Shown: positions 1 through 64,000 of the stretch, piece by piece | Layout: every line of letters begins with the position of its first letter | Numbering within the stretch: position 1 is the stretch's first letter | DNA from: Paenibacillus sp. JNUCC32 | Lineage (GTDB): Bacteria; Bacillota; Bacilli; Paenibacillales; Paenibacillaceae | Assembly: GCF_014863545.1 (NCBI RefSeq) | Contig: NZ_CP062260.1 | Coordinates: 6,877,505 to 6,941,504 of the forward strand | Reading direction: 5' to 3' | DNA: 64,000 nucleotides | The notes under the pieces: generated by a model | What the model saw: the letters and a program-made list of their open reading frames with translations, nothing else | Database searches by the model: none | What the model was told of the DNA's origin: nothing | Program-made: the position numbers and the translations under genes

Positions 1-132
1 ACGGAAGCCGAGATCGAAGAATCGCCGCAGCGGATACTCAGCTTAATCATGCATGACGCCTATCATACGGGGCAAATCGTTTTTATGCGGAAGCTTCAGG
101 GCTCCTGGCCAGCTAGACGAAGCGAATTATAG
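1..132 (+). CDS. DinB-like protein, C-terminal fragment (5' truncated by window edge)
   Basis: Frame 1 is open from the first base to a TAG at 130-132 and encodes the last 43 residues of a protein. It contains the segment HDAYHTGQI, which matches the C-terminal metal-ligand motif (H-x-x-Y-H-x-G-Q) of the DinB/YfiT four-helix superfamily. In that family, His side chains hold a divalent metal, and many members are thiol-dependent S-transferases or DNA-damage-inducible proteins of unknown substrate. Only the final helix is visible, so the subfamily cannot be stated. A strong hairpin terminator follows about 40 bases downstream. Confidence 0.6.
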   Translation, partial: TEAEIEESPQRILSLIMHDAYHTGQIVFMRKLQGSWPARRSEL

Positions 133-173
133 GAGCGGATTCGACGAATGCAGTCCACCTATTACAATGCAAA

Positions 174-202
174 AATAAGCCGGACAGAGCGTCCGGCTTA
201 TT
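174..202. terminator. Bidirectional intrinsic terminator
   Basis: A 12-bp perfect stem (aataagccggac paired with gtccggcttatt) closes a 5-base loop. It lies between the end of the DinB-like gene on the plus strand and the end of cmpA on the minus strand. A-rich sequence on its left gives a U-tract to minus-strand transcripts, and TTATT gives a weaker one on the plus strand. It probably serves both convergent genes. Confidence 0.7.
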
Positions 203-229
203 GTCAACCTTATGGATCGATTGCAGGCC

Positions 230-361
230 CTAACGGGCATTCGAATTTTCTTCACCTGGGGAATTCCGGTAAAAGTACCAGCATTCGTTCAGCAGCTTGA
301 TCTGACGTCTGTCCTTCTTGCGGAAAGCGCGTGTCAACTGATTGCAGAGCCATTGCGGCAA
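230..361 (-). CDS. cmpA: Cortex morphogenetic protein CmpA
   Basis: This 43-residue gene starts at a TTG (361-359) preceded by an AGGAGGAG ribosome site at ideal spacing and stops at TAG (232-230). The peptide begins LPQWLCNQLTRAF and carries the core QIKLLNECWYFYR. From memory, B. subtilis CmpA (37 aa) has the same P-x-W-L-x-x-Q-L...AF...QIKLLNECW-F-YR pattern. CmpA is a sporulation protein expressed in the mother cell. It acts as an adaptor that helps ClpXP degrade SpoIVA in cells with defective coats, so it monitors coat/cortex assembly. The C-terminal tail (about 10 residues, GEENSNAR) is longer than in Bacillus. The gene implies a spore former. It is short enough to be missed by standard gene finders. 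Confidence 0.85.
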   Translation of the reverse strand: MPQWLCNQLTRAFRKKDRRQIKLLNECWYFYRNSPGEENSNAR

Positions 362-441
362 GGGTATCTCCTCCTCTTGCTATTTCCATCTGTATGGATA
401 GCATATGGGGAAAATGCCCAAAGCGTGCAGGTCTACCTCGA

Positions 442-792
442 TTATTGCGCTTCTTCCTCGTACCATTGCTCGAGCTGAGCTTGAAGGGCCCGAATTTCGG
501 TAAGCAGCGAGATGAGCGGATATTCCTTTTCGTTCAGGGAAGCAAAGGCCTGCTCAAGCTCATTTATGTATTCAAGACCACCCTGAATGCTCAGCGATTC
601 CTGCAGCAAATCCAAATGGTCGCATTCGGCTACGGCAAGAGGCAGCTGAGGTTTGCCTGCTGCGGTGAGTTTATCGATTTCCTTGTTCAGGCGTAAATTC
701 AGGGCACTGAGCTGGTAAGCATAGTCACTGGGCATTTCGACAAAGAACAGCTCGTCCTGACCCTTTAAAATAACGTAGCGCATGTTCGGCAT
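442..792 (-). CDS. Conserved hypothetical protein, acidic helical
   Basis: This 116-residue protein begins MPNMRYVILKGQDELFFVEM. The ATG at 792 is preceded by a GGAGGG site 13 bases upstream. An in-frame ATG at 813 lacks a ribosome site, and an ATG at 783 (MRYVIL) is another possible start. The N-terminal 25 residues look like a beta hairpin. The rest is predicted helix rich in Leu, Glu and Gln, ending EQWYEEEAQ, with no Cys motif, signal peptide or membrane segment. It sits about 80 bases upstream of cmpA in the same orientation and is divergent from the SprT-like gene. I do not recognise the family. The neighbourhood (cmpA, SprT) gives no firm functional link. Confidence 0.6.
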   Translation of the reverse strand: MPNMRYVILKGQDELFFVEMPSDYAYQLSALNLRLNKEIDKLTAAGKPQLPLAVAECDHLDLLQESLSIQGGLEYINELEQAFASLNEKEYPLISLLTEIRALQAQLEQWYEEEAQ

Positions 793-890
793 GATTGCAG
801 GTTCTCCCTCCATACTTTCTACTTGACAGTGTAGCCCAGAGAGAAGTTAAAATTCAAGTAGCATTTATCAGGGCAAAGGAAGGATCAGAC

Positions 891-1397
891 ATGGTGACAA
901 CGAACGAGATGAGTAATGAGGAGCTGCAGGTCTGGGTCGAGAAAATCTCGCTGGAGAGCTTTCGGGTTCCGTTCAGGCATCAGGCTACGTTTAACCGGCG
1001 ATTGTCCTCGACCGGCGGCCGCTATTTCATGAAAAGCCATCATATCGAGATCAATCCGCATCAGCTGGCCACGCACGGCAGGGAAGAGGTGGAGAAGATC
1101 ATCAAGCATGAGCTGTGCCATTATCATCTCCACATTGCGGGCAGGGGATATCGCCATCGCGATGCCGATTTCAAGAAACTGCTGCAGGCCGTTGGAGGAA
1201 GCCGTTTCTGCAAATCGTTGCCGAAGGGCAAGACGGCGGGTCGACGTCAACCGGAACCGTACCGATACATGCTTCGCTGCGGCGACTGCGGGACGGAATA
1301 CCTGCGTAAACGGAAGATGGATCCGGCCCGGTATCGGTGCGGAAAGTGCGGCGGGCGTCTAACGCTTCTGAAGCTTGACTCCCCTAAGAAGTCATGA
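891..1397 (+). CDS. SprT-like zinc metalloprotein
   Basis: This 168-residue SprT-family protein starts at the ATG at 891, eight bases after an AAGGAAGGA site; longer in-frame extensions lack a site. The SprT-like domain covers roughly residues 10-120. It contains the zinc-metalloprotease signature HELCHYHL with H73, E74 and H77, and a downstream H-R-D-A-D-F segment likely to supply the third ligand. A C-terminal zinc ribbon follows, with CGDCG and CGKCG pairs near residues 133-152. The family includes SprT/YdcK of bacteria and the eukaryotic DNA-protein crosslink protease Spartan. No substrate is known for the short Bacillota members. The stop codon lies about 25 bases before tRNA-Asn, and a tRNA promoter appears to lie inside its 3' end. 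Confidence 0.85.
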   Translation: MVTTNEMSNEELQVWVEKISLESFRVPFRHQATFNRRLSSTGGRYFMKSHHIEINPHQLATHGREEVEKIIKHELCHYHLHIAGRGYRHRDADFKKLLQAVGGSRFCKSLPKGKTAGRRQPEPYRYMLRCGDCGTEYLRKRKMDPARYRCGKCGGRLTLLKLDSPKKS

Positions 1398-1403
1398 TAA
1401 ATT
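1375..1403 (+). promoter_or_regulatory. Putative sigma-A promoter for the tRNA-Asn/tRNA-Ser pair
   Basis: TTGACT (1375-1380) is followed 17 bases later by TAAATT (1398-1403), with TGA just before the -10 region. It overlaps the end of the SprT-like gene and lies about 20 bases before the mature tRNA-Asn. The match is moderate. Read-through from the SprT-like gene is also possible. Confidence 0.4.
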
Positions 1404-1423
1404 ATTAGTATTCAACTTCACGT

Positions 1424-1499
1424 TCCCTGATAGCTCAGTTGGTAGAGCACTCGACTGTTAATCGAGTTGTCACAGGTTCGAGTCCTGTTCGGGGAGCCA
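1424..1499 (+). tRNA. tRNA-Asn (GTT)
   Basis: The 76-nt cloverleaf has acceptor TCCCTGA paired with TCGGGGA (one T-G wobble), a D-arm TAGCTCAGTTGG, anticodon stem CGACT-GTT-AATCG giving GTT, a T-arm with GGTTCGAGTCC, discriminator G and an encoded CCA. It is separated from tRNA-Ser by only three bases, so the two are cotranscribed. Confidence 0.95.
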
Positions 1500-1502
1500 T
1501 AT

Positions 1503-1591
1503 GGAGAGATACCCAAGTGGCTATAAGGGGACCCTCTGCTAAGGGGTTAGACTGCGTAAGCGGTGCGAGGGTTCGAATCCCTCTCTCTCCG
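1503..1591 (+). tRNA. tRNA-Ser (GCT)
   Basis: An 89-nt class II tRNA with acceptor GGAGAGA/TCTCTCC, anticodon loop CT-GCT-AA giving GCT, a long variable arm (CTGCGTAAGCGGTGCG region), and a T-arm GGGTTCGAATCCC. The discriminator is G, and CCA is not encoded. Its 3' end is partly duplicated in the tandem repeats just downstream. Confidence 0.95.
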
Positions 1592-1610
1592 TTGAGCATT
1601 ACATCGAAGA

Positions 1611-1645
1611 AAGCTCCCATCACCAAGTGATCGGGAGCTTTTTTT
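1611..1645 (+). terminator. Intrinsic terminator of the tRNA-Asn/tRNA-Ser unit
   Basis: The arm AAGCTCCC-a-TCAC pairs with GTGA-tc-GGGAGCTT around a CAA loop and is followed by a T7 run. It is the first of three near-identical terminators carried by the tandem repeats. Confidence 0.85.
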
Positions 1646-1764
1646 GCATAGGGATGAGAACCCTGATAGGGTTCGTCGGAGCATAATCAGCGTTAGGGAA
1701 ACTTCGCAGTCTCGACCGAAGGGAGAGTATCCCTCTCTCTTTCGCTTTAGCATGACATCGAAGA

Positions 1765-1799
1765 AAGCTCCCATCACCAAGTGATCGGGAGCTTTTTTT
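1765..1799 (+). terminator. Intrinsic terminator, second repeat copy
   Basis: Identical stem to the terminator 154 bp upstream, again with a T run. As a second terminator in series it would catch read-through from the tRNA unit. Confidence 0.75.
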
Positions 1800-1918
1800 G
1801 CATAGGGATGAGAACCCTGATAGGTTTCGTCGGAGCATAATCAGCGTTAGGGATACTTCGCAGTCTCGACCGAAGGGAGAGTATCCCTCTCTCTTTCGCT
1901 TTAGCATGACATCGAAGA

Positions 1919-1954
1919 AAGCTCCCATCACCAAGTGATCGGGAGCTTTTTTTT
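1919..1954 (+). terminator. Intrinsic terminator, third repeat copy
   Basis: The same stem in the third repeat unit, with one extra T in the run. It lies about 110 bases upstream of the peptidase E-like gene, so that gene probably needs its own promoter within or after the last repeated element. Confidence 0.75.
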
Positions 1955-2064
1955 GCATAGGGATGAGAACCCTGATAGGTTTCGTCGGAGCATAATCAGC
2001 GTTAAGGATACTTCGCAGTCTCGACCGAAGGGAGAGTATCCCATGAATGGGGGAATAAAGCCCG

Positions 2065-2760
2065 ATGAAACAGATTATTGCAATGGGTGGCGGCGGTTTC
2101 TCGATGGAACCTGATAATTTGCTGCTTGATCGCTATGTTTTGGCACAAGTATCGAAAGAATTGCCTAAAGTGTGTTTTGTTCCGACGGCAAGCGGAGATG
2201 CGGATGGTTATGTTGAACGGTTCTATCATGCTTTCCGGACACTGCCGTGTATTCCCAGTCATCTGTCACTGTTCCAGCCGAACTTTGCCGATCTTCGGTC
2301 TTTTGTACTCGAGAAGGATATCATTTATGTTGGCGGGGGCAATACCCGGAATATGCTGGTCTTGTGGAAGGAATGGGGCCTGGATCAGATACTCAAAGAG
2401 GCATATGAACAGGGTGTCATTTTAACCGGGTTAAGCGCTGGCTCCATTTGCTGGTTTGAGCAAGGGGTGACGGACCCGTTGAACGGGCCTTTGTACGAAC
2501 TTGATGGTCTGGGTATATTACAAGGCAGTCATTGCCCGCATTATGATGCTGAGAGCAAAAGAAGGCCCGCCTATCACAAACTCGTGCTTCAAGGTGAAGC
2601 AAAAGCAGGATATGCTGCTGATGATGGGGTTGCATTGCATTTCATGGACGGACGGTTGCATCGAATCGTAAGCTCAAGGGAAAATGCACATGCATACCAT
2701 GTGAAGCGTGAAGGAAATAGCGTTCAAGAAGGGAAGTTGACACCGGATTTTTTAGGCTGA
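2065..2760 (+). CDS. Peptidase E-like protein (S51 family, class I glutamine amidotransferase fold)
   Basis: This 231-residue protein starts at ATG 2065 after a GGGGGA site. Family S51 peptidase E hydrolyses dipeptides with an N-terminal Asp. The visible signature is the nucleophile elbow LTGLSAGS, with S124 as likely catalytic serine. An upstream IIYVGGGNT motif (about residues 86-93) is typical of the family's substrate loop, and a histidine-bearing segment LQGSHCPHYD follows near residue 155. Length and layout match cytoplasmic YgaJ/PepE-type enzymes of Bacillota. Its upstream region is made of the tRNA-associated repeat, which contributes part of its 5' untranslated sequence. Aspartyl-dipeptidase activity is inferred from the family. 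Cyanophycinase-like relatives share the fold but are usually longer. Confidence 0.8.
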   Translation: MKQIIAMGGGGFSMEPDNLLLDRYVLAQVSKELPKVCFVPTASGDADGYVERFYHAFRTLPCIPSHLSLFQPNFADLRSFVLEKDIIYVGGGNTRNMLVLWKEWGLDQILKEAYEQGVILTGLSAGSICWFEQGVTDPLNGPLYELDGLGILQGSHCPHYDAESKRRPAYHKLVLQGEAKAGYAADDGVALHFMDGRLHRIVSSRENAHAYHVKREGNSVQEGKLTPDFLG

Positions 2761-2814
2761 TTTATTGGCCGAATAAGCTCCGTAAATAAATTTAAAAATT
2801 TGCGAAAAAAAAGC

Positions 2815-2844
2815 TTGCCAGCATTTTTGAAATTGTGCTATACT
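2815..2844 (+). promoter_or_regulatory. Sigma-A promoter of the tRNA-Glu/Lys/Leu unit
   Basis: TTGCCA (2815-2820), an 18-bp spacer and TATACT (2839-2844), with TG just upstream of the -10 region. It is placed about 30 bases before mature tRNA-Glu in a short AT-rich gap. No other gene lies between. Confidence 0.65.
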
Positions 2845-2876
2845 CAATCTTGTCGTCACGGCGACGTGGTTAAAGT

Positions 2877-2951
2877 GGCCCGTTGGTCAAGGGGTTAAGA
2901 CACCTCCCTTTCACGGAGGTAACAGGGGTTCGAATCCCCTACGGGTCACCA
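2877..2951 (+). tRNA. tRNA-Glu (TTC)
   Basis: A 75-nt cloverleaf with acceptor GGCCCGT/ACGGGTC (one G-T wobble), anticodon loop CT-TTC-AC giving TTC, T-arm GGGGTTCGAATCCCC, discriminator A and an encoded CCA. Its 3' end and flank are re-duplicated twice downstream in repeat array B. Confidence 0.95.
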
Positions 2952-2967
2952 CTTTCTATATAACTTC

Positions 2968-3184
2968 GGGATGAGAACCCCGTCGGTTCGTCGAAGCATA
3001 ACCATCGTTAGGATAAACTTCGCAGTCTCGAACGAAGTGAGAGTATCCCCTACGGGTCACCACTTTCTATATAACTTCGGGATGAGAACCCCGTCGGTTC
3101 GTCGAAGCATAACCATCGTTAGGATAAACTTCGCAGTCTCGAACGAAGTGAGAGTATCCCCTACGGGTCACCACTTTCTATATG
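2968..3184 (+). repeat. Duplicated 111-bp repeat, second locus of the tRNA-end-associated element (array B)
   Basis: Two elements of 82 bp (2968-3049 and 3079-3160) begin GGGATGAGAACCC and end GAGAGTATCCC, like those of array A. Each is followed by an exact copy of the tRNA-Glu 3' end and flank (CCCCTACGGGTCACCACTTT), giving a tandem period of 111 bp. Compared with array A the interior sequence has drifted, but the two predicted stems are kept (GAACC/GGTTC, and GGATA/TATCC enclosing CTTCG/CGAAG). No terminator lies inside this array, so the elements would be transcribed between tRNA-Glu and tRNA-Lys. Confidence 0.85.
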
Positions 3185-3206
3185 GCAGCCGCACGATTGT
3201 CATCGA

Positions 3207-3282
3207 GAGCCATTAGCTCAGTTGGTAGAGCACCTGACTTTTAATCAGGGTGTCGAAGGTTCGAGTCCTTCATGGCTCACCA
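3207..3282 (+). tRNA. tRNA-Lys (TTT)
   Basis: A 76-nt tRNA with acceptor GAGCCAT/ATGGCTC, D-arm TAGCTCAGTTGG, anticodon stem CTGACT-TTT-AATCAG, T-arm GGTTCGAGTCC, discriminator A and an encoded CCA. It is the middle tRNA of the Glu-Lys-Leu unit. Confidence 0.95.
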
Positions 3283-3320
3283 TTTTTACTTAGCACGAAA
3301 AGATGTATCCCTTATATTAT

Positions 3321-3403
3321 GCGGTAGTGGTGGAATGGCAGACACGCTATCTTGAGGGGGTAGTGGGTGTATACCCGTGGAGGTTCGAGTCCTCTCTACC
3401 GCA
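3321..3403 (+). tRNA. tRNA-Leu (GAG), copy 1
   Basis: An 83-nt class II tRNA with acceptor GCGGTAG/CTACCGC, anticodon loop CTT-GAG-GG reading GAG, a short variable arm (GTGGGTGTATACCCGT) and T-arm AGGTTCGAGTCCT. CCA is not encoded. An identical gene lies at 12287-12369. The two share the mature sequence and a few flanking bases only. Confidence 0.93.
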
Positions 3404-3419
3404 TACCAGGTTGAAGAAG

Positions 3420-3449
3420 AAGCTTCACGCATAGCGTGGAGCTTTTTTA
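3420..3449 (+). terminator. Intrinsic terminator of the tRNA-Glu/Lys/Leu unit
   Basis: AAGCT-t-CACGC and GCGTG-g-AGCTT pair around an ATA loop and are followed by a T-rich run. It lies 17 bases after tRNA-Leu. Confidence 0.8.
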
Positions 3450-3523
3450 TTTATATATCAGGATTTCCATAGAGATTATCCATATTTTAGATATTTTTCA
3501 TTGCGCGTTTATGCAAAACCGGT

Positions 3524-3548
3524 GTTTCATCTCTGGTCAAGAGGTTAA
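3524..3548 (+). promoter_or_regulatory. Possible sigma-B-like promoter for the KGG stress protein
   Basis: GTTT (3524-3527) and GGTTAA (3543-3548) are 15 bases apart, resembling the GTTT...GGGTAT pattern of general-stress sigma-B promoters. It lies about 55 bases before the start of a GsiB-like gene, which is sigma-B dependent in B. subtilis. The match is imperfect, and Paenibacillus may lack a canonical sigma-B. Confidence 0.25.
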
Positions 3549-3602
3549 TATCATATCGTGGACGAGCAACAACTTCCAAAAACCTATAAGGAGTGATTCA
3601 GA

Positions 3603-4067
3603 ATGGCTAATAACAATAATGGTAAGATGAGCCGTGAAGAAGCAGGACGTTTAGGTGGAGAAGCAACAGCGAACAACCATGATAAAGAGTTTTACCAAGA
3701 GATCGGACGGAAGGGCGGCGAAGCGACGTCCCGCTCCCATGACAAAGAATTTTATCAGGAAATCGGCAAAAAAGGCGGAGACTCCACGTCAAACTCCCAT
3801 GATAAGGAGTTTTATCAAGAGATTGGCCAGAAGGGCGGCGAAGCGACTTCCGACTCCCATGGCAGGGAGTTCTATGAGGAAATCGGCCGCAAAGGCGGCG
3901 AGGCTACCTCGGATTCCCATGGTCGCGAGTTCTACCAAGAAATTGGACAGCAGGGCGGCGAAGCCAGAAACGGCAGCGGCAGCAACGGGGATGGCAAGAT
4001 GAGCCGTGAAGAAGCGGGCCGCAAAGGCGGCGAGGCTAGAGCCCGGCAGCGCCAACGGGGAAATTAA
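3603..4067 (+). CDS. KGG-repeat general stress protein (GsiB/hydrophilin-like)
   Basis: This 154-residue, highly hydrophilic protein starts at ATG 3603 after an AAGGAG site. It carries N- and C-terminal GKMSREEAGR-GGEA modules and five central repeats of 20 residues built on EFYQEIG-KGGEATS-SHDK. The KGG repeat defines a family that includes B. subtilis GsiB and E. coli YmdF/YciG, which are stress- or starvation-induced hydrophilins thought to protect against desiccation. There is no signal peptide, Cys or membrane segment. The repeat units differ at the DNA level mostly by silent changes, so the array is not freshly expanded. A strong terminator follows, and the gene appears monocistronic. 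Confidence 0.85.
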   Translation: MANNNNGKMSREEAGRLGGEATANNHDKEFYQEIGRKGGEATSRSHDKEFYQEIGKKGGDSTSNSHDKEFYQEIGQKGGEATSDSHGREFYEEIGRKGGEATSDSHGREFYQEIGQQGGEARNGSGSNGDGKMSREEAGRKGGEARARQRQRGN

Positions 4068-4161
4068 TGAAAATTCAGCGGATGTAAGAAGAGACTCCCG
4101 TTGGAGGGGGTTGAAACTCTTTCATTCAAAAGATCCGCCTTCAGACACATTTGTAAATAGC

Positions 4162-4207
4162 AGCAGCCATGACTCCTTTTAGGGAGACATGGCTGCTTTC
4201 TTTTTTA
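4162..4207 (+). terminator. Intrinsic terminator after the KGG gene
   Basis: AGCAGCCATG and CATGGCTGCT form a 10-bp stem, extended by CTCC/GGAG, and are followed by TTTCTTTTTT. Confidence 0.9.
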
Positions 4208-4257
4208 GCCTGACTATCATGGCGCATTATGGAAAAGACGAAGAACGTACTGGACAT

Positions 4258-4301
4258 TTGATACGGTGTATGATAATTATATGATAATGATAACCATTCT
4301 C
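4258..4301 (+). promoter_or_regulatory. Promoter with overlapping Fur box before the AraC/Btr-like regulator
   Basis: TTGATA (4258-4263), a 16-bp spacer and TATGAT (4280-4285) form a promoter. The sequence at 4283-4301, GATAATGATAACCATTCTC, matches the 19-bp Fur consensus GATAATGATAATCATTATC at 16 of 19 positions and overlaps the -10 region. Iron-replete repression of the regulator is therefore expected. Confidence 0.75.
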
Positions 4302-4321
4302 ATTTAAGGTTGGGGTCTGCA

Positions 4322-5989
4322 ATGATGTTAAACCTATCGATGAATACCAGCAAGGGAGAGCCAAGAGAATACAGCGGGTTCATGGCCCGTTTATGGAATA
4401 TGGATATTGTTCATGGGCAAGGGATGTCCTTGGAACAACAGTTGGCCGTGCAGCCGGCCTTGATCGTCCCGCTTAGCGGAGAGACCTGTTTGCAGCAGGC
4501 AGAGCAAGTGACACGCATGAATAAGGGGTGCGTTTATTTTTGCGCGGCTGGATCTACTTTTGGTATTACGAGCGGCGAGTACTGGAGTTCCGAGGAACAG
4601 GAACAGACAGCGGTGGCGATTCTTCATTTTGGCTTCTATGAAGGGATGTCGGGCTGCGGTCGGTTGCATGAAGTGGACGGCGCCGCATTCATGCCCTATG
4701 ACGGCATCTTTGTCGTCAGCTCCCCGGACCGCTTGAATCTCGTCTGCCGGGCGATGTATAAGGATTTTCACAGCATGGAGCCCATGAAGCAGTGGAGGGC
4801 TCAGCTGGATTTTCAGGAGCTGTTGTACACGATGATGGCCGAATGCAGCCCATATGCCAAGAATGATAAACGGCAAGCGCTGGAGCGGGTGAAGGAGTAT
4901 ATCGAAGAGCATTATGATGAAGATTTAACGATCGAGCAGCTGGCGAATCTCTCCGAGCTGAGCCCCAAGTATTTTGTAGAGGTATATAAGAAGACCTATG
5001 GGCACAGCGCGATGGATTATTTGGCGAGCGTCCGTTTGAACAAGGCCAAACAATTGATGCTGGGTTCGGATTCCTTGCTGCGTGAGGTTGCCCATATGGT
5101 GGGGTATAAGGATGAATTTTATTTCAGCCGCAAATTTAAGAAAGCTTTCGGGATCTCGCCCTCCGCCTATATGAAGACAAGGAAAAACAAACTGGCGATG
5201 TACGGCTCAACGAGCCTATTGGGTTACGCCATGCCGCTGGATTTCACGCCGTATGCGGCTCCGCTTCATCCGAAGTGGTCACAGCATTACTATAACCATC
5301 TCGGCCCCGATATTCCGGTTCATCTGGATGCATACCGCCAGAACCATAACAAATATGCGAATCTGGAAAAGCTGGCCACGGCACGTCCGGAGCTCATCGT
5401 GTGCGCGCAGGGGGTCGAGGAGTGGGAGAAGGAGCAGCTTCGGCAGATCGCCCCTCTCTATGAAATGCCGGGAGAGCAGGAAGGATGGCGGTTCAACTTG
5501 CTTAGTCTCGCCAAAATGCTGGACAGGCTGCCTGAAGCAGAGCAGTGGATTGAAGCGTTTCATCACAAAATATCGGCTTACCGGGAGAAGCTCCCATCTA
5601 GCAATAGGGAAGCCCGCACGCTTTTGACCGCCCGCCTGCATCAGGATGAACTTCGGGCATACAGCCATCCGGGCATGAAGGAAATACTATTCGATGATTT
5701 CGGTTTTCAGCCGGCCCTGCCTATGGATCAGCTGAATGAGGGGTGTTTAACGATGGAGCAGATCAGGGAGAGCCGTGCAAACCATCTGCTTCTTCTGATC
5801 CGTCAAGATTCCGAAACGCTTGCCTATTGGAGGAGACTGCAGGCGACGCCGGAGTGGATGACCATCTCCGCGGTGAGAGAGGGAACGTTCCATCAAATAT
5901 CCTCTTATCCTTGGCGTGAGTATTCGCCCATTGCAATGGAGCAGATGGCGGAGGAGGCCATCCGGTTGTTTTCCGGAAAATGTCCATGA
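4322..5989 (+). CDS. AraC-family regulator fused to a siderophore-binding domain (Btr-like)
   Basis: This 555-residue protein starts at ATG 4322; a TTG at 4310 is an alternative. It has an N-terminal ligand/arm region, an AraC/XylS double helix-turn-helix at about residues 188-285 (containing YIEEHYDEDLTIEQLA and VAHMVGYKDEFYFSRKFK), and a C-terminal periplasmic-binding-protein-like domain from about residue 300 to the end. B. subtilis Btr (YbbB) has this HTH-plus-FeuA-like layout and activates feuABC-ybbA on binding bacillibactin. The genes just downstream here are the equivalent receptor, permeases and esterase, so the same role is likely: intracellular sensing of a catecholate siderophore and activation of uptake. 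A Fur box precedes it, giving dual control by iron and substrate. The exact siderophore is not deducible. Confidence 0.85.
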   Translation: MMLNLSMNTSKGEPREYSGFMARLWNMDIVHGQGMSLEQQLAVQPALIVPLSGETCLQQAEQVTRMNKGCVYFCAAGSTFGITSGEYWSSEEQEQTAVAILHFGFYEGMSGCGRLHEVDGAAFMPYDGIFVVSSPDRLNLVCRAMYKDFHSMEPMKQWRAQLDFQELLYTMMAECSPYAKNDKRQALERVKEYIEEHYDEDLTIEQLANLSELSPKYFVEVYKKTYGHSAMDYLASVRLNKAKQLMLGSDSLLREVAHMVGYKDEFYFSRKFKKAFGISPSAYMKTRKNKLAMYGSTSLLGYAMPLDFTPYAAPLHPKWSQHYYNHLGPDIPVHLDAYRQNHNKYANLEKLATARPELIVCAQGVEEWEKEQLRQIAPLYEMPGEQEGWRFNLLSLAKMLDRLPEAEQWIEAFHHKISAYREKLPSSNREARTLLTARLHQDELRAYSHPGMKEILFDDFGFQPALPMDQLNEGCLTMEQIRESRANHLLLLIRQDSETLAYWRRLQATPEWMTISAVREGTFHQISSYPWREYSPIAMEQMAEEAIRLFSGKCP

Positions 5990-6042
5990 GGAATCCGGTT
6001 ATTTGTCCATGGTGCAAAAAGAGCAAATCCGATAGTATGATC

Positions 6043-6061
6043 AATAATGATAATCATTATC
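6043..6061 (+). promoter_or_regulatory. Fur box before the siderophore uptake operon
   Basis: AATAATGATAATCATTATC matches the 19-bp Fur consensus at 18 of 19 positions. It lies between the Btr-like gene and the receptor lipoprotein gene, just downstream of a TATGAT (6036-6041) that could be the -10 element. Confidence 0.85.
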
Positions 6062-6106
6062 AATTATTAAATGATCATGGATCATGGAAGGGGTAACTGG
6101 AGAGAG

Positions 6107-7123
6107 ATGAAACGGATGAAAATGGTCTTGGGGTTATTGCTGGTATTTGCTTTGGTACTATCTGCTTGTGGCGGAGGTAACGAGGTTAAAGATACAGACG
6201 GAGCAAGCACGAGTAATGCAGGAAGCACGAACACCGCTGAGGAGAATAAAGCTTCGAACGAAGAAACACCCGCTGCGGGCGAAACCAAAGTTGTGAAATA
6301 TCTTGATCAGGAATACACGCTTCCTGCCAAAACGGAGCGGATCGTTATCACGGGTGCCGTCGAAGCCATGGAGGACTCTATTGTGCTGGAAGTGAATCCG
6401 GTCGGAGCGATCAGTTTCTCGGGCTCTTTCCCTCCATTGTTTGAGTCGATTACGAAGGATGCCCAGTCGGTAGGCGAGAAAACCGAGCCGAATTTCGAAA
6501 CGATCCTCTCGCTTAAACCGGACGTGATTTTGGGATCTTCCAAGTTCAAGCCGGAGGTCGTGGAACAATTGAATAAAATTGCCCCGACGATACCTTATTC
6601 TCATGTATCCACCAACTGGGAGAGCAATTTGAGATTGCTGGGCGAGTTGAGCGGCAAGCAGGAACAGGCTGAGCAAGAGATCGCTAAATATAAAGAGGAT
6701 CTGGAAGCCGCAAAGGCAACCATCGGAGACAGCCTGAAGGACAAGAAGGTTTTGGCGCTAAGGGTTCGTGCGGGGGAGATGTACATTTACCCGGCTGGGG
6801 TATTCTTTAATCCGGTATTGTACGAGGATCTGGGAATCGCCGTACCGGCTGAGGTAGAAGCCGCGCAAGCGCAGGAGCTGGTCTCCAAAGAGAAAATGGC
6901 TGAGATGAATCCGGATTACGTGTTTGTCCAGTTCTCTCCGGACGAGAACAAGGATACGCCGAACGCACTGGAAGAGCTGCAGAATGATCCTATCATGAAA
7001 AACCTGAACGCGTTCAAGAACGGAACGGCTTTTGTCAACGTGGTTGACCCGCTTGCTCAAGGCGGTACCGCGTACAGTAAAATCGAGTTTCTGAAAGCTG
7101 CCGTCGAAAATCTTACGAAATAA
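6107..7123 (+). CDS. Iron-siderophore ABC transporter substrate-binding lipoprotein (FeuA-like)
   Basis: This 338-residue protein begins MKRMKMVLGLLLVF and has a lipobox LSAC with C21 as the lipidated cysteine. A low-complexity Ser/Thr/Asn/Glu linker (residues 22-65) follows, then a type III (BtuF/FhuD-like) binding domain starting about VVKYLDQEYTLPAKTERIVIT. The ATG at 6107 is chosen because it starts a classical lipoprotein signal; upstream in-frame ATGs would add charged residues before it. Anchored outside the membrane, it would capture an Fe(III)-siderophore for the two permeases that follow. Conserved landmarks such as L-KPDVILGS are present. Order and Btr-like neighbour argue for a FeuA orthologue (bacillibactin or enterobactin type), but substrate is inferred. 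Confidence 0.85.
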   Translation: MKRMKMVLGLLLVFALVLSACGGGNEVKDTDGASTSNAGSTNTAEENKASNEETPAAGETKVVKYLDQEYTLPAKTERIVITGAVEAMEDSIVLEVNPVGAISFSGSFPPLFESITKDAQSVGEKTEPNFETILSLKPDVILGSSKFKPEVVEQLNKIAPTIPYSHVSTNWESNLRLLGELSGKQEQAEQEIAKYKEDLEAAKATIGDSLKDKKVLALRVRAGEMYIYPAGVFFNPVLYEDLGIAVPAEVEAAQAQELVSKEKMAEMNPDYVFVQFSPDENKDTPNALEELQNDPIMKNLNAFKNGTAFVNVVDPLAQGGTAYSKIEFLKAAVENLTK

Positions 7124-7163
7124 TATCATTGATTCCAGTATAAACGTATAAGGCGTGTTGTTC

Positions 7164-8171
7164 ATGGGGTTCAAAAAATCGCTGCCGGCTGTCATCCTTG
7201 TGATGGCCCCGGCAGTCTGCTTATTGCTCATAGCGGCCTCCATCCTGTATGGAGCCAAGAATATTTCGATGGATACCGTCTGGGACTCCATCTTCGCTTT
7301 TGACCCGGAGAGCATCGACCATCAGATCATTATGAGTTCCCGGCTGCCCCGAGTCGTCGGGGCTATGCTGATCGGTGCTTTTCTGGCGGTTTCGGGCGCT
7401 CTTATGCAGGGGATGACAAGAAACTATCTAGCCTCCCCCTCCATTATGGGGGTATCGGACGGTTCGGTGTTCGCGGTGACCTTGTTCATGGTATTCATTC
7501 CGAATGCCAGCTCCAATATGTACATTGTCAGTTCATTGGTTGGTTCCGCGATCGGTGCAGCCGTCGTGTTCGGATTAGCATGGCTAATTCCAGGGGGGCT
7601 CAGTCCGGTTCGGCTGGCTATACTCGGAACCGTGATCGGGACGTTTCTTAGCGGAACGGCCGAAGCTTTGGCAGCTTATTTTCAGATTTCCCAAAGCATC
7701 AGTTTTTGGTACAATGCCCGGCTGCATGCCATGGATCCCGAGCTGATCAAGCTGAGCATTCCGTTTGCGATCGTCGGTTTGTGCCTCGCCGTGGTTTTGT
7801 CCAAATCGATCACGCTGCTCTCCCTCGGGGACGAGACGGCCAAGGGGCTTGGCGTCAAAACATGGCTGGTGAAAGGCCTTGCGATGCTGGCGGTCGTGAT
7901 CTTGACGGGCGTATCGGTGGCGCTGGCAGGGAAGGTTGCCTTTGTAGGCTTGATTGTCCCTCATATTGCCCGGTACTTATCGGGCTCCGATTACCGATGG
8001 ATCGTACCGGTGTCGGGCGTGCTTGGCGGCATGTTCCTGGCGCTGTGCGACATTCTCGCCAGGTTCGTGAACAGCCCTTTCGAGACGCCGGTCGGTGTCA
8101 TCACTTCGCTGATCGGCGTGCCGTTCTTCCTCTATCTGATCAAGACGAGGGGAGGGGCTCAGCGTGCGTAA
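7164..8171 (+). CDS. Siderophore ABC transporter permease (FeuB/FecCD family)
   Basis: This 335-residue integral membrane protein is of the FecCD/BtuC permease family. The ATG at 7164 lies 10 bases after an AAGG site; a GTG nine bases upstream is too close to that site. Many hydrophobic segments are visible. The family motif SRLPRVVGAMLIGAFLAVSG near residues 55-75 is the typical R-LPR-...G-L-GA-LA-SG signature, and GLIVPHIARYLSG near residue 265 is the coupling-helix region. It pairs with the next gene, which overlaps it by 8 bp, as a heterodimeric channel for the siderophore. No ATPase gene is present in this locus, so the pair probably uses an ATPase encoded elsewhere, as FeuBC does with YusV in B. 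subtilis. Confidence 0.88.
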   Translation: MGFKKSLPAVILVMAPAVCLLLIAASILYGAKNISMDTVWDSIFAFDPESIDHQIIMSSRLPRVVGAMLIGAFLAVSGALMQGMTRNYLASPSIMGVSDGSVFAVTLFMVFIPNASSNMYIVSSLVGSAIGAAVVFGLAWLIPGGLSPVRLAILGTVIGTFLSGTAEALAAYFQISQSISFWYNARLHAMDPELIKLSIPFAIVGLCLAVVLSKSITLLSLGDETAKGLGVKTWLVKGLAMLAVVILTGVSVALAGKVAFVGLIVPHIARYLSGSDYRWIVPVSGVLGGMFLALCDILARFVNSPFETPVGVITSLIGVPFFLYLIKTRGGAQRA

Positions 8172-9183
8172 CACATCTTATCGGTTCCCGATGGTGCTGG
8201 CAGGCGGGATAGCGGTCGTATTGGCAGCCGTTTATTTCAGTCTGACCAACGGCACGTTTGACATGTCCATCAAGGAAGTAATCCAGACGCTCTTTCGGAT
8301 GAAGCCCAATGCGGACTTTGATCTTGTCGTGTTTGAATTCAGGCTCCCACGAATCGTGCTTGGCGCCCTTGTCGGGTTTGCGCTCGGTATGGCCGGTGCC
8401 GTCATCCAAGGGGTTACCCGCAACGGGCTTGCGGATCCGGGCATCCTCGGCATCAATGCAGGCGCCGGCATGGCGGTCGTACTGTTTATGTTCCTGCTGC
8501 AGGGGCAGATCACGATGACCGGCTGGCTCGGGGTGATGATGATGCCCATGTTCGGCATCGCGGGCGGTTTGGCAGCGACCACGGCCATATACATGTTTGC
8601 GAGAGAAAACGGAAAGCTGGATCCCCAGCGGCTCATACTTGTGGGCATTGCGATCGCATCCGGCTTTGGAGCCGTTACCATGTATGTTTCGCTAAAAATG
8701 AACCCGAAAGATTATGAGATGGCGGTTGCCTGGCTCGCCGGCAGCCTTCATAGCGCCAACTGGAAGTTTGTGGTGACCATGCTGCCGTGGCTCGTTATTT
8801 TGCCGCCTGTCATCTGGCTTCGCTCTCAAGTGCTCGACTTGTTCCAGCTGAGCGAGGAAAGCGTGAAGAGCGTCGGGGTATCCGTCGAGCGCGAGAAAAA
8901 TAGATTGCTTCTCTGCAGCATCGGTCTGGTAAGTGCCAGCGTAGCTGTATCCGGCAGCATCGGGTTTGTCGGCCTGATTGCTCCGCATATGGCCAGGCAG
9001 CTTGTCGGACTGCGGCACAGGCATATCATCCCGATCAGCGGCATAGCGGGCATGGCGATTGTTGTCATAGGCGACTTCATCGGCAGAACGATATTCGCTC
9101 CGGCCGAGCTGGCTGCAGGCATTGTGGTATCCGTGATCGGGGTTCCGTATTTTATCTATTTATTAATTCGCATGAGAAAATAA
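8164..9183 (+). CDS. Siderophore ABC transporter permease (FeuC/FecCD family)
   Basis: This 339-residue FecCD-type permease starts at a GTG (8164) that overlaps the preceding permease gene by 8 bp, with GAGGGGAGGGG as ribosome site; translation is probably coupled. The signature R-LPRIVLGALVGFALGMAGAV is near residue 59 and GLIAPHMARQLVG near residue 268. Multiple transmembrane helices span the length. With the previous gene it forms the two-subunit inner-membrane channel. The proteins are homologous but clearly distinct, as for FeuB and FeuC. It is followed after 22 bp by the esterase gene. Confidence 0.88.
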   Translation: MRNTSYRFPMVLAGGIAVVLAAVYFSLTNGTFDMSIKEVIQTLFRMKPNADFDLVVFEFRLPRIVLGALVGFALGMAGAVIQGVTRNGLADPGILGINAGAGMAVVLFMFLLQGQITMTGWLGVMMMPMFGIAGGLAATTAIYMFARENGKLDPQRLILVGIAIASGFGAVTMYVSLKMNPKDYEMAVAWLAGSLHSANWKFVVTMLPWLVILPPVIWLRSQVLDLFQLSEESVKSVGVSVEREKNRLLLCSIGLVSASVAVSGSIGFVGLIAPHMARQLVGLRHRHIIPISGIAGMAIVVIGDFIGRTIFAPAELAAGIVVSVIGVPYFIYLLIRMRK

Positions 9184-9205
9184 AAGCAGCTTTCGGGAGG
9201 ATCAC

Positions 9206-10900
9206 ATGAATCGTTACAAGCAGCTGGCAGTTGAAGGCAGAGAGCTTACACTGTATCTGCCTCCTTCCTATCTGGAGTATGACCGTTCCTATCCTGTTGC
9301 CTATGTTCAAGATGAAGGAGATATGTTCACGGACTGCCTGAACTATTTGAATCATTTGTTTGCGACAGGCCGGCTGGAAGAGGTCATCCTGGTCGGAATC
9401 TCGACAACGAACCGGAATCGTGAGTATACGCCTTGGCCGGCTGAGCCTTTGCTGGAGAGCAACCCTCCTTTCGGCGGGGAGGGGAGAGCTTATGTCGATG
9501 AGGTAGCGGATGTCATCAAAGCATACATAGACCATCGGTACCGAACGCTTCCAGCGCCTGAGCATACGGCCATCATGGGAGGCTCCTTTGGCGGTTTGAT
9601 CTCGATGTTCGCGGGATATTGGCGTCCCGATACCTTCGGACGGATCGGCATGCTGTCGGCTTCGTTATGGTACGAGGGGGTGATGGACTACATCCGCCAG
9701 CAGGGAAAATGGCCGGCTGAGCAGCGGGTGTATATGTCCGTAGGGCAGCTTGAAGGGGCGTATAAGCAAAATGCGCAGAAAAACATGTTTGTGAACAACG
9801 TGGAGGCCCATCGGTTCTGGCTTGAGCAAGGGGTGAGCCCTGAGCGGCTGCAGCTGGCGGTAGATCCTGACGGAACCCATGATCCTATCTTTATGTCCAG
9901 AAGATTTCCGGATGCGCTGCGGTGGCTGTTCGTCGGGGAAGCAGAGGAGCAAGCATCGGCGAAGGGGCGGGCTCAACATGAGGATCCGGATTATCAGGAA
10001 AAGCAAGAAATGCATAATAACCAAGATAACCAAGATAACCAAGATAACCAAGATAACCAAGATAACCAAGATAACCAAGATAACCAAGATAACCAAGATA
10101 ACCAAGTAAAGGCCACTTTGTTTTCCGTACCGGGAACGCTGACCTGGTCCATGCAGTCCGACGTGACGGGCCGCGAATACCGCATTTTCATCGCCGAGCC
10201 GATGGGACCGCCTCCTGAGGGAGGTTATCCCGTGTTATATTCGCTGGATGCCAATGCCACCTTCGGCACGCTGGCCGAAGCCATCCGCCTGCAATCCCGT
10301 ACGCCTCGGGGCATTCCCTCTGCGCTCATTGTCGGCATCGGCTTTGACAGCGACAGCCCCATCGTAAGCAGCGAACGCTTCTATAACTTTACGGAATATG
10401 CCGATCCCGCTGAACTGCCAGTCCGGCCAAACGGCATGGATTGGCCGGAGACGGGCGGCGTGGAGGCGTTCCTTACCTTCATCGAGCAGCAGCTGAAGCC
10501 GGCCGTGGAGCGGCGGTATGCCGTGAACCGATCGAAGCAGGCGCTGTTCGGACACTCGCTCGGTGGATTTTTCACCTTGTATACCTTATTCACCAGACCG
10601 GATGCCTTTTCGCGGTATATTGCGGCATGTCCCTCGGTGTGGTGGAAGAACTACGCGCTGTACCAGCGATGGGAAGAGGGGAAGAACCGCTTACGACAGA
10701 GCGGGGAGCGCAAGTCGCTCCGCCTGTACGTGGGGGCCGAGGAGAAGCCGTCCATGGTGAAGGATGCCAGGGAACTCTATGCCTTTCTCAGAGGGCATGA
10801 AGAGGTGCTGGAGACGACGTTCGACGAAATTGAGGGTGAAGGGCATGTTTCGGTACTGCCGACCCTCATAAGCCCCCTGCTTCGTTTTGTGAACGCGTAA
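9206..10900 (+). CDS. Double alpha/beta-hydrolase: YbbA-like and BesA-like siderophore esterases fused by a DNQ-repeat linker
   Basis: This 564-residue protein starts at ATG 9206 after a GGGAGG site. Residues 1 to about 255 form an esterase-D-type alpha/beta hydrolase with nucleophile elbow GGSFGG (S127) and a terminal GTHDPIFMSRRFPDALRWLF helix carrying the likely catalytic His; it resembles YbbA, the last gene of the B. subtilis feu operon. Residues about 300-564 form a second hydrolase of the same superfamily with elbow GHSLGG (S451) and a C-terminal EGEGHVSV segment, resembling BesA, which opens the trilactone of ferri-bacillibactin. The domains are joined by an Asn-Asn-Gln plus nine Asp-Asn-Gln units. 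Both nucleophiles are intact. The protein is likely cytoplasmic, releasing iron from imported siderophore. In B. subtilis the two enzymes are separate genes at separate loci. Confidence 0.85.
   Translation: MNRYKQLAVEGRELTLYLPPSYLEYDRSYPVAYVQDEGDMFTDCLNYLNHLFATGRLEEVILVGISTTNRNREYTPWPAEPLLESNPPFGGEGRAYVDEVADVIKAYIDHRYRTLPAPEHTAIMGGSFGGLISMFAGYWRPDTFGRIGMLSASLWYEGVMDYIRQQGKWPAEQRVYMSVGQLEGAYKQNAQKNMFVNNVEAHRFWLEQGVSPERLQLAVDPDGTHDPIFMSRRFPDALRWLFVGEAEEQASAKGRAQHEDPDYQEKQEMHNNQDNQDNQDNQDNQDNQDNQDNQDNQDNQVKATLFSVPGTLTWSMQSDVTGREYRIFIAEPMGPPPEGGYPVLYSLDANATFGTLAEAIRLQSRTPRGIPSALIVGIGFDSDSPIVSSERFYNFTEYADPAELPVRPNGMDWPETGGVEAFLTFIEQQLKPAVERRYAVNRSKQALFGHSLGGFFTLYTLFTRPDAFSRYIAACPSVWWKNYALYQRWEEGKNRLRQSGERKSLRLYVGAEEKPSMVKDARELYAFLRGHEEVLETTFDEIEGEGHVSVLPTLISPLLRFVNA
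10017..10106 (+). repeat. Perfect 10 x 9-bp tandem repeat (in-frame linker)
   Basis: Ten exact copies of ATAACCAAG encode a DNQ-repeat linker between the two esterase domains. The perfect identity suggests recent expansion or ongoing slippage. As the unit is nine bases, copy-number change would alter linker length but never the reading frame. Confidence 0.97.
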
Positions 10901-10925
10901 TCCACCAAAGAATGCCTCAAGCATA

Positions 10926-10975
10926 AATAAGCAGCTTCGAATCCAGTGATCATCGGGATATCGAAGCTGCTTATT
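10926..10975. terminator. Bidirectional terminator between the esterase and PAS genes
   Basis: A perfect 15-bp inverted repeat (AATAAGCAGCTTCGA and its complement) encloses a 20-base loop. It lies between two convergent genes. The A/T ends of the stem give partial U-tracts on both strands. Confidence 0.7.
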
Positions 10976-10998
10976 CTGTGTTGTATGCAGACGGGTTG

Positions 10999-11640
10999 TT
11001 AATCGGGCAATTCCGGATCATCGAGAATGGAGGAATATTTCGGGTATAATCTGCGAATGCAATCCGGACAAATATCATGGGTAAACTCAATGGGGAGGCG
11101 GCTCTCCAAATAGCTCTCCACAGGCTCCCATTCATCCGCTTGTCGAACATATTTGCATACGGCACAGATAGGAATATGTCCTGGAAGAGGGAAGCTGTGA
11201 GCCAGCGCTTGTTCCAGCAGCAGTTCCTTGTGCTTGAACTTCGTAATATCCGTGAACGATATCATGGCTCCGTGAACACGGCCGTCCTTGTTCATCATCA
11301 GCGGCAGCACCTCGCACAGAACCCAGTTCTGCCGGTCATTCCATTCCACGGCATATTCAAAAGAATAATCAGGCAGCTTGCCCAGCATCACTTCCTTTAC
11401 GGAGGGCAAATCCATCTCATGGGAAAATGGATCGAATACAGAACCAAAGTGCCTGAAAGTCATATCGAAAAAAGATGCTCCATGCCACCTAAAGTCAGGA
11501 GGGACACCGTATTTTTCGGCCATGGCAATGAGCGGATCGTTGATTTTGTCTATGATGCCATCCGGGGTAATGACCATCAGCCCCTTATTCAAGGAGTGCA
11601 CCGCATTATTCCAGGATGTGGTCATGGTATCGTAGGGCAA
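10999..11640 (-). CDS. PAS-domain protein with C-terminal Cys-rich motif
   Basis: This 213-residue protein uses a TTG start (11640) eight bases after a GAGGAG site; an ATG 15 bases downstream is the alternative. Residues about 10-135 look like a PAS domain (GLMVITPDGIIDKINDP, then the closing strand GAMISFTDITKFK). The C-terminal 60 residues hold PICAVCKYVR, EYL-SR and FTHDICPDCIRRLYP. Paired CxxC motifs of this type are frequent at the C-termini of bacterial PAS and response-regulator proteins, and probably bind a metal. There is no kinase, GGDEF or HTH domain, so the output is unknown; it may be a redox or metal sensor acting on a partner. It is convergent with the siderophore operon. Confidence 0.7.
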   Translation of the reverse strand: MPYDTMTTSWNNAVHSLNKGLMVITPDGIIDKINDPLIAMAEKYGVPPDFRWHGASFFDMTFRHFGSVFDPFSHEMDLPSVKEVMLGKLPDYSFEYAVEWNDRQNWVLCEVLPLMMNKDGRVHGAMISFTDITKFKHKELLLEQALAHSFPLPGHIPICAVCKYVRQADEWEPVESYLESRLPIEFTHDICPDCIRRLYPKYSSILDDPELPD

Positions 11641-11817
11641 TTTACTCGCTCCTCGTACGGAATAGACTCATGAGTAAAAGATACGACGATCCATGAGTAC
11701 TATGGTATAATTTAGGCAATATATCTAGATTATACACGTAATTAAGTCATTATGCAAGACAAAAATACGTACATAAGATATTTTTCTTTTAAAGAGAAAT
11801 AGGAAGGCGGTTGTTTG

Positions 11818-12183
11818 ATGCAGTCTATTTACCAACGAATCGAACATCTCATAGAAAGCCGGGGTATGACCAAGAAGGCGTTTTGTGAAACCCTCGGGAT
11901 CAGCACAGGAAATTTTGGTGACTGGAAGAGGGGAAAAACAACGCCGAGCACGAATAAATTGATTGAGATTGCAGCATTTTTTTCCGTCAGCCTGGATTGG
12001 CTGATTATAGGAAGAGGCAGTCCGACCAACCGTGTCAAGGAAGCCCGCGGGGAATATGAAGTAGATCCGGAATCTTTGGATCCTGCCTTAATGTCCGGTC
12101 TGGCAGAGCATGAGAAGGAATTTATCCGCGAATACATCGAGTTTTCGGCCTATCGGAAGGACAAGCGCAGCGATAAGAGCTAA
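11818..12183 (+). CDS. XRE-family transcriptional regulator
   Basis: This 121-residue protein starts at ATG 11818, seven bases after GGAAGGCGG. Residues about 5-65 form a Cro/C1-type helix-turn-helix (IEHLIESRGMTKKAFCETLGIS followed by WKRGKTTPSTNKLIEIAAFFSVSLDWL). The C-terminal part is acidic and charged (EVDPESLDP...EYIEFSAYRKDKR) and may mediate dimerisation. Such single-HTH proteins repress chromosomal or mobile genes, but no phage or toxin gene lies nearby. It is followed by tRNA-Leu copy 2. Its own upstream region (11641-11817) is AT-rich and divergent from the PAS gene; I see no clear operator. Confidence 0.8.
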   Translation: MQSIYQRIEHLIESRGMTKKAFCETLGISTGNFGDWKRGKTTPSTNKLIEIAAFFSVSLDWLIIGRGSPTNRVKEARGEYEVDPESLDPALMSGLAEHEKEFIREYIEFSAYRKDKRSDKS

Positions 12184-12286
12184 CTGATGCAAAAGCCTGA
12201 TCCTAAGGCCCAGATTTTGGCGCTTTACTTTTGAGCAAGAGGGCAGTATAATAGGGAATGTTCGCTGCAGAACATCCCTTATACAT

Positions 12287-12369
12287 GCGGTAGTGGTGGA
12301 ATGGCAGACACGCTATCTTGAGGGGGTAGTGGGTGTATACCCGTGGAGGTTCGAGTCCTCTCTACCGCA
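12287..12369 (+). tRNA. tRNA-Leu (GAG), copy 2
   Basis: Identical over 83 nt to the gene at 3321-3403, with the same GCGGTAG/CTACCGC acceptor, GAG anticodon and absence of encoded CCA. It stands alone here with its own terminator. Upstream bases ATCCCTTATA are also shared with copy 1, so a short flank was duplicated with the gene. Confidence 0.93.
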
Positions 12370-12381
12370 TACTTCATAAAG

Positions 12382-12427
12382 AAGCTGTTTATCAAGTGGA
12401 ATTCCCTTTGATAAGCGGCTTTTTTTG
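12382..12427 (+). terminator. Intrinsic terminator of tRNA-Leu copy 2
   Basis: AAGCTGTTTATCAA pairs with TTGATAAGCGGCTT (minor mismatches) around GTGGAATTCCC and is followed by a T7 run. Confidence 0.8.
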
Positions 12428-12555
12428 TTATGTTCTTCGCGTGCCGGGATAATGCTCATCTATGGTGAAATGCCTTATTTATCGTTTCAAATTGCCCTGA
12501 AAGTTTAAAGAGTACATGTAGAGACCATAATAGGGCATGAAGGAGATGAACGAGC

Positions 12556-12975
12556 ATGAAACCATTATACACAGCAGATGTTAAAGTCGTCGGAGGGCGG
12601 GAAGGCTCCGTTGAATCTACCGATGGCGTTCTCAATCACAAATTAAGCATGCCGAAAGAGCTCGGAGGTCCGGGCGGAGCCGGAACCAATCCGGAGCAGC
12701 TGTTCGCGGCCGGTTATGGCGCCTGCTATGAAAGCGCCCTGGCCAACATCGCCCGCAAGGAGGGCGTCGAGCTGAAGGATGTCGTGATCCACTCCCAGGT
12801 GTCGATCGGAAAAGACGAAGGCGCTGACGGCTTTAAGCTGGCAGTGAAGCTGAAGATCGAAATGCCCGGCATCGAACGAAGCCAGGCGGAGGATCTCGCG
12901 AAGAAAGCGCACGCGTTTTGCCCGTATTCCAAAGCAACCCGGGGCAACATCGACGTGGAGTTAAGCGTAAGCTGA
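12556..12975 (+). CDS. ohr: Organic hydroperoxide resistance protein (Ohr/OsmC family)
   Basis: This 139-residue protein starts at ATG 12556 after a GAAGGAGAT site. Ohr enzymes are cytosolic thiol peroxidases that reduce organic and fatty-acid hydroperoxides using a reactive Cys pair and lipoamide or bacillithiol-type reductants. Both cysteines are present: C57 in GYGACYESAL and C122 in HAFCPYSKATRGN. The active-site Arg lies in GGREGS (R15). The segment LNHKLSMPKELGGPGGAGTNPEQLFAAGY is typical of Ohr rather than OsmC. No ohrR repressor gene is adjacent, which is unusual but not rare. A terminator-like hairpin follows. Confidence 0.92.
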   Translation: MKPLYTADVKVVGGREGSVESTDGVLNHKLSMPKELGGPGGAGTNPEQLFAAGYGACYESALANIARKEGVELKDVVIHSQVSIGKDEGADGFKLAVKLKIEMPGIERSQAEDLAKKAHAFCPYSKATRGNIDVELSVS

Positions 12976-12988
12976 CGATAGAGGATTC

Positions 12989-13022
12989 GGATGGCTCTCT
13001 AAAATGGGGGTCATCCTTTTTT
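12989..13022 (+). terminator. Probable terminator after ohr
   Basis: GGATGGCTCTC and GGGGGTCATCC pair with several G-T wobbles and are followed by a T6 run. Confidence 0.6.
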
Positions 13023-13106
13023 GTCGGCTAAAGACGCTCGATATGAAACTTTTTACATGATACGCCGTACTTCAGTTAAAGCTATGCATTGAAAGGGGCG
13101 CTTGGA

Positions 13107-13349
13107 ATGCGAATAGAACAAATGATAGAGGAACGGTTTGTATGCAGCAAATGCGGAGGGAACCACTGCCAGACGAAAGAGGTCTCGATGTCGGGGGCAG
13201 GCTTGAGCAAAATGTTTGATATTCAGCACAATCATTTCCTATTTGTTTCCTGCACGAACTGCGGATATGTGGAAGTCTTCAACCCGGATATATTGGAAGG
13301 TAAAAAGAGGGGGCAGCTGGGCTCGATCCTGGATGTGTTCTTCGGTTGA
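13107..13349 (+). CDS. Small zinc-ribbon protein
   Basis: This 80-residue protein starts at ATG 13107, preceded by AAAGGGG about 10 bases upstream. It contains CSKCGG near residues 14-19 and CTNCGY near residues 50-55, a classical four-cysteine zinc ribbon with a 30-residue insert (EVSMSGAGLSKMFDIQHNHFLFVS). The C-terminal 25 residues (EVFNPDILEG...LGSILDVFFG) are typical of a conserved Bacillota nucleic-acid-binding zinc-ribbon family of unknown role. It appears as a single-gene unit between ohr and another small zinc-motif gene. Confidence 0.7.
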   Translation: MRIEQMIEERFVCSKCGGNHCQTKEVSMSGAGLSKMFDIQHNHFLFVSCTNCGYVEVFNPDILEGKKRGQLGSILDVFFG

Positions 13350-13438
13350 CATCACCCCTAAAATTCTTTAATATGACTAAGTACCAGAAAGTACAAACCA
13401 GTCATAAGGAATTTAAATAAAATAAACGGGTGATGAAC

Positions 13439-13714
13439 ATGCCATACAGACCGCAGATTGCAAATGTGACCACAGCTGGAAGCAATGAAAAGGAAGGGCT
13501 TTACGAATTCATTATCCACACGGCTGACGGAACGGATATTCGCGTATTCTATAACCGCTTCCCGGAATGGAAACTGACTGCGCTTAGCCGACTTGGGAAA
13601 GTACCTTGCCCGGTTTGTCGTAAGGATTTCATATGCAAATGCATGGAGAAATTCTCGAACGAATTCGACCAGCAGATGAGAGACGGCGAGTGGCTGAACA
13701 AAGCTGCTGAGTAA
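13439..13714 (+). CDS. Small protein with C-terminal Cys-rich motif, unknown function
   Basis: This 91-residue protein begins MPYRPQIANVTTAG. The ATG at 13439 follows a GGGTGATG site. Residues 15-50 look like a beta-rich segment (YEFIIHTADGTDIRVFYNRFPEW). The C-terminal part holds CPVCRKDFICKCM, a compact set of four cysteines able to bind zinc. I do not recognise the family. It follows the zinc-ribbon gene after 90 bases and is closed by its own terminator. Confidence 0.6.
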   Translation: MPYRPQIANVTTAGSNEKEGLYEFIIHTADGTDIRVFYNRFPEWKLTALSRLGKVPCPVCRKDFICKCMEKFSNEFDQQMRDGEWLNKAAE

Positions 13715-13739
13715 TAAACCAATAAGCGTACTTGATCAA

Positions 13740-13771
13740 GCGTAGGAGAGGGCTCCTGCGTTTTTTCTTTT
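13740..13771 (+). terminator. Intrinsic terminator
   Basis: GCGTAGGAG and CTCCTGCG pair (one wobble) around AGGG and are followed by TTTTTTCTTTTTTT. Confidence 0.8.
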
Positions 13772-13799
13772 TTTATGGCGTGAAGGGAGCGAAGAAAAT

Positions 13800-14225
13800 A
13801 TGAAGGATCGTGCAACCGAAAATCATGAGGAATATGCAATTGTGCTGATTGATGGCGTGTGCCATATGTGCCAGGGGCTGACCCAATTCATTATCAAGCG
13901 AGATCCCGCGGGTGCTTTCCGGTTCGCTTCGCTGCAATCCGAGATCGGTCAGGAGCTGTTGAGGCAGGGAGGGCTCGATGGAGATTCGCCGGAGACGATG
14001 GTGCTGATTGAACAGGGGAGATATTACACCAGATCGACGGGAGCTCTTCGGATTGCGCGGCGTCTTCGTTTTCCTTGGCCGCTGTCGTATGTCCTGATCC
14101 TGATACCCCCTTTCTTACGGAACCTGGTGTACCGCTGGGTGGCGAAGAACCGTTACCGGTGGTTCGGGCAATCCAGTGAGTGCATGGTGCCGACGCCGGA
14201 CATTCGGCGCCGGTTTTTATCCTGA
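13800..14225 (+). CDS. DCC-family thiol-disulfide oxidoreductase (YuxK-like)
   Basis: This 141-residue protein starts at ATG 13800. It has the DxxCxxC signature of the DCC family as DGVCHMC (D18, C21, C24), followed by the second family hallmark RFASLQSEIGQELL. A hydrophobic stretch FPWPLSYVLILIPPFLRNLVYRWVAKNRYRWFG closes the domain, as in YuxK. DCC proteins are predicted thioredoxin-like oxidoreductases; physiological substrates are not established. The gene converges on the FixH-like gene with about 10 bp between stops, and no hairpin terminator is obvious between them. Confidence 0.82.
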   Translation: MKDRATENHEEYAIVLIDGVCHMCQGLTQFIIKRDPAGAFRFASLQSEIGQELLRQGGLDGDSPETMVLIEQGRYYTRSTGALRIARRLRFPWPLSYVLILIPPFLRNLVYRWVAKNRYRWFGQSSECMVPTPDIRRRFLS

Positions 14226-14236
14226 TTCCGCTTGTT

Positions 14237-14713
14237 TTAATGATGATGCTCTGCCGTGCCTTCTTGGAATGTCGGAGTTCCCGCCTCCAGGTAGGCAAGC
14301 TCGGCCTCGGACAGTTTGCCGACGGCGAACGGTTTCTGGGGAATGATGATGGAGCCGTTGTTGCCGCTGTGCAGCTTGATGAAATACAGCCCCTCTTTTA
14401 CGAAGGTTTTGGTCACCGTATACACGCCATCGCCCACCTCGACCGCATCCGTCATGGGATCCCGCAGGGAACCGTTATGGCTCCACAGCTCGTAGTGGAC
14501 AAAATCCGCACCGGGCACTCTTTTGCCGTCTTGGGTAAGGATAATCTCGATGGTCTCCGGCTGTTGGACGGATAATACATCCGGAATGTTCACCTCGGCC
14601 ATCAGCGGAATTTCTTTTACATACCGGTCGGCTGCCTCGGGACTGGCCGAACAAGCGCTCAGCAGCAGAACCGATAGCAGTACGGTTATAATAATACGGC
14701 CTTTTACGATCAT
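14237..14713 (-). CDS. FixH/YtkA-like lipoprotein
   Basis: This 158-residue protein has a lipoprotein signal peptide (MIVKGRIIITVLLSVLLLSAC, lipidated C21). The extracellular domain is an immunoglobulin-like beta sandwich of the FixH/YtkA type, with VHYELWSHNGS and DGVYTVTKTFVKEGLYFIKLHSG segments near residues 70-115. Family members are often near copper or haem-copper oxidase genes. The tail ends in EGTAEHHH, three histidines that may bind metal. It lies downstream of the PepSY membrane protein in the same orientation (about 40 bp gap), so the two are probably one operon handling metal or haem at the membrane. That role is inference. Confidence 0.72.
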   Translation of the reverse strand: MIVKGRIIITVLLSVLLLSACSASPEAADRYVKEIPLMAEVNIPDVLSVQQPETIEIILTQDGKRVPGADFVHYELWSHNGSLRDPMTDAVEVGDGVYTVTKTFVKEGLYFIKLHSGNNGSIIIPQKPFAVGKLSEAELAYLEAGTPTFQEGTAEHHH

Positions 14714-14753
14714 GAAACCGCCACCCCTTATTTTTGATTAAGTCCTAAGCGAA

Positions 14754-16166
14754 TCAGGCGTTCAGGAAAGCCTTGATCGCCAGTATCTTCCGCACGATGA
14801 CAGAATCGATGATCCACACGATGATGAGAGACAAGCCCACAAGCGGGAACAGAATCCCCAAAGAGATAAGCACCAGCAGGAACAGCCTCATGCTCTTGGC
14901 GCCCGTCTCGGGCGCTTTCGGAGCCCCCAGTCCGTGATCCGGTTTTCGTTTCCACCACAAGTACAAACCGCTTACCGCAATGAGAATGATGCCTAGGCAT
15001 ATCAGCAAACTGAAAATCTGGTTGACGATGCCGAATTGGGTTCCTTTGTGCAGCGTAATGCCCAGGGCAACGGCTTTGCCGACGAATCCGTAATGATCAT
15101 AGCGATAATCCGCCAACACCGCGCCGCTGTACTGGTCGATATGCAGGGTGGCTTCGTCCTGCGCTTTCGGCGGATAGGCCGACAACGTATACACGCCGCC
15201 CGCTTGCTGCGGGATGCTGATGGTGTAACTCGGATGCATCCCCTCGCTTCGGGCTACGTACATGACGTCTTCAATCGGAAGCGGCATAAAGTCGGAGATG
15301 GTGGAGTTGGGAACCTCCAGATTTTCGGCCGCCCAAGGGACCTCTGCGACTTCCTTCGTCCGTACCACATGGGAGGACGGCGCACTGCCCGACCAGATGG
15401 AAGGAGGATAGCCGGCACCGGTATTGGTTGCCATGGTTTGGAAATTGCTGCCCCACAGGCCTGACCAGGGTAATCCGGTCATGACGAGAAACAGCATGCC
15501 AGCCGCGATCCAGAATGCGGGAACGGCGTGCAGGTCCCGGCGAAGAATCTGCTTGCCCTTGCCGAGCCTCGGATACAGGATCCCTGCGAGGCTTCTTTTC
15601 TTTTTGCTTTTGTTTTTATTTTTCGGGAACCATAAAAACAAACCGGTGATGATGAGCACGATCGCCCAGCAGGCGGCAAGCTCCACGATCCGGTCCCCGA
15701 TCGTCCCGACCATCAGCTCGCCGTGGAACTCCTCGATTTTGTCCATGATCCGGTCTTTGTCTTTCAGCTCGCCCATCTTTTCTCCCGTATAGGGGTCCAT
15801 GAAGACGGTCATGGATTCGCTGCCCGAGGTCAGACTGATTTCCGTGGAGCGGGAATCCGACTCGCCGGGGCGGTATTTCGTGATGGTAGCGTCAGGGTAG
15901 AGCTCTTTCACTTGTCCGACCAGCTTGCTGGGCGTTACCCGTTCGGATTGTGGGGTTACCGTGTAGAAGTCCCGATATAACGCTTGTTCAATCTGAGGCT
16001 TAAATAAGTAAACGGAGCCGGTTACAGCCAGGATGATCAGAAAAGGAGCGAACATGATGCCGGCATAGAAATGCCATCTCCAGACGGTTTTGTATAATGC
16101 GGCAGAGCTTGGATTTGCTGATTGATTTTCATTGGGTTTGGCTGCCGGCGTTTTCTTTTTCCCCAT
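14754..16166 (-). CDS. PepSY-associated transmembrane protein
   Basis: This 470-residue membrane protein starts at ATG 16166 after AAAGGAG. The layout is an N-terminal helix (WHFYAGIMFAPFLIILAVTGSVYLF, about residues 31-55), an extracellular PepSY-like domain, a second helix near residues 160-178 (AACWAIVLIITGLFLWFP), a third near residue 215, a long outer loop, and two helices near the C-terminus. This is the PepSY_TM/PiuB architecture. Relatives are commonly iron-regulated and proposed to act as membrane reductases or in siderophore iron release. No Fur box is evident upstream here. It is followed by the FixH-like lipoprotein gene. Confidence 0.85.
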   Translation of the reverse strand: MGKKKTPAAKPNENQSANPSSAALYKTVWRWHFYAGIMFAPFLIILAVTGSVYLFKPQIEQALYRDFYTVTPQSERVTPSKLVGQVKELYPDATITKYRPGESDSRSTEISLTSGSESMTVFMDPYTGEKMGELKDKDRIMDKIEEFHGELMVGTIGDRIVELAACWAIVLIITGLFLWFPKNKNKSKKKRSLAGILYPRLGKGKQILRRDLHAVPAFWIAAGMLFLVMTGLPWSGLWGSNFQTMATNTGAGYPPSIWSGSAPSSHVVRTKEVAEVPWAAENLEVPNSTISDFMPLPIEDVMYVARSEGMHPSYTISIPQQAGGVYTLSAYPPKAQDEATLHIDQYSGAVLADYRYDHYGFVGKAVALGITLHKGTQFGIVNQIFSLLICLGIILIAVSGLYLWWKRKPDHGLGAPKAPETGAKSMRLFLLVLISLGILFPLVGLSLIIVWIIDSVIVRKILAIKAFLNA

Positions 16167-16250
16167 GGCTCGTGGCTCCTTTTCAAATACGGCTAAAATT
16201 TATATAAGATGAACAATGCGTTCATTTCATATATGCAAACAGGTTTATAG

Positions 16251-17111
16251 CTACTTCAGCGGGGCCCGGAAACCGGCTTGCTCGGCTTCTTCCTCGCTGC
16301 AGAACCACTGCTCCTGCTTCGTGCGCTCATAGTACGGGGATTCGGGCGTATGATAGATTTTCTCGCCCTTGGAGTTGATGTTGCCTTTAATGTCGCAGGC
16401 TTGCTTGGACGGTTGGGGTTTCTCGGTAGGCGCTTGGGTTGCTGTGGTGTCATGGTTGTTGCTCTTATTCGTATCGTCCTGTTCCTCGGGATGGAATCCG
16501 TCTTCCTGGGCGTAGTTCTCTACGCTCCATATGCCGAGCCCCTTGTCCCGGCTGATCCGCTGCAAATCATCGAATTTGTCCACATAGCGCGTGTTGGGCG
16601 GATAGATGTAGGCGACGCGGGCCAGTCCTTCTTCAAGCAGCGATTCCTGGACCATTTTCCCGTCGGCATACACGTAAGCGAGCAGCCTGGAATATTTATC
16701 CCGGTTCGGACCGATATCGAACTCCAATTCAAGCCGATCGGCTTGTTCCACGAGCTCCTTCGTAAAAGCCTTGGCCTCGGGCCCGAACGGCTGGACGCCC
16801 AGTTTCGGATGGCTTGTCTCGGGCGTGTCGACCAGCAGCATGCGAACATTCTCTTTTTTGCCCTCGAACATGACGCTGATGGTGTCGCCGTCAACGGCTT
16901 TGACCAATTCCACGGCAACCCGCGGCAGGTTCAGATCATCGGTGGGATAGGTCGTCTGCTTGGCATTCGTTGTGCCGGCGTCTGTCTCGGCTTCGGATGT
17001 ACGGGACGCTGCGGTTTCTTCGTTCGACGTCGCAGGGGACATCAGCGGCTGGCTGCAGCCGGATAATAACAGCAGGGCGGTTAGAAAAGCGGCTAGTATA
17101 CGTTTGTTCAT
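16251..17111 (-). CDS. Thermonuclease (SNase) lipoprotein
   Basis: This 286-residue protein starts at ATG 17111, eight bases after GGAGAG. A lipoprotein signal ends at LSGC (C19), followed by a Thr/Ser/Glu-rich linker. The SNase (OB-fold) domain spans about residues 60-205 and keeps the staphylococcal nuclease catalytic set: Arg in ENVRMLLVDTPE, Glu in DTPE, and Arg in DKYSRLLAYVYADG. The C-terminal 50 residues (CDIKGNINSKGEKIYH ... EQWFCSEEEAEQAGFRAP) are a Cys-containing module frequently fused to secreted nucleases. It would degrade extracellular DNA or RNA while tethered to the membrane. Confidence 0.92.
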   Translation of the reverse strand: MNKRILAAFLTALLLLSGCSQPLMSPATSNEETAASRTSEAETDAGTTNAKQTTYPTDDLNLPRVAVELVKAVDGDTISVMFEGKKENVRMLLVDTPETSHPKLGVQPFGPEAKAFTKELVEQADRLELEFDIGPNRDKYSRLLAYVYADGKMVQESLLEEGLARVAYIYPPNTRYVDKFDDLQRISRDKGLGIWSVENYAQEDGFHPEEQDDTNKSNNHDTTATQAPTEKPQPSKQACDIKGNINSKGEKIYHTPESPYYERTKQEQWFCSEEEAEQAGFRAPLK

Positions 17112-17288
17112 GGGTGTCACTCTCCAAGCTTGGAAGTATTGGTTTAGATGGTTTAGGAGTTTATATATGTTAATTCTATATAAGAAGTTTCTATATAGAG
17201 AACACTCGTTCTAAGCCTATATAGTAGGACATTTATCCTTGTTTTGACAATAGTGATTAAGGGCTATATCTACATAAAAAATAAAATC

Positions 17289-17317
17289 TTGCCGTTATCC
17301 TGCAACTGTGATATTCT
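17289..17317 (+). promoter_or_regulatory. Promoter of the tad locus
   Basis: TTGCCG (17289-17294), a 17-bp spacer and TATTCT (17312-17317). A second candidate lies at TTGACA (17244-17249) with TATCTA 17 bases later. Either would make a leader that reads through the hairpin at 17343-17393 before the first tad gene. Confidence 0.5.
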
Positions 17318-17342
17318 AATGTCAAATTATAACAGACAACGG

Positions 17343-17393
17343 AAGCACCGTTCATTGTCCGCGATTTTCGCGGCTTTGACGGTGCTTTTTTTG
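17343..17393 (+). terminator. Leader terminator / putative attenuator before the tad operon
   Basis: AAGCACCGT and ACGGTGCTT form the outer stem and CCGCG/CGCGG an inner hairpin, with T7 after it: a complete intrinsic terminator. No plus-strand gene lies upstream that it could serve. It sits between likely promoters and the first tad gene (17420). An alternative hairpin, GACA-ACGG with CCGT-TGTC (17334-17359), uses the 5' arm of the terminator, so the two structures exclude each other. Confidence 0.6.
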
Positions 17394-17419
17394 CGTTGTT
17401 ACAGAAGAGAGGGATTGGC

Positions 17420-18577
17420 ATGATGATACCGGCCCGACTAGTGCTGGCAGTGCAGGATTCCCGGTATGTCGAACCGCTGCTGAATTATGTGCATGGAAGC
17501 TCCTACGGATCGGCCCTGCAGGTGACCGCATTCACCCGCGTAGAATCATTCCTTCATTATATGGACTCGGGGGAGAAGCCGAATTTGGTCGTGGGGGATG
17601 CGGATATGCTGGAGAACTGGCTCAGCCAGAGGGAGGCATCGGTTCCATGGATGCTCCTAAGCGAAGGCCATTCAGCGCTTTCTCTTATGGAGGGCTGCGA
17701 CAGCACCCCCAAATACCAGCCGCTGCCTCAGCTGCTGGACATCATGGTAACCCGTTGCAGGCGAAGCGGGGGAACGCTGGAGAAATTGAATTCGGGATCA
17801 ACACCGGTGATCGGCATCGTCTCTTCCCTGGGAGGGAGCGGGAAATCAACGATCGCCATGAACATGGCGAAGCAGCTTGGCGTGCTCGGTTTGAGAGTTT
17901 TCTATCTCAATTTGGAGAGCGTGAACAGCAGTGCGTTGTTTCCGTCCGGATCCGTCGGCATGGAGGGGAGCTTTTCGCGATTACTGTATGACGTTAAGGC
18001 CTCCCAAGAATCGGCTTCCGAGACGGAGCTGTCGATAGCTCCCTATATCATCAGGCATCATGGCTTGAAGTGCGATTCCTTTGAGCCCAGCTTCAACGTT
18101 AAGGAAATATCGGAAATGACCGTGGACGATACATCCCTGCTGTTGACCTCCCTGATATCATGCCATCATTACGATGCCATTGTGGTGGATACCGAGGGGG
18201 ACTCGGGGGAACGATTGCAGGCGGTTCTCGAACAGGCCGGACTGCTGATCTGGGTGCTGTTGGATGATTTGATCAGCATGCATAAGAGCGGCGTATGGCT
18301 GGATCAATTGGAGCTTAAGAGCCCCGCCCTGTTCGGAAGCGTGAGGAAACGGAGCCGCTTCATCGTCAACCGGTACACGGGTCAGCTTGTTAACGGGCTT
18401 CCCCGCAAGGATATGAGCATAGACGGCGTGCTGCCTTATATACCTTCATGGAAGCAGCTCCATCGGGAAGATCTGCTGTTGTCCTCGCCGATCTATCAAA
18501 GGGAGGTATTGAAGCTCTGCCAGCAGCTGCTGGAGGGCTCGGGTATCATGCCGGTTCATGCGGGCGGTGGGAAGTGA
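17420..18577 (+). CDS. tadZ: TadZ/CpaE-like pilus-localising ATPase
   Basis: This 385-residue protein starts at ATG 17420 after AGAGAGGGA; the next codon is also ATG. Residues 1 to about 115 form a receiver-like (atypical REC) domain, and residues from about 128 form a ParA/MinD-type ATPase with deviant Walker A SLGGSGKST (136-144) and a Walker B-like YDAIVVDTEGD. TadZ/CpaE proteins bind ATP and set the polar or focal location of the Tad pilus machine. It is the first gene of the locus, and its stop codon overlaps the start of the ATPase gene tadA. Sequence identity to characterised TadZ is probably low, as usual. Confidence 0.8.
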   Translation: MMIPARLVLAVQDSRYVEPLLNYVHGSSYGSALQVTAFTRVESFLHYMDSGEKPNLVVGDADMLENWLSQREASVPWMLLSEGHSALSLMEGCDSTPKYQPLPQLLDIMVTRCRRSGGTLEKLNSGSTPVIGIVSSLGGSGKSTIAMNMAKQLGVLGLRVFYLNLESVNSSALFPSGSVGMEGSFSRLLYDVKASQESASETELSIAPYIIRHHGLKCDSFEPSFNVKEISEMTVDDTSLLLTSLISCHHYDAIVVDTEGDSGERLQAVLEQAGLLIWVLLDDLISMHKSGVWLDQLELKSPALFGSVRKRSRFIVNRYTGQLVNGLPRKDMSIDGVLPYIPSWKQLHREDLLLSSPIYQREVLKLCQQLLEGSGIMPVHAGGGK

Positions 18578-19824
18578 TGATGGAGGATCCGTTTAAATCG
18601 GTTCGGGATCAGGTTCGGTCCGAGCTTGATATGAGTGCGAGCGTTAACAATTCGGAATTGATGGCCCGCATCGAGGAAATGGTGTGGAGAAGACGCGAGC
18701 TCATGGAGCTGACCGCAGCCGAGAAGCGGAGGCTGGTGCGGAGGGTATTCGATTCTTTTCGCGGGCTGGATGTGCTTCAGCCTCTGGTGGACGACCCACG
18801 GATTACGGAAATTATGATAAACAGCCACCAGGATATATTCATCGAGCAGGACGGCGAGGTCAAGAAGCTGCCGGTCCAATTCGAGTCCCAGAGCCGGCTG
18901 GAGGATATCATTCAGAGCATTGTGGGTACGGTAAACCGGGTGGTGAATGAATCGACGCCCATCGTTGACGCGAGATTGAAGGACGGCTCCCGGGTGAATA
19001 TCGTGCTCCCGCCCATCGCGCTGAAAGGGCCGACCATGACGATCCGCAAGTTTCCGGAATCGCCGATGACGATGGATGATTTGGTTGGAAGGGGAGCGCT
19101 GACGGAGGAGGCGGCAGAGCAGCTTCGGATATTGGTCAAGGGCAAGTATAACATTTTTATAGGCGGCGGGACGGGGTCGGGGAAGACGACTTTCCTGAAT
19201 GCGCTGTCGCAATATATTCCGCCTGATGAACGTGTCATTACGATCGAGGACTCGGCGGAGCTGAAAATCGTGACGGTCCCGAACCTCGTGTCGCTGGAGA
19301 CCCGGAATGCCAACACGGAAGGCCGGGGGGAGATCGCGATGCGCGATCTGATCCGTTCCTCGCTGCGGATGCGTCCCAATCGGATCGTGGTGGGCGAGGT
19401 GCGGGGCAGCGAGGCGCTGGATATGCTGCAGGCCATGAATACAGGGCATGACGGAAGTTTGTCGACGGGGCACGCCAACAGCACGCAGGACATGATCAGC
19501 CGTTTGGAGACGATGGTACTGAGCGGTGCGGATCTTCCGATCAGCGTGGTCCGCCAGCAGATTAGCTCGGCGATTGATATATTTGTGCATTTATCCCGGT
19601 TAAGGGATCGATCGCGACGCGTAACGGAGATTAGCGAAGTGATTGGAATGAGCGACGGCGAGGTGGTGCTGAACCCGCTGTACCGGTTCCGTGAAACGGG
19701 CGAATCGGGCGGCCGGGTGATTGGGCGCCTGGAGCCTTGCGGCAATCCGCTTCAATCGGCGGACAAGCTTCATATGGCCGGGATTACGGCTTGGCCGCTG
19801 CAGAAGATGATGGAGGTGACATAA
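18577..19824 (+). CDS. tadA: Tad pilus secretion ATPase TadA/CpaF
   Basis: This 415-residue protein starts at ATG 18577, overlapping the tadZ stop by one base, with GGTGGGAAG as ribosome site. It is a type II/IV secretion system ATPase of the CpaF branch. Landmarks are an N-terminal helical domain, Walker A GGGTGSGKT (196-204), an Asp box (VITIEDSAEL), the Walker B region PNRIVVGEVRGSEALDMLQAMNTGHDGS and the His box STGHANS. It powers pilus assembly as a cytoplasmic hexamer working with TadB and TadC. Length is normal for the family and all motifs are intact. Confidence 0.95.
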   Translation: MMEDPFKSVRDQVRSELDMSASVNNSELMARIEEMVWRRRELMELTAAEKRRLVRRVFDSFRGLDVLQPLVDDPRITEIMINSHQDIFIEQDGEVKKLPVQFESQSRLEDIIQSIVGTVNRVVNESTPIVDARLKDGSRVNIVLPPIALKGPTMTIRKFPESPMTMDDLVGRGALTEEAAEQLRILVKGKYNIFIGGGTGSGKTTFLNALSQYIPPDERVITIEDSAELKIVTVPNLVSLETRNANTEGRGEIAMRDLIRSSLRMRPNRIVVGEVRGSEALDMLQAMNTGHDGSLSTGHANSTQDMISRLETMVLSGADLPISVVRQQISSAIDIFVHLSRLRDRSRRVTEISEVIGMSDGEVVLNPLYRFRETGESGGRVIGRLEPCGNPLQSADKLHMAGITAWPLQKMMEVT

Positions 19825-20682
19825 ATGAAACGCTCCGGTAGTTCTGCCTGGATGTCCAAAGAGGGCCAAGGCGGCCGAGTGATCAAGAGGAGCAAAATCG
19901 CCGGTAAACCCGAGCATGCAGCCGCGGCCCGAACCCACGCCCTTCCGGATTACAGTGTCTATCATCTCTCGATGAGTCACAGAACGGCATGTGTGATCCT
20001 TGGCGGCCTTTTGTTTTGCTTCATCGGTTATCTGTTTTATCACAATCTGATATTGTCGCTGCTGCTGGGAGCGGGAGGGCTGATGATCCCTAAATTATGG
20101 CGGCGGTTTATGCTGGATCGCAGACGCAGGACGCTGAATCTTCACTTCAAGCAAGCTCTCTATTCCTTGTCCTCGTCCCTGTCGGCCGGCCGCTCCGTGG
20201 AGAACGGGTTCAGGGATGCCGTTCAGGACTTGCTGCTGCTGGATCCCGGAGGCAGCAGCGATCTGATCTTCGAACTTAAGGTCATTGTGTCCCGTTTGGA
20301 GTACGGCGAGCCTATCGAAGTGGCACTGCAGGATTTTGCAAGAAGGGCGGGGATGGAGGATCTAACGAATTTTGCGGATGTCTTCTCGACTTGCAAACGC
20401 ACAGGCGGCGATTTGGTCGAAGTCGTGCGCAGAACCTCCTCCGTCATCGGGGAGAAGCTGGATATCCAGCAGGAGATATCCGTGATGATTGCACAGAAGC
20501 GGTTCGAATCCAAGGCGCTTCTTGCCGCCCCGTTCCTCCTGCTGCTGTTCATGAATATGACATCCCCCGATTATATGGAGCCCATGTACAGCGGATCGGG
20601 GATCATGATCTCTACTCTTGCACTTGCGGCTTTAGGAGGCTGTTTCTTATGGATCACCAAAATGATGGATATCAAGGTGTAA
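19825..20682 (+). CDS. tadB: Tad pilus inner-membrane platform protein TadB
   Basis: This 285-residue protein starts immediately after the tadA stop. A basic cytoplasmic N-terminal stretch of about 50 residues is followed by two adjacent helices near residues 55-90. A type II secretion F domain (FKQALYSLSSSLSAGRSVENGF ... LEYGEPIEVALQDFARR) follows, then two C-terminal helices. TadB and TadC form the membrane platform on which the ATPase acts. The N-terminal extension rich in Ser, Gly and Lys is somewhat longer than usual, so a later start is possible, although no better ribosome site is obvious. Confidence 0.88.
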   Translation: MKRSGSSAWMSKEGQGGRVIKRSKIAGKPEHAAAARTHALPDYSVYHLSMSHRTACVILGGLLFCFIGYLFYHNLILSLLLGAGGLMIPKLWRRFMLDRRRRTLNLHFKQALYSLSSSLSAGRSVENGFRDAVQDLLLLDPGGSSDLIFELKVIVSRLEYGEPIEVALQDFARRAGMEDLTNFADVFSTCKRTGGDLVEVVRRTSSVIGEKLDIQQEISVMIAQKRFESKALLAAPFLLLLFMNMTSPDYMEPMYSGSGIMISTLALAALGGCFLWITKMMDIKV

Positions 20683-20698
20683 GGAGGGTGAGGGGGGG

Positions 20699-21571
20699 AT
20701 GCTGACATGGATGTCCGGCGCGCTGACGGTTCTGCTTGTGGGTGGTTGGGTGGTGCTGAATCGAACGTGCGGCGAACGATACCATCGTCTTGGCAGATTG
20801 TCCATGGATGGGCTCAGGCTGCAGCGGTTAGCGCCGCCTGTGTTGTTCCTGCTGGAGCGGGGGAAGGTTCCGATGCGCTTCCCGATTGTATTCTACCGGA
20901 TGCAGGGCTCCGTTCAGAAGATCCATGGTCTGCGGCACAGCGCGGAAATGACGTTGTTATTTATGGCCGAGGCCCTTGCGTATACATGGCTTATTTTGAT
21001 CGGCGGCTGCTTGTGGTCGTTGCTGTCCGGGGGCGTAATCGGACTTCTGGCTGGATTCGGATTGGGGGCATTGCTGCCCGTCGCTTTGGTGAAGGATCTC
21101 CATAAAAAGGTCACGCTGCGTGAGCAGGATATCGTGATGGAGCTGCCGGAGCTTCTGAACAAGATTGTGCTGCTTGTCGGCGCCGGCGAGACGGTGCAGC
21201 GGGCGATCATTCATTGCGTGGAACGGAACAAGGACGAGAGCCATCCCCTGTATGCTGAGCTGAAGAGAATGGTGCTTGAATGGGAGGGAGGCCATCCGTT
21301 CCAGCAAGCCTTCGAGCAGTTCAATAAACGGTGCGGCGTTCAGGAAGTATCGATATTTACAACAACCGTCCTGCTTAATTTTCGGCGCGGCGGGAACGAC
21401 TTTGTCCTGGCACTGCGGGATTTGTCCCGCGTGCTGTGGGAGAAGCGCAAGGCCATTGCAAGAACAAGGGGCGAGCAGGCCTCCTCGAAGCTGGTGCTGC
21501 CAATGGTGGTCATCTTCATGATCGTGATTGTTTTGCTCGGAGCGCCTGCATTTATGATGATGAACATGTAG
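20699..21571 (+). CDS. tadC: Tad pilus inner-membrane platform protein TadC
   Basis: This 290-residue protein starts at ATG 20699 after a GGAGGGTGAGGGGGGG stretch that supplies the ribosome site. It has an N-terminal helix, two central helices (ALAYTWLILIGGCLWSLLSGGVIGLLAGFGLGALL), a type II secretion F domain (LPELLNKIVLLVGAGETVQRAI) and a C-terminal helix (LVLPMVVIFMIVIVLLGAPAFMMM). It pairs with TadB as platform. The gene is followed by the pilin gene after 20 bases. Confidence 0.88.
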   Translation: MLTWMSGALTVLLVGGWVVLNRTCGERYHRLGRLSMDGLRLQRLAPPVLFLLERGKVPMRFPIVFYRMQGSVQKIHGLRHSAEMTLLFMAEALAYTWLILIGGCLWSLLSGGVIGLLAGFGLGALLPVALVKDLHKKVTLREQDIVMELPELLNKIVLLVGAGETVQRAIIHCVERNKDESHPLYAELKRMVLEWEGGHPFQQAFEQFNKRCGVQEVSIFTTTVLLNFRRGGNDFVLALRDLSRVLWEKRKAIARTRGEQASSKLVLPMVVIFMIVIVLLGAPAFMMMNM

Positions 21572-21591
21572 AAGGGACCGGTGTACGAAAT

Positions 21592-21783
21592 ATGATGTTA
21601 AACATGGCGAAGAATGGTATGAAAGCTTTTTGGAAGGATGAGAAAGGGATCGGAACGCTTGAGATGATCCTGATCCTCGTCGTTATTTTGATTATCGCGC
21701 TTATATTTAAAGATCAGATTACGGCCTTGGTGAACAACTTGTTTAAAAACGTGAACAACAAGAGCAAAGAGTTCCTTGAATAA
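21592..21783 (+). CDS. flp: Flp-type IVb pilin
   Basis: This 63-residue protein starts at ATG 21592. A short basic leader ends in KG (G19), followed by IGTLEMILILVVILIIALIF. This is the class IVb prepilin arrangement, with processing after Gly, Glu at mature position 5 (E24) and a single hydrophobic helix. The mature pilin of about 44 residues has a charged tail with NLFKNVNNKSKEFLE. It is the major structural subunit of the Tad fibre, cleaved by the prepilin peptidase encoded at 25837. It overlaps the next gene by 8 bp. In many Tad loci flp is first and strongly expressed; here it is fifth. Confidence 0.88.
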   Translation: MMLNMAKNGMKAFWKDEKGIGTLEMILILVVILIIALIFKDQITALVNNLFKNVNNKSKEFLE

Positions 21784-22453
21784 TAGGCTCCAGAAAAGAT
21801 GGAAGGACGATACGGGGAGCTTCACGGTTGAAGCCTCCCTGGTTCTTCCCATCGTGCTGATGGTGACGGTTTTGCTTCTGTTCCTATGCTTGTATATCTA
21901 TCAGCAGTCCATGCTGGTTCAGGCATCGGCGGCGGCTTCCGAAAGGACCGCGTATATCTGGGACAACAGCCATAAGATCGCTGCCTCGGGATCCGTGGAA
22001 CAGGGACGCCATGATGCGTTATATTGGCGGTTAACCGACGATAACGTTGTCGGGACCTTATTCGGTTTGGCGGGGGGAGACAGTACGAGGTCGATTACAC
22101 TGCCGCAAGGGGAGGCTGAGAGCGCAGGGAAATTGCCCGAGCTTAAGATGTCCAAGGGCGGCACGGCCGTGCCTTCCAGCATGGTTGGAGAGATTCGTTA
22201 TACGAATCAGCTGCTCATACGAAAAGTAACGACGTCGTTAAACGAGCAGGTCTCTCTGACGCCAATCAGCCGAATGCTGGACGATGGCGGCCAGATCGAG
22301 GTCAACTCACAATCGATTGTGGTTGATCCCGTTGAATTTATCCGCACGGTGGATTTGATGCGATATTACGGATCGAAGTTTCAAGGCGGGAGAAACGGAA
22401 CGGATAAGGCAGCCGCAGGGGAAGTTCTACAAAAGTTCGGAGGTTCGCGATAG
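21776..22453 (+). CDS. TadE-like pseudopilin
   Basis: This 225-residue protein probably starts at TTG 21776, inside the 3' end of flp; no ATG-initiated form retains the N-terminus. The N-terminal module GSFTVEASLVLPIVLMVTVLLLFLCLYIYQQ is the TadE signature (G-x-x-x-x-E-x-A plus a long hydrophobic helix), followed by a helical stretch with ASAAASERTAYIW. The rest is an extracellular domain of unknown fold. TadE proteins are minor pilins or pseudopilins needed for fibre assembly. The weak ribosome site suggests translational coupling to flp. Confidence 0.8.
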   Translation: MNNRLQKRWKDDTGSFTVEASLVLPIVLMVTVLLLFLCLYIYQQSMLVQASAAASERTAYIWDNSHKIAASGSVEQGRHDALYWRLTDDNVVGTLFGLAGGDSTRSITLPQGEAESAGKLPELKMSKGGTAVPSSMVGEIRYTNQLLIRKVTTSLNEQVSLTPISRMLDDGGQIEVNSQSIVVDPVEFIRTVDLMRYYGSKFQGGRNGTDKAAAGEVLQKFGGSR

Positions 22454-22455
22454 TC

Positions 22456-24687
22456 ATGACGAAGCATGGGAAAGCGCGGTCTAGTTGGAGAAGGAGAGAG
22501 GTGGGCCGATCGTCCGATGGATCTGTATCTGTTTTTTTGATTATCGCCCTGGCAGCCGTATTTATGTTTGTAGCCATATTCATTGATTTCTCGCGTATCG
22601 CGGCCATGAAGGTGCAAAGCGAGAGGCTGACAAGAGCAGCCGTACGCTCCGTGATGTCATCCTACGATCCGCAGCTGCAGAAGGAATACGGACTGTATGC
22701 CCATGGGGGCACCAGCGGGGATCTCATTATGGGCAACGTGCTGAATGACAGCTTGAACCCGGGAGACCGCAGCGATGCGTTCCGGTTAATGGCGATGGAA
22801 CTCGATAGCTCGGGGCTTGAATTGCAGCGTCCATTGGGCACTTATGACATCTTCAACCGGCAGATCATCGAGGACATGAAGTATAAAGCGCCGATCGATT
22901 TCACTTTGGAATTAGTGGGCAAGTTCAAACCTTTATCGCAGTCCATGAAGGAAGCTTCCAATACGGTCGATGTGCTTAAGAAGCTGCGCAGGCTGTATGA
23001 CAAGCGGGAAGCGGCGCTGGATGAGATGCTGGCAAAGCAGCGCAAGGCAGGAGAGCATGCGATCCGGCTATCGAAGCTGGTCATGGATCCGCCTGGACAA
23101 CCGATCAACGATACTTCGCTCGGGGGCAGCATCCAAACCGCTGCCGACGGGGCATCGCAGTATGAGGATTATAAAGATAAACAACAGGAGGACGCGGACA
23201 GGCCCCCAAAAGAGAAACAGTATACGCTTCTGCTCATGGCTTACCGGAGCGGAATGTCTTCCATCGGCTCGCAGATATCGAGAGAGGCCGAACGGTTTCA
23301 GCGCGAGAATGACAAGCTCCTAGCGGACGCGCAGCAATTATGGGAGGAAGCCAGGAGTTTGAACGAGGAGATGAAGCAGGTCATCAAGGAATCCGAGAAC
23401 CGTTCATCTAATGCGGGGTATGACCAAGTGACGAATGACATAACGCCGGGGTCAGCCGATTCCTCCGGGTCGGAAGCGGAGATGATCCAATCCATTCGGA
23501 AGCAAGCGGACAAGTTAATTCATGGCGATGTCTTCTTAAACGGCTTTCGGCAAGAAATTGACAACCAGGAGCGTCGTTATCAACAGGTTGTCCGAGCTGT
23601 GGCCGCGCTACAGTCTTCATTGGGCGGGGAGGGGATGAAGGGAGCCGTGATCGGAGCTAGCCGCGAATTGCAGAATTACATTTCTAATTATGGGGTATCA
23701 GGCAGCGGAAATATCATGGATCGGCAGCAGGCGGCATTGGAGCAGTTTCGCACATCGGATAAGGAACGGAAGGCGATGGAGAAGCTGGCCAATCAGAAGC
23801 TGAAGCAGGCATCCAAAGCCATCGAGGCGATCAACGGGCTGAATGGGCAGAATCAAGCCATTATGGATGAGTTTCGTGAACTCCAGCAGTACTATGACGA
23901 AAGCCTTCAATTTAATGCGGAAGCAGACAGCATGAGTAAGGGAAAGCCGCTGGACGACGATCCGTATGATGCCGGCAAACAAGCAATGGATAACATGGAC
24001 GGCATGTTTGGATTTATGGGGAACGTGCTTGGCGGTGTTAGGGACGAACTGTTTCAGAATGAGTACGCCGTTCATTATTATCAGCATTTCGATGTCGGGA
24101 ACTTATCCGGAATCGTTGACGGGTCCAGCACGGGAGAGGAGATAGTGCAGGAGTTCGCTATCGGGAATCAGGAAGTGGAATATATTCTGTACGGATTCCA
24201 CAACCCCGCCGGGAATATTTCGGCGGCTTATGCAGAAATCTTCGCTTCCAGGCTCGCGATTCGGACGATGGAAGGATTCGTCGTCAACAGCAAATTAGGA
24301 AATCCGTTGGCGGTTTTGGCGGCAGCCATCCTGTATGGGATCGAGAAGGCTATCGAGGATATGATCCAGCTGTGTCAGAAGGGAAGCGTTCAGCTTTCCA
24401 AGTATGTACCCGTTGAGCTTACCTACAGGGATCATTTACGAATATTTTTGTTTATTCACAGCAATAACGAGAAGAAGTTATCACGCATGCTGGCGCTGAT
24501 ACGATTAAACACCGGCATCAATCCTGCGGAGCGATTTACTTACGCTTCAGGGGAAGTTAGGACGGCCATGCGTTTATGGTTTCTTCCGGGAGTGACGAAG
24601 TCGATCGGCGTTGCATTCGGAAGCGACGGGGATGAAGTTCAAGGAAGTCGGTACTTGGTCAAGCGCAAGGCGGATTTTTCCTATTAG
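22456..24687 (+). CDS. Large TadG-like pilus-locus protein (DUF5702 type)
   Basis: This 743-residue protein starts at ATG 22456. The N-terminus DGSVSVFLIIALAAVFMFVAIFIDFSRIAAMKVQSERLTRAAVRSVMSSYD resembles the TadG/TadE membrane anchor, with one helix at residues about 25-45. The remaining 690 residues are extracellular, Gln/Lys/Glu rich and predicted mostly helical, with likely coiled coils around residues 170-330 and 400-480. This layout matches the DUF5702 proteins of Bacillota tad clusters. It may scaffold the thick Gram-positive wall, which lacks an outer-membrane secretin. Function is inferred from location only. Confidence 0.72.
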   Translation: MTKHGKARSSWRRREVGRSSDGSVSVFLIIALAAVFMFVAIFIDFSRIAAMKVQSERLTRAAVRSVMSSYDPQLQKEYGLYAHGGTSGDLIMGNVLNDSLNPGDRSDAFRLMAMELDSSGLELQRPLGTYDIFNRQIIEDMKYKAPIDFTLELVGKFKPLSQSMKEASNTVDVLKKLRRLYDKREAALDEMLAKQRKAGEHAIRLSKLVMDPPGQPINDTSLGGSIQTAADGASQYEDYKDKQQEDADRPPKEKQYTLLLMAYRSGMSSIGSQISREAERFQRENDKLLADAQQLWEEARSLNEEMKQVIKESENRSSNAGYDQVTNDITPGSADSSGSEAEMIQSIRKQADKLIHGDVFLNGFRQEIDNQERRYQQVVRAVAALQSSLGGEGMKGAVIGASRELQNYISNYGVSGSGNIMDRQQAALEQFRTSDKERKAMEKLANQKLKQASKAIEAINGLNGQNQAIMDEFRELQQYYDESLQFNAEADSMSKGKPLDDDPYDAGKQAMDNMDGMFGFMGNVLGGVRDELFQNEYAVHYYQHFDVGNLSGIVDGSSTGEEIVQEFAIGNQEVEYILYGFHNPAGNISAAYAEIFASRLAIRTMEGFVVNSKLGNPLAVLAAAILYGIEKAIEDMIQLCQKGSVQLSKYVPVELTYRDHLRIFLFIHSNNEKKLSRMLALIRLNTGINPAERFTYASGEVRTAMRLWFLPGVTKSIGVAFGSDGDEVQGSRYLVKRKADFSY

Positions 24688-24704
24688 GATTAGGGGTTAC
24701 TTGA

Positions 24705-25694
24705 ATGAAATGTTTATCGGTATTACGAAAGCCTTTGCGTAAGAGCAGAGCGTCGGCGGAGCAAGGAAGCATGGTCGTGGAAGCTGCGCTTGTGCTGCCG
24801 ATGTTTATGTTTTTTGTCATTTTTCTCATATATATCGTGCAGATGACGTTGATATCGACGGCGCTCCAAAGCACCGTTTCCGATACCGTCAAAACCGCAG
24901 CGGCCCATATGTATCCTGTTTCTCTAGCCGTGCAGGCGAATGCAGGCGGTAACGGAACAAGCGAAGGCACGCCCAGCACGTCCCATTGGGAAATACCCAA
25001 ATTGTCGCTGTCCGATTGGGTTTCGAATTATAGCGACTCGCTTCCTTCTCCTGCTAAGGAGTGGATCACGGAAGCTGTCGCTTCAGGTGAGGAGCCTCTG
25101 CAGCAGCTTAAGAACCAAACCGTGGAAGCCGTACTCGACCCCGTGGTTAAGCCGATGATGAAGCCGTTCATGCCTGACCGCCTTCTGGATTATGACCGAA
25201 TCCATGTGTCGAATGTTCACATACCCAATTTGAAGAGCGGCACGAGTCCTTATTTTGGCATTGAGGTGAATTATGCCCTTCCAATCCGGGTTCCTTTCTT
25301 GAACAAACGCATCGTGCTGCAAGCGAAGGCCAAGGAGAGGCTGTGGATTGGAGACACCGGAGAAGGCGGGGGCGATTCGGGGAACGGGGACGGCTCGGAG
25401 AACGGAGCCATTGAGCTGTTGGAGAAGCCGAATCCGGCCGTCGCAAGCAAGCAGGCTAAGGTAAAGGTGAAAGTAGAGCCAGGGGCCAGCGCTCAATTAT
25501 CAGTCTATTATAAGAGCGGCCAGAGCACGGCTAAATATTTGGGTTGGAAGACCGCGGATGATAATGGCTATATCGATTGGGAATGGAACGTGGGATTTAA
25601 TACAACGCCGGGGACTTGGCTGTTCGTGGTTGAGACGGCCGACGGGCAGCGGATCGAGGTGCCGTTTACGGTGGTAGCGCGGTCGGGCTCATGA
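24705..25694 (+). CDS. Second TadE-like pseudopilin
   Basis: This 329-residue protein starts at ATG 24705. After a basic leader, QGSMVVEAALVLPMFMFFVIFLIYIVQMTLISTALQSTVSDTVKTAAAHMYP is a TadE-type membrane anchor with Glu at the expected position. The extracellular part contains Gly/Ser/Asn-rich stretches (GEGGGDSGNGDGSENG near residues 222-237) and an Ig-like C-terminal domain (KVKVEPGASAQLSVYYKSG ... GTWLFVVETADGQRIEVPFTVVAR). The C-terminal beta domain suggests a role at the pilus tip or in wall contact. It is the last gene before a 140-bp gap. Confidence 0.78.
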   Translation: MKCLSVLRKPLRKSRASAEQGSMVVEAALVLPMFMFFVIFLIYIVQMTLISTALQSTVSDTVKTAAAHMYPVSLAVQANAGGNGTSEGTPSTSHWEIPKLSLSDWVSNYSDSLPSPAKEWITEAVASGEEPLQQLKNQTVEAVLDPVVKPMMKPFMPDRLLDYDRIHVSNVHIPNLKSGTSPYFGIEVNYALPIRVPFLNKRIVLQAKAKERLWIGDTGEGGGDSGNGDGSENGAIELLEKPNPAVASKQAKVKVKVEPGASAQLSVYYKSGQSTAKYLGWKTADDNGYIDWEWNVGFNTTPGTWLFVVETADGQRIEVPFTVVARSGS

Positions 25695-25801
25695 GAGGTT
25701 CAAGAGCAAGGTTATGAAATATAGGGTTCTAAAGTAATATCCAATAAAAGTCTTTCCAATAAAAGCAATTCGTTGTGCGTCAATAGTTAAAGTTCTATTC
25801 A

Positions 25802-25821
25802 GACTATTCCTTTGAATAGTC
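25802..25821 (+). other. Perfect hairpin in the leader of the prepilin peptidase gene
   Basis: GACTATTC and GAATAGTC form an 8-bp perfect stem with a 4-base loop, ending seven bases before the GGGGAGG ribosome site. It lacks a T tract, so it is not a terminator. Just upstream, CCAATAAAAG is directly repeated (25740-25764 region). It could stabilise mRNA or tune translation. Confidence 0.45.
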
Positions 25822-25836
25822 GCGCAGGGGAGGTTG

Positions 25837-26355
25837 ATGGGTGTGGCCGTTGCCTTTGGTATTTGTGCCGTTTATCTGATTGCGGCCTTTATTACAGACC
25901 TTCGTTCCATGAAGATACCGAATGCTCTAACCGTATCGGCTATGCTGTCCGGTCCGATCTTTCATGGCGCTCTGGACGGATGGGAAGGCCTGCTCTTTTC
26001 TTTGAAGGGTCTTGGAGCAGGGTTTCTCATCTTGTTGATCATGTATTTTATAGGGGCTGTAGGAGCGGGCGACGTTAAGCTGTTCGGTGGGATCGGCGCC
26101 TGGACCGGCTTGTGGTTTACCTTGCAGGGCATTATGTATTCTGTCCTTTTTGCCGGTGCCATCGGTTTGCTCATTCTGCTCTGGCGGCGGGAGACGATGA
26201 AGCGAATACGCCATGTCGTTGGCAGTATCGCCGGAGTTTTTGTCATGAAGAGCTGGTTGCCGTGGTGCAACAGCCAGGAGGAGCACTTGCGATTTCCCTT
26301 TATGATGGCTGTCCTTCCTGGCATGATCAGCACGTATCTAGTACTGCACATGTAG
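25837..26355 (+). CDS. Prepilin peptidase TadV/CpaA (A24 family)
   Basis: This 172-residue polytopic membrane protein starts at ATG 25837 after GGGGAGG. It has the two aspartates of A24 aspartyl prepilin peptidases: D in AFITDLRSMKIPN and D in GAVGAGDVKLFGGIGAW. It lacks the N-methylation domain, as expected for the short CpaA/TadV class. It would cleave the Flp prepilin and TadE-like leader peptides at the cytoplasmic face. It lies 140 bp after the main tad genes and 12 bp before the FHA gene. Confidence 0.9.
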   Translation: MGVAVAFGICAVYLIAAFITDLRSMKIPNALTVSAMLSGPIFHGALDGWEGLLFSLKGLGAGFLILLIMYFIGAVGAGDVKLFGGIGAWTGLWFTLQGIMYSVLFAGAIGLLILLWRRETMKRIRHVVGSIAGVFVMKSWLPWCNSQEEHLRFPFMMAVLPGMISTYLVLHM

Positions 26356-26367
26356 GAGGCGGCGCTT

Positions 26368-28227
26368 ATGTTCGGATTAAAGGCGGATTTTATGCAGAAC
26401 GGCGGAACGATCATGGTGCTGGACCGGGATGAAGGGATCCAGTCAACAGAACTGAATCATGTGCAGCTGGGCATGATCCGTTCTTCGAGAATCCCGCACT
26501 TTTTGAAGCTGCATATGAAAGAAGTCGATTACAAAGTAACCTTGGAATATGATATCACCGGCAAAAAGATGCTGTCTCAGGCATTGAAGAGCGAGCGCAT
26601 GACGTTGACCGAGTACTATGGGCTGCTGCTGCAGATCGCTACCGCATTGGAGGACAGCAGGCTGTATATGCTTCAACCCGAGAATTACATACTTCATGAG
26701 GATTTTCTGTTTGTTGAAGGCTCCCTGCATCTTGGCACATTATATTTAACCTATGTTCCCCTTGCCGTTAATGAGACAAGCAGTAACCGTCTCCCTGTAA
26801 CGCTTAAGGAACTTATGACAAGGCTTCTCTTATCGGTCTCGGAGCTGAAAGGAGGAGGGATACAAGCATTGATGACCTTCTGCAGTGAACAGAGCTTCAG
26901 TTTGCCGGGACTTAAGCGGCTTGTCATTGAACTGCTTGCAGGAGAAGATGGTGAAAGCGATCAAGCAGGAACGCAAGCGAAGATGGCAGTGCCTGCACAT
27001 GTGAATGAAAGATTGCCCTATACCGATAATCCCTCAAACAGCAGCGTCTCCAGGACTGCCTTCTCATTTGCAGAGCCGGCTCACAGCCGGAGTGCGGCAT
27101 TGCAGACGGAGAATGACGGCAACACGGATAAACAGAGTTTAATTCGAAGCCTGACGGAACGTACCAACGAGATGTTTGGGAAAAGCGGCCGAAACGAAGA
27201 AGGTAATTCTCACGCCGGTCGCACCCCATCAGGTCTTCCTGCGTGGTCATCTGGCACAGATGATTCAAGTCTTGATGAAGCGGAGCATGGCAGGTCTTCG
27301 CCGGTTCGGACTTATATTTTGCTAGGATGTTTGCTCGCCGCAGCGGGAGCTTGGAGAATGTTGTACATGAATCAACCGGGTCCGCTGATGTTGGGGCTAT
27401 CGGTAGGGATTACGATTCTGCTTGCCGTGATCGCTTGGCTCGGCTACACGGGCAAACTCCGGCTGCTCCCACGGAGAACGGAGGATTGGTCCGGTTCATT
27501 GCCCGTGTTTGAATCCACAGAGCTGAGTCCGCAAGAGCATGCCAAGTGGAAGTCCGTCCCGCGTTTTGAGGCAGATCCCTTATCAGGTCTTCTTACGGGA
27601 AGACAGGCAGCGGACTCAGGGAAAGCGGCAGAAGCAGAGCTTGGTGAGGGGAATGAGCATTGGAGATGGCAGGTTCCTAAATCTCCATTTAACCTTGAGC
27701 GGGATCAGCCTTCAGCGGGATCTTCCGTACAGTCTTTTCGGGACCAGGCTTTTTCGCGTTCTCCTAACGCCGGGGCAGGAGATTCTTATAGGGAAGAAGG
27801 GGATTATTATGCCCAGCTGTCCCAACGGACGGAGGTGCTTTCGTCCTCTGGTGGTGGGGGAGCTACCGTGCTGTTAAGTCCAGAGACCGCCGTTCGTCCG
27901 CCCGGACACCATTCGGCCAGGGACTATCTTGAGCTTACCGAACCGAATGCAGCCGTCCCGAAGCGAATTGAATTGCATCAGCCCCATTTCATCATCGGCC
28001 GCTCTCCCGACGTCGCCCAATTTGTAGCTGAAGGTGTGGGAACTTCACGGGCACATGTCGAGCTCTCTCGCGAAAGCGGTGGATACGTCCTGAAGGATCT
28101 GGGTTCCAGAAACGGTACAATGTTGAAGGGAGAATCCATGGTGCCTTATAAAGAATACCCTTTGATGGAAGGGGATGCCTTTATTATTGCCGGATGGACG
28201 TTTACCCTGCGCAGGGGGGGATATTAA
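26368..28227 (+). CDS. FHA-domain membrane protein with N-terminal DUF6382-like domain
   Basis: This 619-residue protein starts at ATG 26368 after GGAGGCGG. Residues 1 to about 190 resemble the DUF6382 domain found N-terminal to FHA in Bacillota pilus loci. A low-complexity Ser-rich linker leads to two transmembrane helices near residues 312-355 (TYILLGCLLAAAGAWRMLYM and MLGLSVGITILLAVIAWLGY). Another linker follows, and a C-terminal FHA domain holds IIGRSPDVAQF, SRAHVELS and DLGSRNGTMLKG. FHA domains bind phosphothreonine, so this protein may tie pilus assembly to Ser/Thr kinase signalling. Both tails are probably cytoplasmic. Confidence 0.82.
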   Translation: MFGLKADFMQNGGTIMVLDRDEGIQSTELNHVQLGMIRSSRIPHFLKLHMKEVDYKVTLEYDITGKKMLSQALKSERMTLTEYYGLLLQIATALEDSRLYMLQPENYILHEDFLFVEGSLHLGTLYLTYVPLAVNETSSNRLPVTLKELMTRLLLSVSELKGGGIQALMTFCSEQSFSLPGLKRLVIELLAGEDGESDQAGTQAKMAVPAHVNERLPYTDNPSNSSVSRTAFSFAEPAHSRSAALQTENDGNTDKQSLIRSLTERTNEMFGKSGRNEEGNSHAGRTPSGLPAWSSGTDDSSLDEAEHGRSSPVRTYILLGCLLAAAGAWRMLYMNQPGPLMLGLSVGITILLAVIAWLGYTGKLRLLPRRTEDWSGSLPVFESTELSPQEHAKWKSVPRFEADPLSGLLTGRQAADSGKAAEAELGEGNEHWRWQVPKSPFNLERDQPSAGSSVQSFRDQAFSRSPNAGAGDSYREEGDYYAQLSQRTEVLSSSGGGGATVLLSPETAVRPPGHHSARDYLELTEPNAAVPKRIELHQPHFIIGRSPDVAQFVAEGVGTSRAHVELSRESGGYVLKDLGSRNGTMLKGESMVPYKEYPLMEGDAFIIAGWTFTLRRGGY

Positions 28228-28315
28228 TACGGGATTATTATAGTAGAAGTAAGATTTGCGAAGCCATTATTCTATGAAGTTTAGAGGGAATTCGGATTAT
28301 TGCAGAAAACCAAAG

Positions 28316-28358
28316 GTGTACCCTAATTTTTAGAGGGGCCTTTGGTTTTTTATTTTTA
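28316..28358 (+). terminator. Intrinsic terminator at the end of the tad locus
   Basis: AAAACCAAAGG pairs with CCTTTGGTTTT around a loop of about 20 bases, followed by a T-rich run. It separates the pilus locus from the AT-rich island. Confidence 0.8.
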
Positions 28359-28378
28359 CTAGATCTATAAAAAACATC

Positions 28379-28387
28379 TGGTATGAT
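28379..28387 (+). promoter_or_regulatory. Extended -10 promoter candidate for the AT-rich three-gene island
   Basis: TGGTATGAT fits a TGn-TATGAT extended -10 element. A second TATAAT is at 28414-28419. No clear -35 box is present for either. Confidence 0.4.
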
Positions 28388-28463
28388 AATTATGGTAAAA
28401 TGTACCGATTAACTATAATTTTAAGGCGAGATAATAATACTTTAATGAGAGGACAAGAGGATT

Positions 28464-28859
28464 TTGCATAGGAAAATTAAAAGCAACTTTTTTTACTTGG
28501 CTGCAGGAATATATCTAGGTATTGCAATAGTAGCATTTATTCCATGGATTCAGATTGACGCAAAAATTACAGCATATACAAGTATCATCGCATTATTTAT
28601 AACAATTTATGACTCATCTAAGGTTGGCCTAAAAATAGCTGCTACAGAAGGGGATTCACGCAAGCAAAGAATCCAGTATGTTTTTACGTTAGTTATGAAA
28701 GCCTTCATGATAATTTCGCCATTTGCCCTCTTGTACTGGATTAATTATGAGGACGATGAAGCAGTCATAACGAGAATAAGCAATTACGTGACTTTTGCTG
28801 CGATTGGGGTTGTATTTTTTACTAGAGGCATGGAATTAAAAAAATCAAGTGAACGATAA
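28464..28859 (+). CDS. Small integral membrane protein, unknown
   Basis: This 131-residue protein probably starts at TTG 28464 after an AAGAGG site. Four hydrophobic segments are visible: FFYLAAGIYLGIAIVAFIPWI, AYTSIIALFITIY, FTLVMKAFMIISPFALLYWI and ISNYVTFAAIGVVFFT. Charged loops lie between, including EGDSRKQR. I do not recognise the family. Codon use and base composition are markedly more AT-rich than in neighbouring genes, as for the next two genes. Its position 54 bases before the Thg1-like gene suggests cotranscription, but no direct functional link is visible. Confidence 0.6.
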   Translation: MHRKIKSNFFYLAAGIYLGIAIVAFIPWIQIDAKITAYTSIIALFITIYDSSKVGLKIAATEGDSRKQRIQYVFTLVMKAFMIISPFALLYWINYEDDEAVITRISNYVTFAAIGVVFFTRGMELKKSSER

Positions 28860-28913
28860 CTCAAATTAAATCCAGTATTGCAATTCTTTTATCAATCATT
28901 AAAAGGAGCAAAC

Positions 28914-29654
28914 ATGAAAAAGGACGACTTTGGCAACCGAATGAAGGGTTACGAAAACATTTTTAGACAAACGCTTCCTCAGAGACTTCCAGTGATTATT
29001 CGTATAGATGGTTCACATTTCCATACATTTACTCGTGGAATGATAAAACCGTTTGATGAGGTACTAATTCAGGCTTTTTGGGAGACGTGTAAATACTTAG
29101 CGCAAAATATTATGGGTTGTAAGTTGATCTACCATCAAAGTGATGAAATATCTATTCTGCTGACCAATTATGATAAGTTAACAACGCAGTCTTGGTTTGA
29201 AAATAATCTACAAAAAATGGTTTCAGTGTCTGCTTCAATGGCTACTGCAAAGTTCAATGAGGTTATACAAAAAGCCTTTCCCGACAAGCCGCTCGCCACA
29301 TTTGATAGCAGAGCTTGGGTACTGCCTCATGATGAGGTAGCGAACTATTTTCTTTGGAGACAGCAGGACGCAACCAAAAACAGCATTTCGATGGTTGCTC
29401 AGGCAAGCTTTCCACATAAGGAGTTACAGGGATTAGATGGAAAGAAACTTCAGGACAAGTTATTTCTCGAAAAAGGTGTAAATTGGAACGATCTGCCTAT
29501 TTGGCAAAAACGCGGAGCGTGCATTACAAAGCAGTACTATAAAAAAGGAGAGGCGCTTCGGAGCAAGTGGGATGTTGATTTTAATACACCGATTTTTAGT
29601 CAGAATAGAGAGTACATAAATCAGTACGTTTATTTATCAAAGGATGAAAAATAA
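28914..29654 (+). CDS. Thg1-like protein (tRNA-His guanylyltransferase family, 3'-5' polymerase)
   Basis: This 246-residue protein starts at ATG 28914 after AAAAGGAGC. It has the Thg1 palm: RIDGSHFHTF with metal ligand D32, and YHQSDEISILL with D77 and E78, matching the RIDG-x-x-FH and QSDE motifs of Thg1. The eukaryotic HINN motif after YFLWRQQD is replaced by ATKNSISMVAQ, as I recall for bacterial Thg1-like proteins. Thg1 adds G to the 5' end of tRNA-His. Bacterial members extend truncated RNA 5' ends in a template-dependent 3'-5' reaction after 5' activation. The next gene overlaps by one base (TAATG) and encodes a polynucleotide-kinase-like protein, suggesting joint RNA 5'-end repair. Base composition is AT-rich, indicating acquisition. 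Confidence 0.9.
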   Translation: MKKDDFGNRMKGYENIFRQTLPQRLPVIIRIDGSHFHTFTRGMIKPFDEVLIQAFWETCKYLAQNIMGCKLIYHQSDEISILLTNYDKLTTQSWFENNLQKMVSVSASMATAKFNEVIQKAFPDKPLATFDSRAWVLPHDEVANYFLWRQQDATKNSISMVAQASFPHKELQGLDGKKLQDKLFLEKGVNWNDLPIWQKRGACITKQYYKKGEALRSKWDVDFNTPIFSQNREYINQYVYLSKDEK

Positions 29655-30097
29655 TGGAGTGTGTCATTTTCATTGGGATTCAAGCTTCTGGAAAATCAAC
29701 ATTTTATAAAGAAAAGTTTTTCAAAACTCATATGAGAATAAACCTTGATATGTTGCGGACAAGGCATCGTGAGAATGTTTTTCTTGAAGCATCAATCAGT
29801 ACTAGTCTGCCGTTTGTAATTGATAATACGAATCCAACAATGGATGAACGAAAAAAATATATCGAATTAGGTAAAAAACATAGGTATAAGATCGTGGGTT
29901 ATTACTTTGAACCGAATTATGATTTATCTTATGCACGTAACGAACAGAGACAAGGAAAAGATAAGATTCCTGAGGTTGGAATCAAAAGTACACTGAAGAT
30001 GTTGCAAACTCCTTACTATGATGAGGGTTTTGATGAATTGTATTTGGTGCGGTCACTTAATGAAGGATTTGAAGTCGAAGAAATGAAAATGAAATGA
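29654..30097 (+). CDS. P-loop polynucleotide-kinase-like ATPase partner of the Thg1-like protein
   Basis: This 147-residue protein starts at ATG 29654, sharing one base with the upstream stop, so translation is coupled. It has Walker A GIQASGKST (8-16) and RINLDMLRTR with D32 in the place of the general base of T4 Pnkp-type kinases. DNTNPT (57-62) follows, then a lid-like segment YARNEQRQGKDKIP with conserved Arg residues and Pro. This is the compact AAA_33/Pnkp kinase pattern. Such enzymes phosphorylate RNA or DNA 5'-OH ends or small molecules. A 5'-kinase would convert a 5'-OH from an RNA cut into the 5'-phosphate a Thg1-like enzyme must activate. The pairing is seen; the pathway is inferred. 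Confidence 0.82.
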   Translation: MECVIFIGIQASGKSTFYKEKFFKTHMRINLDMLRTRHRENVFLEASISTSLPFVIDNTNPTMDERKKYIELGKKHRYKIVGYYFEPNYDLSYARNEQRQGKDKIPEVGIKSTLKMLQTPYYDEGFDELYLVRSLNEGFEVEEMKMK

Positions 30098-30174
30098 GTC
30101 TTTCAACTTTTTGAATATATCCCCCATAGATAAAGGTTTATTACATAGGATTTAATTTCTGGAGATGAAGGAGA

Positions 30175-31359
30175 ATGATCAATGTGATAAAAAAAGCCTT
30201 ATTATGGTCACCCTTGTTTGTGGTGTTATGGTTACTGCTTCCGAGCCCATCCCATGCCGCCACTTTATTTGTAAAAGCAAACGTGGAATATGGGCCATTC
30301 AAATCGCCCTTCTCTTTGGAAGACCCGATAATGATGAAGGAGGGGAGAGTATTGCTTCCTCTGCGGGAGGTCGGCGATATATTGGGTTTGAAGGTACATT
30401 GGAATCAAGGACAGCAAAGGGCGAGTCTGTATGGCGTAAATCTTGAAATGACCCTGCAGCCAGGATCCGATGCTGCTTACGTGAACAATGAAAAGAAAAA
30501 ACTCCAGACTTCTGCGGAAATCATCAACGGAAAGCTGTACATTCCTCTTCGGTTTGTTGCCGAGACCGCGAGTGAGGAAGTGAGGTGGAAATCCGATACG
30601 AAGACGTTGTCTGTTGGCAGCAGTTACGCTATGGGGACAGATAAGGGCATTACATTTTGGCTTAACCGGAAGAATGGTGAATTCTATCAAGCCATCGGAA
30701 ACAGGACGCCGTCGCTCATTGGAAAATTGGATATCCTGGTAGAGGAGCTGAGACATCTCCAAGTGGAAAGACTGTCCGACAACAGTTCGTACGTGCGACT
30801 ATATGAAGCAGTAGGGATGTCCGCATTAGGTAAGAGATCCGGCCAGGTTTTTGTGAAGGACGGACAGATCATAAAGGAATCGCACTTTGGATTCATGGGA
30901 TATTATCCGGATACCAACACGTATAGCCTGTACGATCTGCAAGGAAAAGTATTGTTCACGGATGGCAAGCATGCAGAGTTTCTGAATCATGAAGGAGAAG
31001 TGGTGGCTTCATTCGATCTAAGGGAGCTTACTGGAAAAAAAGACGAGGTCTATATGATCGAATACGTTACGGATTCGTACATGATCTTGCGGGAATATGG
31101 TACGCAGCATCTGATACTCTATCATCGAATGCGTGAAATCACCGCCTATGTTCATGAGATGCTATCGCTTCCTCTATCAGAGAAAAAATTCCTCGAGGAA
31201 GTTGCCTTGGACAGAAATAATGAACCGGACCGTGAGCTTATCATTCGCTTCAATAAACAAGAGGAGAATACGCTTTTGTTCCTATATAAGAGCAAAACAA
31301 CAGGCCAAGTTGATTTGTATCCCTTCAATTTAGCAGACTTAAAAAACGAATCCCCCTAA
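30175..31359 (+). CDS. Secreted copper-amine-oxidase N-domain-like protein
   Basis: This 394-residue protein starts at ATG 30175, ten bases after GGAG; a GTG nine bases later is an alternative. A signal peptide ends near PSPSHA-A. Residues about 35-140 form the copper amine oxidase N-terminal-like repeat domain (VLLPLREVGDILGLKVHWNQG and LYIPLRFVAETASEEVRWKSD), which is very common in Paenibacillus surface proteins. Here it is not followed by an oxidase but by a beta-rich, propeller-like C-terminal region of unknown function (YDLQGKVLFTDGKHAEFLNHEGEVVASFDL). It is probably an extracellular structural or binding protein. A perfect hairpin overlaps its stop codon. Confidence 0.75.
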   Translation: MINVIKKALLWSPLFVVLWLLLPSPSHAATLFVKANVEYGPFKSPFSLEDPIMMKEGRVLLPLREVGDILGLKVHWNQGQQRASLYGVNLEMTLQPGSDAAYVNNEKKKLQTSAEIINGKLYIPLRFVAETASEEVRWKSDTKTLSVGSSYAMGTDKGITFWLNRKNGEFYQAIGNRTPSLIGKLDILVEELRHLQVERLSDNSSYVRLYEAVGMSALGKRSGQVFVKDGQIIKESHFGFMGYYPDTNTYSLYDLQGKVLFTDGKHAEFLNHEGEVVASFDLRELTGKKDEVYMIEYVTDSYMILREYGTQHLILYHRMREITAYVHEMLSLPLSEKKFLEEVALDRNNEPDRELIIRFNKQEENTLLFLYKSKTTGQVDLYPFNLADLKNESP

Positions 31360-31383
31360 TCCTCTATAAGAGGACTTGGGGGA
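31351..31383 (-). terminator. Hairpin at convergent gene ends, probably terminating the minus-strand gene
   Basis: TCCCCC-taa-TCCTC pairs with GAGGA-ctt-GGGGGA around TATAA. On the minus strand it is followed shortly by a T6 run, so it should terminate the DUF2621-like gene. It overlaps the stop codon of the plus-strand gene. Confidence 0.65.
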
Positions 31384-31446
31384 AATGACCAAACGGCTTG
31401 GTCGTTCATTTAAGACGAGTACCGCCATTCCGTATTAGGGTGTTCA

Positions 31447-31920
31447 TTACTTATTGATCAAATGCTGATAAGGCTTGTAGTCGATTTCCTTCTTCTGGAG
31501 GAAGTTCATCAGGAATTTGTAATCCCGCTTCGGCGTAGCCACGATGTAACCTTTGATGCAGTGATCCCGGGTGACTTCGGTTGCGCCGGATTCGACGGCG
31601 ATTTTGCCGATTTCGGCTGCAATGGAGTGTTTGGCGATATCCCGGAACGGTCCCGGAACAGGCTGCACCAGCTCGTCCAGAAATGCTTTGGATTCATCCG
31701 TCCAGAGCGGGCGGCTTCGCTCTACCCAGTAATTTTGCCAATCGAGCTTCGATTTGCCGTCGGCCTTGGGAAGCACTTTCAGAAACTTGCGGAACATGAA
31801 AAATCCGCCGATGCCCATCAGCCCGAGCATGACCCATCCCCAGAAGGCAATGGAGTTCATGAACCATGACGGCGGCGCACTGGACGACAAATAGCCCATG
31901 ACGGCCCCTGTGCTCTTCAT
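31447..31920 (-). CDS. DUF2621-like membrane-anchored protein (YneK-like)
   Basis: This 157-residue protein starts at ATG 31920. One or two N-terminal helices (MNSIAFWGWVMLGLMGIGGFFMF, residues about 21-43) are followed by a cytoplasmic helical domain with WVERSRPLWTDESKAFLDELVQPVPGPFRDIAKHSIAAEIGKIA and GYIVATPKRDYKFLMNFL. This resembles the DUF2621 family (B. subtilis YneK), whose function is unknown. It stands alone, divergent from the endonuclease IV gene, and shares with it a short AT-rich intergenic region. Confidence 0.7.
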   Translation of the reverse strand: MKSTGAVMGYLSSSAPPSWFMNSIAFWGWVMLGLMGIGGFFMFRKFLKVLPKADGKSKLDWQNYWVERSRPLWTDESKAFLDELVQPVPGPFRDIAKHSIAAEIGKIAVESGATEVTRDHCIKGYIVATPKRDYKFLMNFLQKKEIDYKPYQHLINK

Positions 31921-32045
31921 CTGTATATCACCTCAATGATTATTGTCACATGACACTTTCATGAGAATTATAACGCATTTCTAGATTTATTTCGATATAC
32001 AAGCTAAAATAGGTGTAATTGTGTGTTAAAAAAGGGGGATGCAGC

Positions 32046-33167
32046 ATGTTGAAAATTGGTTCCCACGTGTCGTTTTCGGACAAGGGATTGCTGACTGCGA
32101 CGGCTGAAGCCACGTCTTACGGCTCAAGCTCGTTCATGATATATACCGGTGCGCCGCAAAATACGCGCCGCAAGCCGATCGACTCCATGTTTATCGAAGA
32201 AGGCAAAGCCGCCATGCAGGAAAGCGGGATTGAAGAAATCGTGGTCCACGCGCCGTACATTATCAACCTCGGATCGTACAAGCCGAATACGTTTGAGCTG
32301 GCGGTGAGCTTTCTGCAGGAGGAGATTCGCCGCACGCATGCGGTCGGCGTGAAGAACATCGTTCTCCATCCCGGCGCATATACCGACAAGGATGCGGAAT
32401 ACGGCATCGACCGAATTGCGGAAGGTCTTAATGAAGTGCTAGGCGGTACGGATGAGACCGAAGTGAAGATTGCGCTTGAGACGATGGCCGGCAAAGGTAC
32501 TGAAATGGGACGCAGCTTTGAAGAAATTGCTTCCATTATTGATAAGGTGAAGTACAACGACCGATTAGCCATTTGCCTGGACACCTGCCATATTCATGAC
32601 GCGGGATATGATATCGTGAATGATCTGGACGGCGTGCTGGAGCAGTTCGACAAGCTGATCGGGCTCGACCGTTTAACGGTCGTCCACGTGAACGATAGCA
32701 AGAACCCGCGCGGAGCGGGCAAAGACCGTCATACGCCGATTGGAACCGGATGGATCGGGTATGAAGCCATTCAGAGAGTGGTTCATCACGAAAAACTCCA
32801 GGGCAGACCGTTCATTCTCGAAACGCCGTGGATCGGTAAAGATCCAAAAACCCAGCGTCCGATGTACGAGATCGAGATTGCGCTTCTGCGCGGGGATGTG
32901 GAAGGCCGTTTCGGCCAAGCTTTCACGCAGCAAGTGGAAGAGCTGGGTGCTTTCTTTGCCAAGGAAGGCATCGAGTCCCGTTCATTTGTACTGGATACCT
33001 GGACGCTGCTGAAGAATGATGCCAAAGCCAAAAAGGCCGATCCGCGCGAACCGATGGAGCGCCTGTACGATATGGTCATGGCGGCCGGCCTGCTGTCCGA
33101 CCTGTCGGAGGAGCAGATCAATCAGCGCCTGATCGCTTGGTTGTCGGGTGTTTCCCTGACATCCTAA
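32046..33167 (+). CDS. nfo: Endonuclease IV (AP endonuclease) with C-terminal extension
   Basis: This 373-residue protein starts at ATG 32046 after GGGGGATGCAGC. Endonuclease IV cleaves the phosphodiester 5' to abasic sites in base-excision repair, using a trinuclear Zn site in a TIM barrel. Conserved segments are [67 protein letters not shown] and ILETPW, supplying the His, Glu and Asp ligands. The core ends near residue 285, which is the usual family length. About 85 further residues ([21 protein letters not shown] ... [20 protein letters not shown]) form a helical C-terminal extension of unknown role. A DNA repair function, including in spores, is expected. Confidence 0.93.
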
Positions 33168-33202
33168 GCTTCATTAGAAATGGCATATTAGTAAGAAACT
33201 GA

Positions 33203-33256
33203 GGCATTCTCAAGAAAACGTCCGTATGCTGCGGATTGTTTTTCTTGAGAGATGCC
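33203..33256 (+). other. Long hairpin in the leader of purU
   Basis: GGCATTCTCAAGAAAA pairs with TTTTCTTGAGAGATGCC (one bulged base) around a loop of about 22 bases. It lies between nfo and purU, ending about 45 bases before the purU start. It is not followed by a T run. It may be a weak terminator, a processing site or a regulatory leader. Confidence 0.55.
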
Positions 33257-33299
33257 GTTCATGTTCATTGCAGATTTAAAAGGAGGATCACCGAGTCTC

Positions 33300-34199
33300 A
33301 TGGAAATTCACATCAAGAAGGATCTGCCGTCTGCGGCAGGTCAGTACCCTAATCGTGCCCGCATGCTGATCTCCTGTCCGGATGGACCGGGAATCGTGGC
33401 AGCAGTATCCCAGTTCCTGTACCAGCATGGTGCGAATATCGTTCAGTCTGACCAATATACGATGGACCCGGCCGGCGGCATGTTTTTTATGCGGGTTGAG
33501 TTCGATCTGGAGGACTTGAACACGAAGCTTCCCCAGCTGGAGGAATCCTTCCGGGAAGTAGCCGATCAATTCCGCATGGAATGGAATATCTATCATGCCG
33601 CCCGCAAGAAACGCCTGGCGATTTTTGTTTCGAAAGAGGATCACTGCCTTGTAGAGTTGTTGTGGCAATGGCAGGCTGGCGACCTGGATGCGGATATCGC
33701 ATTGGTGGTCAGCAACCATCTGGATATGAAGGAATACGTGGAATCCTTCGGTATCCCGTATCACCACATTCCGGTTACTGCGGATACGAAGCCTCAAGCG
33801 GAGCAGCGTCAGTTGGACGTGATCGGGGATGATATCGACGTGATCATCCTTGCGCGTTACATGCAGATTATTTCGCCAACCTTTATCGATCATTACCGGA
33901 ACCGGATTATCAATATCCACCATTCCTTCCTCCCGGCCTTCGTCGGCGGCAAGCCTTATGCGCAAGCATATAACCGCGGCGTCAAGATTATCGGGGCAAC
34001 CGCCCACTACGTAACGGAAGAGCTCGATGGCGGACCGATTATCGAGCAGGACGTGCAGCGCGTAAGCCACCGTGACGACGTCAATGAGCTGAAGCGCATC
34101 GGACGTACCATTGAACGCGTGGTACTGGCAAGAGCCGTCAAATGGCATGTCGAGGATCGGATTCTGGTCCATAACAATAAAACGGTTGTATTCAGCTAG
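33300..34199 (+). CDS. purU: Formyltetrahydrofolate deformylase
   Basis: This 299-residue protein begins MEIHIKKDLPSAAGQYPNRARM. The ATG at 33300 lies 13 bases after AGGAGG; an upstream ATG at 33252 without a site is less likely. PurU hydrolyses 10-formyl-THF to formate and THF, balancing one-carbon pools. The N-terminal ACT domain (ISCPDGPGIVAAVSQFLYQHGANI, about residues 15-90) is a regulatory module. The formyltransferase-type domain (about 95-299) has ILARYMQIIS, NIHHSFLPAFVGGKPY and GATAHYVTEELDGGPIIEQD with catalytic Asn, His and Asp. Length and motifs are standard. Confidence 0.93.
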   Translation: MEIHIKKDLPSAAGQYPNRARMLISCPDGPGIVAAVSQFLYQHGANIVQSDQYTMDPAGGMFFMRVEFDLEDLNTKLPQLEESFREVADQFRMEWNIYHAARKKRLAIFVSKEDHCLVELLWQWQAGDLDADIALVVSNHLDMKEYVESFGIPYHHIPVTADTKPQAEQRQLDVIGDDIDVIILARYMQIISPTFIDHYRNRIINIHHSFLPAFVGGKPYAQAYNRGVKIIGATAHYVTEELDGGPIIEQDVQRVSHRDDVNELKRIGRTIERVVLARAVKWHVEDRILVHNNKTVVFS

Positions 34200-34279
34200 T
34201 CCCGGACATTCCGACGATTCATCATAGAGAGTATAATGGAGCAGCCTGACACTTTAACGCTGCAATGGATTACCCCTTG

Positions 34280-34317
34280 ATCCCGCTCCTCTTCTTGGAG
34301 CGGGATTTTATTTTATA
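34280..34317 (+). terminator. Intrinsic terminator after purU
   Basis: ATCCCGCTCC and GGAGCGGGAT pair perfectly around TCTTCTT and are followed by TTTATTTTAT. Confidence 0.9.
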
Positions 34318-34525
34318 TTTGACTTAAGCAATAACACGAATTTCTTGCCAAAAGCTGAAAAAATGGTTCCTTGGAGCTTTTTATGGAAGTAAACGTCAAA
34401 CTTTTTATAAATTCGACTCGTCAATATAGTTGAGCTTGTGAAGAGAGTCTTTACATACATCTTCTAAAACCTATGCATCGTTTGTCTTTGAACAGCAATT
34501 TATATTTGGAGAGGGGAATCATCAG

Positions 34526-36886
34526 TTGTCGTTTTATACAAAGAAAACGTGGATGCTGCTGCCGATGGTGGCGCTGCTGATTGTGGCAACGTTATCTCTG
34601 TCGATTCCGGCAGGAAACGTCTACGCCGACGGAGCGAAGATTGGCATTCAATCCGAAATGGGCTACCAAGGCAAAATCAAACATGAGAAATGGAACCCGC
34701 TCAAACTCACCCTAACGAGCGACCGGGATATATCCGGCGATGTGGTCGTGCAGATTCAGAACTACAACGGCTTCGGGTATCAGACTTCTTATGTTCAGCA
34801 GGTGGACCTGCCGAAGGATACGCCGAAGGAAGTCGTGATCGGCATTCCGGGAGCCGTACTGAATAAAGACAATAACCAAATCCTTTTCTATGAAGGTTCT
34901 TATACGAAGGGGAAGCAGGTACCGTTTGCCACAGGGAAAAATTACGTGCAGGCTTCTCCGTATCAAGGCGCGCTCATGGCCGTCTTGTCCAATGATCCGG
35001 ACACGATGAATTTTATGAACGTCCTGAACGGCAAAGGCAGCAGCGTGAACGTGTTCCCGCTTAAAGACGCTAACGTTCCTACGGATGCGATGCTGCTGAA
35101 CGGGCTGGACGTCATCGTAATGAACAATTATGCATCCGATACGCTGTCTGAGCCTCAACAAAAGGCGATTACGGATTGGGTCAATGGCGGCGGCACCCTG
35201 GTTCTGGCCGGGGGCGCGGGGTATGCCAAAACGGCGGCGCCGTTTGCCGACATATCGCCGGTCGCTGCGAATGGCACCGCGACCGTGAACTCGCTGGATG
35301 AACTGGAGAAGCTTGGCGGGAAACCGCTGAAACTGGATGGGCCATTTACCATTTCTACGGCGAAAGCCGTGGAAGGCGCCCAAATCGGGATTGCCGCGGA
35401 CGGACAACCTTTGTTTGCCTCGAAGGCTTACGGCCAGGGTAGCGTTCAATATGCCGCTTACGATCTGGCGATGGAGCCGGTAAGCTCTTGGGCAGGCCAT
35501 CCGGACGCGTGGGCATCGGTACTGCGCAATAACCTGCCGATGATGAATTCGCAGAATGGCATGTATTACAATTCGCTCATGGACAATTTGAATTATGTTC
35601 TGGAGTATTTCCCGTCGCTGAAGATGCCTTCCTTCACGCTGCTGCTGTGGATGCTCATTATTTATGCGGTCGTCGTCGCACCGCTGCTCTACTATATATT
35701 GAAGAAGGCGGACAAGCGGGAATGGGCGTGGTTCTTGATTCCGATCATTGCCGTCATCGCGAGCGCTTCCGTCTATGCGGTCGGCTCGTCGGACAAGACG
35801 CGCGAGCTCGCGCATACCATCAATCTGATTGAACTAAATGGCCAGGGAGATGCGGTGAAATCGACCGCTTCTGCATTCTTCACGCCTCGAAGCGGGAACT
35901 ATGCCTTGGAATTTGGGGAGAATACGTATTTGAAAACGGGGCAGTCCCGGAACTCGTTTGGAGGAACCGCCGAGAACAAAAGTTTTGTCCGGGTAGGGCA
36001 GGAGTCCACGACGCTGGAGCTTCGGGACATGTCCCAATGGTCGTTGGCCAAGGTATGGGTGGACCATCAGGGTACGGAGGAGATGGGACGTCTTGCCATG
36101 GATTTAAAGCTGGATGCCAAAGGGGGATTAAACGGTAAGATCACCAATGACACCATTAACGATTTAACCGAGGTGGTGCTGGTTGTCGGAGGCAGTGCCT
36201 ATAAGCTGGGAGATATCAAGAAGGGCGAGGCGGCTGCCATTCCTCAGGATCCGAAACAAATCATCAAATTTACGGGCGGTGACTTGTCCGGGATGCTGTA
36301 CCCATACTCGCAGAATGATCCGAAACAGCGGGAGCGCGACATTTTGTCCAACTACGGATACTCGAAGGGAATGGTCAACAAGGATGCTTACATTCTGGGA
36401 TGGAGCAAAGACCATTTGACGAATTATACGCTGAAAGGCGCCGAGGTGGACAGTGATCAGCTCAATTTCTGGATACAGCCGGTGGAAATGGATTGGGGAC
36501 TGAACGGGGAAATCAACATTCCTTACGGCTTCCTGTCTCCGGAGATATCGCAGGTGAATTCGCCGATGTTCGGGGTTTATCCGCACGGAGTTGAAATGGG
36601 ACAAGGCAATCTGATCGCTGAATTCCCGCTCATATCCGAAGGCCAAGTGAAGTATTCCGAATTGTCCATCAAAGGCACCAAATTCAACAACAACGTCACG
36701 ATGGAGATCTGGAACTCGAAGAAGAGCGAATGGGAGCCTGTTACAGACGCGAACAATGTGCATACCATTAACCAGAATCCGGAGCAGTATATCGTGGGGA
36801 ATCGCATCCGATTCATGATCACCGCCAAGGATCAGACCAACTTTATGATGCCGGAGCTGTCTGTGAAAGGGGAGGCCACTCAATGA
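34526..36886 (+). CDS. Large exported membrane protein at the head of an ABC/MoxR/vWA cluster
   Basis: This 786-residue protein starts at TTG 34526 after GGAGAGGGG. A signal peptide (residues 1 to about 35, ending NVYADG) is followed by an extracellular beta-rich region and a class-I-amidotransferase-like segment (LLNGLDVIVMNNYASDTLSEPQQKAITDWVNGGGTLVLAGG, about residues 190-235). Two adjacent helices follow near residues 372-425 (FTLLLWMLIIYAVVVAPLLYYIL and WAWFLIPIIAVIASASVYAVG), then another large extracellular part. Similar proteins accompany MoxR/DUF58 operons. The role is unknown; by position it may be the substrate-interacting partner of the ABC-2 exporter. Its stop overlaps the ATPase start by four bases. 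Confidence 0.72.
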   Translation: MSFYTKKTWMLLPMVALLIVATLSLSIPAGNVYADGAKIGIQSEMGYQGKIKHEKWNPLKLTLTSDRDISGDVVVQIQNYNGFGYQTSYVQQVDLPKDTPKEVVIGIPGAVLNKDNNQILFYEGSYTKGKQVPFATGKNYVQASPYQGALMAVLSNDPDTMNFMNVLNGKGSSVNVFPLKDANVPTDAMLLNGLDVIVMNNYASDTLSEPQQKAITDWVNGGGTLVLAGGAGYAKTAAPFADISPVAANGTATVNSLDELEKLGGKPLKLDGPFTISTAKAVEGAQIGIAADGQPLFASKAYGQGSVQYAAYDLAMEPVSSWAGHPDAWASVLRNNLPMMNSQNGMYYNSLMDNLNYVLEYFPSLKMPSFTLLLWMLIIYAVVVAPLLYYILKKADKREWAWFLIPIIAVIASASVYAVGSSDKTRELAHTINLIELNGQGDAVKSTASAFFTPRSGNYALEFGENTYLKTGQSRNSFGGTAENKSFVRVGQESTTLELRDMSQWSLAKVWVDHQGTEEMGRLAMDLKLDAKGGLNGKITNDTINDLTEVVLVVGGSAYKLGDIKKGEAAAIPQDPKQIIKFTGGDLSGMLYPYSQNDPKQRERDILSNYGYSKGMVNKDAYILGWSKDHLTNYTLKGAEVDSDQLNFWIQPVEMDWGLNGEINIPYGFLSPEISQVNSPMFGVYPHGVEMGQGNLIAEFPLISEGQVKYSELSIKGTKFNNNVTMEIWNSKKSEWEPVTDANNVHTINQNPEQYIVGNRIRFMITAKDQTNFMMPELSVKGEATQ

Positions 36887-37812
36887 TCGAGATTACAAAT
36901 CTGAGCAAAAGATACGGAGCGTTCCATGCGCTGAAAGATATCAGTCTTCATATCGAAAAAGGGACGGTATTCGGATTTGTCGGTCCGAACGGAGCAGGCA
37001 AATCCACGACGATGTCCATATTGGCTACCCTGATGCTTCCTACCTCGGGCGTTGCCAAAGTCGGCGGCTATGACGTGACCCAGCATCCCAAGGAGGTCCG
37101 CAAGCGGATCGGTTATATGCCCGATTTCTTCGGCGTGTACGATCAGCTGAAGTCTACAGAATATCTGCATTTCTACGGGGCAAGTTACGGCATCCCGCGC
37201 GCCGAGCGGGAGCAGCTTATTCCGCAGCTGCTGGAGCTTGTCAACCTGAGCGACAAGGCGGATACGTACGTTGACAGTCTCTCGCGGGGGATGAAGCAGC
37301 GTTTATGCCTGGCCCGGTGCCTGGTGCATGATCCGGAGGTATTGATCCTGGATGAGCCGGCGTCGGGGCTGGATCCGCGGGCGCGGATCGAGATGCGCGA
37401 AATATTGAAGGAACTGAAGCTCATGGGCAAGACCATCATCATTTCATCGCATATTTTGCCTGAGCTGGCCGAGATGGTGGATGAGATTGGGGTAATCGAG
37501 CACGGCGAGATGGTTGCCCAAGGCAAGGTGGCCGATATTCAGAGCCGTCTTCGCGTGAAAAAAGTCATTCATATCCGCACGCTGGAGCGTGAAGAGGAGC
37601 TGGCCGAGAAACTGCGGGACGAACCGTTCGTCACGTCGGTATTAACGGATAACACCGGCGTCCATGTTCATTACGGCGGGGATGACGCGCAGCAAAGCGC
37701 CCTGCTTCGGCAGGTGGTTTCCTGGGAAATTCCGATTGTCTCGTTTCAGGAAGCGCAGAGCAATCTGGAGGATGTATTCCTCGAAATTACCAAAGGAGGG
37801 CCCCGCGAATGA
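36883..37812 (+). CDS. ABC transporter ATP-binding protein (ABC-2 exporter type)
   Basis: This 309-residue protein overlaps the preceding gene by ATGA. It has Walker A GPNGAGKST (34-42), Q-loop region RIGYMPDFFGVYDQL, signature SRGMKQRL (a variant of LSGGQ), Walker B VLILDEPASGLDP and switch His in IISSHILPE. The DEPASGLDP and C-terminal regulatory extension of about 90 residues are typical of ABC-2 exporter ATPases such as those for gliding, drug or lantibiotic export. It pairs with the permease whose gene overlaps by four bases. The substrate is unknown. Confidence 0.92.
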   Translation: MIEITNLSKRYGAFHALKDISLHIEKGTVFGFVGPNGAGKSTTMSILATLMLPTSGVAKVGGYDVTQHPKEVRKRIGYMPDFFGVYDQLKSTEYLHFYGASYGIPRAEREQLIPQLLELVNLSDKADTYVDSLSRGMKQRLCLARCLVHDPEVLILDEPASGLDPRARIEMREILKELKLMGKTIIISSHILPELAEMVDEIGVIEHGEMVAQGKVADIQSRLRVKKVIHIRTLEREEELAEKLRDEPFVTSVLTDNTGVHVHYGGDDAQQSALLRQVVSWEIPIVSFQEAQSNLEDVFLEITKGGPRE

Positions 37813-38756
37813 ATTGGAGCAGAAAGCTGATCAATCCGGTCATCGACAAGGAATTCCGGCTGCGGATGCGTTCTACGCGTTCCATGCTGTCGGTGTTGTT
37901 TTATGTATTGGCGCTAGGCGCCATAGCCATGGGCTTCATTTATCTCTTCTTATATTTGGGACAGCAGGGGCCTCAGCGATTCGATCCGCAGATGAGCCAG
38001 ATGATGTTCTATGTCCTGAGTTTTGCCCAGCTTGTCCTTATCGCGTTCATGGCCCCTGCGCTTACGGCGGGCGTCATCAGCAGCGAGCGGGAGAAGCAAA
38101 CGCTGAGCATGCTGCTGACGACGCAGCAGAGCTCGGCTACGATCGTGCTGAGCAAGCTGGTATCGGCACTCAGCTTCATGACGCTGATCGTGCTGGCTAC
38201 GCTGCCGATCTACAGCATTGTGTTCCTGTACGGCGGGATTTCGCCGAAGCAGCTCGTTTCCGTGTTTGCCTTTTATTTATTCGTGATGCTGCTGCTCGGT
38301 TCGCTCGGCGTGATGTTCTCCACGTTATTCAAAAGAACCATCGTTGCAATAATCGTCACTTACGGGGCCGGACTGATCATATTCCTTGTTACCGGCCTGC
38401 TGTACCTGTTCTTCATGGGAATCGAACAGCGGAATATGTATCAAAGCGGGCAGCCGATCGTACCGGGCAGCTATTCTTGGGTCGGTTATGTGCTGGGCCT
38501 GAACCCGGCCGGGGCGATGATGAGTTTGTTCAACCCGTCTTTTTCGGAGGACGCGTTCTTGCTGCGCGGAGGAAGCCTGAACAGCAAAGCCCCGATCGAA
38601 TTGTGGCTGGAATTTTTCATCGTCTATTCGGTGGTGATCGTTCTTGCCCTGTGGGTTGCCGTACGGAATATCCGTCCTGTCGCAAGGCGCAAACGCAAGG
38701 ATAAGAACGAAACCCAGCTGCCGAAGGAGCCGGAAACGGCGGGGGACGAAGCGTAA
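37809..38756 (+). CDS. ABC-2 type transporter permease
   Basis: This 315-residue membrane protein starts at ATG 37809 overlapping the ATPase gene. It shows about six hydrophobic segments, a conserved SSEREKQTLSMLLTTQQSSATIVLSKLVSA motif after the second helix (the ABC-2 coupling element E-R-E-x-x-T-L-x-x-L) and a charged cytoplasmic C-terminus (RRKRKDKNETQLPKEPETAGDEA). It would form the channel of the exporter. The permease and ATPase lie within a MoxR/vWA cluster, an arrangement that suggests an envelope-related substrate or signal. Confidence 0.9.
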   Translation: MNWSRKLINPVIDKEFRLRMRSTRSMLSVLFYVLALGAIAMGFIYLFLYLGQQGPQRFDPQMSQMMFYVLSFAQLVLIAFMAPALTAGVISSEREKQTLSMLLTTQQSSATIVLSKLVSALSFMTLIVLATLPIYSIVFLYGGISPKQLVSVFAFYLFVMLLLGSLGVMFSTLFKRTIVAIIVTYGAGLIIFLVTGLLYLFFMGIEQRNMYQSGQPIVPGSYSWVGYVLGLNPAGAMMSLFNPSFSEDAFLLRGGSLNSKAPIELWLEFFIVYSVVIVLALWVAVRNIRPVARRKRKDKNETQLPKEPETAGDEA

Positions 38757-38790
38757 CATCATGCAAGGAGTACGGTAAGGAGGGAGAGCA

Positions 38791-40476
38791 ATGGACAACA
38801 TCATGCGTTTTATCGAAGCCGCAAGACGGCGGCTGCAGCGGTTCCGCGTCATCACGTATGCATTATACGGGCATATGGCAGGATTGGCCGTGCTGCTGCT
38901 GCTCCTGGTCCTTGGGAGATTCGTGCCTATAGCCTGGCTTCCAGTCGCATCCGCGGCCGTTCCCGTGGGGGCGGGCTTCATAGGCTTGTTATGGGGATGG
39001 CTGCATCGGGTGCCGATCGAAGAAGCGGCTTCAGCGATGGACCATGTTCCGGACGGAGCGGAACGAAGCGATATGATGGTGACGGCGCTGTCGTTCAAGG
39101 AGGAAGAATCGTTGGCCGCCAAATGGCAGCGCGAGCAGGCGGAGCGTTACGGTGCGCGTTTTGCGGAACGGTTACCGGAGCGCCTGCCTTCCCCTAACCG
39201 AAAAAAACAGCTTCTAATCTGCGGTGCCTCGCTTGCTGCCGTACTCATCCTGGTGTTCGTTCCGAACCCGATGGATAAGAAGGTGGAGGCTGCCAAAGAG
39301 GCGCAGAGCTGGATGAAGGAGCAGGCAGCCAAAACCGAACAGCTGGCGGAGGAGCTCCAGAAGGAAACGCTGGATCCTGCCGATCGAAAAAAGCTCCAGG
39401 AAAAGCTGGATGCCCTGAAAAAAGCGCTGGAGCAGGAGAAGCATCCTGAGCAAGCGCTGGAGAAGCTGGAAGAAGCCATGAAAGAGCTGGAGAAACTGGC
39501 GAAACAGCAGGAGGAAAAAGCGAAGGCGCTGTCGGAGCTGGCTAAGCAAATGCAGCAGGAGAAGGCGCTGTCCCAGGTGGGGAAAAAGCTTGCCGAGGGC
39601 ATGGCCGATGAGCTGAAGCAGGAAATGAAGAAACTCACCGAGCAGGTGAAGAAGATGTCCCAGGAAGAGAAGAACGAGCTGTCCGATGCTTTGAAAAAGC
39701 TGGCTGAGGAAGCTGCCAAGCAGATGGAAGACGGGAAGCTGGAGCAGGAGCTCAAAAAAGCGGCCGATGCGCTGAAGGAGGGCAAGCTGCCGAAGGAGCT
39801 GGAAGAAGCGCTCCAGCAGCTGGCCGAGGAGCTGGCGAAAGCAGCGCAAGCCAAAGCCGCGTCGGACAGCCAGTCGCAGTCCGCGTCCTCGCTGGCGTCC
39901 TCCCTTGCTTCGCAAGGATTGAGCTTGGCCGATCAGATGGCGGCTGCAGGGATGTCGGTATCCGATGCCTGGAGTAACGGCGGCAGTGCCGAGGCCTTGG
40001 CTCAGGCCGGCTCCGGTGCAGGCTCGGGCGAACAAGGAGAGGGCTCGGAGGGAGCCCCAGGTGAAGGCGGCTCCGGTACAGGCCAAGGTCAAGGCTCCGG
40101 CACAGGCAGCGGTTCCGGATCGGGAAGCGGCTCGGGCTCAGGAGCAGGTTCCGGCTCGGGCGGCAGCGGCGGATCGGGAAGCGGCACAGGCAGCGGAGCC
40201 GGTCTTGGATCAGGCGGCCGTGAGCTCGTGACCATCCCTAGGGACTATAAGGGCAGCGGCAATGTGCAGAACGATTCCGGCGAGATCAAGGGCAGCGGCG
40301 GAGATATACAGAAGGGCGGCGTATCGCCGACGGTTCCGGGCATGTCCAGGCCTTATGAGGAAGTGTACCGCGATTATGAGACCGAAGCGCGCAAAACGTT
40401 AGACCGGAATCAGCTGCCGGACCAGATGCAAGGGTTGGTTGAGGAATATTTCATACAGATCAATCCGAACCCGTAA
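38791..40476 (+). CDS. Membrane-anchored coiled-coil protein with Gly/Ser-rich region (DUF4175-like)
   Basis: This 561-residue protein starts at ATG 38791 after AAGGAGGG. Two helices near residues 28-72 form a hairpin anchor and a third lies near residues 140-155 (LLICGASLAAVLILVFVP). Residues about 165-355 are a long Lys/Glu/Gln/Leu-rich coiled coil (for example ELEKLAKQQEEKAKALSELA). A very Gly/Ser-rich flexible region covers about residues 410-475, and a short conserved C-terminal segment (PYEEVYRDYETEARKTLDRNQLP ... VEEYF) closes it. This order resembles DUF4175-type proteins upstream of MoxR genes. It could bridge the membrane to MoxR. Function is unknown. Confidence 0.68.
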   Translation: MDNIMRFIEAARRRLQRFRVITYALYGHMAGLAVLLLLLVLGRFVPIAWLPVASAAVPVGAGFIGLLWGWLHRVPIEEAASAMDHVPDGAERSDMMVTALSFKEEESLAAKWQREQAERYGARFAERLPERLPSPNRKKQLLICGASLAAVLILVFVPNPMDKKVEAAKEAQSWMKEQAAKTEQLAEELQKETLDPADRKKLQEKLDALKKALEQEKHPEQALEKLEEAMKELEKLAKQQEEKAKALSELAKQMQQEKALSQVGKKLAEGMADELKQEMKKLTEQVKKMSQEEKNELSDALKKLAEEAAKQMEDGKLEQELKKAADALKEGKLPKELEEALQQLAEELAKAAQAKAASDSQSQSASSLASSLASQGLSLADQMAAAGMSVSDAWSNGGSAEALAQAGSGAGSGEQGEGSEGAPGEGGSGTGQGQGSGTGSGSGSGSGSGSGAGSGSGGSGGSGSGTGSGAGLGSGGRELVTIPRDYKGSGNVQNDSGEIKGSGGDIQKGGVSPTVPGMSRPYEEVYRDYETEARKTLDRNQLPDQMQGLVEEYFIQINPNP

Positions 40477-40547
40477 GGGATCGAAGAGCCGAGCGCCGAA
40501 GCTAGAATGAGAACTTGAACTTTACCAAGAAGATGGAGGTTTCGTCC

Positions 40548-41537
40548 ATGTCGGATATTGCAGTGAGACCACAGGAATGGATGGAGAAAATATCAGGCCT
40601 GCGCGAACATATCGGCAAGGTGATTGTCGGACAGCAGGATGTTGTGGAGCAGATGCTTTGGTGTATCTTTGCGGGGGGCCATGCCCTCCTGGAAGGGATT
40701 CCGGGTCTCGGCAAAACGATGCTCGTCCGCACCGTGTCGGAGGCGTTGGACCTGTCCTTTTCTCGCATACAGTTTACGCCGGATTTGATGCCGAGCGATA
40801 TAACGGGCACCAATATCCTGTCGTTCGGGCAGCATGGGGACACCGGGATGACCTTTCAAAAGGGTCCGCTGTTCAGCAGCATCGTGCTGGCCGATGAGAT
40901 TAACCGCGCCACGCCCAAAACCCAGAGCGCCTTGCTCGAGGCGATGCAGGAGAAGACCGTCACCGTGGGGGGCGTAACCCATCAGCTGCCAAAACCTTTT
41001 TTCGTTCTGGCCACGCAAAATCCCTTGGAGAACGAGGGGACGTATCCATTGCCGGAGGCCCAGCTTGACCGCTTTCTGCTGAAGATCGAAGTATCGTATC
41101 CCAGCGCGGACGAATTGAAGGAAATCGTAAAGCGGACGACGTCCTCACACGAATTCCAGGTGGAACGGCAAATGACCGGGGACGAGCTGCTGGAAATCCA
41201 GCGCGGGGCGAAGGAAGTGTTGGTTGCCGAAGAGATTCTGGATTATGCGGTTCGTCTGCTGATGATGACGCATCCGGAGGAGGCGGCCGCACCGGAGGCT
41301 GTACGTAAATACGTCCAGTTCGGTTCCGGACCGCGCGGCATTCAGTCCATCATTTCGGTAAGCAAAGTCCGGGCCTTGTGCAGCGGGCGGATGCATGTAT
41401 CCACGGGCGATATTCGCGCCGTGGCTTTATCAGCGCTGCGACACCGCTTGTTCCTGAATTTCGAGGGGCAGGCGCTCGGCATTACCACGGACCATGTCAT
41501 TCGGGAGGTTCTGCAAGCGCTGGAGGCATCCGCGTGA
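40548..41537 (+). CDS. MoxR-family AAA+ ATPase
   Basis: This 329-residue protein starts at ATG 40548, eight bases after GGAGG; an in-frame TTG at 40515 has no site. It carries Walker A GIPGLGKT (about 50-57), a MoxR insertion with QFTPDLMPSDITGTN, Walker B IVLADEINRATPKTQSALLEAMQE, sensor 1 LATQNP and arginine finger region ALDRFLLK-type (AQLDRFLLKIEV). MoxR ATPases act as chaperones that insert metals or assemble complexes with vWA-domain partners. The downstream DUF58 and vWA genes are its expected partners. It overlaps the DUF58 gene by four bases. Confidence 0.95.
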   Translation: MSDIAVRPQEWMEKISGLREHIGKVIVGQQDVVEQMLWCIFAGGHALLEGIPGLGKTMLVRTVSEALDLSFSRIQFTPDLMPSDITGTNILSFGQHGDTGMTFQKGPLFSSIVLADEINRATPKTQSALLEAMQEKTVTVGGVTHQLPKPFFVLATQNPLENEGTYPLPEAQLDRFLLKIEVSYPSADELKEIVKRTTSSHEFQVERQMTGDELLEIQRGAKEVLVAEEILDYAVRLLMMTHPEEAAAPEAVRKYVQFGSGPRGIQSIISVSKVRALCSGRMHVSTGDIRAVALSALRHRLFLNFEGQALGITTDHVIREVLQALEASA

Positions 41538-42481
41538 GCGGGGGCGCGCACCTGCTTCCTCCGGAATGGCTTCCCCGTCTGGAGCGCTTGAGCCTGGATG
41601 CCAAACGCCGGGTCGCCGGAACGCTGCAGGGAAAGAGGCGATCCCGCCGGCTCGGCTCGTCCCTCGAATTCGCCGATTACCGCGTGTATTCGCCCGGGGA
41701 TGATGTCCGCAGGTTTGACTGGGGCGTCTATTCCCGTACGGGAAAAGCTTTCGTTCGTCAATTCATGGACGAGCAGGAGCTGACCGTGAGCCTATTCGTG
41801 GATTGCTCCGCATCGATGGGGGCCGTCATGTCATCGCCTACGGAACCAAGCACCGCCGACCCGGAGGGAACGAAGGGCAGCCCTAAATGGCTGCTAGCGC
41901 GTCAACTCGCCGCAAGCATCGGCTACATGGCGTTGTCGTCTTACGACAGGCTGCAGGTTGCCTGTTACAGCCGTTCGATTAACGCCCGTCTTCCGATCAT
42001 GAGAGGAAAGGGCTCGGCTCATCGCCTGTTTTCGTTCCTGCAAGGGGCAGAAACGGGAGGCGAGGGCAGCTTGGGCGCAGCGCTTGCGGTTCCTGGCGCA
42101 CTACCCCGGCAGCCGGGAATGACCTGGGTGTTCTCCGATTTTTGGCTGGAGGGCGGCGAGGAGGAATTGTTCAGGTCGCTTTCCCTGTTGTCCGGTACCG
42201 GACAGGAAGTGGTGCTGGTGCATGTGTTGTCGCGGGAGGAGCTGGAGCCTAAATTATCCGGCGATCTGCGGCTGGTGGACAGCGAAACGATGAGCGGCAA
42301 GGAAGTGGCGCTGACGGGCAAAGTGCTGGATGCTTACAAAGAGGAGCTGGAGCGATACCGGACGATGCTGTCCCGCGTTTGCGCGGAACGGGGCATGTCT
42401 TACGTGCTCATTCCGGCGGATATGCCGCTTACGGACGCGATGTTCGGGGTGCTTGCGGGAGCTGGTCTGGTTACTGGATAG
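41534..42481 (+). CDS. DUF58 / vWA-like protein, MoxR partner
   Basis: This 315-residue protein starts at GTG 41534, overlapping the MoxR stop as GTGA. The N-terminal part has GKRRSRRLGSSLEFADYRVYSPGDDVRRFDWGVYSRTGKAFVRQF, the DUF58 hallmark (G-x-G-x-E-F-x-x-R-x-Y-x-x-G-D-x-x-R-x-I-x-W). A vWA-like domain follows with a MIDAS-type DCSASMG (D90). Such proteins are almost always next to MoxR genes and are presumed to bind it through a metal-dependent site. It is cytoplasmic, with no membrane helix visible. A 260-bp gap separates it from the next vWA gene. Confidence 0.9.
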   Translation: MSGGAHLLPPEWLPRLERLSLDAKRRVAGTLQGKRRSRRLGSSLEFADYRVYSPGDDVRRFDWGVYSRTGKAFVRQFMDEQELTVSLFVDCSASMGAVMSSPTEPSTADPEGTKGSPKWLLARQLAASIGYMALSSYDRLQVACYSRSINARLPIMRGKGSAHRLFSFLQGAETGGEGSLGAALAVPGALPRQPGMTWVFSDFWLEGGEEELFRSLSLLSGTGQEVVLVHVLSREELEPKLSGDLRLVDSETMSGKEVALTGKVLDAYKEELERYRTMLSRVCAERGMSYVLIPADMPLTDAMFGVLAGAGLVTG

Positions 42482-42562
42482 AGCGGGACCTCCTATAGAG
42501 GTGCTGTCCATGCATCTGCAGCATTCCTCATGCTTTCGGAGGTTTGGCGACAGGAAACAGAG

Positions 42563-42652
42563 ATGATACACAAGCGATTGCTTAACAGGCTTCACCAGGA
42601 CCTGTCTGCGATCTCAAGAAACGAACAAGTTGAAATCTTGTTCGAAAAATAG
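42563..42652 (+). CDS. Possible small ORF resembling a truncated HAAS/DUF1700 N-terminus
   Basis: A 29-codon ORF begins ATG 42563 after AGGAAACAG and encodes MIHKRLLNRLHQDLSAIS followed by a short ...EQVEILFEK end. The pattern M-x-K-x-x-x-L-x-x-L...E-x-x-E-I-L resembles the start of the HAAS (DUF1700) domain that follows PadR genes in Bacillota. It stops where the D-Y-E-E motif would begin. It may be a remnant or chance. The rest of the 42482-42741 gap shows only a small ACCTC/GAGGT hairpin at its left end. Confidence 0.2.
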   Translation: MIHKRLLNRLHQDLSAISRNEQVEILFEK

Positions 42653-42741
42653 GAAGAGATGGATAGGCCTTCATCCGATGCTCGGGGAAAGTACAGGCAT
42701 GTCTCGTTAGTCAGGGTCCATGGGAGTAAGGAGGGGACACG

Positions 42742-44748
42742 TTGGGGATTCAATCTTGGCTGAGTCTATGGTTCGGTTTAACGCTGCCGGCCATCGTGCT
42801 CATGTATATGTTCAAGCGGAAATATGTGGATACAACCGTTCCCAGCCACTTGCTGTGGGAGCGGGTGCTCCGGAACCTGGAGGCCAACAGGCCGTGGCAG
42901 AAGCTGCAGAATCGGCTTCTGCTGTGGCTCCAGCTGCTTGCTGCGGCATTGATGGTCTTCGCACTGATGCAGCCCTTTATGCAGGTGTCCGGCGGAGGCA
43001 GCGCCCATGTGGTCATCGTTGCCGATACCTCGGGCAGCATGAGCGCGCAGATGCAGCCGTCCGCTGAAGGCGGAGCCGCAACCAGGCTGGAATGGATGCA
43101 GCAACGGATTAAGGAATATGTGAAGGACCGAGGGCGACGGAGCGAGATCACCCTGCTGTCCGTAGGAGCAAGTCCCATGACGCTTGTATCCCATGAAAGC
43201 GACCGCGCCGCCATCGATAAGGCCGTGGATGGTTTACGTCCCTATTACGGACAGGCGTCCTACAGGGAAACCTTATCGCTCGCTTCGGCGCTGACGCGGG
43301 AAGAGCATGATGCAGAGGTCGTTATTTTTACGGACAGCTACTGGAAGCCGGACACGGCCCCCATAGCGTTTCAGGTTCCGGTTTCCGTTGAGAAGGTGCA
43401 GGGCGAGCTCCCGCATAACGTGTCCATTGATCAATTCGGCATTTCACCTAGAGATAATGCGGATTCATCTTATGCGGCAGTCGCCGTCCTCAGCACGAAT
43501 GCCGAGGCATCTGTATCGGCCGAAGTAAATCTTTACGGAGATGAAGAGCTGCTGACCAGCAGAATGCTTGTATTGGAGTCGGGGAAGAGATTAACCGAAT
43601 CCTTTACAAATCTGCCTTTTGCTGAAGTGTACCGACTTGAGTTATCTCAGGATGACGGGTATACGGCAGACAATCATTCCTTTGCGTTCGGTTTGGGGCA
43701 CGGATCTTCGCGCGTCCTGCTGCTGACTTCAGGCAATCTGTTCTTGGAGAAGGCGCTTCAGCTGAGCGGTGCCGAAGTCACCCGGGTAGCTTTGGACGAG
43801 TCCAAAGCTAAGACCGCCGAGGACAACGGCAGTGTGGATAAGGAGGCGGGTAAGGGCAGCGCAGCTGCGGATGTGCCGCCCGCGCCCGAAGGCGAATTTG
43901 ATCTGCTTGTCATCGACGGGAACGTGCCGGAAGGGTTCCGGCAAGGGAAGTGGGCGGATCTGATGGCCAAGACTCCGTTATGGACGATTGGCGGAGAAGG
44001 TGACAAAGTCGGCAACCAAGGAGGACGCGCCGTGCTTGCCAAGCATCCGGTGACTGCCTATGTCACCTTGTCCGGGGTCTATTTCGGTACGCTGGTGGAT
44101 CAGGCCCCTGCTTGGGGGGAACCCGTCATCAAGCTGGGGGATCAACCGATCGTCTATGCGGGAAGCGAAAACGGGCGGCCTCGATTATCCTTCAATTTCC
44201 TGCTTCAGGATAGCGACCTTCCGTTATCGCCGGAATTTCCGGTCATGGTCAGCAATGCGCTGGAGTGGATGACCTCGGGCAAGGGAAGCGGGCTTGGCCG
44301 ATATATGGCCGGCACGCAAGCGGATATCCCGATTGCAGCGGATACGGTAGCGGCCAAATGGATCCCCAAGAGCGGTCTTGCTCTGGCTGACGGCCTCCCT
44401 GCTGCGGATGTCCTGAGGAATGAGCAAGGGATATCGCCGGTACAGCTCGTGCCGGATTATCCGGGGCTGTACGCTTTTGAACAGCAGAATGAAGCGGGCG
44501 AGAAGCTTAATTATTGGCTTGCTGTAACTGCAGACCCGTACGAGGCGGATTGGAGCAGCGATCAAGGCCCGGCGGTAAGTCAAGCGGCAACGAACGCGGG
44601 TGAGCCTGAAGCGGGAGCTGATTCCGGCACATCCGGGAGTAACGAAACGACGAACCGTGCCGGCTCGTTAATGCCATGGCTGGCCGCTTTGGCACTGGCT
44701 GTGATCGCAGCGGAATGGGGGGTGTACCAGCGTGGGCGTTCAATTTAG
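42742..44748 (+). CDS. BatA-like membrane protein with vWA domain
   Basis: This 668-residue protein starts at TTG 42742 after AAGGAGGGG. The N-terminus SWLSLWFGLTLPAIVLMYMFKRKYVDTTVPSHLLWERVL is the BatA (Aerotolerance) N-terminal anchor motif, with a second helix near residues 60-80. A vWA domain has MIDAS ADTSGSM (D95) and covers about residues 90-250. The rest is extracytoplasmic beta-rich sequence, with a C-terminal helix (MPWLAALALAVIAAEWGVYQRGRSI). It probably presents a metal-dependent binding face outside the membrane, with MoxR acting from inside. It overlaps the next gene by 17 bp. Confidence 0.85.
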   Translation: MGIQSWLSLWFGLTLPAIVLMYMFKRKYVDTTVPSHLLWERVLRNLEANRPWQKLQNRLLLWLQLLAAALMVFALMQPFMQVSGGGSAHVVIVADTSGSMSAQMQPSAEGGAATRLEWMQQRIKEYVKDRGRRSEITLLSVGASPMTLVSHESDRAAIDKAVDGLRPYYGQASYRETLSLASALTREEHDAEVVIFTDSYWKPDTAPIAFQVPVSVEKVQGELPHNVSIDQFGISPRDNADSSYAAVAVLSTNAEASVSAEVNLYGDEELLTSRMLVLESGKRLTESFTNLPFAEVYRLELSQDDGYTADNHSFAFGLGHGSSRVLLLTSGNLFLEKALQLSGAEVTRVALDESKAKTAEDNGSVDKEAGKGSAAADVPPAPEGEFDLLVIDGNVPEGFRQGKWADLMAKTPLWTIGGEGDKVGNQGGRAVLAKHPVTAYVTLSGVYFGTLVDQAPAWGEPVIKLGDQPIVYAGSENGRPRLSFNFLLQDSDLPLSPEFPVMVSNALEWMTSGKGSGLGRYMAGTQADIPIAADTVAAKWIPKSGLALADGLPAADVLRNEQGISPVQLVPDYPGLYAFEQQNEAGEKLNYWLAVTADPYEADWSSDQGPAVSQAATNAGEPEAGADSGTSGSNETTNRAGSLMPWLAALALAVIAAEWGVYQRGRSI

Positions 44749-47700
44749 CCAACCATGGCTGTTGCTGCTGCTGATTCCGGCAGGTTTATTTCTCTACTAT
44801 GCCTACAAATCGGATTTCCGATTAAGCGGTTTTCGCAAAAAACTGGCCTTATTCTTTAGAACCTGCGTCATTCTGTTATTAATCCTTATGATTTCGGGTT
44901 TGCATGGCTTTACCGTTCTCAGGGATAAACAGGTCGTGTATCTGGCTGACCGTTCCGACAGCATGGGGGATTCGGCCCGGATTACGAGCTGGATCAACGA
45001 TTCCCTTGCGGCAAAAGGCGAAAAGGATGGCACCGCCGTTGTTTCTACGGGTCTTGAAGGCGCCGTGGAACGGCGTCTATCCCCTGCGGACAATGCGGGC
45101 GCTTCCTTGAACGCGCTCCTGGAGCAGCGGTTTACCGGGCTGGAATCCGGTCTTCAGCTGGCCGGCAGCCTGTTCGAGGGCAGGAGCGATTCCCGAATCG
45201 TGTTGATCTCCGACGGGGAGGAGAATGTGGGCAGCATGGCGGCGGCGGGAAGGCTTCTGAAGGATCGGGGGATAGCCGTTGACGTGCTTCCGACTCCGAA
45301 GCAGGCCGTCCAGGATGCTGCCGTGGAGGAGCTGAAGGTTCCGGACAAGCTGTATCAGGCGGAGTCGTTCTATGTGGAGGTCATGGTTCGCAGCACGTTC
45401 AAGACCTCCGGCGAACTGCGCATTTACGAGGATAACCGCGAGATCGGCCGGGAACGCGTGGATGTAACACCAGGCGAGAACCGGTACGCCGTGAAGGGCC
45501 TGGCCAAGAACCCGGGACTCCACCGTTACCGTGCCGAAATCTTCATGGACGGGGATGAAGCCTCGGCCAATAATGCGGCATTCGATTTTACCCGGGTGGA
45601 AGGTCCGCCGAACGTGCTGATCGTGGAGGGAACTCCGGGCACGTCGGGCAATATCACGGCAGCGCTCGAGTCCGGCATGATCGGCACCGAAGTGATTCCG
45701 CCGGAGCTGCTCCCGCTGGAAGCGGCCAAGTATGCCGTGTACGACAGCATCATCTTTAATAACGTTTCCGGCAGCGACGTCGGCGGCAAACAGATGGAGC
45801 TGATCGAGCAGGCTGTCCGTAGCTTCGGCATCGGGTTCATGATGGCGGGCGGCGAGGACAGCTTCGGGATGGGCGGATATTTTAAAACCCCGATCGAAAA
45901 GGCGCTGCCGGTCTCGATGGAGCTGGAAGGCAAGCGGGAGATTCCATCGCTTGGCCTCATATTGGTCATCGACCGTTCGGGCAGCATGGACGGCAACAAG
46001 ATCGAATTGGCCAAAGAATCGGCCATGCGCACGGTGGAGTTGATGAGAGCCAAGGACACGGTCGGCGTCGTCGCCTTTGACGATCAGCCGTGGTGGGTCG
46101 TACCGCCGCAGAAGCTCGGCGATAAGGAAGAGGTGCTAAGCAGCATCCAGTCGATTCCGAGTGCCGGAGGGACCAACATCTATCCTGCCGTTTCCTCGGC
46201 GCTGGAGGAAATGCTGAAGATTGACGCCCAGCGCAGGCATATCATTCTCATGACCGACGGTCAGTCCGCGATGAATTCCGGATATCAGGATCTGACCGAT
46301 ACGATGGTGGAGAACAAAATCACGATGTCTTCCGTGGCGGTCGGGATGGATGCGGACACCAACCTGCTTCAATCCTTGGCGGATGCGGCCAAGGGCCGTT
46401 ATTATTTCGTTGAGGATGAAACCACGCTGCCGGCGGTATTCAGCCGGGAGGCCGTGATGCTGGCCAAATCCTATATCGTGGATAAACCCTTTGTCCCGGC
46501 CGTTCAGAACCCGGGCGATTGGGCGAGTTTGTTCCAGCAGGGCGTTCCGGGGCTGTATGGTTATGTCGCGGCAACGCCGAAGTCTTCCGCCCAGACGGTT
46601 CTGTCCAGTCCGGAGCCGGACCCGATCCTGTCGCGATGGCAGTACGGATCCGGCCGGACGGTGGCATGGACGAGCGATTTAAGCGGGAAGTGGTCCAAGG
46701 AGTGGGTGTCATGGTCCGGGTTCGCCGATACGTTGACCGAAATCGTGAAGTGGACGTTCCCGCAGTTTACGTCGTCGCCCTATGAAGTCACTACCGAGAC
46801 GGCCGGCAACCAGGTAAAGCTGCAGGTCATCGCCAATGGGGAGAATCCGCCGGAGAAACTGAATGCGGTGATCGGGGATGACGAGGCCGGCGAGCAGACG
46901 GTGGAGCTCATTCAGGAGGCGCCCGGCCGTTATACCGGACTCGTCAACGTCTCCAAGCCGGGAGCCTTCCTCATGTCCCTTGAGGACGCGAGCGGGGAAG
47001 AGCCGCTGCAAGCTGCGCCGGGCACCGGCTTCGTTGTGCCGTATTCGCCGGAATACCGGCTATCTTCCGGCAGCGGCGAGGAAGCGATGAAACGGCTGGC
47101 CGAAGCGACCGGGGGCCGCGTGTTATCCTGGGATGACCCGGCCGAAGTGTTCGACCGGGAGGCGACCTCGCGGATGCAGCTCCATGATTGGAGCTACCCG
47201 CTGCTGGCGGCGGCCCTGCTGCTGTGGGTCGCCGACATCGCCGTGCGGCGCCTGGCTCTGCCATGGGGCGCCATCGGCGCACGGATGGCCGCCCTGCTCC
47301 GCAGGCGGCCGGCCCCTGCCGGCGAGGCCGCGCCTGACGCCGGCCTCGAGCGGCTGGCGGCGCGCAAAGCCCGCGCCGCTCAGTTCTACGGCGGCAGCTC
47401 CGCGAAGCCGCCGCCGCAGGCCCCGCCCGCGCGCGAGCGCAGCGGCGCGGGCCACGGTGCCGGGGGCGGAAGCCCTGCCCCGGCACCCGGCGCAGCTCCG
47501 GCAGGGGGCCGCAAGGCCCCGCCGGAGGCGCGGGATACGCAGCGGGCGAATGCCCCGCTGCGGGAGGAGCGGCCGGCGCAGGCGAAGCCGGCCGCAAGCC
47601 AGGGCGCGCGCAAGGGAAGCGCGCCCACGCCGCCACCCCCGCCGCCGAAGGCGCAGGGGGACGGCAGCGGCCGGCCCGGGGAGACCGGGCCGGCTCCGGA

Positions 47701-47755
47701 AGGAGGCTCCTCCATGGATCGCCTCCTCAAAGCCAAAAAACGCGGCACGCGCTGA
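44732..47755 (+). CDS. Large membrane protein with two vWA modules and a Pro/Ala/Gly-rich tail
   Basis: This 1007-residue protein starts at GTG 44732 after a G-rich site. Two helices near residues 7-24 and 42-60 anchor it. The first vWA-like module has LADRSDSMG (D73). A glutamine-amidotransferase-like region (IIFNNVSGSDVGGKQMELIEQAVRSFGIGFMMAGGEDSFGMGGYF) precedes a second vWA with LVIDRSGSMDGNK (D414), intact MIDAS. A helix near residues 818-838 (YPLLAAALLLWVADIAVRRLAL) leads to a cytoplasmic tail of about 165 residues made largely of Pro, Ala, Gly and Arg. The tail DNA is strikingly GC-rich compared with the rest. This is the last gene of the MoxR cluster. The function is unknown. Confidence 0.82.
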   Translation: MGVQFSQPWLLLLLIPAGLFLYYAYKSDFRLSGFRKKLALFFRTCVILLLILMISGLHGFTVLRDKQVVYLADRSDSMGDSARITSWINDSLAAKGEKDGTAVVSTGLEGAVERRLSPADNAGASLNALLEQRFTGLESGLQLAGSLFEGRSDSRIVLISDGEENVGSMAAAGRLLKDRGIAVDVLPTPKQAVQDAAVEELKVPDKLYQAESFYVEVMVRSTFKTSGELRIYEDNREIGRERVDVTPGENRYAVKGLAKNPGLHRYRAEIFMDGDEASANNAAFDFTRVEGPPNVLIVEGTPGTSGNITAALESGMIGTEVIPPELLPLEAAKYAVYDSIIFNNVSGSDVGGKQMELIEQAVRSFGIGFMMAGGEDSFGMGGYFKTPIEKALPVSMELEGKREIPSLGLILVIDRSGSMDGNKIELAKESAMRTVELMRAKDTVGVVAFDDQPWWVVPPQKLGDKEEVLSSIQSIPSAGGTNIYPAVSSALEEMLKIDAQRRHIILMTDGQSAMNSGYQDLTDTMVENKITMSSVAVGMDADTNLLQSLADAAKGRYYFVEDETTLPAVFSREAVMLAKSYIVDKPFVPAVQNPGDWASLFQQGVPGLYGYVAATPKSSAQTVLSSPEPDPILSRWQYGSGRTVAWTSDLSGKWSKEWVSWSGFADTLTEIVKWTFPQFTSSPYEVTTETAGNQVKLQVIANGENPPEKLNAVIGDDEAGEQTVELIQEAPGRYTGLVNVSKPGAFLMSLEDASGEEPLQAAPGTGFVVPYSPEYRLSSGSGEEAMKRLAEATGGRVLSWDDPAEVFDREATSRMQLHDWSYPLLAAALLLWVADIAVRRLALPWGAIGARMAALLRRRPAPAGEAAPDAGLERLAARKARAAQFYGGSSAKPPPQAPPARERSGAGHGAGGGSPAPAPGAAPAGGRKAPPEARDTQRANAPLREERPAQAKPAASQGARKGSAPTPPPPPPKAQGDGSGRPGETGPAPEGGSSMDRLLKAKKRGTR

Positions 47756-47765
47756 TGTGCCCCGC

Positions 47766-47815
47766 AAGCTTCGGTCCGGCTGTCGATGTGCAGCTTAGGC
47801 CGAAGCTTTTTCTTT
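47766..47815 (+). terminator. Intrinsic terminator of the MoxR/vWA cluster
   Basis: AAGCTTCGGTCC and GGCCGAAGCTT pair around a loop of about 21 bases and are followed by TTTTTCTTT. Confidence 0.8.
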
Positions 47816-47987
47816 GCCCGAATGCAGTAACTTTTTCCATGCCGCCGATGTCCTCAAAATCGTTTAACGGATGTCGAATCCGGTTATAACCGGACTAATA
47901 AGGGAAATAATGCAAGAGGGATGTCGGCAGTCCTGACGACTTTTACACAACATTGACAATTACGTTATGGAAATGAAAGACGTGTGG

Positions 47988-47996
47988 TGATACAAT
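47988..47996 (+). promoter_or_regulatory. Extended -10 promoter for transketolase
   Basis: TGATACAAT (TG at 47988-47989, TACAAT 47991-47996) is a good extended -10 element about 125 bases before the transketolase start; the -35 region is weak. A TTGACA at 47953-47958 is too far upstream to pair with it. The remaining leader (48000-48120) holds no riboswitch I recognise. Confidence 0.4.
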
Positions 47997-48120
47997 AAGA
48001 GTCAAAATGATATTCTCAACATTCCTAACTGCTCTGATACCAAGCGAATCGGGGCTGGAGGGACGTAAGAAGCCTTCATTTTCGAAGCTTACTATGGAAA
48101 AGATTTGAGGAGGACGAATC

Positions 48121-50142
48121 ATGACAACTGAACATAACCAAACGATCGACAACCTGTCCATCGCAACGATCCGGACATTGGCGATCGACGCGATCGAAAA
48201 AGCCAACTCCGGTCATCCGGGCATGCCGATGGGATCCGCGCCTATGGGCTACCAGCTGTTCGCGAAGACGATGAATCATAACCCGGACCAGCCGGCGTGG
48301 ATTAACCGCGACCGTTTCGTCTTGTCTGCAGGACATGGCTCCATGCTGCTCTACAGTCTGCTCCACCTGAGCGGCTATGACTTGTCCATTGAGGACCTGA
48401 AACAGTTCCGTCAATGGGGAAGCAAAACCCCGGGGCACCCGGAATTCGGCCACACGGCCGGCGTTGATGCAACGACAGGTCCGCTCGGACAAGGCGTGGC
48501 CATGGCTGTAGGTATGGCAATGGCCGAGGCTCACTTGGGCGCGACTTACAATAAAGACGGCTTCAACGTGGTGGATCACTATACGTACGCGATTTGCGGC
48601 GACGGCGACATGATGGAGGGCGTGGCTTCCGAGGCGGCTTCCCTGGCAGGTCACCTGAAGCTTGGCAAATTGATCATGTTGTACGATTCCAACGATATCT
48701 CCCTTGACGGCGAGCTGAACCTGGCCTTCTCCGAGAACGTGGCGAAGCGTTTTGAAGCATATGGCTGGCAAGTGCTGCGCGTAGAAGACGGCAACGATCT
48801 GCCTGCGATCGAGAAAGCGATCGAGGAAGCGAAAGGTGATTCGAACCGCCCGACGCTGATCGAAGTGAAGACGGTCATCGGTTACGGCAGCCCGAACAAA
48901 CAAGGTAAAGGCGGCCATGGCGGTACGCACGGTTCTCCGCTCGGAGCCGACGAAGCGAAGCTGACCAAGGAATTCTATAAATGGGTATATGAAGAGGACT
49001 TCTACGTGCCGGAGGAAGTGCGCGAGCATTTCGGCAAAGTGAAAGAACGCGGCATTGCTGCATATCAAGCGTGGGTGGACCAGTTCGCGAAATACAAAGA
49101 GGCTTACCCAGAGCTGGCTGCGCAATTCGAGCGCGGCGAATCCGGCGAATTGGCTGAAGGATGGGACAAAGACCTTCCGAAATACAGCGCGGACGACAAA
49201 GCGGTTTCCACTCGCGTGGCTTCCGGTAAAGCGCTGAACGGTTTGACGGCAGGCGTACCGCAGCTGCTTGGCGGATCGGCTGACCTGGAAAGCTCCACCA
49301 TGACTCACTTGAACGACCTGGCATCTTTCACCGCGGAGAGCTATGAAGGCCGCAACGTGTATTATGGCGTTCGCGAATTTGCGATGGCTGGCGCGATGAA
49401 CGGTATCGCTCTCCATGGCGGATTGAAAATTTTCGGCGGTACGTTCTTCGTATTTACCGATTATCTGCGTCCGGCCATTCGTCTGGCTGCGATCATGAAG
49501 CTGCCGGTTACGTATGTGCTGACACACGACAGCATCGCTGTCGGCGAAGACGGCCCTACGCATGAGCCGATCGAGCAATTGGCTTCCCTGCGCATCATTC
49601 CAGGCGTGACCGTTATCCGTCCGGCAGATGCGAATGAGACTTCCGCTGCATGGGCTTATGCGGTTGAGAACACGGATCGTCCGGTAGCCTTGGTGCTGAC
49701 TCGTCAAAATCTGCCGATCCTCGCTGGCACGGCGGACCATGCGCGTGAAGGCATCAAACGCGGAGCTTATGTTGTTTCCGACGCGAAAGATGGAAACGTG
49801 CAGGCTCAAATCATTGCAACGGGTTCCGAGGTTCAGCTTGCCGTTAAAGCACAAGCGGCATTGGCCGAAGAAGGCATTGCCGTACGCGTCATCAGCATGC
49901 CAAGCTGGGATCTGTTCGACAGCCAGGATCAGGCTTACAAAGATTCCGTGCTGCTTCCTGACGTTAAAGCCCGTCTTGCCATTGAAATGGCTCATCCGTT
50001 CGGATGGGAGCGTTACGTGGGCGACAAAGGCGACATTCTCGGCATCAACACGTTTGGTGCTTCCGCTCCTGGCGACCGCGTCATTGCCGAGTACGGATTT
50101 ACCGTTGAGAACGTGGTTAGCCGCGTAAAAGGCTTGCTGTAA
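48121..50142 (+). CDS. tkt: Transketolase
   Basis: This 673-residue protein starts at ATG 48121 after TTGAGGAGGA. Transketolase moves two-carbon ketol units between pentose-phosphate sugars using thiamine diphosphate. The N-terminal domain has [15 protein letters not shown] and the ThDP/Mg motif [38 protein letters not shown]. The middle domain has [39 protein letters not shown] with catalytic Glu and His residues, and the C-terminal domain completes a standard-length enzyme. It is a stand-alone housekeeping gene with optimised codons. A perfect hairpin follows. Confidence 0.97.
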
Positions 50143-50174
50143 CAACACCCTGATTTAACTCCATATTGATTTTC

Positions 50175-50199
50175 CGGCACCCGCATCATGCGGGTGCCG
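50175..50199 (+). terminator. Hairpin after tkt, probable terminator
   Basis: CGGCACCCGCAT and ATGCGGGTGCCG form a 12-bp perfect stem with a one-base gap. It lacks a long T run, so termination may be partial, allowing some read-through into ppnP. Confidence 0.55.
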
Positions 50200-50245
50200 T
50201 CCATATATCAAGCGCCATACATATTTTGGAGGAGGAGAGTTGTCG

Positions 50246-50563
50246 ATGTCTCAATTCAAGAATGCGACCGTCACGAAAGCAGCCAATGTGTACTATGAGG
50301 GGAAGGTAACCAGCCGCACGGTGCTGCTGGAGAATGGGGAAAAGGTCACGCTCGGCATCATGCTGCCGGGAAGCTATGAATTCGGCACGGATGGCCCTGA
50401 AATTATGGAAATCCTGTCCGGCGATTTGCGTGTTCTGCTGCCCGGGGAGCAAGAGTGGTTGGAGATTCAAGAGCCCGCGACCTTTAACGTGCCGGGCAAT
50501 TCAAGCTTCAAGCTGGAAATCCGCACCGTGACGGATTATTGCTGCTCTTATCCGACGATGTAG
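50246..50563 (+). CDS. ppnP: Pyrimidine/purine nucleoside phosphorylase PpnP
   Basis: This 105-residue protein starts at ATG 50246 after GGAGGAGGAGAG; a TTG two codons earlier is too close to the site. It is a single-domain cupin of the PpnP (DUF1255, YaiE) family. Family hallmarks are NVYYEGKVTSRTVLL, KVTLGIMLPGSYEFGTDGPEIMEILSGDLRVLLPG, and FNVPGNSSFKLEIRTVTDYCCSY. PpnP cleaves nucleosides with phosphate to ribose-1-phosphate plus base, with broad specificity. Placement after transketolase fits pentose salvage, but the hairpin between suggests separate regulation. Confidence 0.93.
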   Translation: MSQFKNATVTKAANVYYEGKVTSRTVLLENGEKVTLGIMLPGSYEFGTDGPEIMEILSGDLRVLLPGEQEWLEIQEPATFNVPGNSSFKLEIRTVTDYCCSYPTM

Positions 50564-50598
50564 CAGGACAAGCGGCGCCTAAAGCAGTGAATATGCCA

Positions 50599-50630
50599 AA
50601 AAGGCTCAAAGCCGATGGCTCTGAGCCTTT
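50599..50630 (+). terminator. Intrinsic terminator after ppnP
   Basis: AAAGGCTCA-a-AGCC pairs with GGCT-c-TGAGCCTTT around GAT. The A-rich left flank could also give a U tract to the convergent minus-strand gene. Confidence 0.75.
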
Positions 50631-50684
50631 ACTGTCAATGCCGGATGTCAACGCAGGCCGTTAACGGCGGTTGATATAATGGAC

Positions 50685-51611
50685 TTATTCCTCGGGGATC
50701 GTCACGATCTCGCCTTTATATCCGGGAGCCCGGTTGTCAAGCTCTACGTATCCTTCGCCCCATTCTTGGCCGCGATCGAGCAGGCGGTAGCTGGTGACGC
50801 CGGAAGGGTAGCGGAATACGAAGTTGGCAAGGGTCCAATTGCCGGTATCCGGCTGTTCGCCGATCTCCGCTTTCAACGCAGGCAGGAAGAACAGCTTTTG
50901 GTTTGCCGGTGCCTTGGCGGAATAATCCAGCTTGCCCTGCCATTTCAAATATTTGACGCCGCCGCGGATTTCGAAATAGCTGGCGATATCGTTATCTACC
51001 AGGAAAAAGCGTTGGGATTGGCCTTTGGGAAAATAATAGTCCACGCCCTGCATTTCCACGGGCAGCATGTCCAGCTCAGGTTTCTTCAATTCGGATGTAT
51101 AAGGAAGCTTGGCTGCAGCGTTCCTGGCGGTGGCCAGATCGGAGCTCTTTAAGTCTGCGATGATATCGGGATCTGCCTTATTGATATGGGCTGTTTTTAA
51201 AGAGCCGTTCCAATAGACGCTGGCATCGAAGGCTTGGGCTACGGCCCTTAGGGGAATCAAGGTCTTGCCGTTATGCAGCAGCGGGGCTGCAGGGAGCGCC
51301 TTCATAACGCCGTTCACTTCCATGCTGGTGCTTCCGGCCGCGAGAATCACCGTTCGGTTATCGCCTTGAATGGTCACCTGTTTCTTCTGGTTGTCGTACT
51401 TCATGACGTAGTTCCCCAGAGGCTTGAGATCGGTAAGGGTAACAAAGGTGGTGCCCTGCCTGATCAGCACGTCGCCGCTTGCGGTTACGTTGTTAATGGT
51501 CGCGGATGGTTTAACTGCTGCAGAAGCTGGCGAAACGGCTATTGCAGGGGCCAGAACAGCGGTTAGTACGACAGCGGCTGCCATTGCTCTTAATCGTTTG
51601 GTCCATTTCAT
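50685..51611 (-). CDS. Secreted copper-amine-oxidase N-domain-like protein
   Basis: This 308-residue protein starts at ATG 51611 and has a signal peptide ending near PASAA. Residues about 35-145 contain the copper amine oxidase N-terminal-like domain (FVTLTDLKPLGNYVMKYDNQKKQVTIQGDNRTVILAAGS ... LIPLRAVAQAFDASVYWNG). The C-terminal half is a mixed alpha/beta extracellular region (LKWQGKLDYSAKAPANQKLFFLPALKAEIGE) of unknown function. It is the second protein of this kind in the window and unrelated in its C-terminal half to the one at 30175. It is probably a cell-surface protein. Confidence 0.78.
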   Translation of the reverse strand: MKWTKRLRAMAAAVVLTAVLAPAIAVSPASAAVKPSATINNVTASGDVLIRQGTTFVTLTDLKPLGNYVMKYDNQKKQVTIQGDNRTVILAAGSTSMEVNGVMKALPAAPLLHNGKTLIPLRAVAQAFDASVYWNGSLKTAHINKADPDIIADLKSSDLATARNAAAKLPYTSELKKPELDMLPVEMQGVDYYFPKGQSQRFFLVDNDIASYFEIRGGVKYLKWQGKLDYSAKAPANQKLFFLPALKAEIGEQPDTGNWTLANFVFRYPSGVTSYRLLDRGQEWGEGYVELDNRAPGYKGEIVTIPEE

Positions 51612-51691
51612 GTTGTAATTCCTCCCTTTGCATAGTAGACGGAAGTGAAACGCAAAAAGTTTCTTGCCGAGGGGAAAATGATGGAATGGCC

Positions 51692-51748
51692 AAAAAAATA
51701 GCTCCTTCCTCCTAGTCCGGATGAACCGAAAACTAAAAAGAAGGAGCC
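51692..51748 (-). terminator. Intrinsic terminator for the beta-hydroxyacid dehydrogenase gene
   Basis: On the minus strand GGCTCCTTC and GAAGGAGC pair across a loop of about 31 bases and are followed by a T7 run (the A7 at 51692-51698). Confidence 0.7.
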
Positions 51749-51774
51749 GTTATAGATGCATGGCTTGTCTGGTA

Positions 51775-52671
51775 TTATGGCTGCTGGCCGCCGATCTTCT
51801 GGCCGATCCAAGCCTCATAGCACTTCACGACGGCGGAGAGATCCTCATCGCCATAGCCTTCGCTGGCACCGGCTTGAAACAGGCTCTTGGCCAGGTTCAG
51901 CATAGGCGACGGCATCCCGATGCCATCGGTGAGCGAAGAGGCCAACTTCAGATCTTTGAGCATGAGCGCCAGCGAGAACTGGTTGCTGAAATCGCCTTCG
52001 ATGATTTTGCGTCCCTTCAGCTCCGCCGCTTTGCTGCCGGCCGATCCCAGCTGCACGAGCTCCAGGAAGTTGTCTGCCGGTATGCCTGATTTCGCGGCGA
52101 TGGCGAAGCCTTCGGCCAGCGCCAGGTTGTTAATGCCCACAATCGTATTGTGCGCGAGCTTGGCCACGGCGCCGCTTCCGTTAGGCCCCATGTGAATGAC
52201 CTTTTTGCCCAAGGTGTCAAAAACGTCGGCTTGCGCTTCGATGACGGCGGCATCACCGCCAACCATGAAGACCAAGGTGCCATCAATCGCTGCAGGCTTG
52301 CTGCCGGTTACCGGGGCATCCAGGAAGGAAGCGCCGAGGCCGGAAACGGCGGAGGCAATTTCCTTAACCAGGCTTTCGGAGATCGTGCTGCAGTCAATGA
52401 CGGTCATCCCGCTCGTCAGGGAGCCAAGCAGGCCGTTCTCTCCGTAGAATACATCCCGGATGGATTGGTCGTTGCTTACCATCGTAATGACAAGATCTTG
52501 CCCTTCGGCCGCTTCCCGAGGCGTCTCCGCGATGGAGGCTCCCTGTTCGGCGAGCGGACGGCATTTCTCGTGGGTGCGGTTATATACCGTCACATCGTAA
52601 TCCTGCTTCAGCAGATTGGAGGCCATGGGAGCTCCCATGGTGCCCAGTCCGATAAACCCGATTTTTTTCAT
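51775..52671 (-). CDS. NAD(P)-dependent beta-hydroxyacid dehydrogenase (GarR/MmsB-like)
   Basis: This 298-residue protein starts at ATG 52671. The N-terminal Rossmann motif is IGFIGLGTMGAPMASNLL, the substrate-binding signature DAPVTGSKPAAIDGTLVFMVGG is near residue 119, and the catalytic Lys lies in GAVAKLAHNTIVGINNLALAEG (K near residue 172). The family includes 3-hydroxyisobutyrate, tartronate semialdehyde and succinic-semialdehyde reductases. The exact substrate cannot be told from sequence. It is monocistronic. Confidence 0.88.
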   Translation of the reverse strand: MKKIGFIGLGTMGAPMASNLLKQDYDVTVYNRTHEKCRPLAEQGASIAETPREAAEGQDLVITMVSNDQSIRDVFYGENGLLGSLTSGMTVIDCSTISESLVKEIASAVSGLGASFLDAPVTGSKPAAIDGTLVFMVGGDAAVIEAQADVFDTLGKKVIHMGPNGSGAVAKLAHNTIVGINNLALAEGFAIAAKSGIPADNFLELVQLGSAGSKAAELKGRKIIEGDFSNQFSLALMLKDLKLASSLTDGIGMPSPMLNLAKSLFQAGASEGYGDEDLSAVVKCYEAWIGQKIGGQQP

Positions 52672-52868
52672 AGTCTATATCACCTTCGATTATGGATTCC
52701 TGATCCACTCTATCTTAGCACGGGTTCCCGAAACGAAGCCAGTCTTTGCAGGGAATGGAAGCGGGAAGGAGTCCCGCGCATGAAGAATAGATGACAGTTG
52801 GCCCGTGAAACTTGCGGTCTTTATTAAATTAAAGTATCCTATTTCTAAATTCACAGGAGGTTTAAGGC

Positions 52869-54224
52869 ATGTCTAAAAAAATCAAGTTTGATTACAGTAA
52901 AGCACTGACCTTTGTCAATCAGCACGAAGTTGATTATTTCGCTGAGCCGATCCGCACAGCTCATGAACAGTTACATAACGGTACGGGAGCCGGCTCCGAT
53001 TATTTGGGCTGGATCGACCTGCCGACTCAGTACGATAAAGAGGAATTCTCCCGCATCCAGAAAGCGGCCGCCAAAATCCAAAGCGACTCGGACGTTCTGA
53101 TCGTAATCGGAATCGGAGGCTCCTACCTGGGAGCGCGCGCGGCCATCGAAATGCTGTCGCATTCGTTCTATAACGAGCTGTCGAAGGACCAGCGCAAGAC
53201 GCCGGAAATTTACTTTGCGGGCAACAACATCAGCTCCACGTATGTCTCGCATCTGCTTCAATTGATCGAAGGCAAAGACTTCTCCGTCAACGTCATCTCC
53301 AAATCCGGCACAACGACGGAGCCGGCTATCGCTTTCCGTATTTTCCGTGCGGAGCTGGAGAAGAAATACGGCAAGGAAGAAGCGCGCAAACGCATTTACG
53401 CTACGACGGATCAAGCGAAGGGAGCCCTCAAGAAGCTGGCAACCGAGGAAGGCTACGAGTCCTTTATCATTCCTGACGACGTGGGCGGACGTTATTCCGT
53501 GCTGACCGCAGTAGGTCTGCTTCCGATCGCGACGGCAGGCATCAACATCGAAGAGATGATGCAGGGCGCGGCTGACGCCTCCAAGGAGTACAGCAGCCCG
53601 AACGTTGCCGAGAACGAAGCTTACCAATACGCAGCGGTTCGCAACGCGCTTTACCGTAAAGGCAAAGGCATCGAGATCCTGGTGAACTACGAGCCTTCCC
53701 TGCATTTTGTATCGGAGTGGTGGAAGCAGCTGTACGGCGAGAGCGAAGGGAAGGATTACAAGGGGATCTACCCGGCATCCGTCGATTTCTCTACCGATCT
53801 GCACTCCATGGGTCAGTTCATCCAGGAAGGCAGCCGCAACATCTTCGAAACCGTCATTCAGGTGGAGAACGTATCCGAGCATATTACGATCGAATCGGAT
53901 CCGGACGATCTGGACGGATTGAACTTCCTGACCGGGAAAACATTGGATTTTGTCAACAAAAAGGCGTTCCAAGGCACGATGCTGGCCCATACAGACGGAC
54001 AAGTTCCGAATTTGATTGTGACAATTCCAGATTTCACTCCCTATTCGTTCGGATATCTGGTATACTTTTTCGAAAAGGCCTGCGGTATCAGCGGCTATCT
54101 GTTGGGTGTCAACCCGTTTGACCAACCGGGCGTAGAGGCGTACAAGAAAAATATGTTCGCGCTGCTCGGCAAACCTGGGTACGAGAAAGAGAAGGCCGAA
54201 TTGGAAGCTAGACTTTCCGAATAA
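52869..54224 (+). CDS. pgi: Glucose-6-phosphate isomerase
   Basis: This 451-residue protein starts at ATG 52869 after AGGAGGTTTAAGGC, a near-perfect ribosome site. It interconverts glucose-6-phosphate and fructose-6-phosphate. Landmarks are [56 protein letters not shown] and [12 protein letters not shown], with the C-terminal [20 protein letters not shown] carrying the catalytic Lys. Length is standard for Bacillota. It has well-optimised codons. Confidence 0.97.
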
Positions 54225-54262
54225 CCCGACACTTTCATTGGATTAGACGTAAGACGCTGAAG

Positions 54263-54306
54263 GAAGCAGTCCGCTGGCATATCATTGCCGTGGACTGCTT
54301 TCTTGG
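54263..54306 (+). terminator. Intrinsic terminator after pgi
   Basis: AAGCAGTCC and GGACTGCTT pair with an inner GGC/GCC, followed by TCTT. The T tract is short. Confidence 0.65.
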
Positions 54307-54330
54307 CAATATAGAGGTGGTTGTTGTTTC

Positions 54331-54963
54331 ATGCTGGATCGTTACAAAACGGTACGTCAGGCGGGCTCCAAGGAGATCGTCATCAAGAAATCGCGTTTCA
54401 TCGGGCATGTGATGCCGGTAGAGACCGAAGAGGAAGCCGTCGCTTTTATTGAAGAGATCAAGAAAAAACATTGGAATGCTACGCACAATTGTTCCGCTTA
54501 CATGATTGGCGAGCGGGATGAGATTCAGAAGCAATCGGATGACGGGGAACCGAGCGGAACGGCCGGCAAGCCGATTCTCGAGGTGATCCGCAATCAGGGG
54601 CGGAAGAATGTAGCTATCGTGGTCACGCGTTATTTTGGCGGCATTATGCTGGGTGCGGGCGGATTAATCCGGGCGTACACCGACGGAGCCGTGGCTGCGA
54701 TCGAATCAGGCGAACCGATTACAAGGGTTCTTCACCGGGAGATTTTCGTGGAGCTGGATTATACCTGGCTGGGTAAGGTGGAGAACGAGCTTCGTAACCG
54801 GAACGTACGCATGGGAGAGACAAACTTTGCCGACACGGTGACTTTGACCTGCTTGCCGCTCGATGGTGATGCGGAGAGCTTTATGACTTGGATGGTGGAT
54901 TTGACACAGGGGCAGTCCTTGATCACGGAGGGAGAGCGGCTTTATTTTATTGAAGGGGAATAA
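54331..54963 (+). CDS. YigZ/IMPACT-family protein
   Basis: This 210-residue protein starts at ATG 54331. The N-terminal IMPACT/UPF0029 domain has KKSRFIGHVMPVETEEEAVAFIEEIKKKHWNATHNCSAY, DDGEPSGTAGKPILEVI and IVVTRYFGGIMLGAGGLIRAYTDGA, all diagnostic. A C-terminal RNase PH/EF-G-like DUF1949 domain (about residues 138-205) follows. The family is linked to translation and Gcn2 regulation in eukaryotes. The bacterial role is unclear. The TetR gene starts six bases after its stop, so they are probably one transcript. Confidence 0.93.
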   Translation: MLDRYKTVRQAGSKEIVIKKSRFIGHVMPVETEEEAVAFIEEIKKKHWNATHNCSAYMIGERDEIQKQSDDGEPSGTAGKPILEVIRNQGRKNVAIVVTRYFGGIMLGAGGLIRAYTDGAVAAIESGEPITRVLHREIFVELDYTWLGKVENELRNRNVRMGETNFADTVTLTCLPLDGDAESFMTWMVDLTQGQSLITEGERLYFIEGE

Positions 54964-54969
54964 AATAAT

Positions 54970-55563
54970 ATGGCAAGAAGAGCAGTCGAACGCGAGTTGT
55001 CGAGAGAGCGGATACTGGAAGCAGCCAGGCATTTGTTCATAACCAAAGGATACAGGGCCATTTCGATGCGAAGCATCGGGCAGCATTTGGGTTATAGCCA
55101 CGGCTCCTTGTATTATCACTTTAAGGAAAAGGCGGAGCTATTCTACGCCATTGTCATGAAGGACTTTAATGATCTAAATGATTTGCTGTTGGAGGTCTCG
55201 GTAAAGCCTCCCTGTGACGGGGTATCGAAGCTGGAGCAGCTGATGCTGGAATTCGTTCGTTTCGGTCTGGATAATCCTTACCAGTACGAAATCATGTTCA
55301 TGATTCGGGACGAAGAGCTGCTGTCCTACTGTCGCTCTGAGCAGGGACGCTGTTTTGAAATGTTTGCTATGCTGGTCCGTCAGTATTTGCTGGAGGAGAA
55401 TTACAGCGAGGAAGAACGGCGAACCGTTCCGCTGACTTTGTTTTTGTCGCTGCATGGATTTATATCGTATTATATTCAGGACAGAATCGGTTTTGATGAG
55501 ATTAAACCAGCCGCTCTTACCCATATCAAAGTGTTATGCCGGAGTCTGTACAGCAGGGTCTGA
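54970..55563 (+). CDS. TetR-family transcriptional regulator
   Basis: This 197-residue protein starts at ATG 54970. The N-terminal TetR HTH is ILEAARHLFITKGYRAISMRSIGQHLGYSHGSLYYHFKEKAELF, residues about 15-60. The C-terminal ligand-binding domain is all-helical with FVRFGLDNPYQYEIMFMIRDEELL. No efflux or catabolic gene is adjacent to hint at ligand. It follows yigZ in the same orientation and is closed by a terminator. Confidence 0.9.
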   Translation: MARRAVERELSRERILEAARHLFITKGYRAISMRSIGQHLGYSHGSLYYHFKEKAELFYAIVMKDFNDLNDLLLEVSVKPPCDGVSKLEQLMLEFVRFGLDNPYQYEIMFMIRDEELLSYCRSEQGRCFEMFAMLVRQYLLEENYSEEERRTVPLTLFLSLHGFISYYIQDRIGFDEIKPAALTHIKVLCRSLYSRV

Positions 55564-55654
55564 TGTTTACATGCTGCCAAGACGCGCAGCTTGGCACTTC
55601 AATCCGTTACAACGGCCTAGCGTTGAAACGTCAATCACCTAATGAACCATAAAA

Positions 55655-55700
55655 CAGACAGGTCCGCGCTCCCTTGCATGCACCTGTCTGCTTTTTGTGC
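55655..55700 (+). terminator. Intrinsic terminator after the TetR gene
   Basis: CAGACAGGT and ACCTGTCTG pair across a loop of about 22 bases and are followed by CTTTTTG. The AAAA on the left may also serve the convergent minus-strand gene. Confidence 0.7.
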
Positions 55701-55741
55701 TTTCATTTCATTCGCTTGACTGTCGGCATCCGTTGCCGGTT

Positions 55742-56143
55742 TTATCCTTCCATGATCTTCACATGATATTGTCGCTGCCTCGGTCCGTCGAATTCGCAGA
55801 AGTAAATCCCCTGCCAACGTCCAAGAAGCAGGTGCCCGTTCTGAATGATCACGGTCTGCGAAGGGCCGCAGGTGATTGATTTAAGGTGGGAGGCCGTGTT
55901 GCCCTCCGCATGGCGATACTTGGGATGATTCCATGGATAGACCTCATCCAAAGACATCAGCACGTCCCGTTTCACATCGGGATCGGCGTTTTCGTTGATG
56001 GCGATTCCCCCCGTCGTATGCGGACAATAAATCAGGACCGTTCCTTGCTGGACTCCGCTTTGTTTCACGAAAGAGTGGATCTCCCTTGTAATATCCCTCA
56101 TCTCATCGCGTCCTTGCGTAGCCAATTCACCGGTATACAGCAT
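55742..56143 (-). CDS. YjbQ/UPF0047 family protein
   Basis: This 133-residue protein starts at ATG 56143 eight bases after GAGGAGG; a longer in-frame ATG (MEKVEE) overlaps that site. Family hallmarks are CPHTTGGIAINENADPDVKRDV, HAEGNTASHLKSITCGPSQTVIIQNGHLLLGRWQGIYFCEFDGPR. Members such as B. subtilis YugU and E. coli YjbQ fold as a barrel with conserved His residues and show weak thiamin-phosphate synthase activity; the real role is unsettled. It is monocistronic and divergent from the sulfate transport operon. Confidence 0.88.
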   Translation of the reverse strand: MLYTGELATQGRDEMRDITREIHSFVKQSGVQQGTVLIYCPHTTGGIAINENADPDVKRDVLMSLDEVYPWNHPKYRHAEGNTASHLKSITCGPSQTVIIQNGHLLLGRWQGIYFCEFDGPRQRQYHVKIMEG

Positions 56144-56303
56144 CTCAATAACCTCCTCAACTTTTTCCATTTCTTTTATTTTACCCGATAAAGTGCAAAA
56201 GATGGATTGACGATCGGATTCAGCTTTTGGTAAAGTATGTGTAAAGTAAAACCAAGTATACAAATAGGAAATATAAAGATGGTTTGTGGAGGAGTCGACC
56301 GGA

Positions 56304-56336
56304 ATGCCATCCGGAGGCGGGAGGGATACGAGATGA
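56304..56336 (+). CDS. Possible 10-codon leader peptide coupled to the sulfate permease gene
   Basis: An ATG at 56304 follows a GGAGGAG site and opens MPSGGGRDTR before a TGA that overlaps the permease ATG (ATGA, 56333-56336). The ribosome site of the permease lies inside this mini-ORF, so translation could be coupled. It has no Cys or Met codons apart from the start, so it is not an obvious sulfur-sensing leader. Confidence 0.3.
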   Translation: MPSGGGRDTR

Positions 56337-57148
56337 CAACATGGATTCGTCATAAAGGTTGGACTTGGGGGTTTCGAAGCACCGTACTGCTTTATTTTCT
56401 TGCCTTGATCGTACTGCCGATCTTTGGGGTGTATGTGCAATCATTCTCTGCGGGATGGGGCCATTTTGCGGAAAGCGTAATGGATCCGATCGCCTGGAAG
56501 GCCGTGCTGCTTACCATTAAACTGGGCCTAATCTCTACTTTCATCAACGTGCTTATCGGAACGATGATTGCTTGGGTGCTCATACGGTATCGATTTCCGG
56601 GAAGGACGCTGCTGAACAGTCTGGTGGATCTGCCTTTTGCGCTGCCGACGGCCGTTGGCGGCTTGATGATTTTGCTGCTGCTTGGGCCGGGGAGCTTGCT
56701 TGGAGGCCTGGCGGAGAAGCTCGGCTTTGAAATCGTGTTCCATCAGCCGGCGATCGTGGTCGCCATGCTGTTTGTCACGTTCCCGTTTGTAATCCGGGCG
56801 GTTCAGCCGCTGCTGGAAGAGCTGGATCCGCTGGAGGAAGAGGCCGCATATACGATGGGCGCTTCCAGAACGAGAACCTTTTTTAAAGTCATCCTGCCGT
56901 CGATGCTGCCGGGAATCATCAGCGGAGGGATGCTGGCCTTCTCTAGGGCATTGGCTGAATTCGGCGCCGTCGTCCTGGTGGCCGGCAACATTCCGGGCAG
57001 GACGCTGATCGCATCGGTATTTATTTTTGGCGAGGTGGAGAGCGATAATCCGGCCGGAGCGGCTGCCGTATCGATTCTGCTTCTTACGCTCTCCTTCATG
57101 ATCCTCTGGGTGATCAATGCCGTGCAGCAGAGGGGGAGACGAGCTTGA
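56333..57148 (+). CDS. cysT: Sulfate/thiosulfate ABC transporter permease CysT
   Basis: This 271-residue protein starts at ATG 56333 after GGGAGGG; upstream extension lacks a site. It is a binding-protein-dependent permease with about six helices and the EAA-type coupling motif EEEAAYTMGASRTRTFFKVILPSMLPGIISGGMLAFSRALAEFGAVVLVAGNIP. The PFALPTAVGGLMILLLLGPGS segment is characteristic of CysT. It overlaps the second permease gene by four bases. Together with CysW, CysA and the binding lipoprotein it imports sulfate or thiosulfate. Confidence 0.92.
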   Translation: MTTWIRHKGWTWGFRSTVLLYFLALIVLPIFGVYVQSFSAGWGHFAESVMDPIAWKAVLLTIKLGLISTFINVLIGTMIAWVLIRYRFPGRTLLNSLVDLPFALPTAVGGLMILLLLGPGSLLGGLAEKLGFEIVFHQPAIVVAMLFVTFPFVIRAVQPLLEELDPLEEEAAYTMGASRTRTFFKVILPSMLPGIISGGMLAFSRALAEFGAVVLVAGNIPGRTLIASVFIFGEVESDNPAGAAAVSILLLTLSFMILWVINAVQQRGRRA

Positions 57149-57942
57149 AACGATTATGGATCGGACTTACGTATGCCGTATTTATCATCCTGCTGATCAT
57201 TCCCCTGTCCCGAATTGCGATCGGTGCGTTCGATAAGGGGCTGGACGGGTTTGCGGAGGGGCTGCTCAGGCCGGAAGCCCTGCATGCCCTGATGATGACG
57301 GGTCTGATTGTGGTATTCGTTACTTTTTTGAATGCGTTGTTTGGCATCATGATGGCGCTGTATCTGGTGCGGGCAAATTGGCTCAGCCGAAAGCTCAAGG
57401 GCATTCTGAACAGCATTGTCGACCTGCCTTACGCTGTTTCGCCGGTCATCGGCGGTTTGATGATTGTGCTGCTGCTGGGACCCGACAGCATCATCGGCGG
57501 TTTTTTTGAAGGGATCGGGTTTAAGGTGGTGTATGCGTTCCCCGGCATGGTGATTGCGACGCTCTTCGTCACGTTCCCGCTGATGGTTCGCGAGGTCATG
57601 CCCGTCCTGCAGGAGATCGGAAACGATCAGGAGCAGGCGGCCGCGACGCTTGGGGCTTACGGGTGGACCACGTTCGTGAAAGTAACGTGGCCTTCCATCC
57701 GGTGGGCCGTCGTATACGGCCTGGTGCTCACGGTAGCCCGTTCATTGGGCGAGTTCGGCGCCGTGCTGGTGGTCTCCGGCAACATCATGAACAAAACCCA
57801 GACGGCCACGACGCTTGTGTATCAGGACGTGGAGAATTTCAACGTGGCTGCGGCGAATGGAGTGGCGCTGGTACTGGCCGCCTTCTCCGTAGGTCTCTTG
57901 CTGCTGATGGAATGGGCCAAAAAAAGAAAGGATGTGCATTGA
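57145..57942 (+). CDS. cysW: Sulfate/thiosulfate ABC transporter permease CysW
   Basis: This 265-residue protein starts at TTG 57145 overlapping cysT by four bases, after GAGGGGGAG. It has about six helices with SIVDLPYAVSPVIGGLMIVLLLGPDSIIGG and the EAA loop EQAAATLGAYGWTTFVKVTWPSIRWAVVYGLVLTVARSLGEFGAVLVVSGNI. It is the CysW-type partner of the preceding permease. The next gene starts one base after its stop. Confidence 0.92.
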   Translation: MKRLWIGLTYAVFIILLIIPLSRIAIGAFDKGLDGFAEGLLRPEALHALMMTGLIVVFVTFLNALFGIMMALYLVRANWLSRKLKGILNSIVDLPYAVSPVIGGLMIVLLLGPDSIIGGFFEGIGFKVVYAFPGMVIATLFVTFPLMVREVMPVLQEIGNDQEQAAATLGAYGWTTFVKVTWPSIRWAVVYGLVLTVARSLGEFGAVLVVSGNIMNKTQTATTLVYQDVENFNVAAANGVALVLAAFSVGLLLLMEWAKKRKDVH

Positions 57943-57943
57943 T

Positions 57944-59008
57944 ATGCATGTGGAAGTTCGCGATCTGAACAAGCATTTCGGTACGTTTCACGCCGTCAAG
58001 AATGTCAGCTTCGAGATTGAAAAGGGACATCTGATCGGGCTTCTGGGGCCCAGCGGAGGCGGTAAAACCTCCATCCTGCGCATGCTGGCCGGGCTTGAGA
58101 ATCCGGATTCCGGACAAATCTCCTTTCATGGCCAAGTGGTCAATGACCTGCCGCCGCAGGAGCGCGGCATCGGCTTTGTGTTCCAGAACTATGCCTTGTT
58201 TAAGCATATGACCGTGTTTGACAACATCGCTTTCGGCTTGAAGGTGAAGAAGGCCGCCAAGGCCAAAATCAAAGACCGGGTGATGGAGCTGGTTGAACTG
58301 ACGGGCTTGAAAGGCTTCGAGAGCCGTTATCCGCACCAGTTATCGGGCGGACAGCGCCAGCGCGTAGCCTTTGCCAGAGCGCTTGCGCCCGAGCCGCAGC
58401 TGCTCTTATTGGATGAACCGTTCGCCGCCATCGATGCGAAGATCCGCCAAGAGCTGCGCTCCTGGCTTCGCGAGCTGATCGAGCGGGTCGGCATCACGTC
58501 GATTTTTGTTACGCATGACCAGGATGAGGCGATTGAAGTCGCGGACGAAATCATGATCATTAATCAGGGGCGCGTCGAGCAGAAGGGAACGCCGTGGGAT
58601 ATTTACAAGGAGCCGAAGACGCCGTTTGTCGCTTCCTTCATAGGCGAGTCCACCGTGATTTCAAGCGCTGCCGAACTGAAGGGATTTGAGGCAGCGGCTA
58701 ACAAGAATGCGACGCGCGCATTAATTCGCCCGGAATATATCGAGATTGGAAGCGAGCATGATTTCAGCGTGCTGTCCGCCACGGAGACGGGGATCGTCCG
58801 CCATCTGCATTTCCGCGGCAGCGAGTGGCTCGTGGAGGTGGAGGTCAAGGGACATAAACTGATCACCTACCGGTCGCTGGAGAAGGAAACGCTGCAGCCG
58901 GGCCAAGAGGTCCGCGTCCTCGTTCACCGGGCATACCTCTTTAACGACGAGCACAGCTGGATCGAGGAAAATCGCCTGAAGGTCGATCCGATGCCGATTA
59001 TGATCTGA
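57944..59008 (+). CDS. cysA: Sulfate/thiosulfate ABC transporter ATPase CysA
   Basis: This 354-residue protein starts at ATG 57944; an in-frame ATG at 57932 sits on the ribosome site. It has Walker A GPSGGGKTS (35-43), Q-loop VFQNYALF, signature LSGGQRQR, Walker B LLLLDEPFAAID and switch His in FVTHDQDEA. A C-terminal TOBE-like domain follows (about residues 240-350). It couples ATP hydrolysis to sulfate uptake with CysT and CysW. Gene order T-W-A-binding protein differs from B. subtilis, which uses a CysP permease, and resembles the proteobacterial set. Confidence 0.93.
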   Translation: MHVEVRDLNKHFGTFHAVKNVSFEIEKGHLIGLLGPSGGGKTSILRMLAGLENPDSGQISFHGQVVNDLPPQERGIGFVFQNYALFKHMTVFDNIAFGLKVKKAAKAKIKDRVMELVELTGLKGFESRYPHQLSGGQRQRVAFARALAPEPQLLLLDEPFAAIDAKIRQELRSWLRELIERVGITSIFVTHDQDEAIEVADEIMIINQGRVEQKGTPWDIYKEPKTPFVASFIGESTVISSAAELKGFEAAANKNATRALIRPEYIEIGSEHDFSVLSATETGIVRHLHFRGSEWLVEVEVKGHKLITYRSLEKETLQPGQEVRVLVHRAYLFNDEHSWIEENRLKVDPMPIMI

Positions 59009-59038
59009 TGATTCTAAATAACGAAGGGAAGTGGATTC

Positions 59039-60097
59039 ATGCGGATCTTGAATATGAAACGAACCTCATTCCTGCAAGTGGGCATGGCGCTTCTCTTCAG
59101 TTTGCTTATCGCAGGATGTGCCGATGATCAGTCCGTCAATGAAGATGCGATGTCGCAGCCGGGCGAGCGAACGATCGTGCTGGGCGCGTACAGCGTAGCC
59201 AGGGATGCCTTGTCCGAGATTATCCCCGCTTTTCAAGCCGAGTGGAAGGCACAGACGGGAGAAACCATTCGTTTTCAGGAATCCTACGAGGCCTCCGGAA
59301 CACAGGCGCGCGCCATTACGGGCGGGTTTGAGGCTGACGTCACGCTGCTTGCCATGGAAGGGGATGTCGATAAACTCGTCAGGGCAGGGCTCGTCGACAA
59401 GGCGTGGAAATCCCAGCCTTATAACGGCATGGTGACACGCTCGATTGTCGTTCTCGGTACCCGCGCAGGTAACCCGAAAGGGATACGGGATTTTGACGAT
59501 CTGACCCGATCGGACGTCAAGGTGCTGTATCCGAATCCGAAGACCTCGGGCGGGGCGCAGTGGGACATCAACGCGATTTACGGCGCCGGCCTGAAACAAT
59601 CGGAAGAGAATGGAAAGCGTGATCCTGCCGAAGCGAAAGCCTTCCTTGAAGCGGTTCACCGCAATGTGGAGTCGCTCGATAAAAGCGGGCGGGCTTCGAT
59701 GGCGGCTTTTGAATATGGGGTCGGGGATGTGATCGTTACGTATGAGAACGAGCTGCTAGCCCGGATTGCCCAAGGCGTCCAGTATGACATTGTTGTACCG
59801 CAGCATACGATGCTGATCGAGAATCCAGCCGCAGTCGTGGAGCGGTTTGCGAAGAAACACGGCACTGAGGATGTATCGGCGGCTTTTGTGGAGTACTTGC
59901 GTACGCCGGAGGCGCAGAACATCTTCGTGAAGCATGGCTTCCGTCCCGTCGAGGAATCGGTGCATGAACAGACGAAGGAGCGGTTTGCCAACCCGCCGGG
60001 GCTGTTCGACATCGAGTATCTGGGCGGATGGGACCAGGTGCGCGAGACGCTGTATTCGAAGCGAGGGGTTTGGTATCAGGTGCTGGCAGGGCTGTGA
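59039..60097 (+). CDS. Sulfate/thiosulfate-binding lipoprotein
   Basis: This 352-residue protein starts at ATG 59039 seven bases after AAGGGAAG; an ATG five codons later is an alternative. A lipoprotein signal ends in LLIAGC. The mature protein is a sulfate-binding type II periplasmic-binding fold with VLGAYSVARDALSEIIPAFQAEW, QESYEASGTQARAI, VLYPNPKTSGGAQWDINAIYGAGL and EYLRTPEAQNIFVKHGFRPVE. The Ser/Gly-rich anion-binding loops match the Sbp/CysP family. Here it is last in the operon. It captures sulfate or thiosulfate outside the membrane. Confidence 0.92.
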   Translation: MRILNMKRTSFLQVGMALLFSLLIAGCADDQSVNEDAMSQPGERTIVLGAYSVARDALSEIIPAFQAEWKAQTGETIRFQESYEASGTQARAITGGFEADVTLLAMEGDVDKLVRAGLVDKAWKSQPYNGMVTRSIVVLGTRAGNPKGIRDFDDLTRSDVKVLYPNPKTSGGAQWDINAIYGAGLKQSEENGKRDPAEAKAFLEAVHRNVESLDKSGRASMAAFEYGVGDVIVTYENELLARIAQGVQYDIVVPQHTMLIENPAAVVERFAKKHGTEDVSAAFVEYLRTPEAQNIFVKHGFRPVEESVHEQTKERFANPPGLFDIEYLGGWDQVRETLYSKRGVWYQVLAGL

Positions 60098-60193
60098 TGC
60101 TCGGTGGTATATGGAGCGATTGATAGGTTCATGAGGGGTCGTCGCGTGCTGAGTTGCGTATCATCCATGGCCCGTCGGCGACAAAAAAAGATA

Positions 60194-60229
60194 AAGCGAG
60201 CCGTTCAGGATATCCTGAACGGCTCGCTT
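60194..60229. terminator. Bidirectional terminator after the sulfate operon
   Basis: A perfect 36-base palindrome (18-bp arms beginning AAGCGAGCC) with no unpaired loop bases in linear form. It lies between convergent genes, with A-rich sequence on the left and TATTTG on the right, serving both. Confidence 0.75.
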
Positions 60230-60326
60230 ATTTGTACGTACAGAACGAACATTAGCATTCGTCTGAATGACGCCTCCTATTTTTGCAAATATGCCACGTA
60301 TACGGATTATTCCGTACCATCTTGCT

Positions 60327-60893
60327 CTATACGGTTGCTTTGCGCGCTTCCCATTCTTCTCGCAGAATGCCCATGCGAATGGAGTCGTAATAGACGCCGT
60401 CGTAATACCGGCACTTTCGCATACGGCCTTCGAGCTGCATGCCCACCTTTTCCGCACAGCGCATCATTCGCGGATTGCCGGACCAGGTCGTAATGCCGAC
60501 ACGGGCGATGGTGAGGTTTTGGAACAGGCAATCCACCCACAACGACAGTGCTTCCGTACCGTACCCGCCGCTCCAACGGCCCGGGTCATAAATCAGGATG
60601 CCGGCTTCCAGCCAGCGCGAGGCCTCATGCTCCCAATAGAACGTGACGATGCCAATCGTTGTGCCCTCGGCTTCGATGAGCAGATCGCTCGGAAATTGAT
60701 CGGTTTCGAAGTCGGCATTCCACTGCGTTTCAAAAATTTCGTAGGAAATCTGCTTGAGCGGGAAATAAGGGGCGTCGTATTTTTTCCATTCCGGGTTCTT
60801 CGTGCCATAGATCAGATTATATAGAACAGGGGTATCCTCAGGTTTCCTGGATCGCAGCGTCACTTTGCTGCCTTCAAGACGGATTTTTTGCAT
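60327..60893 (-). CDS. GNAT-family N-acetyltransferase (RimJ/RimL-like)
   Basis: This 188-residue protein starts at ATG 60893, 11 bases after AAAGGA; an upstream ATG at 60920 has no site. It opens with IRLEGSKVTLRSRKPEDTPVLYNLI and holds the acetyl-CoA-binding region DPGRWSGGYGTEALSLWVDCLFQNL with the R/G-x-x-G-x-G/A pattern (GGYGTEAL), then the GNAT motif IARVGITTWSGNPRMMRCAEKVGMQLEGRMRK. It resembles ribosomal-protein or small-molecule acetyltransferases. The substrate is unknown. It stands alone. Confidence 0.88.
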   Translation of the reverse strand: MQKIRLEGSKVTLRSRKPEDTPVLYNLIYGTKNPEWKKYDAPYFPLKQISYEIFETQWNADFETDQFPSDLLIEAEGTTIGIVTFYWEHEASRWLEAGILIYDPGRWSGGYGTEALSLWVDCLFQNLTIARVGITTWSGNPRMMRCAEKVGMQLEGRMRKCRYYDGVYYDSIRMGILREEWEARKATV

Positions 60894-61082
60894 ATGTAGA
60901 AAATTCCTTTCGCTCTGCATGTCTTTTAGGTATGTTGCTGGAACTCATCTATTCATTGTAGCGGTGATGAAGTGGATTGCCAACTGAATTTGGATAAATG
61001 ATCCTTTATATGAAACATTAGGAGTGTCGATTCCGTCAATAGCAGATAGATCAAAAATCTGGCATTGAAGGGGGACAAGGTG

Positions 61083-62360
61083 ATGCGGAAAAAAAAGATA
61101 CTCACAGGCCTATGCTTGCTTGTTGGGCTTACCGCCTGCGCTCAGGACAGCGGGATCCAGCCGGGGGAACCGCAGGGCATTGCGCATAAGCAGACCAAAG
61201 TGAAGGAATTGTCGGCGCAGGAACGCAAAGAGGTATTAGGCAAGGTGGATGCCGGCATGGTGAAAGCGCAGAATGATTTTGGTTTACGGTTGCACCAGGC
61301 GTTATCGGATAACCCTGAGTACACGAGCGATAACCTGATTATTTCTCCATACAGCATCACGCAGGCCTTGGCACTGGCTTATAACGGGACCGCGGGCGAT
61401 ACGGCTGCCGAGATGGCCGACATGCTGGGCTGGAGGGGCATGAATGATGCAGGCATCAATGAAGGCAACCGCCAGCTGCGCTCCTTGCTGGAGAACGGAG
61501 GCGGCGTCGTGCTGAACGTGGCCAATTCCGTTTGGCACCGGCCAGGTCTTAAGCTGAAGGAGGCTTATGTGGAAGCCGTAAAGGACAGTTACGGCGCGGA
61601 GGTCAGGGAGACGGACCTTCAGCAGGAGGACGCGATGCATGCAATTAACCAATGGGTGAAAGACAAAACCAGCGGCATGATCCCTAAGATATATCATGAG
61701 CCGCCAGGCGGCGTTGCGGTCCTGATCAATGCCATATATTTCAACGGCGGGTGGACGGATGAATTTGATCCGGCAAATACCGTGGATGAAGAATTTACGC
61801 TATCTGACGGCACCACTCAACAAGTCCCGATGATGAAGAGGGAAGATAGATACAGCTATAAAGAAGGAGAGTCCTGGCAGGCCATCCGGATTCCATATGG
61901 AGATGGCCGCATGCACATGCTGGTCATCCTGCCGAAGGAATCCTCCACGATCGATAAGCTGCATCGGCAGCTGTGGAAGGATGCGTCCGTCTGGAAAGGC
62001 GATTACTCGTTCGAAACGGTTCAGCTCAGTCTGCCCAAGTTTAAGGCGGAGCAGAGCTTCGAGCTTCCGGATGCCCTTAAGAGCCTTGGCATGGTCAAGG
62101 CATTCGACGCCGCCGAGGCTGATTTTAGCAAAATGGCCGAACAAGGAGATGGATTTTGGATCGATCATGTCACACACCAGACGATAGTCGATGTCAGCGA
62201 AAAAGGGACAAAGGCCGCAGCTGTGACAGCGGTGGGAATAACGGAAAGCGCCGAGCCTACCGAGCCGATCGCCATGAAGATCAACCGCCCTTTTTTCTTT
62301 GCCATTGAAGATCGGGACACGGGTGCATGGTTATTTATGGGGTCTGTTTTGAAACCGTAG
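61083..62360 (+). CDS. Serpin-family lipoprotein
   Basis: This 425-residue protein starts at ATG 61083, just after GGGGGACAAGG. A lipoprotein signal (MRKKKILTGLCLLVGLTAC) precedes a linker and a full serpin domain: NLIISPYSITQALALAYNGTAGDTAAEMADML, LINAIYFNGGW, LPKESSTIDKL and KINRPFFFAIEDRDTGAWLFMGSVLKP. The reactive-centre loop begins at E373 with EKGTKAAAVTAV, the small-residue hinge of inhibitory serpins, followed by GITESAEPTEPI; by position, Ser-Ala near residues 389-390 would be the scissile pair. Bacterial serpins inhibit host or self proteases by a suicide mechanism. A membrane-tethered form would protect the cell surface. No protease gene is adjacent. Confidence 0.9.
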   Translation: MRKKKILTGLCLLVGLTACAQDSGIQPGEPQGIAHKQTKVKELSAQERKEVLGKVDAGMVKAQNDFGLRLHQALSDNPEYTSDNLIISPYSITQALALAYNGTAGDTAAEMADMLGWRGMNDAGINEGNRQLRSLLENGGGVVLNVANSVWHRPGLKLKEAYVEAVKDSYGAEVRETDLQQEDAMHAINQWVKDKTSGMIPKIYHEPPGGVAVLINAIYFNGGWTDEFDPANTVDEEFTLSDGTTQQVPMMKREDRYSYKEGESWQAIRIPYGDGRMHMLVILPKESSTIDKLHRQLWKDASVWKGDYSFETVQLSLPKFKAEQSFELPDALKSLGMVKAFDAAEADFSKMAEQGDGFWIDHVTHQTIVDVSEKGTKAAAVTAVGITESAEPTEPIAMKINRPFFFAIEDRDTGAWLFMGSVLKP

Positions 62361-62415
62361 CATATACTATACCAACATTCGCCTGCCATAATTTTCACCC
62401 AAAAATAGGCAACTT

Positions 62416-62424
62416 TGTTATAAT
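62416..62424 (+). promoter_or_regulatory. Extended -10 promoter for the TIR-like gene
   Basis: TGTTATAAT (TG at 62416-62417, TATAAT 62419-62424) is a perfect extended -10 element about 43 bases before the start. The -35 region (TTCACC, 62394-62399) is weak. Confidence 0.55.
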
Positions 62425-62466
62425 GGTCGAATAAGACTAAAATGTATAACAAAGGGAGAATAGGAT

Positions 62467-63501
62467 GTGCCTATGACCATACCGAAGCCGAATTTATTCA
62501 TAGGTTCTTCCAGAGAGGCCATCAAGTATGCAAGGGCGATCCACGAACAGATCAAACGCTCCGCCCAAGTGACGCCTTGGTACGGAGGTACGTTCGGAGC
62601 GAATATGTATACGATGGAAGCTTTGGAGAAGCAGCTGGCGTCCAGTGATTTTGGTGTGTTCGTCTTTTCTCCGGATGATGTGGCGCTCATTCGAGGCAAA
62701 CATGTATTTGTTACCCGCGACAACACGTTGTTTGAGATGGGGCTGTACTGGGGAAGGCTCGGACGGCGAAGGGTATACTGCATCATTCCGGATCAGGTAG
62801 AGGCAGACAGCAGTTCCGTTCAAGACGTGATCGTTAAGGATTATCACCTACTCTCCGACCTGCAGGGCATTACGCTGCTCGAATACGAGCTTCGAAGCGA
62901 CGATGATTACAAATCTGCCGTCGATGTCGCCTGCGGACATATTCTGAGCGCGATCGAAACCGAAGGATTCTATAACAACCCGAGCACATTGATTGAACAG
63001 AAGGATGCGGAGCTGAGACGCAAGCAAAGCGTGCTGCATTTTTTCTGGGAATATAACCGAAACGTGCATGTGAGCGATGAAGCGGAAAAATATCATGCAC
63101 TGAGTGAAGCCGTCCGAAACTCCTTGCTCCCGCCGGCTGCAGGGGATTTCCGGGTGACCGGCGCAGCCTTTTGGGGACGAAGGGATGAAGGCATTGCCCA
63201 AATTGGGGGTAATGTAGGTAAAGGACGGTATTTCCCGTTCGATGGGAAAAAGGATCATTCGCCAAGCAACCAGTCGATTTACGTGATTGATGTCTATAAT
63301 AGTGGAAAATGGGCATTTTATCACGAAGAGGAAGTTGCGCAGGTGTATGTGTTCTGCTATCCTTTAGGTGTAAATCATGTATTGTCCGTGCATTTTACGG
63401 GACATGAGATTCTTACGGATGAAGATCTCGCGGAGGTTGTGGAACAGAATCGTGAGCTGCTTCGTACCATCAGGCATTTAGTTGGAGGGGATTCGTCGTG
63501 A
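62467..63501 (+). CDS. CAP12/TIR-like nucleotide-binding protein with uncharacterised C-terminal domain
   Basis: This 344-residue protein probably starts at GTG 62467, eight bases after GGGAG. Residues 6 to about 160 form the TIR-like domain once annotated as predicted nucleotide-binding: LFIGSSREAIKYARAI, VTPWYGG-TFGANMYTMEALEKQLASSDFGVFVFSPDD and RDNTLFEMGLYWGRLGRRRVYCI, with E90 the likely catalytic Glu for NAD cleavage. CAP12 domains of this type are effectors in CBASS and related defence systems, for example TIR-STING. Residues about 190-344 form a separate domain, possibly GAF-like (VAQVYVFCYPLGVNHVLSVHF ... LTDEDLAEVVEQNRELL), instead of STING. No cyclase gene is visible nearby. The downstream small gene overlaps by four bases. 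Confidence 0.8.
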   Translation: MPMTIPKPNLFIGSSREAIKYARAIHEQIKRSAQVTPWYGGTFGANMYTMEALEKQLASSDFGVFVFSPDDVALIRGKHVFVTRDNTLFEMGLYWGRLGRRRVYCIIPDQVEADSSSVQDVIVKDYHLLSDLQGITLLEYELRSDDDYKSAVDVACGHILSAIETEGFYNNPSTLIEQKDAELRRKQSVLHFFWEYNRNVHVSDEAEKYHALSEAVRNSLLPPAAGDFRVTGAAFWGRRDEGIAQIGGNVGKGRYFPFDGKKDHSPSNQSIYVIDVYNSGKWAFYHEEEVAQVYVFCYPLGVNHVLSVHFTGHEILTDEDLAEVVEQNRELLRTIRHLVGGDSS

Positions 63502-63734
63502 GCAGGAATGAGAAGAAGAGAACGTCAGGTCATCCGCAGGGGTCCGCCAATGGCAGCAGCTGGGTGGTTCGGGGGCCCGTACCGATGATGAGTACGCTGA
63601 AATCCCGGAAGCGCTCGGTCAGACGCTCAAGCAAGAGCAGTGTATATGTCGGTCCTTCCGTGGAAGGTGTGGATAAGAAGTACGTCAAGGTCATCAGCGG
63701 AGCTGTTGACGATAATAAGCCCTCGTTTGCTTAA
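63498..63734 (+). CDS. Small basic protein coupled to the TIR-like gene
   Basis: This 78-residue protein starts at GTG 63498, overlapping the TIR-like stop as GTGA, with GGAGGGG nearby as ribosome site. The N-terminal 50 residues are Ser/Arg/Lys-rich and probably disordered (including LKSRKRSVRRSSKSSVYVG). The C-terminal part is SVEGVDKKYVKVISGAVDDNKPSFA. I do not recognise the family. The coupling implies a functional or stoichiometric link to the TIR-like protein, such as a sensor, inhibitor or nucleic-acid-binding partner. That role is inference. A terminator follows. Confidence 0.65.
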   Translation: MSRNEKKRTSGHPQGSANGSSWVVRGPVPMMSTLKSRKRSVRRSSKSSVYVGPSVEGVDKKYVKVISGAVDDNKPSFA

Positions 63735-63774
63735 TGAATTGCTATCATAAACGTATCGTATGGCAGGAATGACG

Positions 63775-63815
63775 AAAGACCGTCCGGGATGAGCCCGGCG
63801 GTCTTTGTTTTTTTC
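63775..63815 (+). terminator. Intrinsic terminator of the TIR-like operon
   Basis: AAAGACCG-t-CCGGG pairs with CCCGG-CGGTCTTT around ATGAG and is followed by GTTTTTTTTC. Confidence 0.85.
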
Positions 63816-63892
63816 TTCGTGCGCTAATACAATAAAAGGGACAAGGTTTGCTTAACCGTGAAGGAATCAATACATAAAAATGGGGGATGCGT

Positions 63893-64000
63893 GTGAGCGG
63901 AGATACATTAACTTTTCTGGGAACCGGGGATGCGATGGGCGTCCCGCGGGTATATTGCGATTGCGGAGTATGCACGGAAGCGAGGAGTACGGGCGTGAAC
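63893..64000 (+). CDS. PhnP-like metallo-beta-lactamase-fold protein, N-terminal fragment (3' truncated by window edge)
   Basis: The frame is open from GTG 63893 (after GGGGGATGC) to the window end, giving 36 residues beginning VSGDTLTFLGTGDAMGVP. It continues RVYCDCGVCTEARSTG. The pattern L-G-T-G-x-x-x-G-V-P followed by C-x-C-x-x-C is the N-terminus of PhnP-like MBL phosphodiesterases, where the Cys residues bind a structural zinc. Only the start is visible, so the activity cannot be specified. Confidence 0.75.
   Translation, partial: MSGDTLTFLGTGDAMGVPRVYCDCGVCTEARSTGVN

Follow-up and report, generated by a model that had tools for sequence, protein, structure and literature searches.

A Thg1-like 3'-5' polymerase and a predicted polynucleotide kinase encoded by overlapping genes in Paenibacillus: a probable pair for RNA 5'-end repair

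Introduction

A genomic neighbourhood of Thg1 and polynucleotide kinase (PNK) genes was described in 2010, reportedly by Anantharaman, Iyer and Aravind. In the part of that paper available to us, a PNK-family kinase is the most persistent bacterial neighbour of Thg1, MACRO and RNA ligase genes occur in subsets, and a step order is proposed in which the kinase makes the 5'-phosphate for Thg1 in RNA repair (PMC2904730). The Thg1-like protein (TLP) of B. thuringiensis, BtTLP, repairs 5'-truncated tRNAs in vitro, the 5' end being activated by ATP or GTP (PMC3701042). The end that TLPs activate is a 5'-monophosphate, from which they extend the RNA by templated addition, by as many as 13 nucleotides in one case, and a 2019 review regarded the in-cell substrates of bacterial Thg1-like enzymes as not settled (PMC6471195). 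Ends left by metal-independent RNases must be phosphorylated by polynucleotide kinases, and a survey of jumbo phages counts Thg1, RlaP, cRec, KptA and ligases as RNA-repair parts (PMC7824862). Among the titles and abstract openings listed from the open-licence literature, none reported an experimental test of the Thg1-kinase pair.

Here we analyse such a pair from Paenibacillus sp. JNUCC32. An earlier note on this DNA had read it as a possible tRNA 5'-end repair system, perhaps directed against phages or toxins, with a small membrane protein at its side. Much of that interpretation stands: a TLP-type Thg1 and a PNK-type protein are encoded by overlapping genes, the pair recurs across phyla, and it has an RNA-repair setting. 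Neither a regular place for the membrane protein nor an anti-phage role is supported.

Materials and methods

The window is the whole stretch of DNA that was analysed, 64,000 nucleotides long. Named genomes were scanned with a query built from four closer Thg1s, because an alignment of eight distant Thg1s held no stretch conserved enough for scanning. The best 80 of 408 confirmed loci were analysed, which weights this sample towards sequences closely related to the window. The viral sample was formed in the same way from the best 80 of 584 loci, and the plasmid set comprises 14 of 22 records. The genus sample and the named loci overlap, since L034 and L138 come from the same genome, as do L035 and L173. 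Neighbourhoods of the resulting 174 loci (80 genome, 80 viral, 14 plasmid) were surveyed with seven family profiles, which are not a complete repair set.

For the Thg1 tree, 152 of the 174 loci and the window gave a protein, the rest failing the frame or motif filter; clustering at 90% left 119 rows, and after thinning of the viral rows from 64 to 27 the final tree had 82. The kinase tree has 47 rows; L136-L138, L173 and L212 were left out of it, and no protein fit for use was obtained from L183 and L207.

Results

The open reading frames and coordinates of all three genes given in the earlier note were confirmed from the sequence (Table 1), as was the one-base overlap in TAATG, where the Thg1 stop codon TAA (29652-29654) and the kinase start codon ATG (29654) meet. 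The mechanical list of open reading frames lets the Thg1 frame open earlier; its likely start is the ATG at 28914, directly 3' of AAAAGGAG, which yields the 246-aa protein.

Table 1. Features of the Thg1-kinase locus in the window
Feature	Coordinates	Strand	Basis
Rho-independent terminator-like hairpin, 5' of the AT-rich island	28304..28351	+	fold energy, U-run
Stretch absent from relatives	28423..30122	.	blastn against relatives
Small membrane protein gene, neighbour only	28464..28859	+	hydrophobic stretches
Thg1-like protein (TLP), 246 aa, 3'-5' polymerase family	28914..29654	+	PF04446 3.5e-32; phrog_4717 2.7e-114
TAATG, Thg1 stop and kinase start with one base in common	29652..29656	+	sequence
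Small P-loop kinase, 147 aa, polynucleotide-kinase fold	29654..30097	+	AAA_33 PF13671 2.1e-11

The genes had been described as an island more AT-rich than its surroundings, and the composition bears this out: GC content falls to 0.363 over 28860-30122, the whole window having 0.527, and only 3 of 1,255 sliding windows match or undercut the value of this stretch. The terminator said to precede the island was also recovered, as a hairpin with a U-run (-21.3 kcal/mol, z -3.5, equalled by 0 of 200 shuffles), though it is not among the results of a simple terminator scan of the window. The gene upstream of the hairpin (26368-28227) looks FHA-like by eye, and the other flanking genes were named, also by eye, copper-amine-oxidase-N-like and endonuclease-IV-like.

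The palm carboxylates claimed for the Thg1-like protein, D32, D77 and E78, are all present and are invariant across an eight-sequence alignment, so that the PF04446 palm domain carries its three metal-binding residues. In phmmer, BtTLP (PDB 4kgk, also 4kgm) aligns without gaps over 240 residues (4-243, E 4.6e-128) and scores 429 bits, whereas the 5 other PDB sequences matched reach at most 54 bits. Judged by sequence, the window Thg1 is closely related to BtTLP and belongs to the TLP type, not to the eukaryotic Thg1s. BtTLP residues R16, R28, K43, D46, K99 and R131 are all retained, with numbering shifted by +2. Differences are found at A42, a main-chain contact, which is I44 in the window protein, and at D6, a guanine contact described as poorly conserved, which is N8 (PMC3701042). 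Neither a kinase partner nor the genes around the BtTLP gene are taken up in the available part of the BtTLP paper (PMC3701042). The source genome has a single Thg1 match.

The small protein encoded next had been called a compact P-loop kinase with a Pnkp-like aspartate and lid, and the residues agree: G8, G13, K14, S15, D32, R95, N96 and R99 are present, and all of them except S15 are invariant in a 30-row alignment. It thus has the Walker A motif, the acidic residue at the acceptor site (D32, aligned with an Asp of PNKP) and the lid arginines of a polynucleotide 5'-kinase, elements whose roles come from work on PNK. Sequence matches to mammalian PNKP and to entries 4gp6/4jst are weak, and the bacter_Pnkp model (TIGR04075) matches in its kinase region only (3.3e-9, 35.5 bits); with a cut-off of 750 bits for that model, we rejected an assignment as three-domain bacterial Pnkp.

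An AlphaFold (AF2) model built from 34 sequences has a mean pLDDT of 92.2, and its top Foldseek match is mammalian PNKP (1yj5, TM 0.83). Ranks 1-7, 9 and 12-17 are PNKP or CthPnkp, and ranks 8, 10 and 11 are fungal 'Kinase' entries; PFK-2, gluconokinase, PSTK, PezT/zeta and T4 Pnk follow lower down. The modelled fold is thus nearest to PNK kinase domains, and there is good support for assigning the protein as a predicted polynucleotide kinase; we infer that its substrate would be 5'-OH RNA. The kinase domains of PNKP, T4 Pnk and the fungal entries 9d8a/9drz, which we take to be tRNA-ligase kinases, are fused to phosphatase or ligase domains. In contrast, the window kinase stands alone beside Thg1. 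Likewise, its fold resembles that of the kinase domain in the bacterial Pnkp/Hen1 system, but it is a lone domain of 147 aa that has no phosphatase or ligase domain and has a polymerase as partner.

The earlier note had named adjacency confined to this genome as a result that would speak against it; a search across genomes found the pair kept in several distant groups, and uniqueness to the source genome is rejected. Thg1 occurs in 8 of 100 genomes of the genus sample, and in 8/8 the gene that follows it on its strand is the kinase. The kinase occurs in 16/100, and since 8 of these 16 (one of them with a kinase fragment) have no Thg1, it can be kept alone. No synteny with the window flanks was counted for the 7 other genus pairs; the match of L033 to the right-hand gene of the window is a weak one at domain level (25% over 91 residues) and was not counted as synteny. 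Across Bacillota, Thg1 was found in 3 of 398 sampled genomes, all in the family of the window and all three paired.

Among the named loci (best 80 of 408), the kinase lies within 500 bp of Thg1 at 36/80, always on the same strand. The same-strand adjacency of the 2010 neighbourhood is therefore present at the window and at 36 of these best 80 of 408. All 28 loci from Paenibacillaceae and Thermoactinomycetaceae in this best-80-of-408 sample (Paenibacillus, Saccharibacillus, Marininema, Shimazuella and Polycladospora) are paired with the kinase downstream. The order is swapped, kinase upstream, at 6 of the 7 Lentisphaerota/Kiritimatiellota loci among the same best 80 of 408, all except L215. In Lachnospiraceae locus L183 the kinase is upstream as well, and a single Flavobacteriales locus shows the downstream arrangement. 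No kinase match lies within 2 kb at 44/80 (best 80 of 408), largely gut MAGs; MAG loci L179 and L201, labelled Bacilli, and the Victivallales locus L215 are unpaired. Two of the 14 plasmid loci, from Deinococcus taeanensis and Embleya, are paired in the order kinase then Thg1. Among viral loci (best 80 of 584), none has a kinase within 500 bp of Thg1; a match occurs at 0.5-2 kb in 2 and farther away, within 5 kb, in 2. With no kinase within 2 kb at 44 of the 80 named loci and none within 500 bp at the viral loci (best 80 of 584), Thg1 often does without an adjacent kinase. A phage origin of the pair was considered and rejected: the viral sample (best 80 of 584) holds 0/80 such pairs, and 1 phage record matched the kinase. 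Thg1s of the same family are found in 126 phage records.

On the Thg1 tree of 82 rows, the paired and unpaired states require 6 changes, many forks being weakly supported; accordingly, pairing seems to have formed several times and in both orders. On the kinase tree, solo kinases are placed among paired ones with 4 changes, of which the starred branches force only 1. This placement would fit, with weak support, repeated loss of Thg1.

Of the seven families sought, any one lies within 500 bp of Thg1 at 40/80 genome, 4/80 viral and 3/14 plasmid loci, and the nearest match per family and locus is on the strand opposite to Thg1 in 0 cases. At most paired loci, none of the seven profiles sought finds a further repair gene. 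Hen1 (PF22032, 2.4e-105) and an 861-aa Pnkp, parts of the Pnkp/Hen1 RNA repair system, are directly upstream of Thg1 in L146, and a 76-aa Hen1 piece has a similar position in L150. Hen1 and Pnkp are also upstream of Thg1 on plasmid L047, where the kinase is absent. In L160 (Paenibacillus sp. H1-7) the series Hen1-Pnkp-KptA-TatD-RtcB-Thg1-kinase lies on one strand, with Thg1 frameshifted. Pnkp is present in 16 of the 28 Bacilli genomes examined, in one copy each (one a fragment), and lies within 3 kb of Thg1 in 2 cases (L146, L160), where placement at random in 6.5 Mb would give about 0.02. KptA, present in 21/28, is near Thg1 in one (L160); possible KptA/Pnkp links of L154 and L148 were not counted, since no match was obtained for their contigs.

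Other partners are found elsewhere. An RNA ligase (PF09414) directly precedes Thg1 in G038/L029, with a gene for a cREC cyclic-phosphate domain further upstream, and an RNA ligase lies 872 bp upstream of Thg1 in L148. KptA/Tpt1 follows the kinase in G007/L032. RtcB is 56-63 bp downstream of a kinase-less Thg1 in L176, L196 and L197. In L211 and L210 it lies upstream at a distance of about 2.8-3.7 kb, and three viral loci have it 1.2-2.9 kb from Thg1. RlaP, an RNA repair family of the Pol-beta type, lies within 300 bp of Thg1 on plasmid L054, in L201 and in viral L122, L093 and L078, as well as in L079, an apparent copy of L078; none of these RlaP-adjacent Thg1s has an adjacent kinase. A further 11 loci, among them the Deinococcus plasmid, have RlaP at a greater distance. 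The source genome has one RNA ligase match and one KptA match, both far from the pair.

The membrane gene had been placed with the pair in one suggested cassette. It is carried by 0/80 named Thg1 loci (best 80 of 408), so it is not a regular third part. In the genus sample it occurs in 5/100 genomes, that of the window and four without Thg1, and in none of the 7 other Thg1-bearing genomes. G031 has it at the same site and G028 beside the same right-hand genes, both without the pair. Since the membrane gene occurs without the pair, the unit common to other genomes is Thg1 plus kinase. Even so, three homologues of the membrane protein agree with kinase homologues in the length of the longest contig (60,516; 1,703; 2,556,588), a hint that in some relatives the three genes may occur together.

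In blastn comparisons, homology of the left flank ends at 28417-28422 in G069, G070 and G032, and that of the right flank resumes at 30123-30124 in G032 and G024, with other cargo between the flanks; in G062 the two flanking genes are adjacent. The cargo found at the same site elsewhere resembles, by eye, a sugar-transport operon, or consists of AT-rich small genes. The window, G069, G070, G024, G032, G051 and G065 have a variable-cargo site between two conserved flanking blocks; in G070 the left flanking gene occurs a second time, next to small genes in an AT-rich array.

Discussion

The reading that we favour, with a probability of about 0.62, is that the Thg1-like reverse polymerase and the predicted PNK-fold kinase jointly restore damaged tRNA 5' ends. 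We observed the family membership, the gene overlap, the adjacency in both orders across phyla and the repair neighbours on the same strand. Since TLPs activate a 5'-monophosphate, and ends left by metal-independent RNases need a kinase, a kinase acting on 5'-OH ends would supply the step that has to come first. Where a metal-independent enzyme has cut the RNA and left a 5'-OH, the kinase would phosphorylate that end; the damage might stem from a toxin, a host tRNase or a phage. Thg1 would then adenylylate or guanylylate this 5'-phosphate and add the missing nucleotides in the 3'-5' direction, copying the other strand of the acceptor stem. The product would be a complete RNA where the 5' end had been trimmed, and otherwise a substrate for a ligase. 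With a recurrent partnership of Thg1 and an end kinase, and with the series in L160, the role of TLPs in the cell becomes a biochemical question about two small proteins. Several observations weigh against our reading: the solo kinases, the many Thg1s that have no kinase beside them, the lack of further genes of the families sought at most paired loci, the broken Thg1 copies in some pairs, N8 in place of the BtTLP D6, and the poorer matches of the kinase model to PSTK, gluconokinase and PFK-2 folds.

Neither the pair nor the repair idea is new. The earlier note had inferred repair by the kinase and then Thg1; as far as the available part of the 2010 paper goes, the same functional idea, drawn from conserved adjacency, was published there for Thg1 beside a PNK-family P-loop kinase (PMC2904730). 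Among the Thg1 neighbours named in that part there is no Hen1, full-length Pnkp, KptA, RtcB or RlaP, and a kinase of viral Thg1 is not touched on (PMC2904730). The neighbour context described here is wider than in that text, and the exchangeable RNA-repair partners of Thg1, including RlaP in some viral contigs, are an addition of the present survey.

The recurring RlaP neighbours, also viral, and the RtcB neighbours suggest that rebuilding of the 5' strand belongs to general RNA repair. It is tempting to extend this to a modular repair of gaps, a tentative proposal that we hold to be unlikely, in which bacterial and phage Thg1 would be the part that rebuilds the 5' strand together with exchangeable partners. 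The small PNK or Hen1-Pnkp would prime the 5'-OH of the 3' tRNA fragment and Thg1 would extend the primed end backwards. In the RlaP versions, the Pol-beta enzyme would extend the other end forwards; RtcB, Pnkp or an RNA ligase would seal the break and KptA would clean the junction. If this were true, RNA with excised nucleotides could be refilled from both sides, beyond re-ligation.

The ligases beside Thg1 can also be read in another way. The pair could serve ligation, the kinase making the 5'-phosphate and Thg1 mainly producing an App or Gpp end, as an intermediate or a cap-like mark, for a ligase or an eraser. The RNA ligases of L029 and L148 would fit this idea, as would RtcB beside Thg1 in L160, L176, L196 and L197 and Hen1-Pnkp in L146 and L160. 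However, neither Pnkp nor RtcB depends on a second enzyme to provide App ends. Although 5' App ligation is named as an option in the available part of the 2010 paper (PMC2904730), nucleotide addition by TLPs is templated and reaches 13 in the case cited above (PMC6471195), and we consider that ligation as the main purpose is improbable.

It is doubtful, too, that the kinase has a substrate other than RNA ends and that its adjacency to Thg1 reflects shared mobility or regulation only. Such an activity would explain the 8/100 genus genomes with a kinase (one a fragment) and no Thg1, and it could draw on the lower-ranked fold matches to PSTK, gluconokinase and PFK-2 and on the Zeta_toxin-like kinase gene just upstream in L210. 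Yet polynucleotide kinases lead the matches by fold as well as by sequence, phyla far apart share the pair in one order or the other, and the solo kinases stand among paired ones on the tree, as they would after loss of Thg1, a placement that is weakly supported. As to L210 itself, a second kinase-like gene lies immediately upstream of kinase and Thg1 in this Lentisphaerae locus (L210:4022-4657) and in L211 (L211:4892-5527), the Zeta_toxin match being found in L210 only.

We regard as very unlikely that the pair is a defence cassette in the strict sense, kept for reversing attacks by phages or toxins during infection or competition. Its patchy presence and the AT-rich island at a variable-cargo site would suit such a role, as would the finding that some of the 17 cargo proteins of four related loci match PADLOC models, e.g. 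LmuA, RTasMBL and PtuB; for Pnkp-Hen1 complexes, a role in repairing RNA against ribotoxins is described (PMC4411300). Nevertheless, the three window proteins match 0 families of PADLOC-DB 2.0.0 at E up to 1, which gives no support to the anti-phage role suggested earlier, and other cargo at the site resembles, by eye, a sugar-transport operon. Finally, addition of G-1 to tRNA-His as in eukaryotes, suggested by the family name and by the capacity of TLPs in vitro (PMC6471195), is highly implausible and is rejected as the need for Thg1, since the tRNA-His gene found (in a survey of 30 of 67 tRNA places with flanks, so that a second such gene may lie elsewhere) encodes its own G-1 opposite C73, and Thg1 is present in only 8/100 genus genomes.

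A frameshifted Thg1 beside an open kinase was seen in G088/L173 (also L035), L160 and L165. In three Paenibacillus loci the kinase is followed by a small HD-like gene that begins 25 bp downstream of it (L142:7197-7622, L143:7197-7622 and L148:7200-7520), and the copy in L142 has a partial match to the RelA/SpoT model TIGR00691 (7.3e-13).
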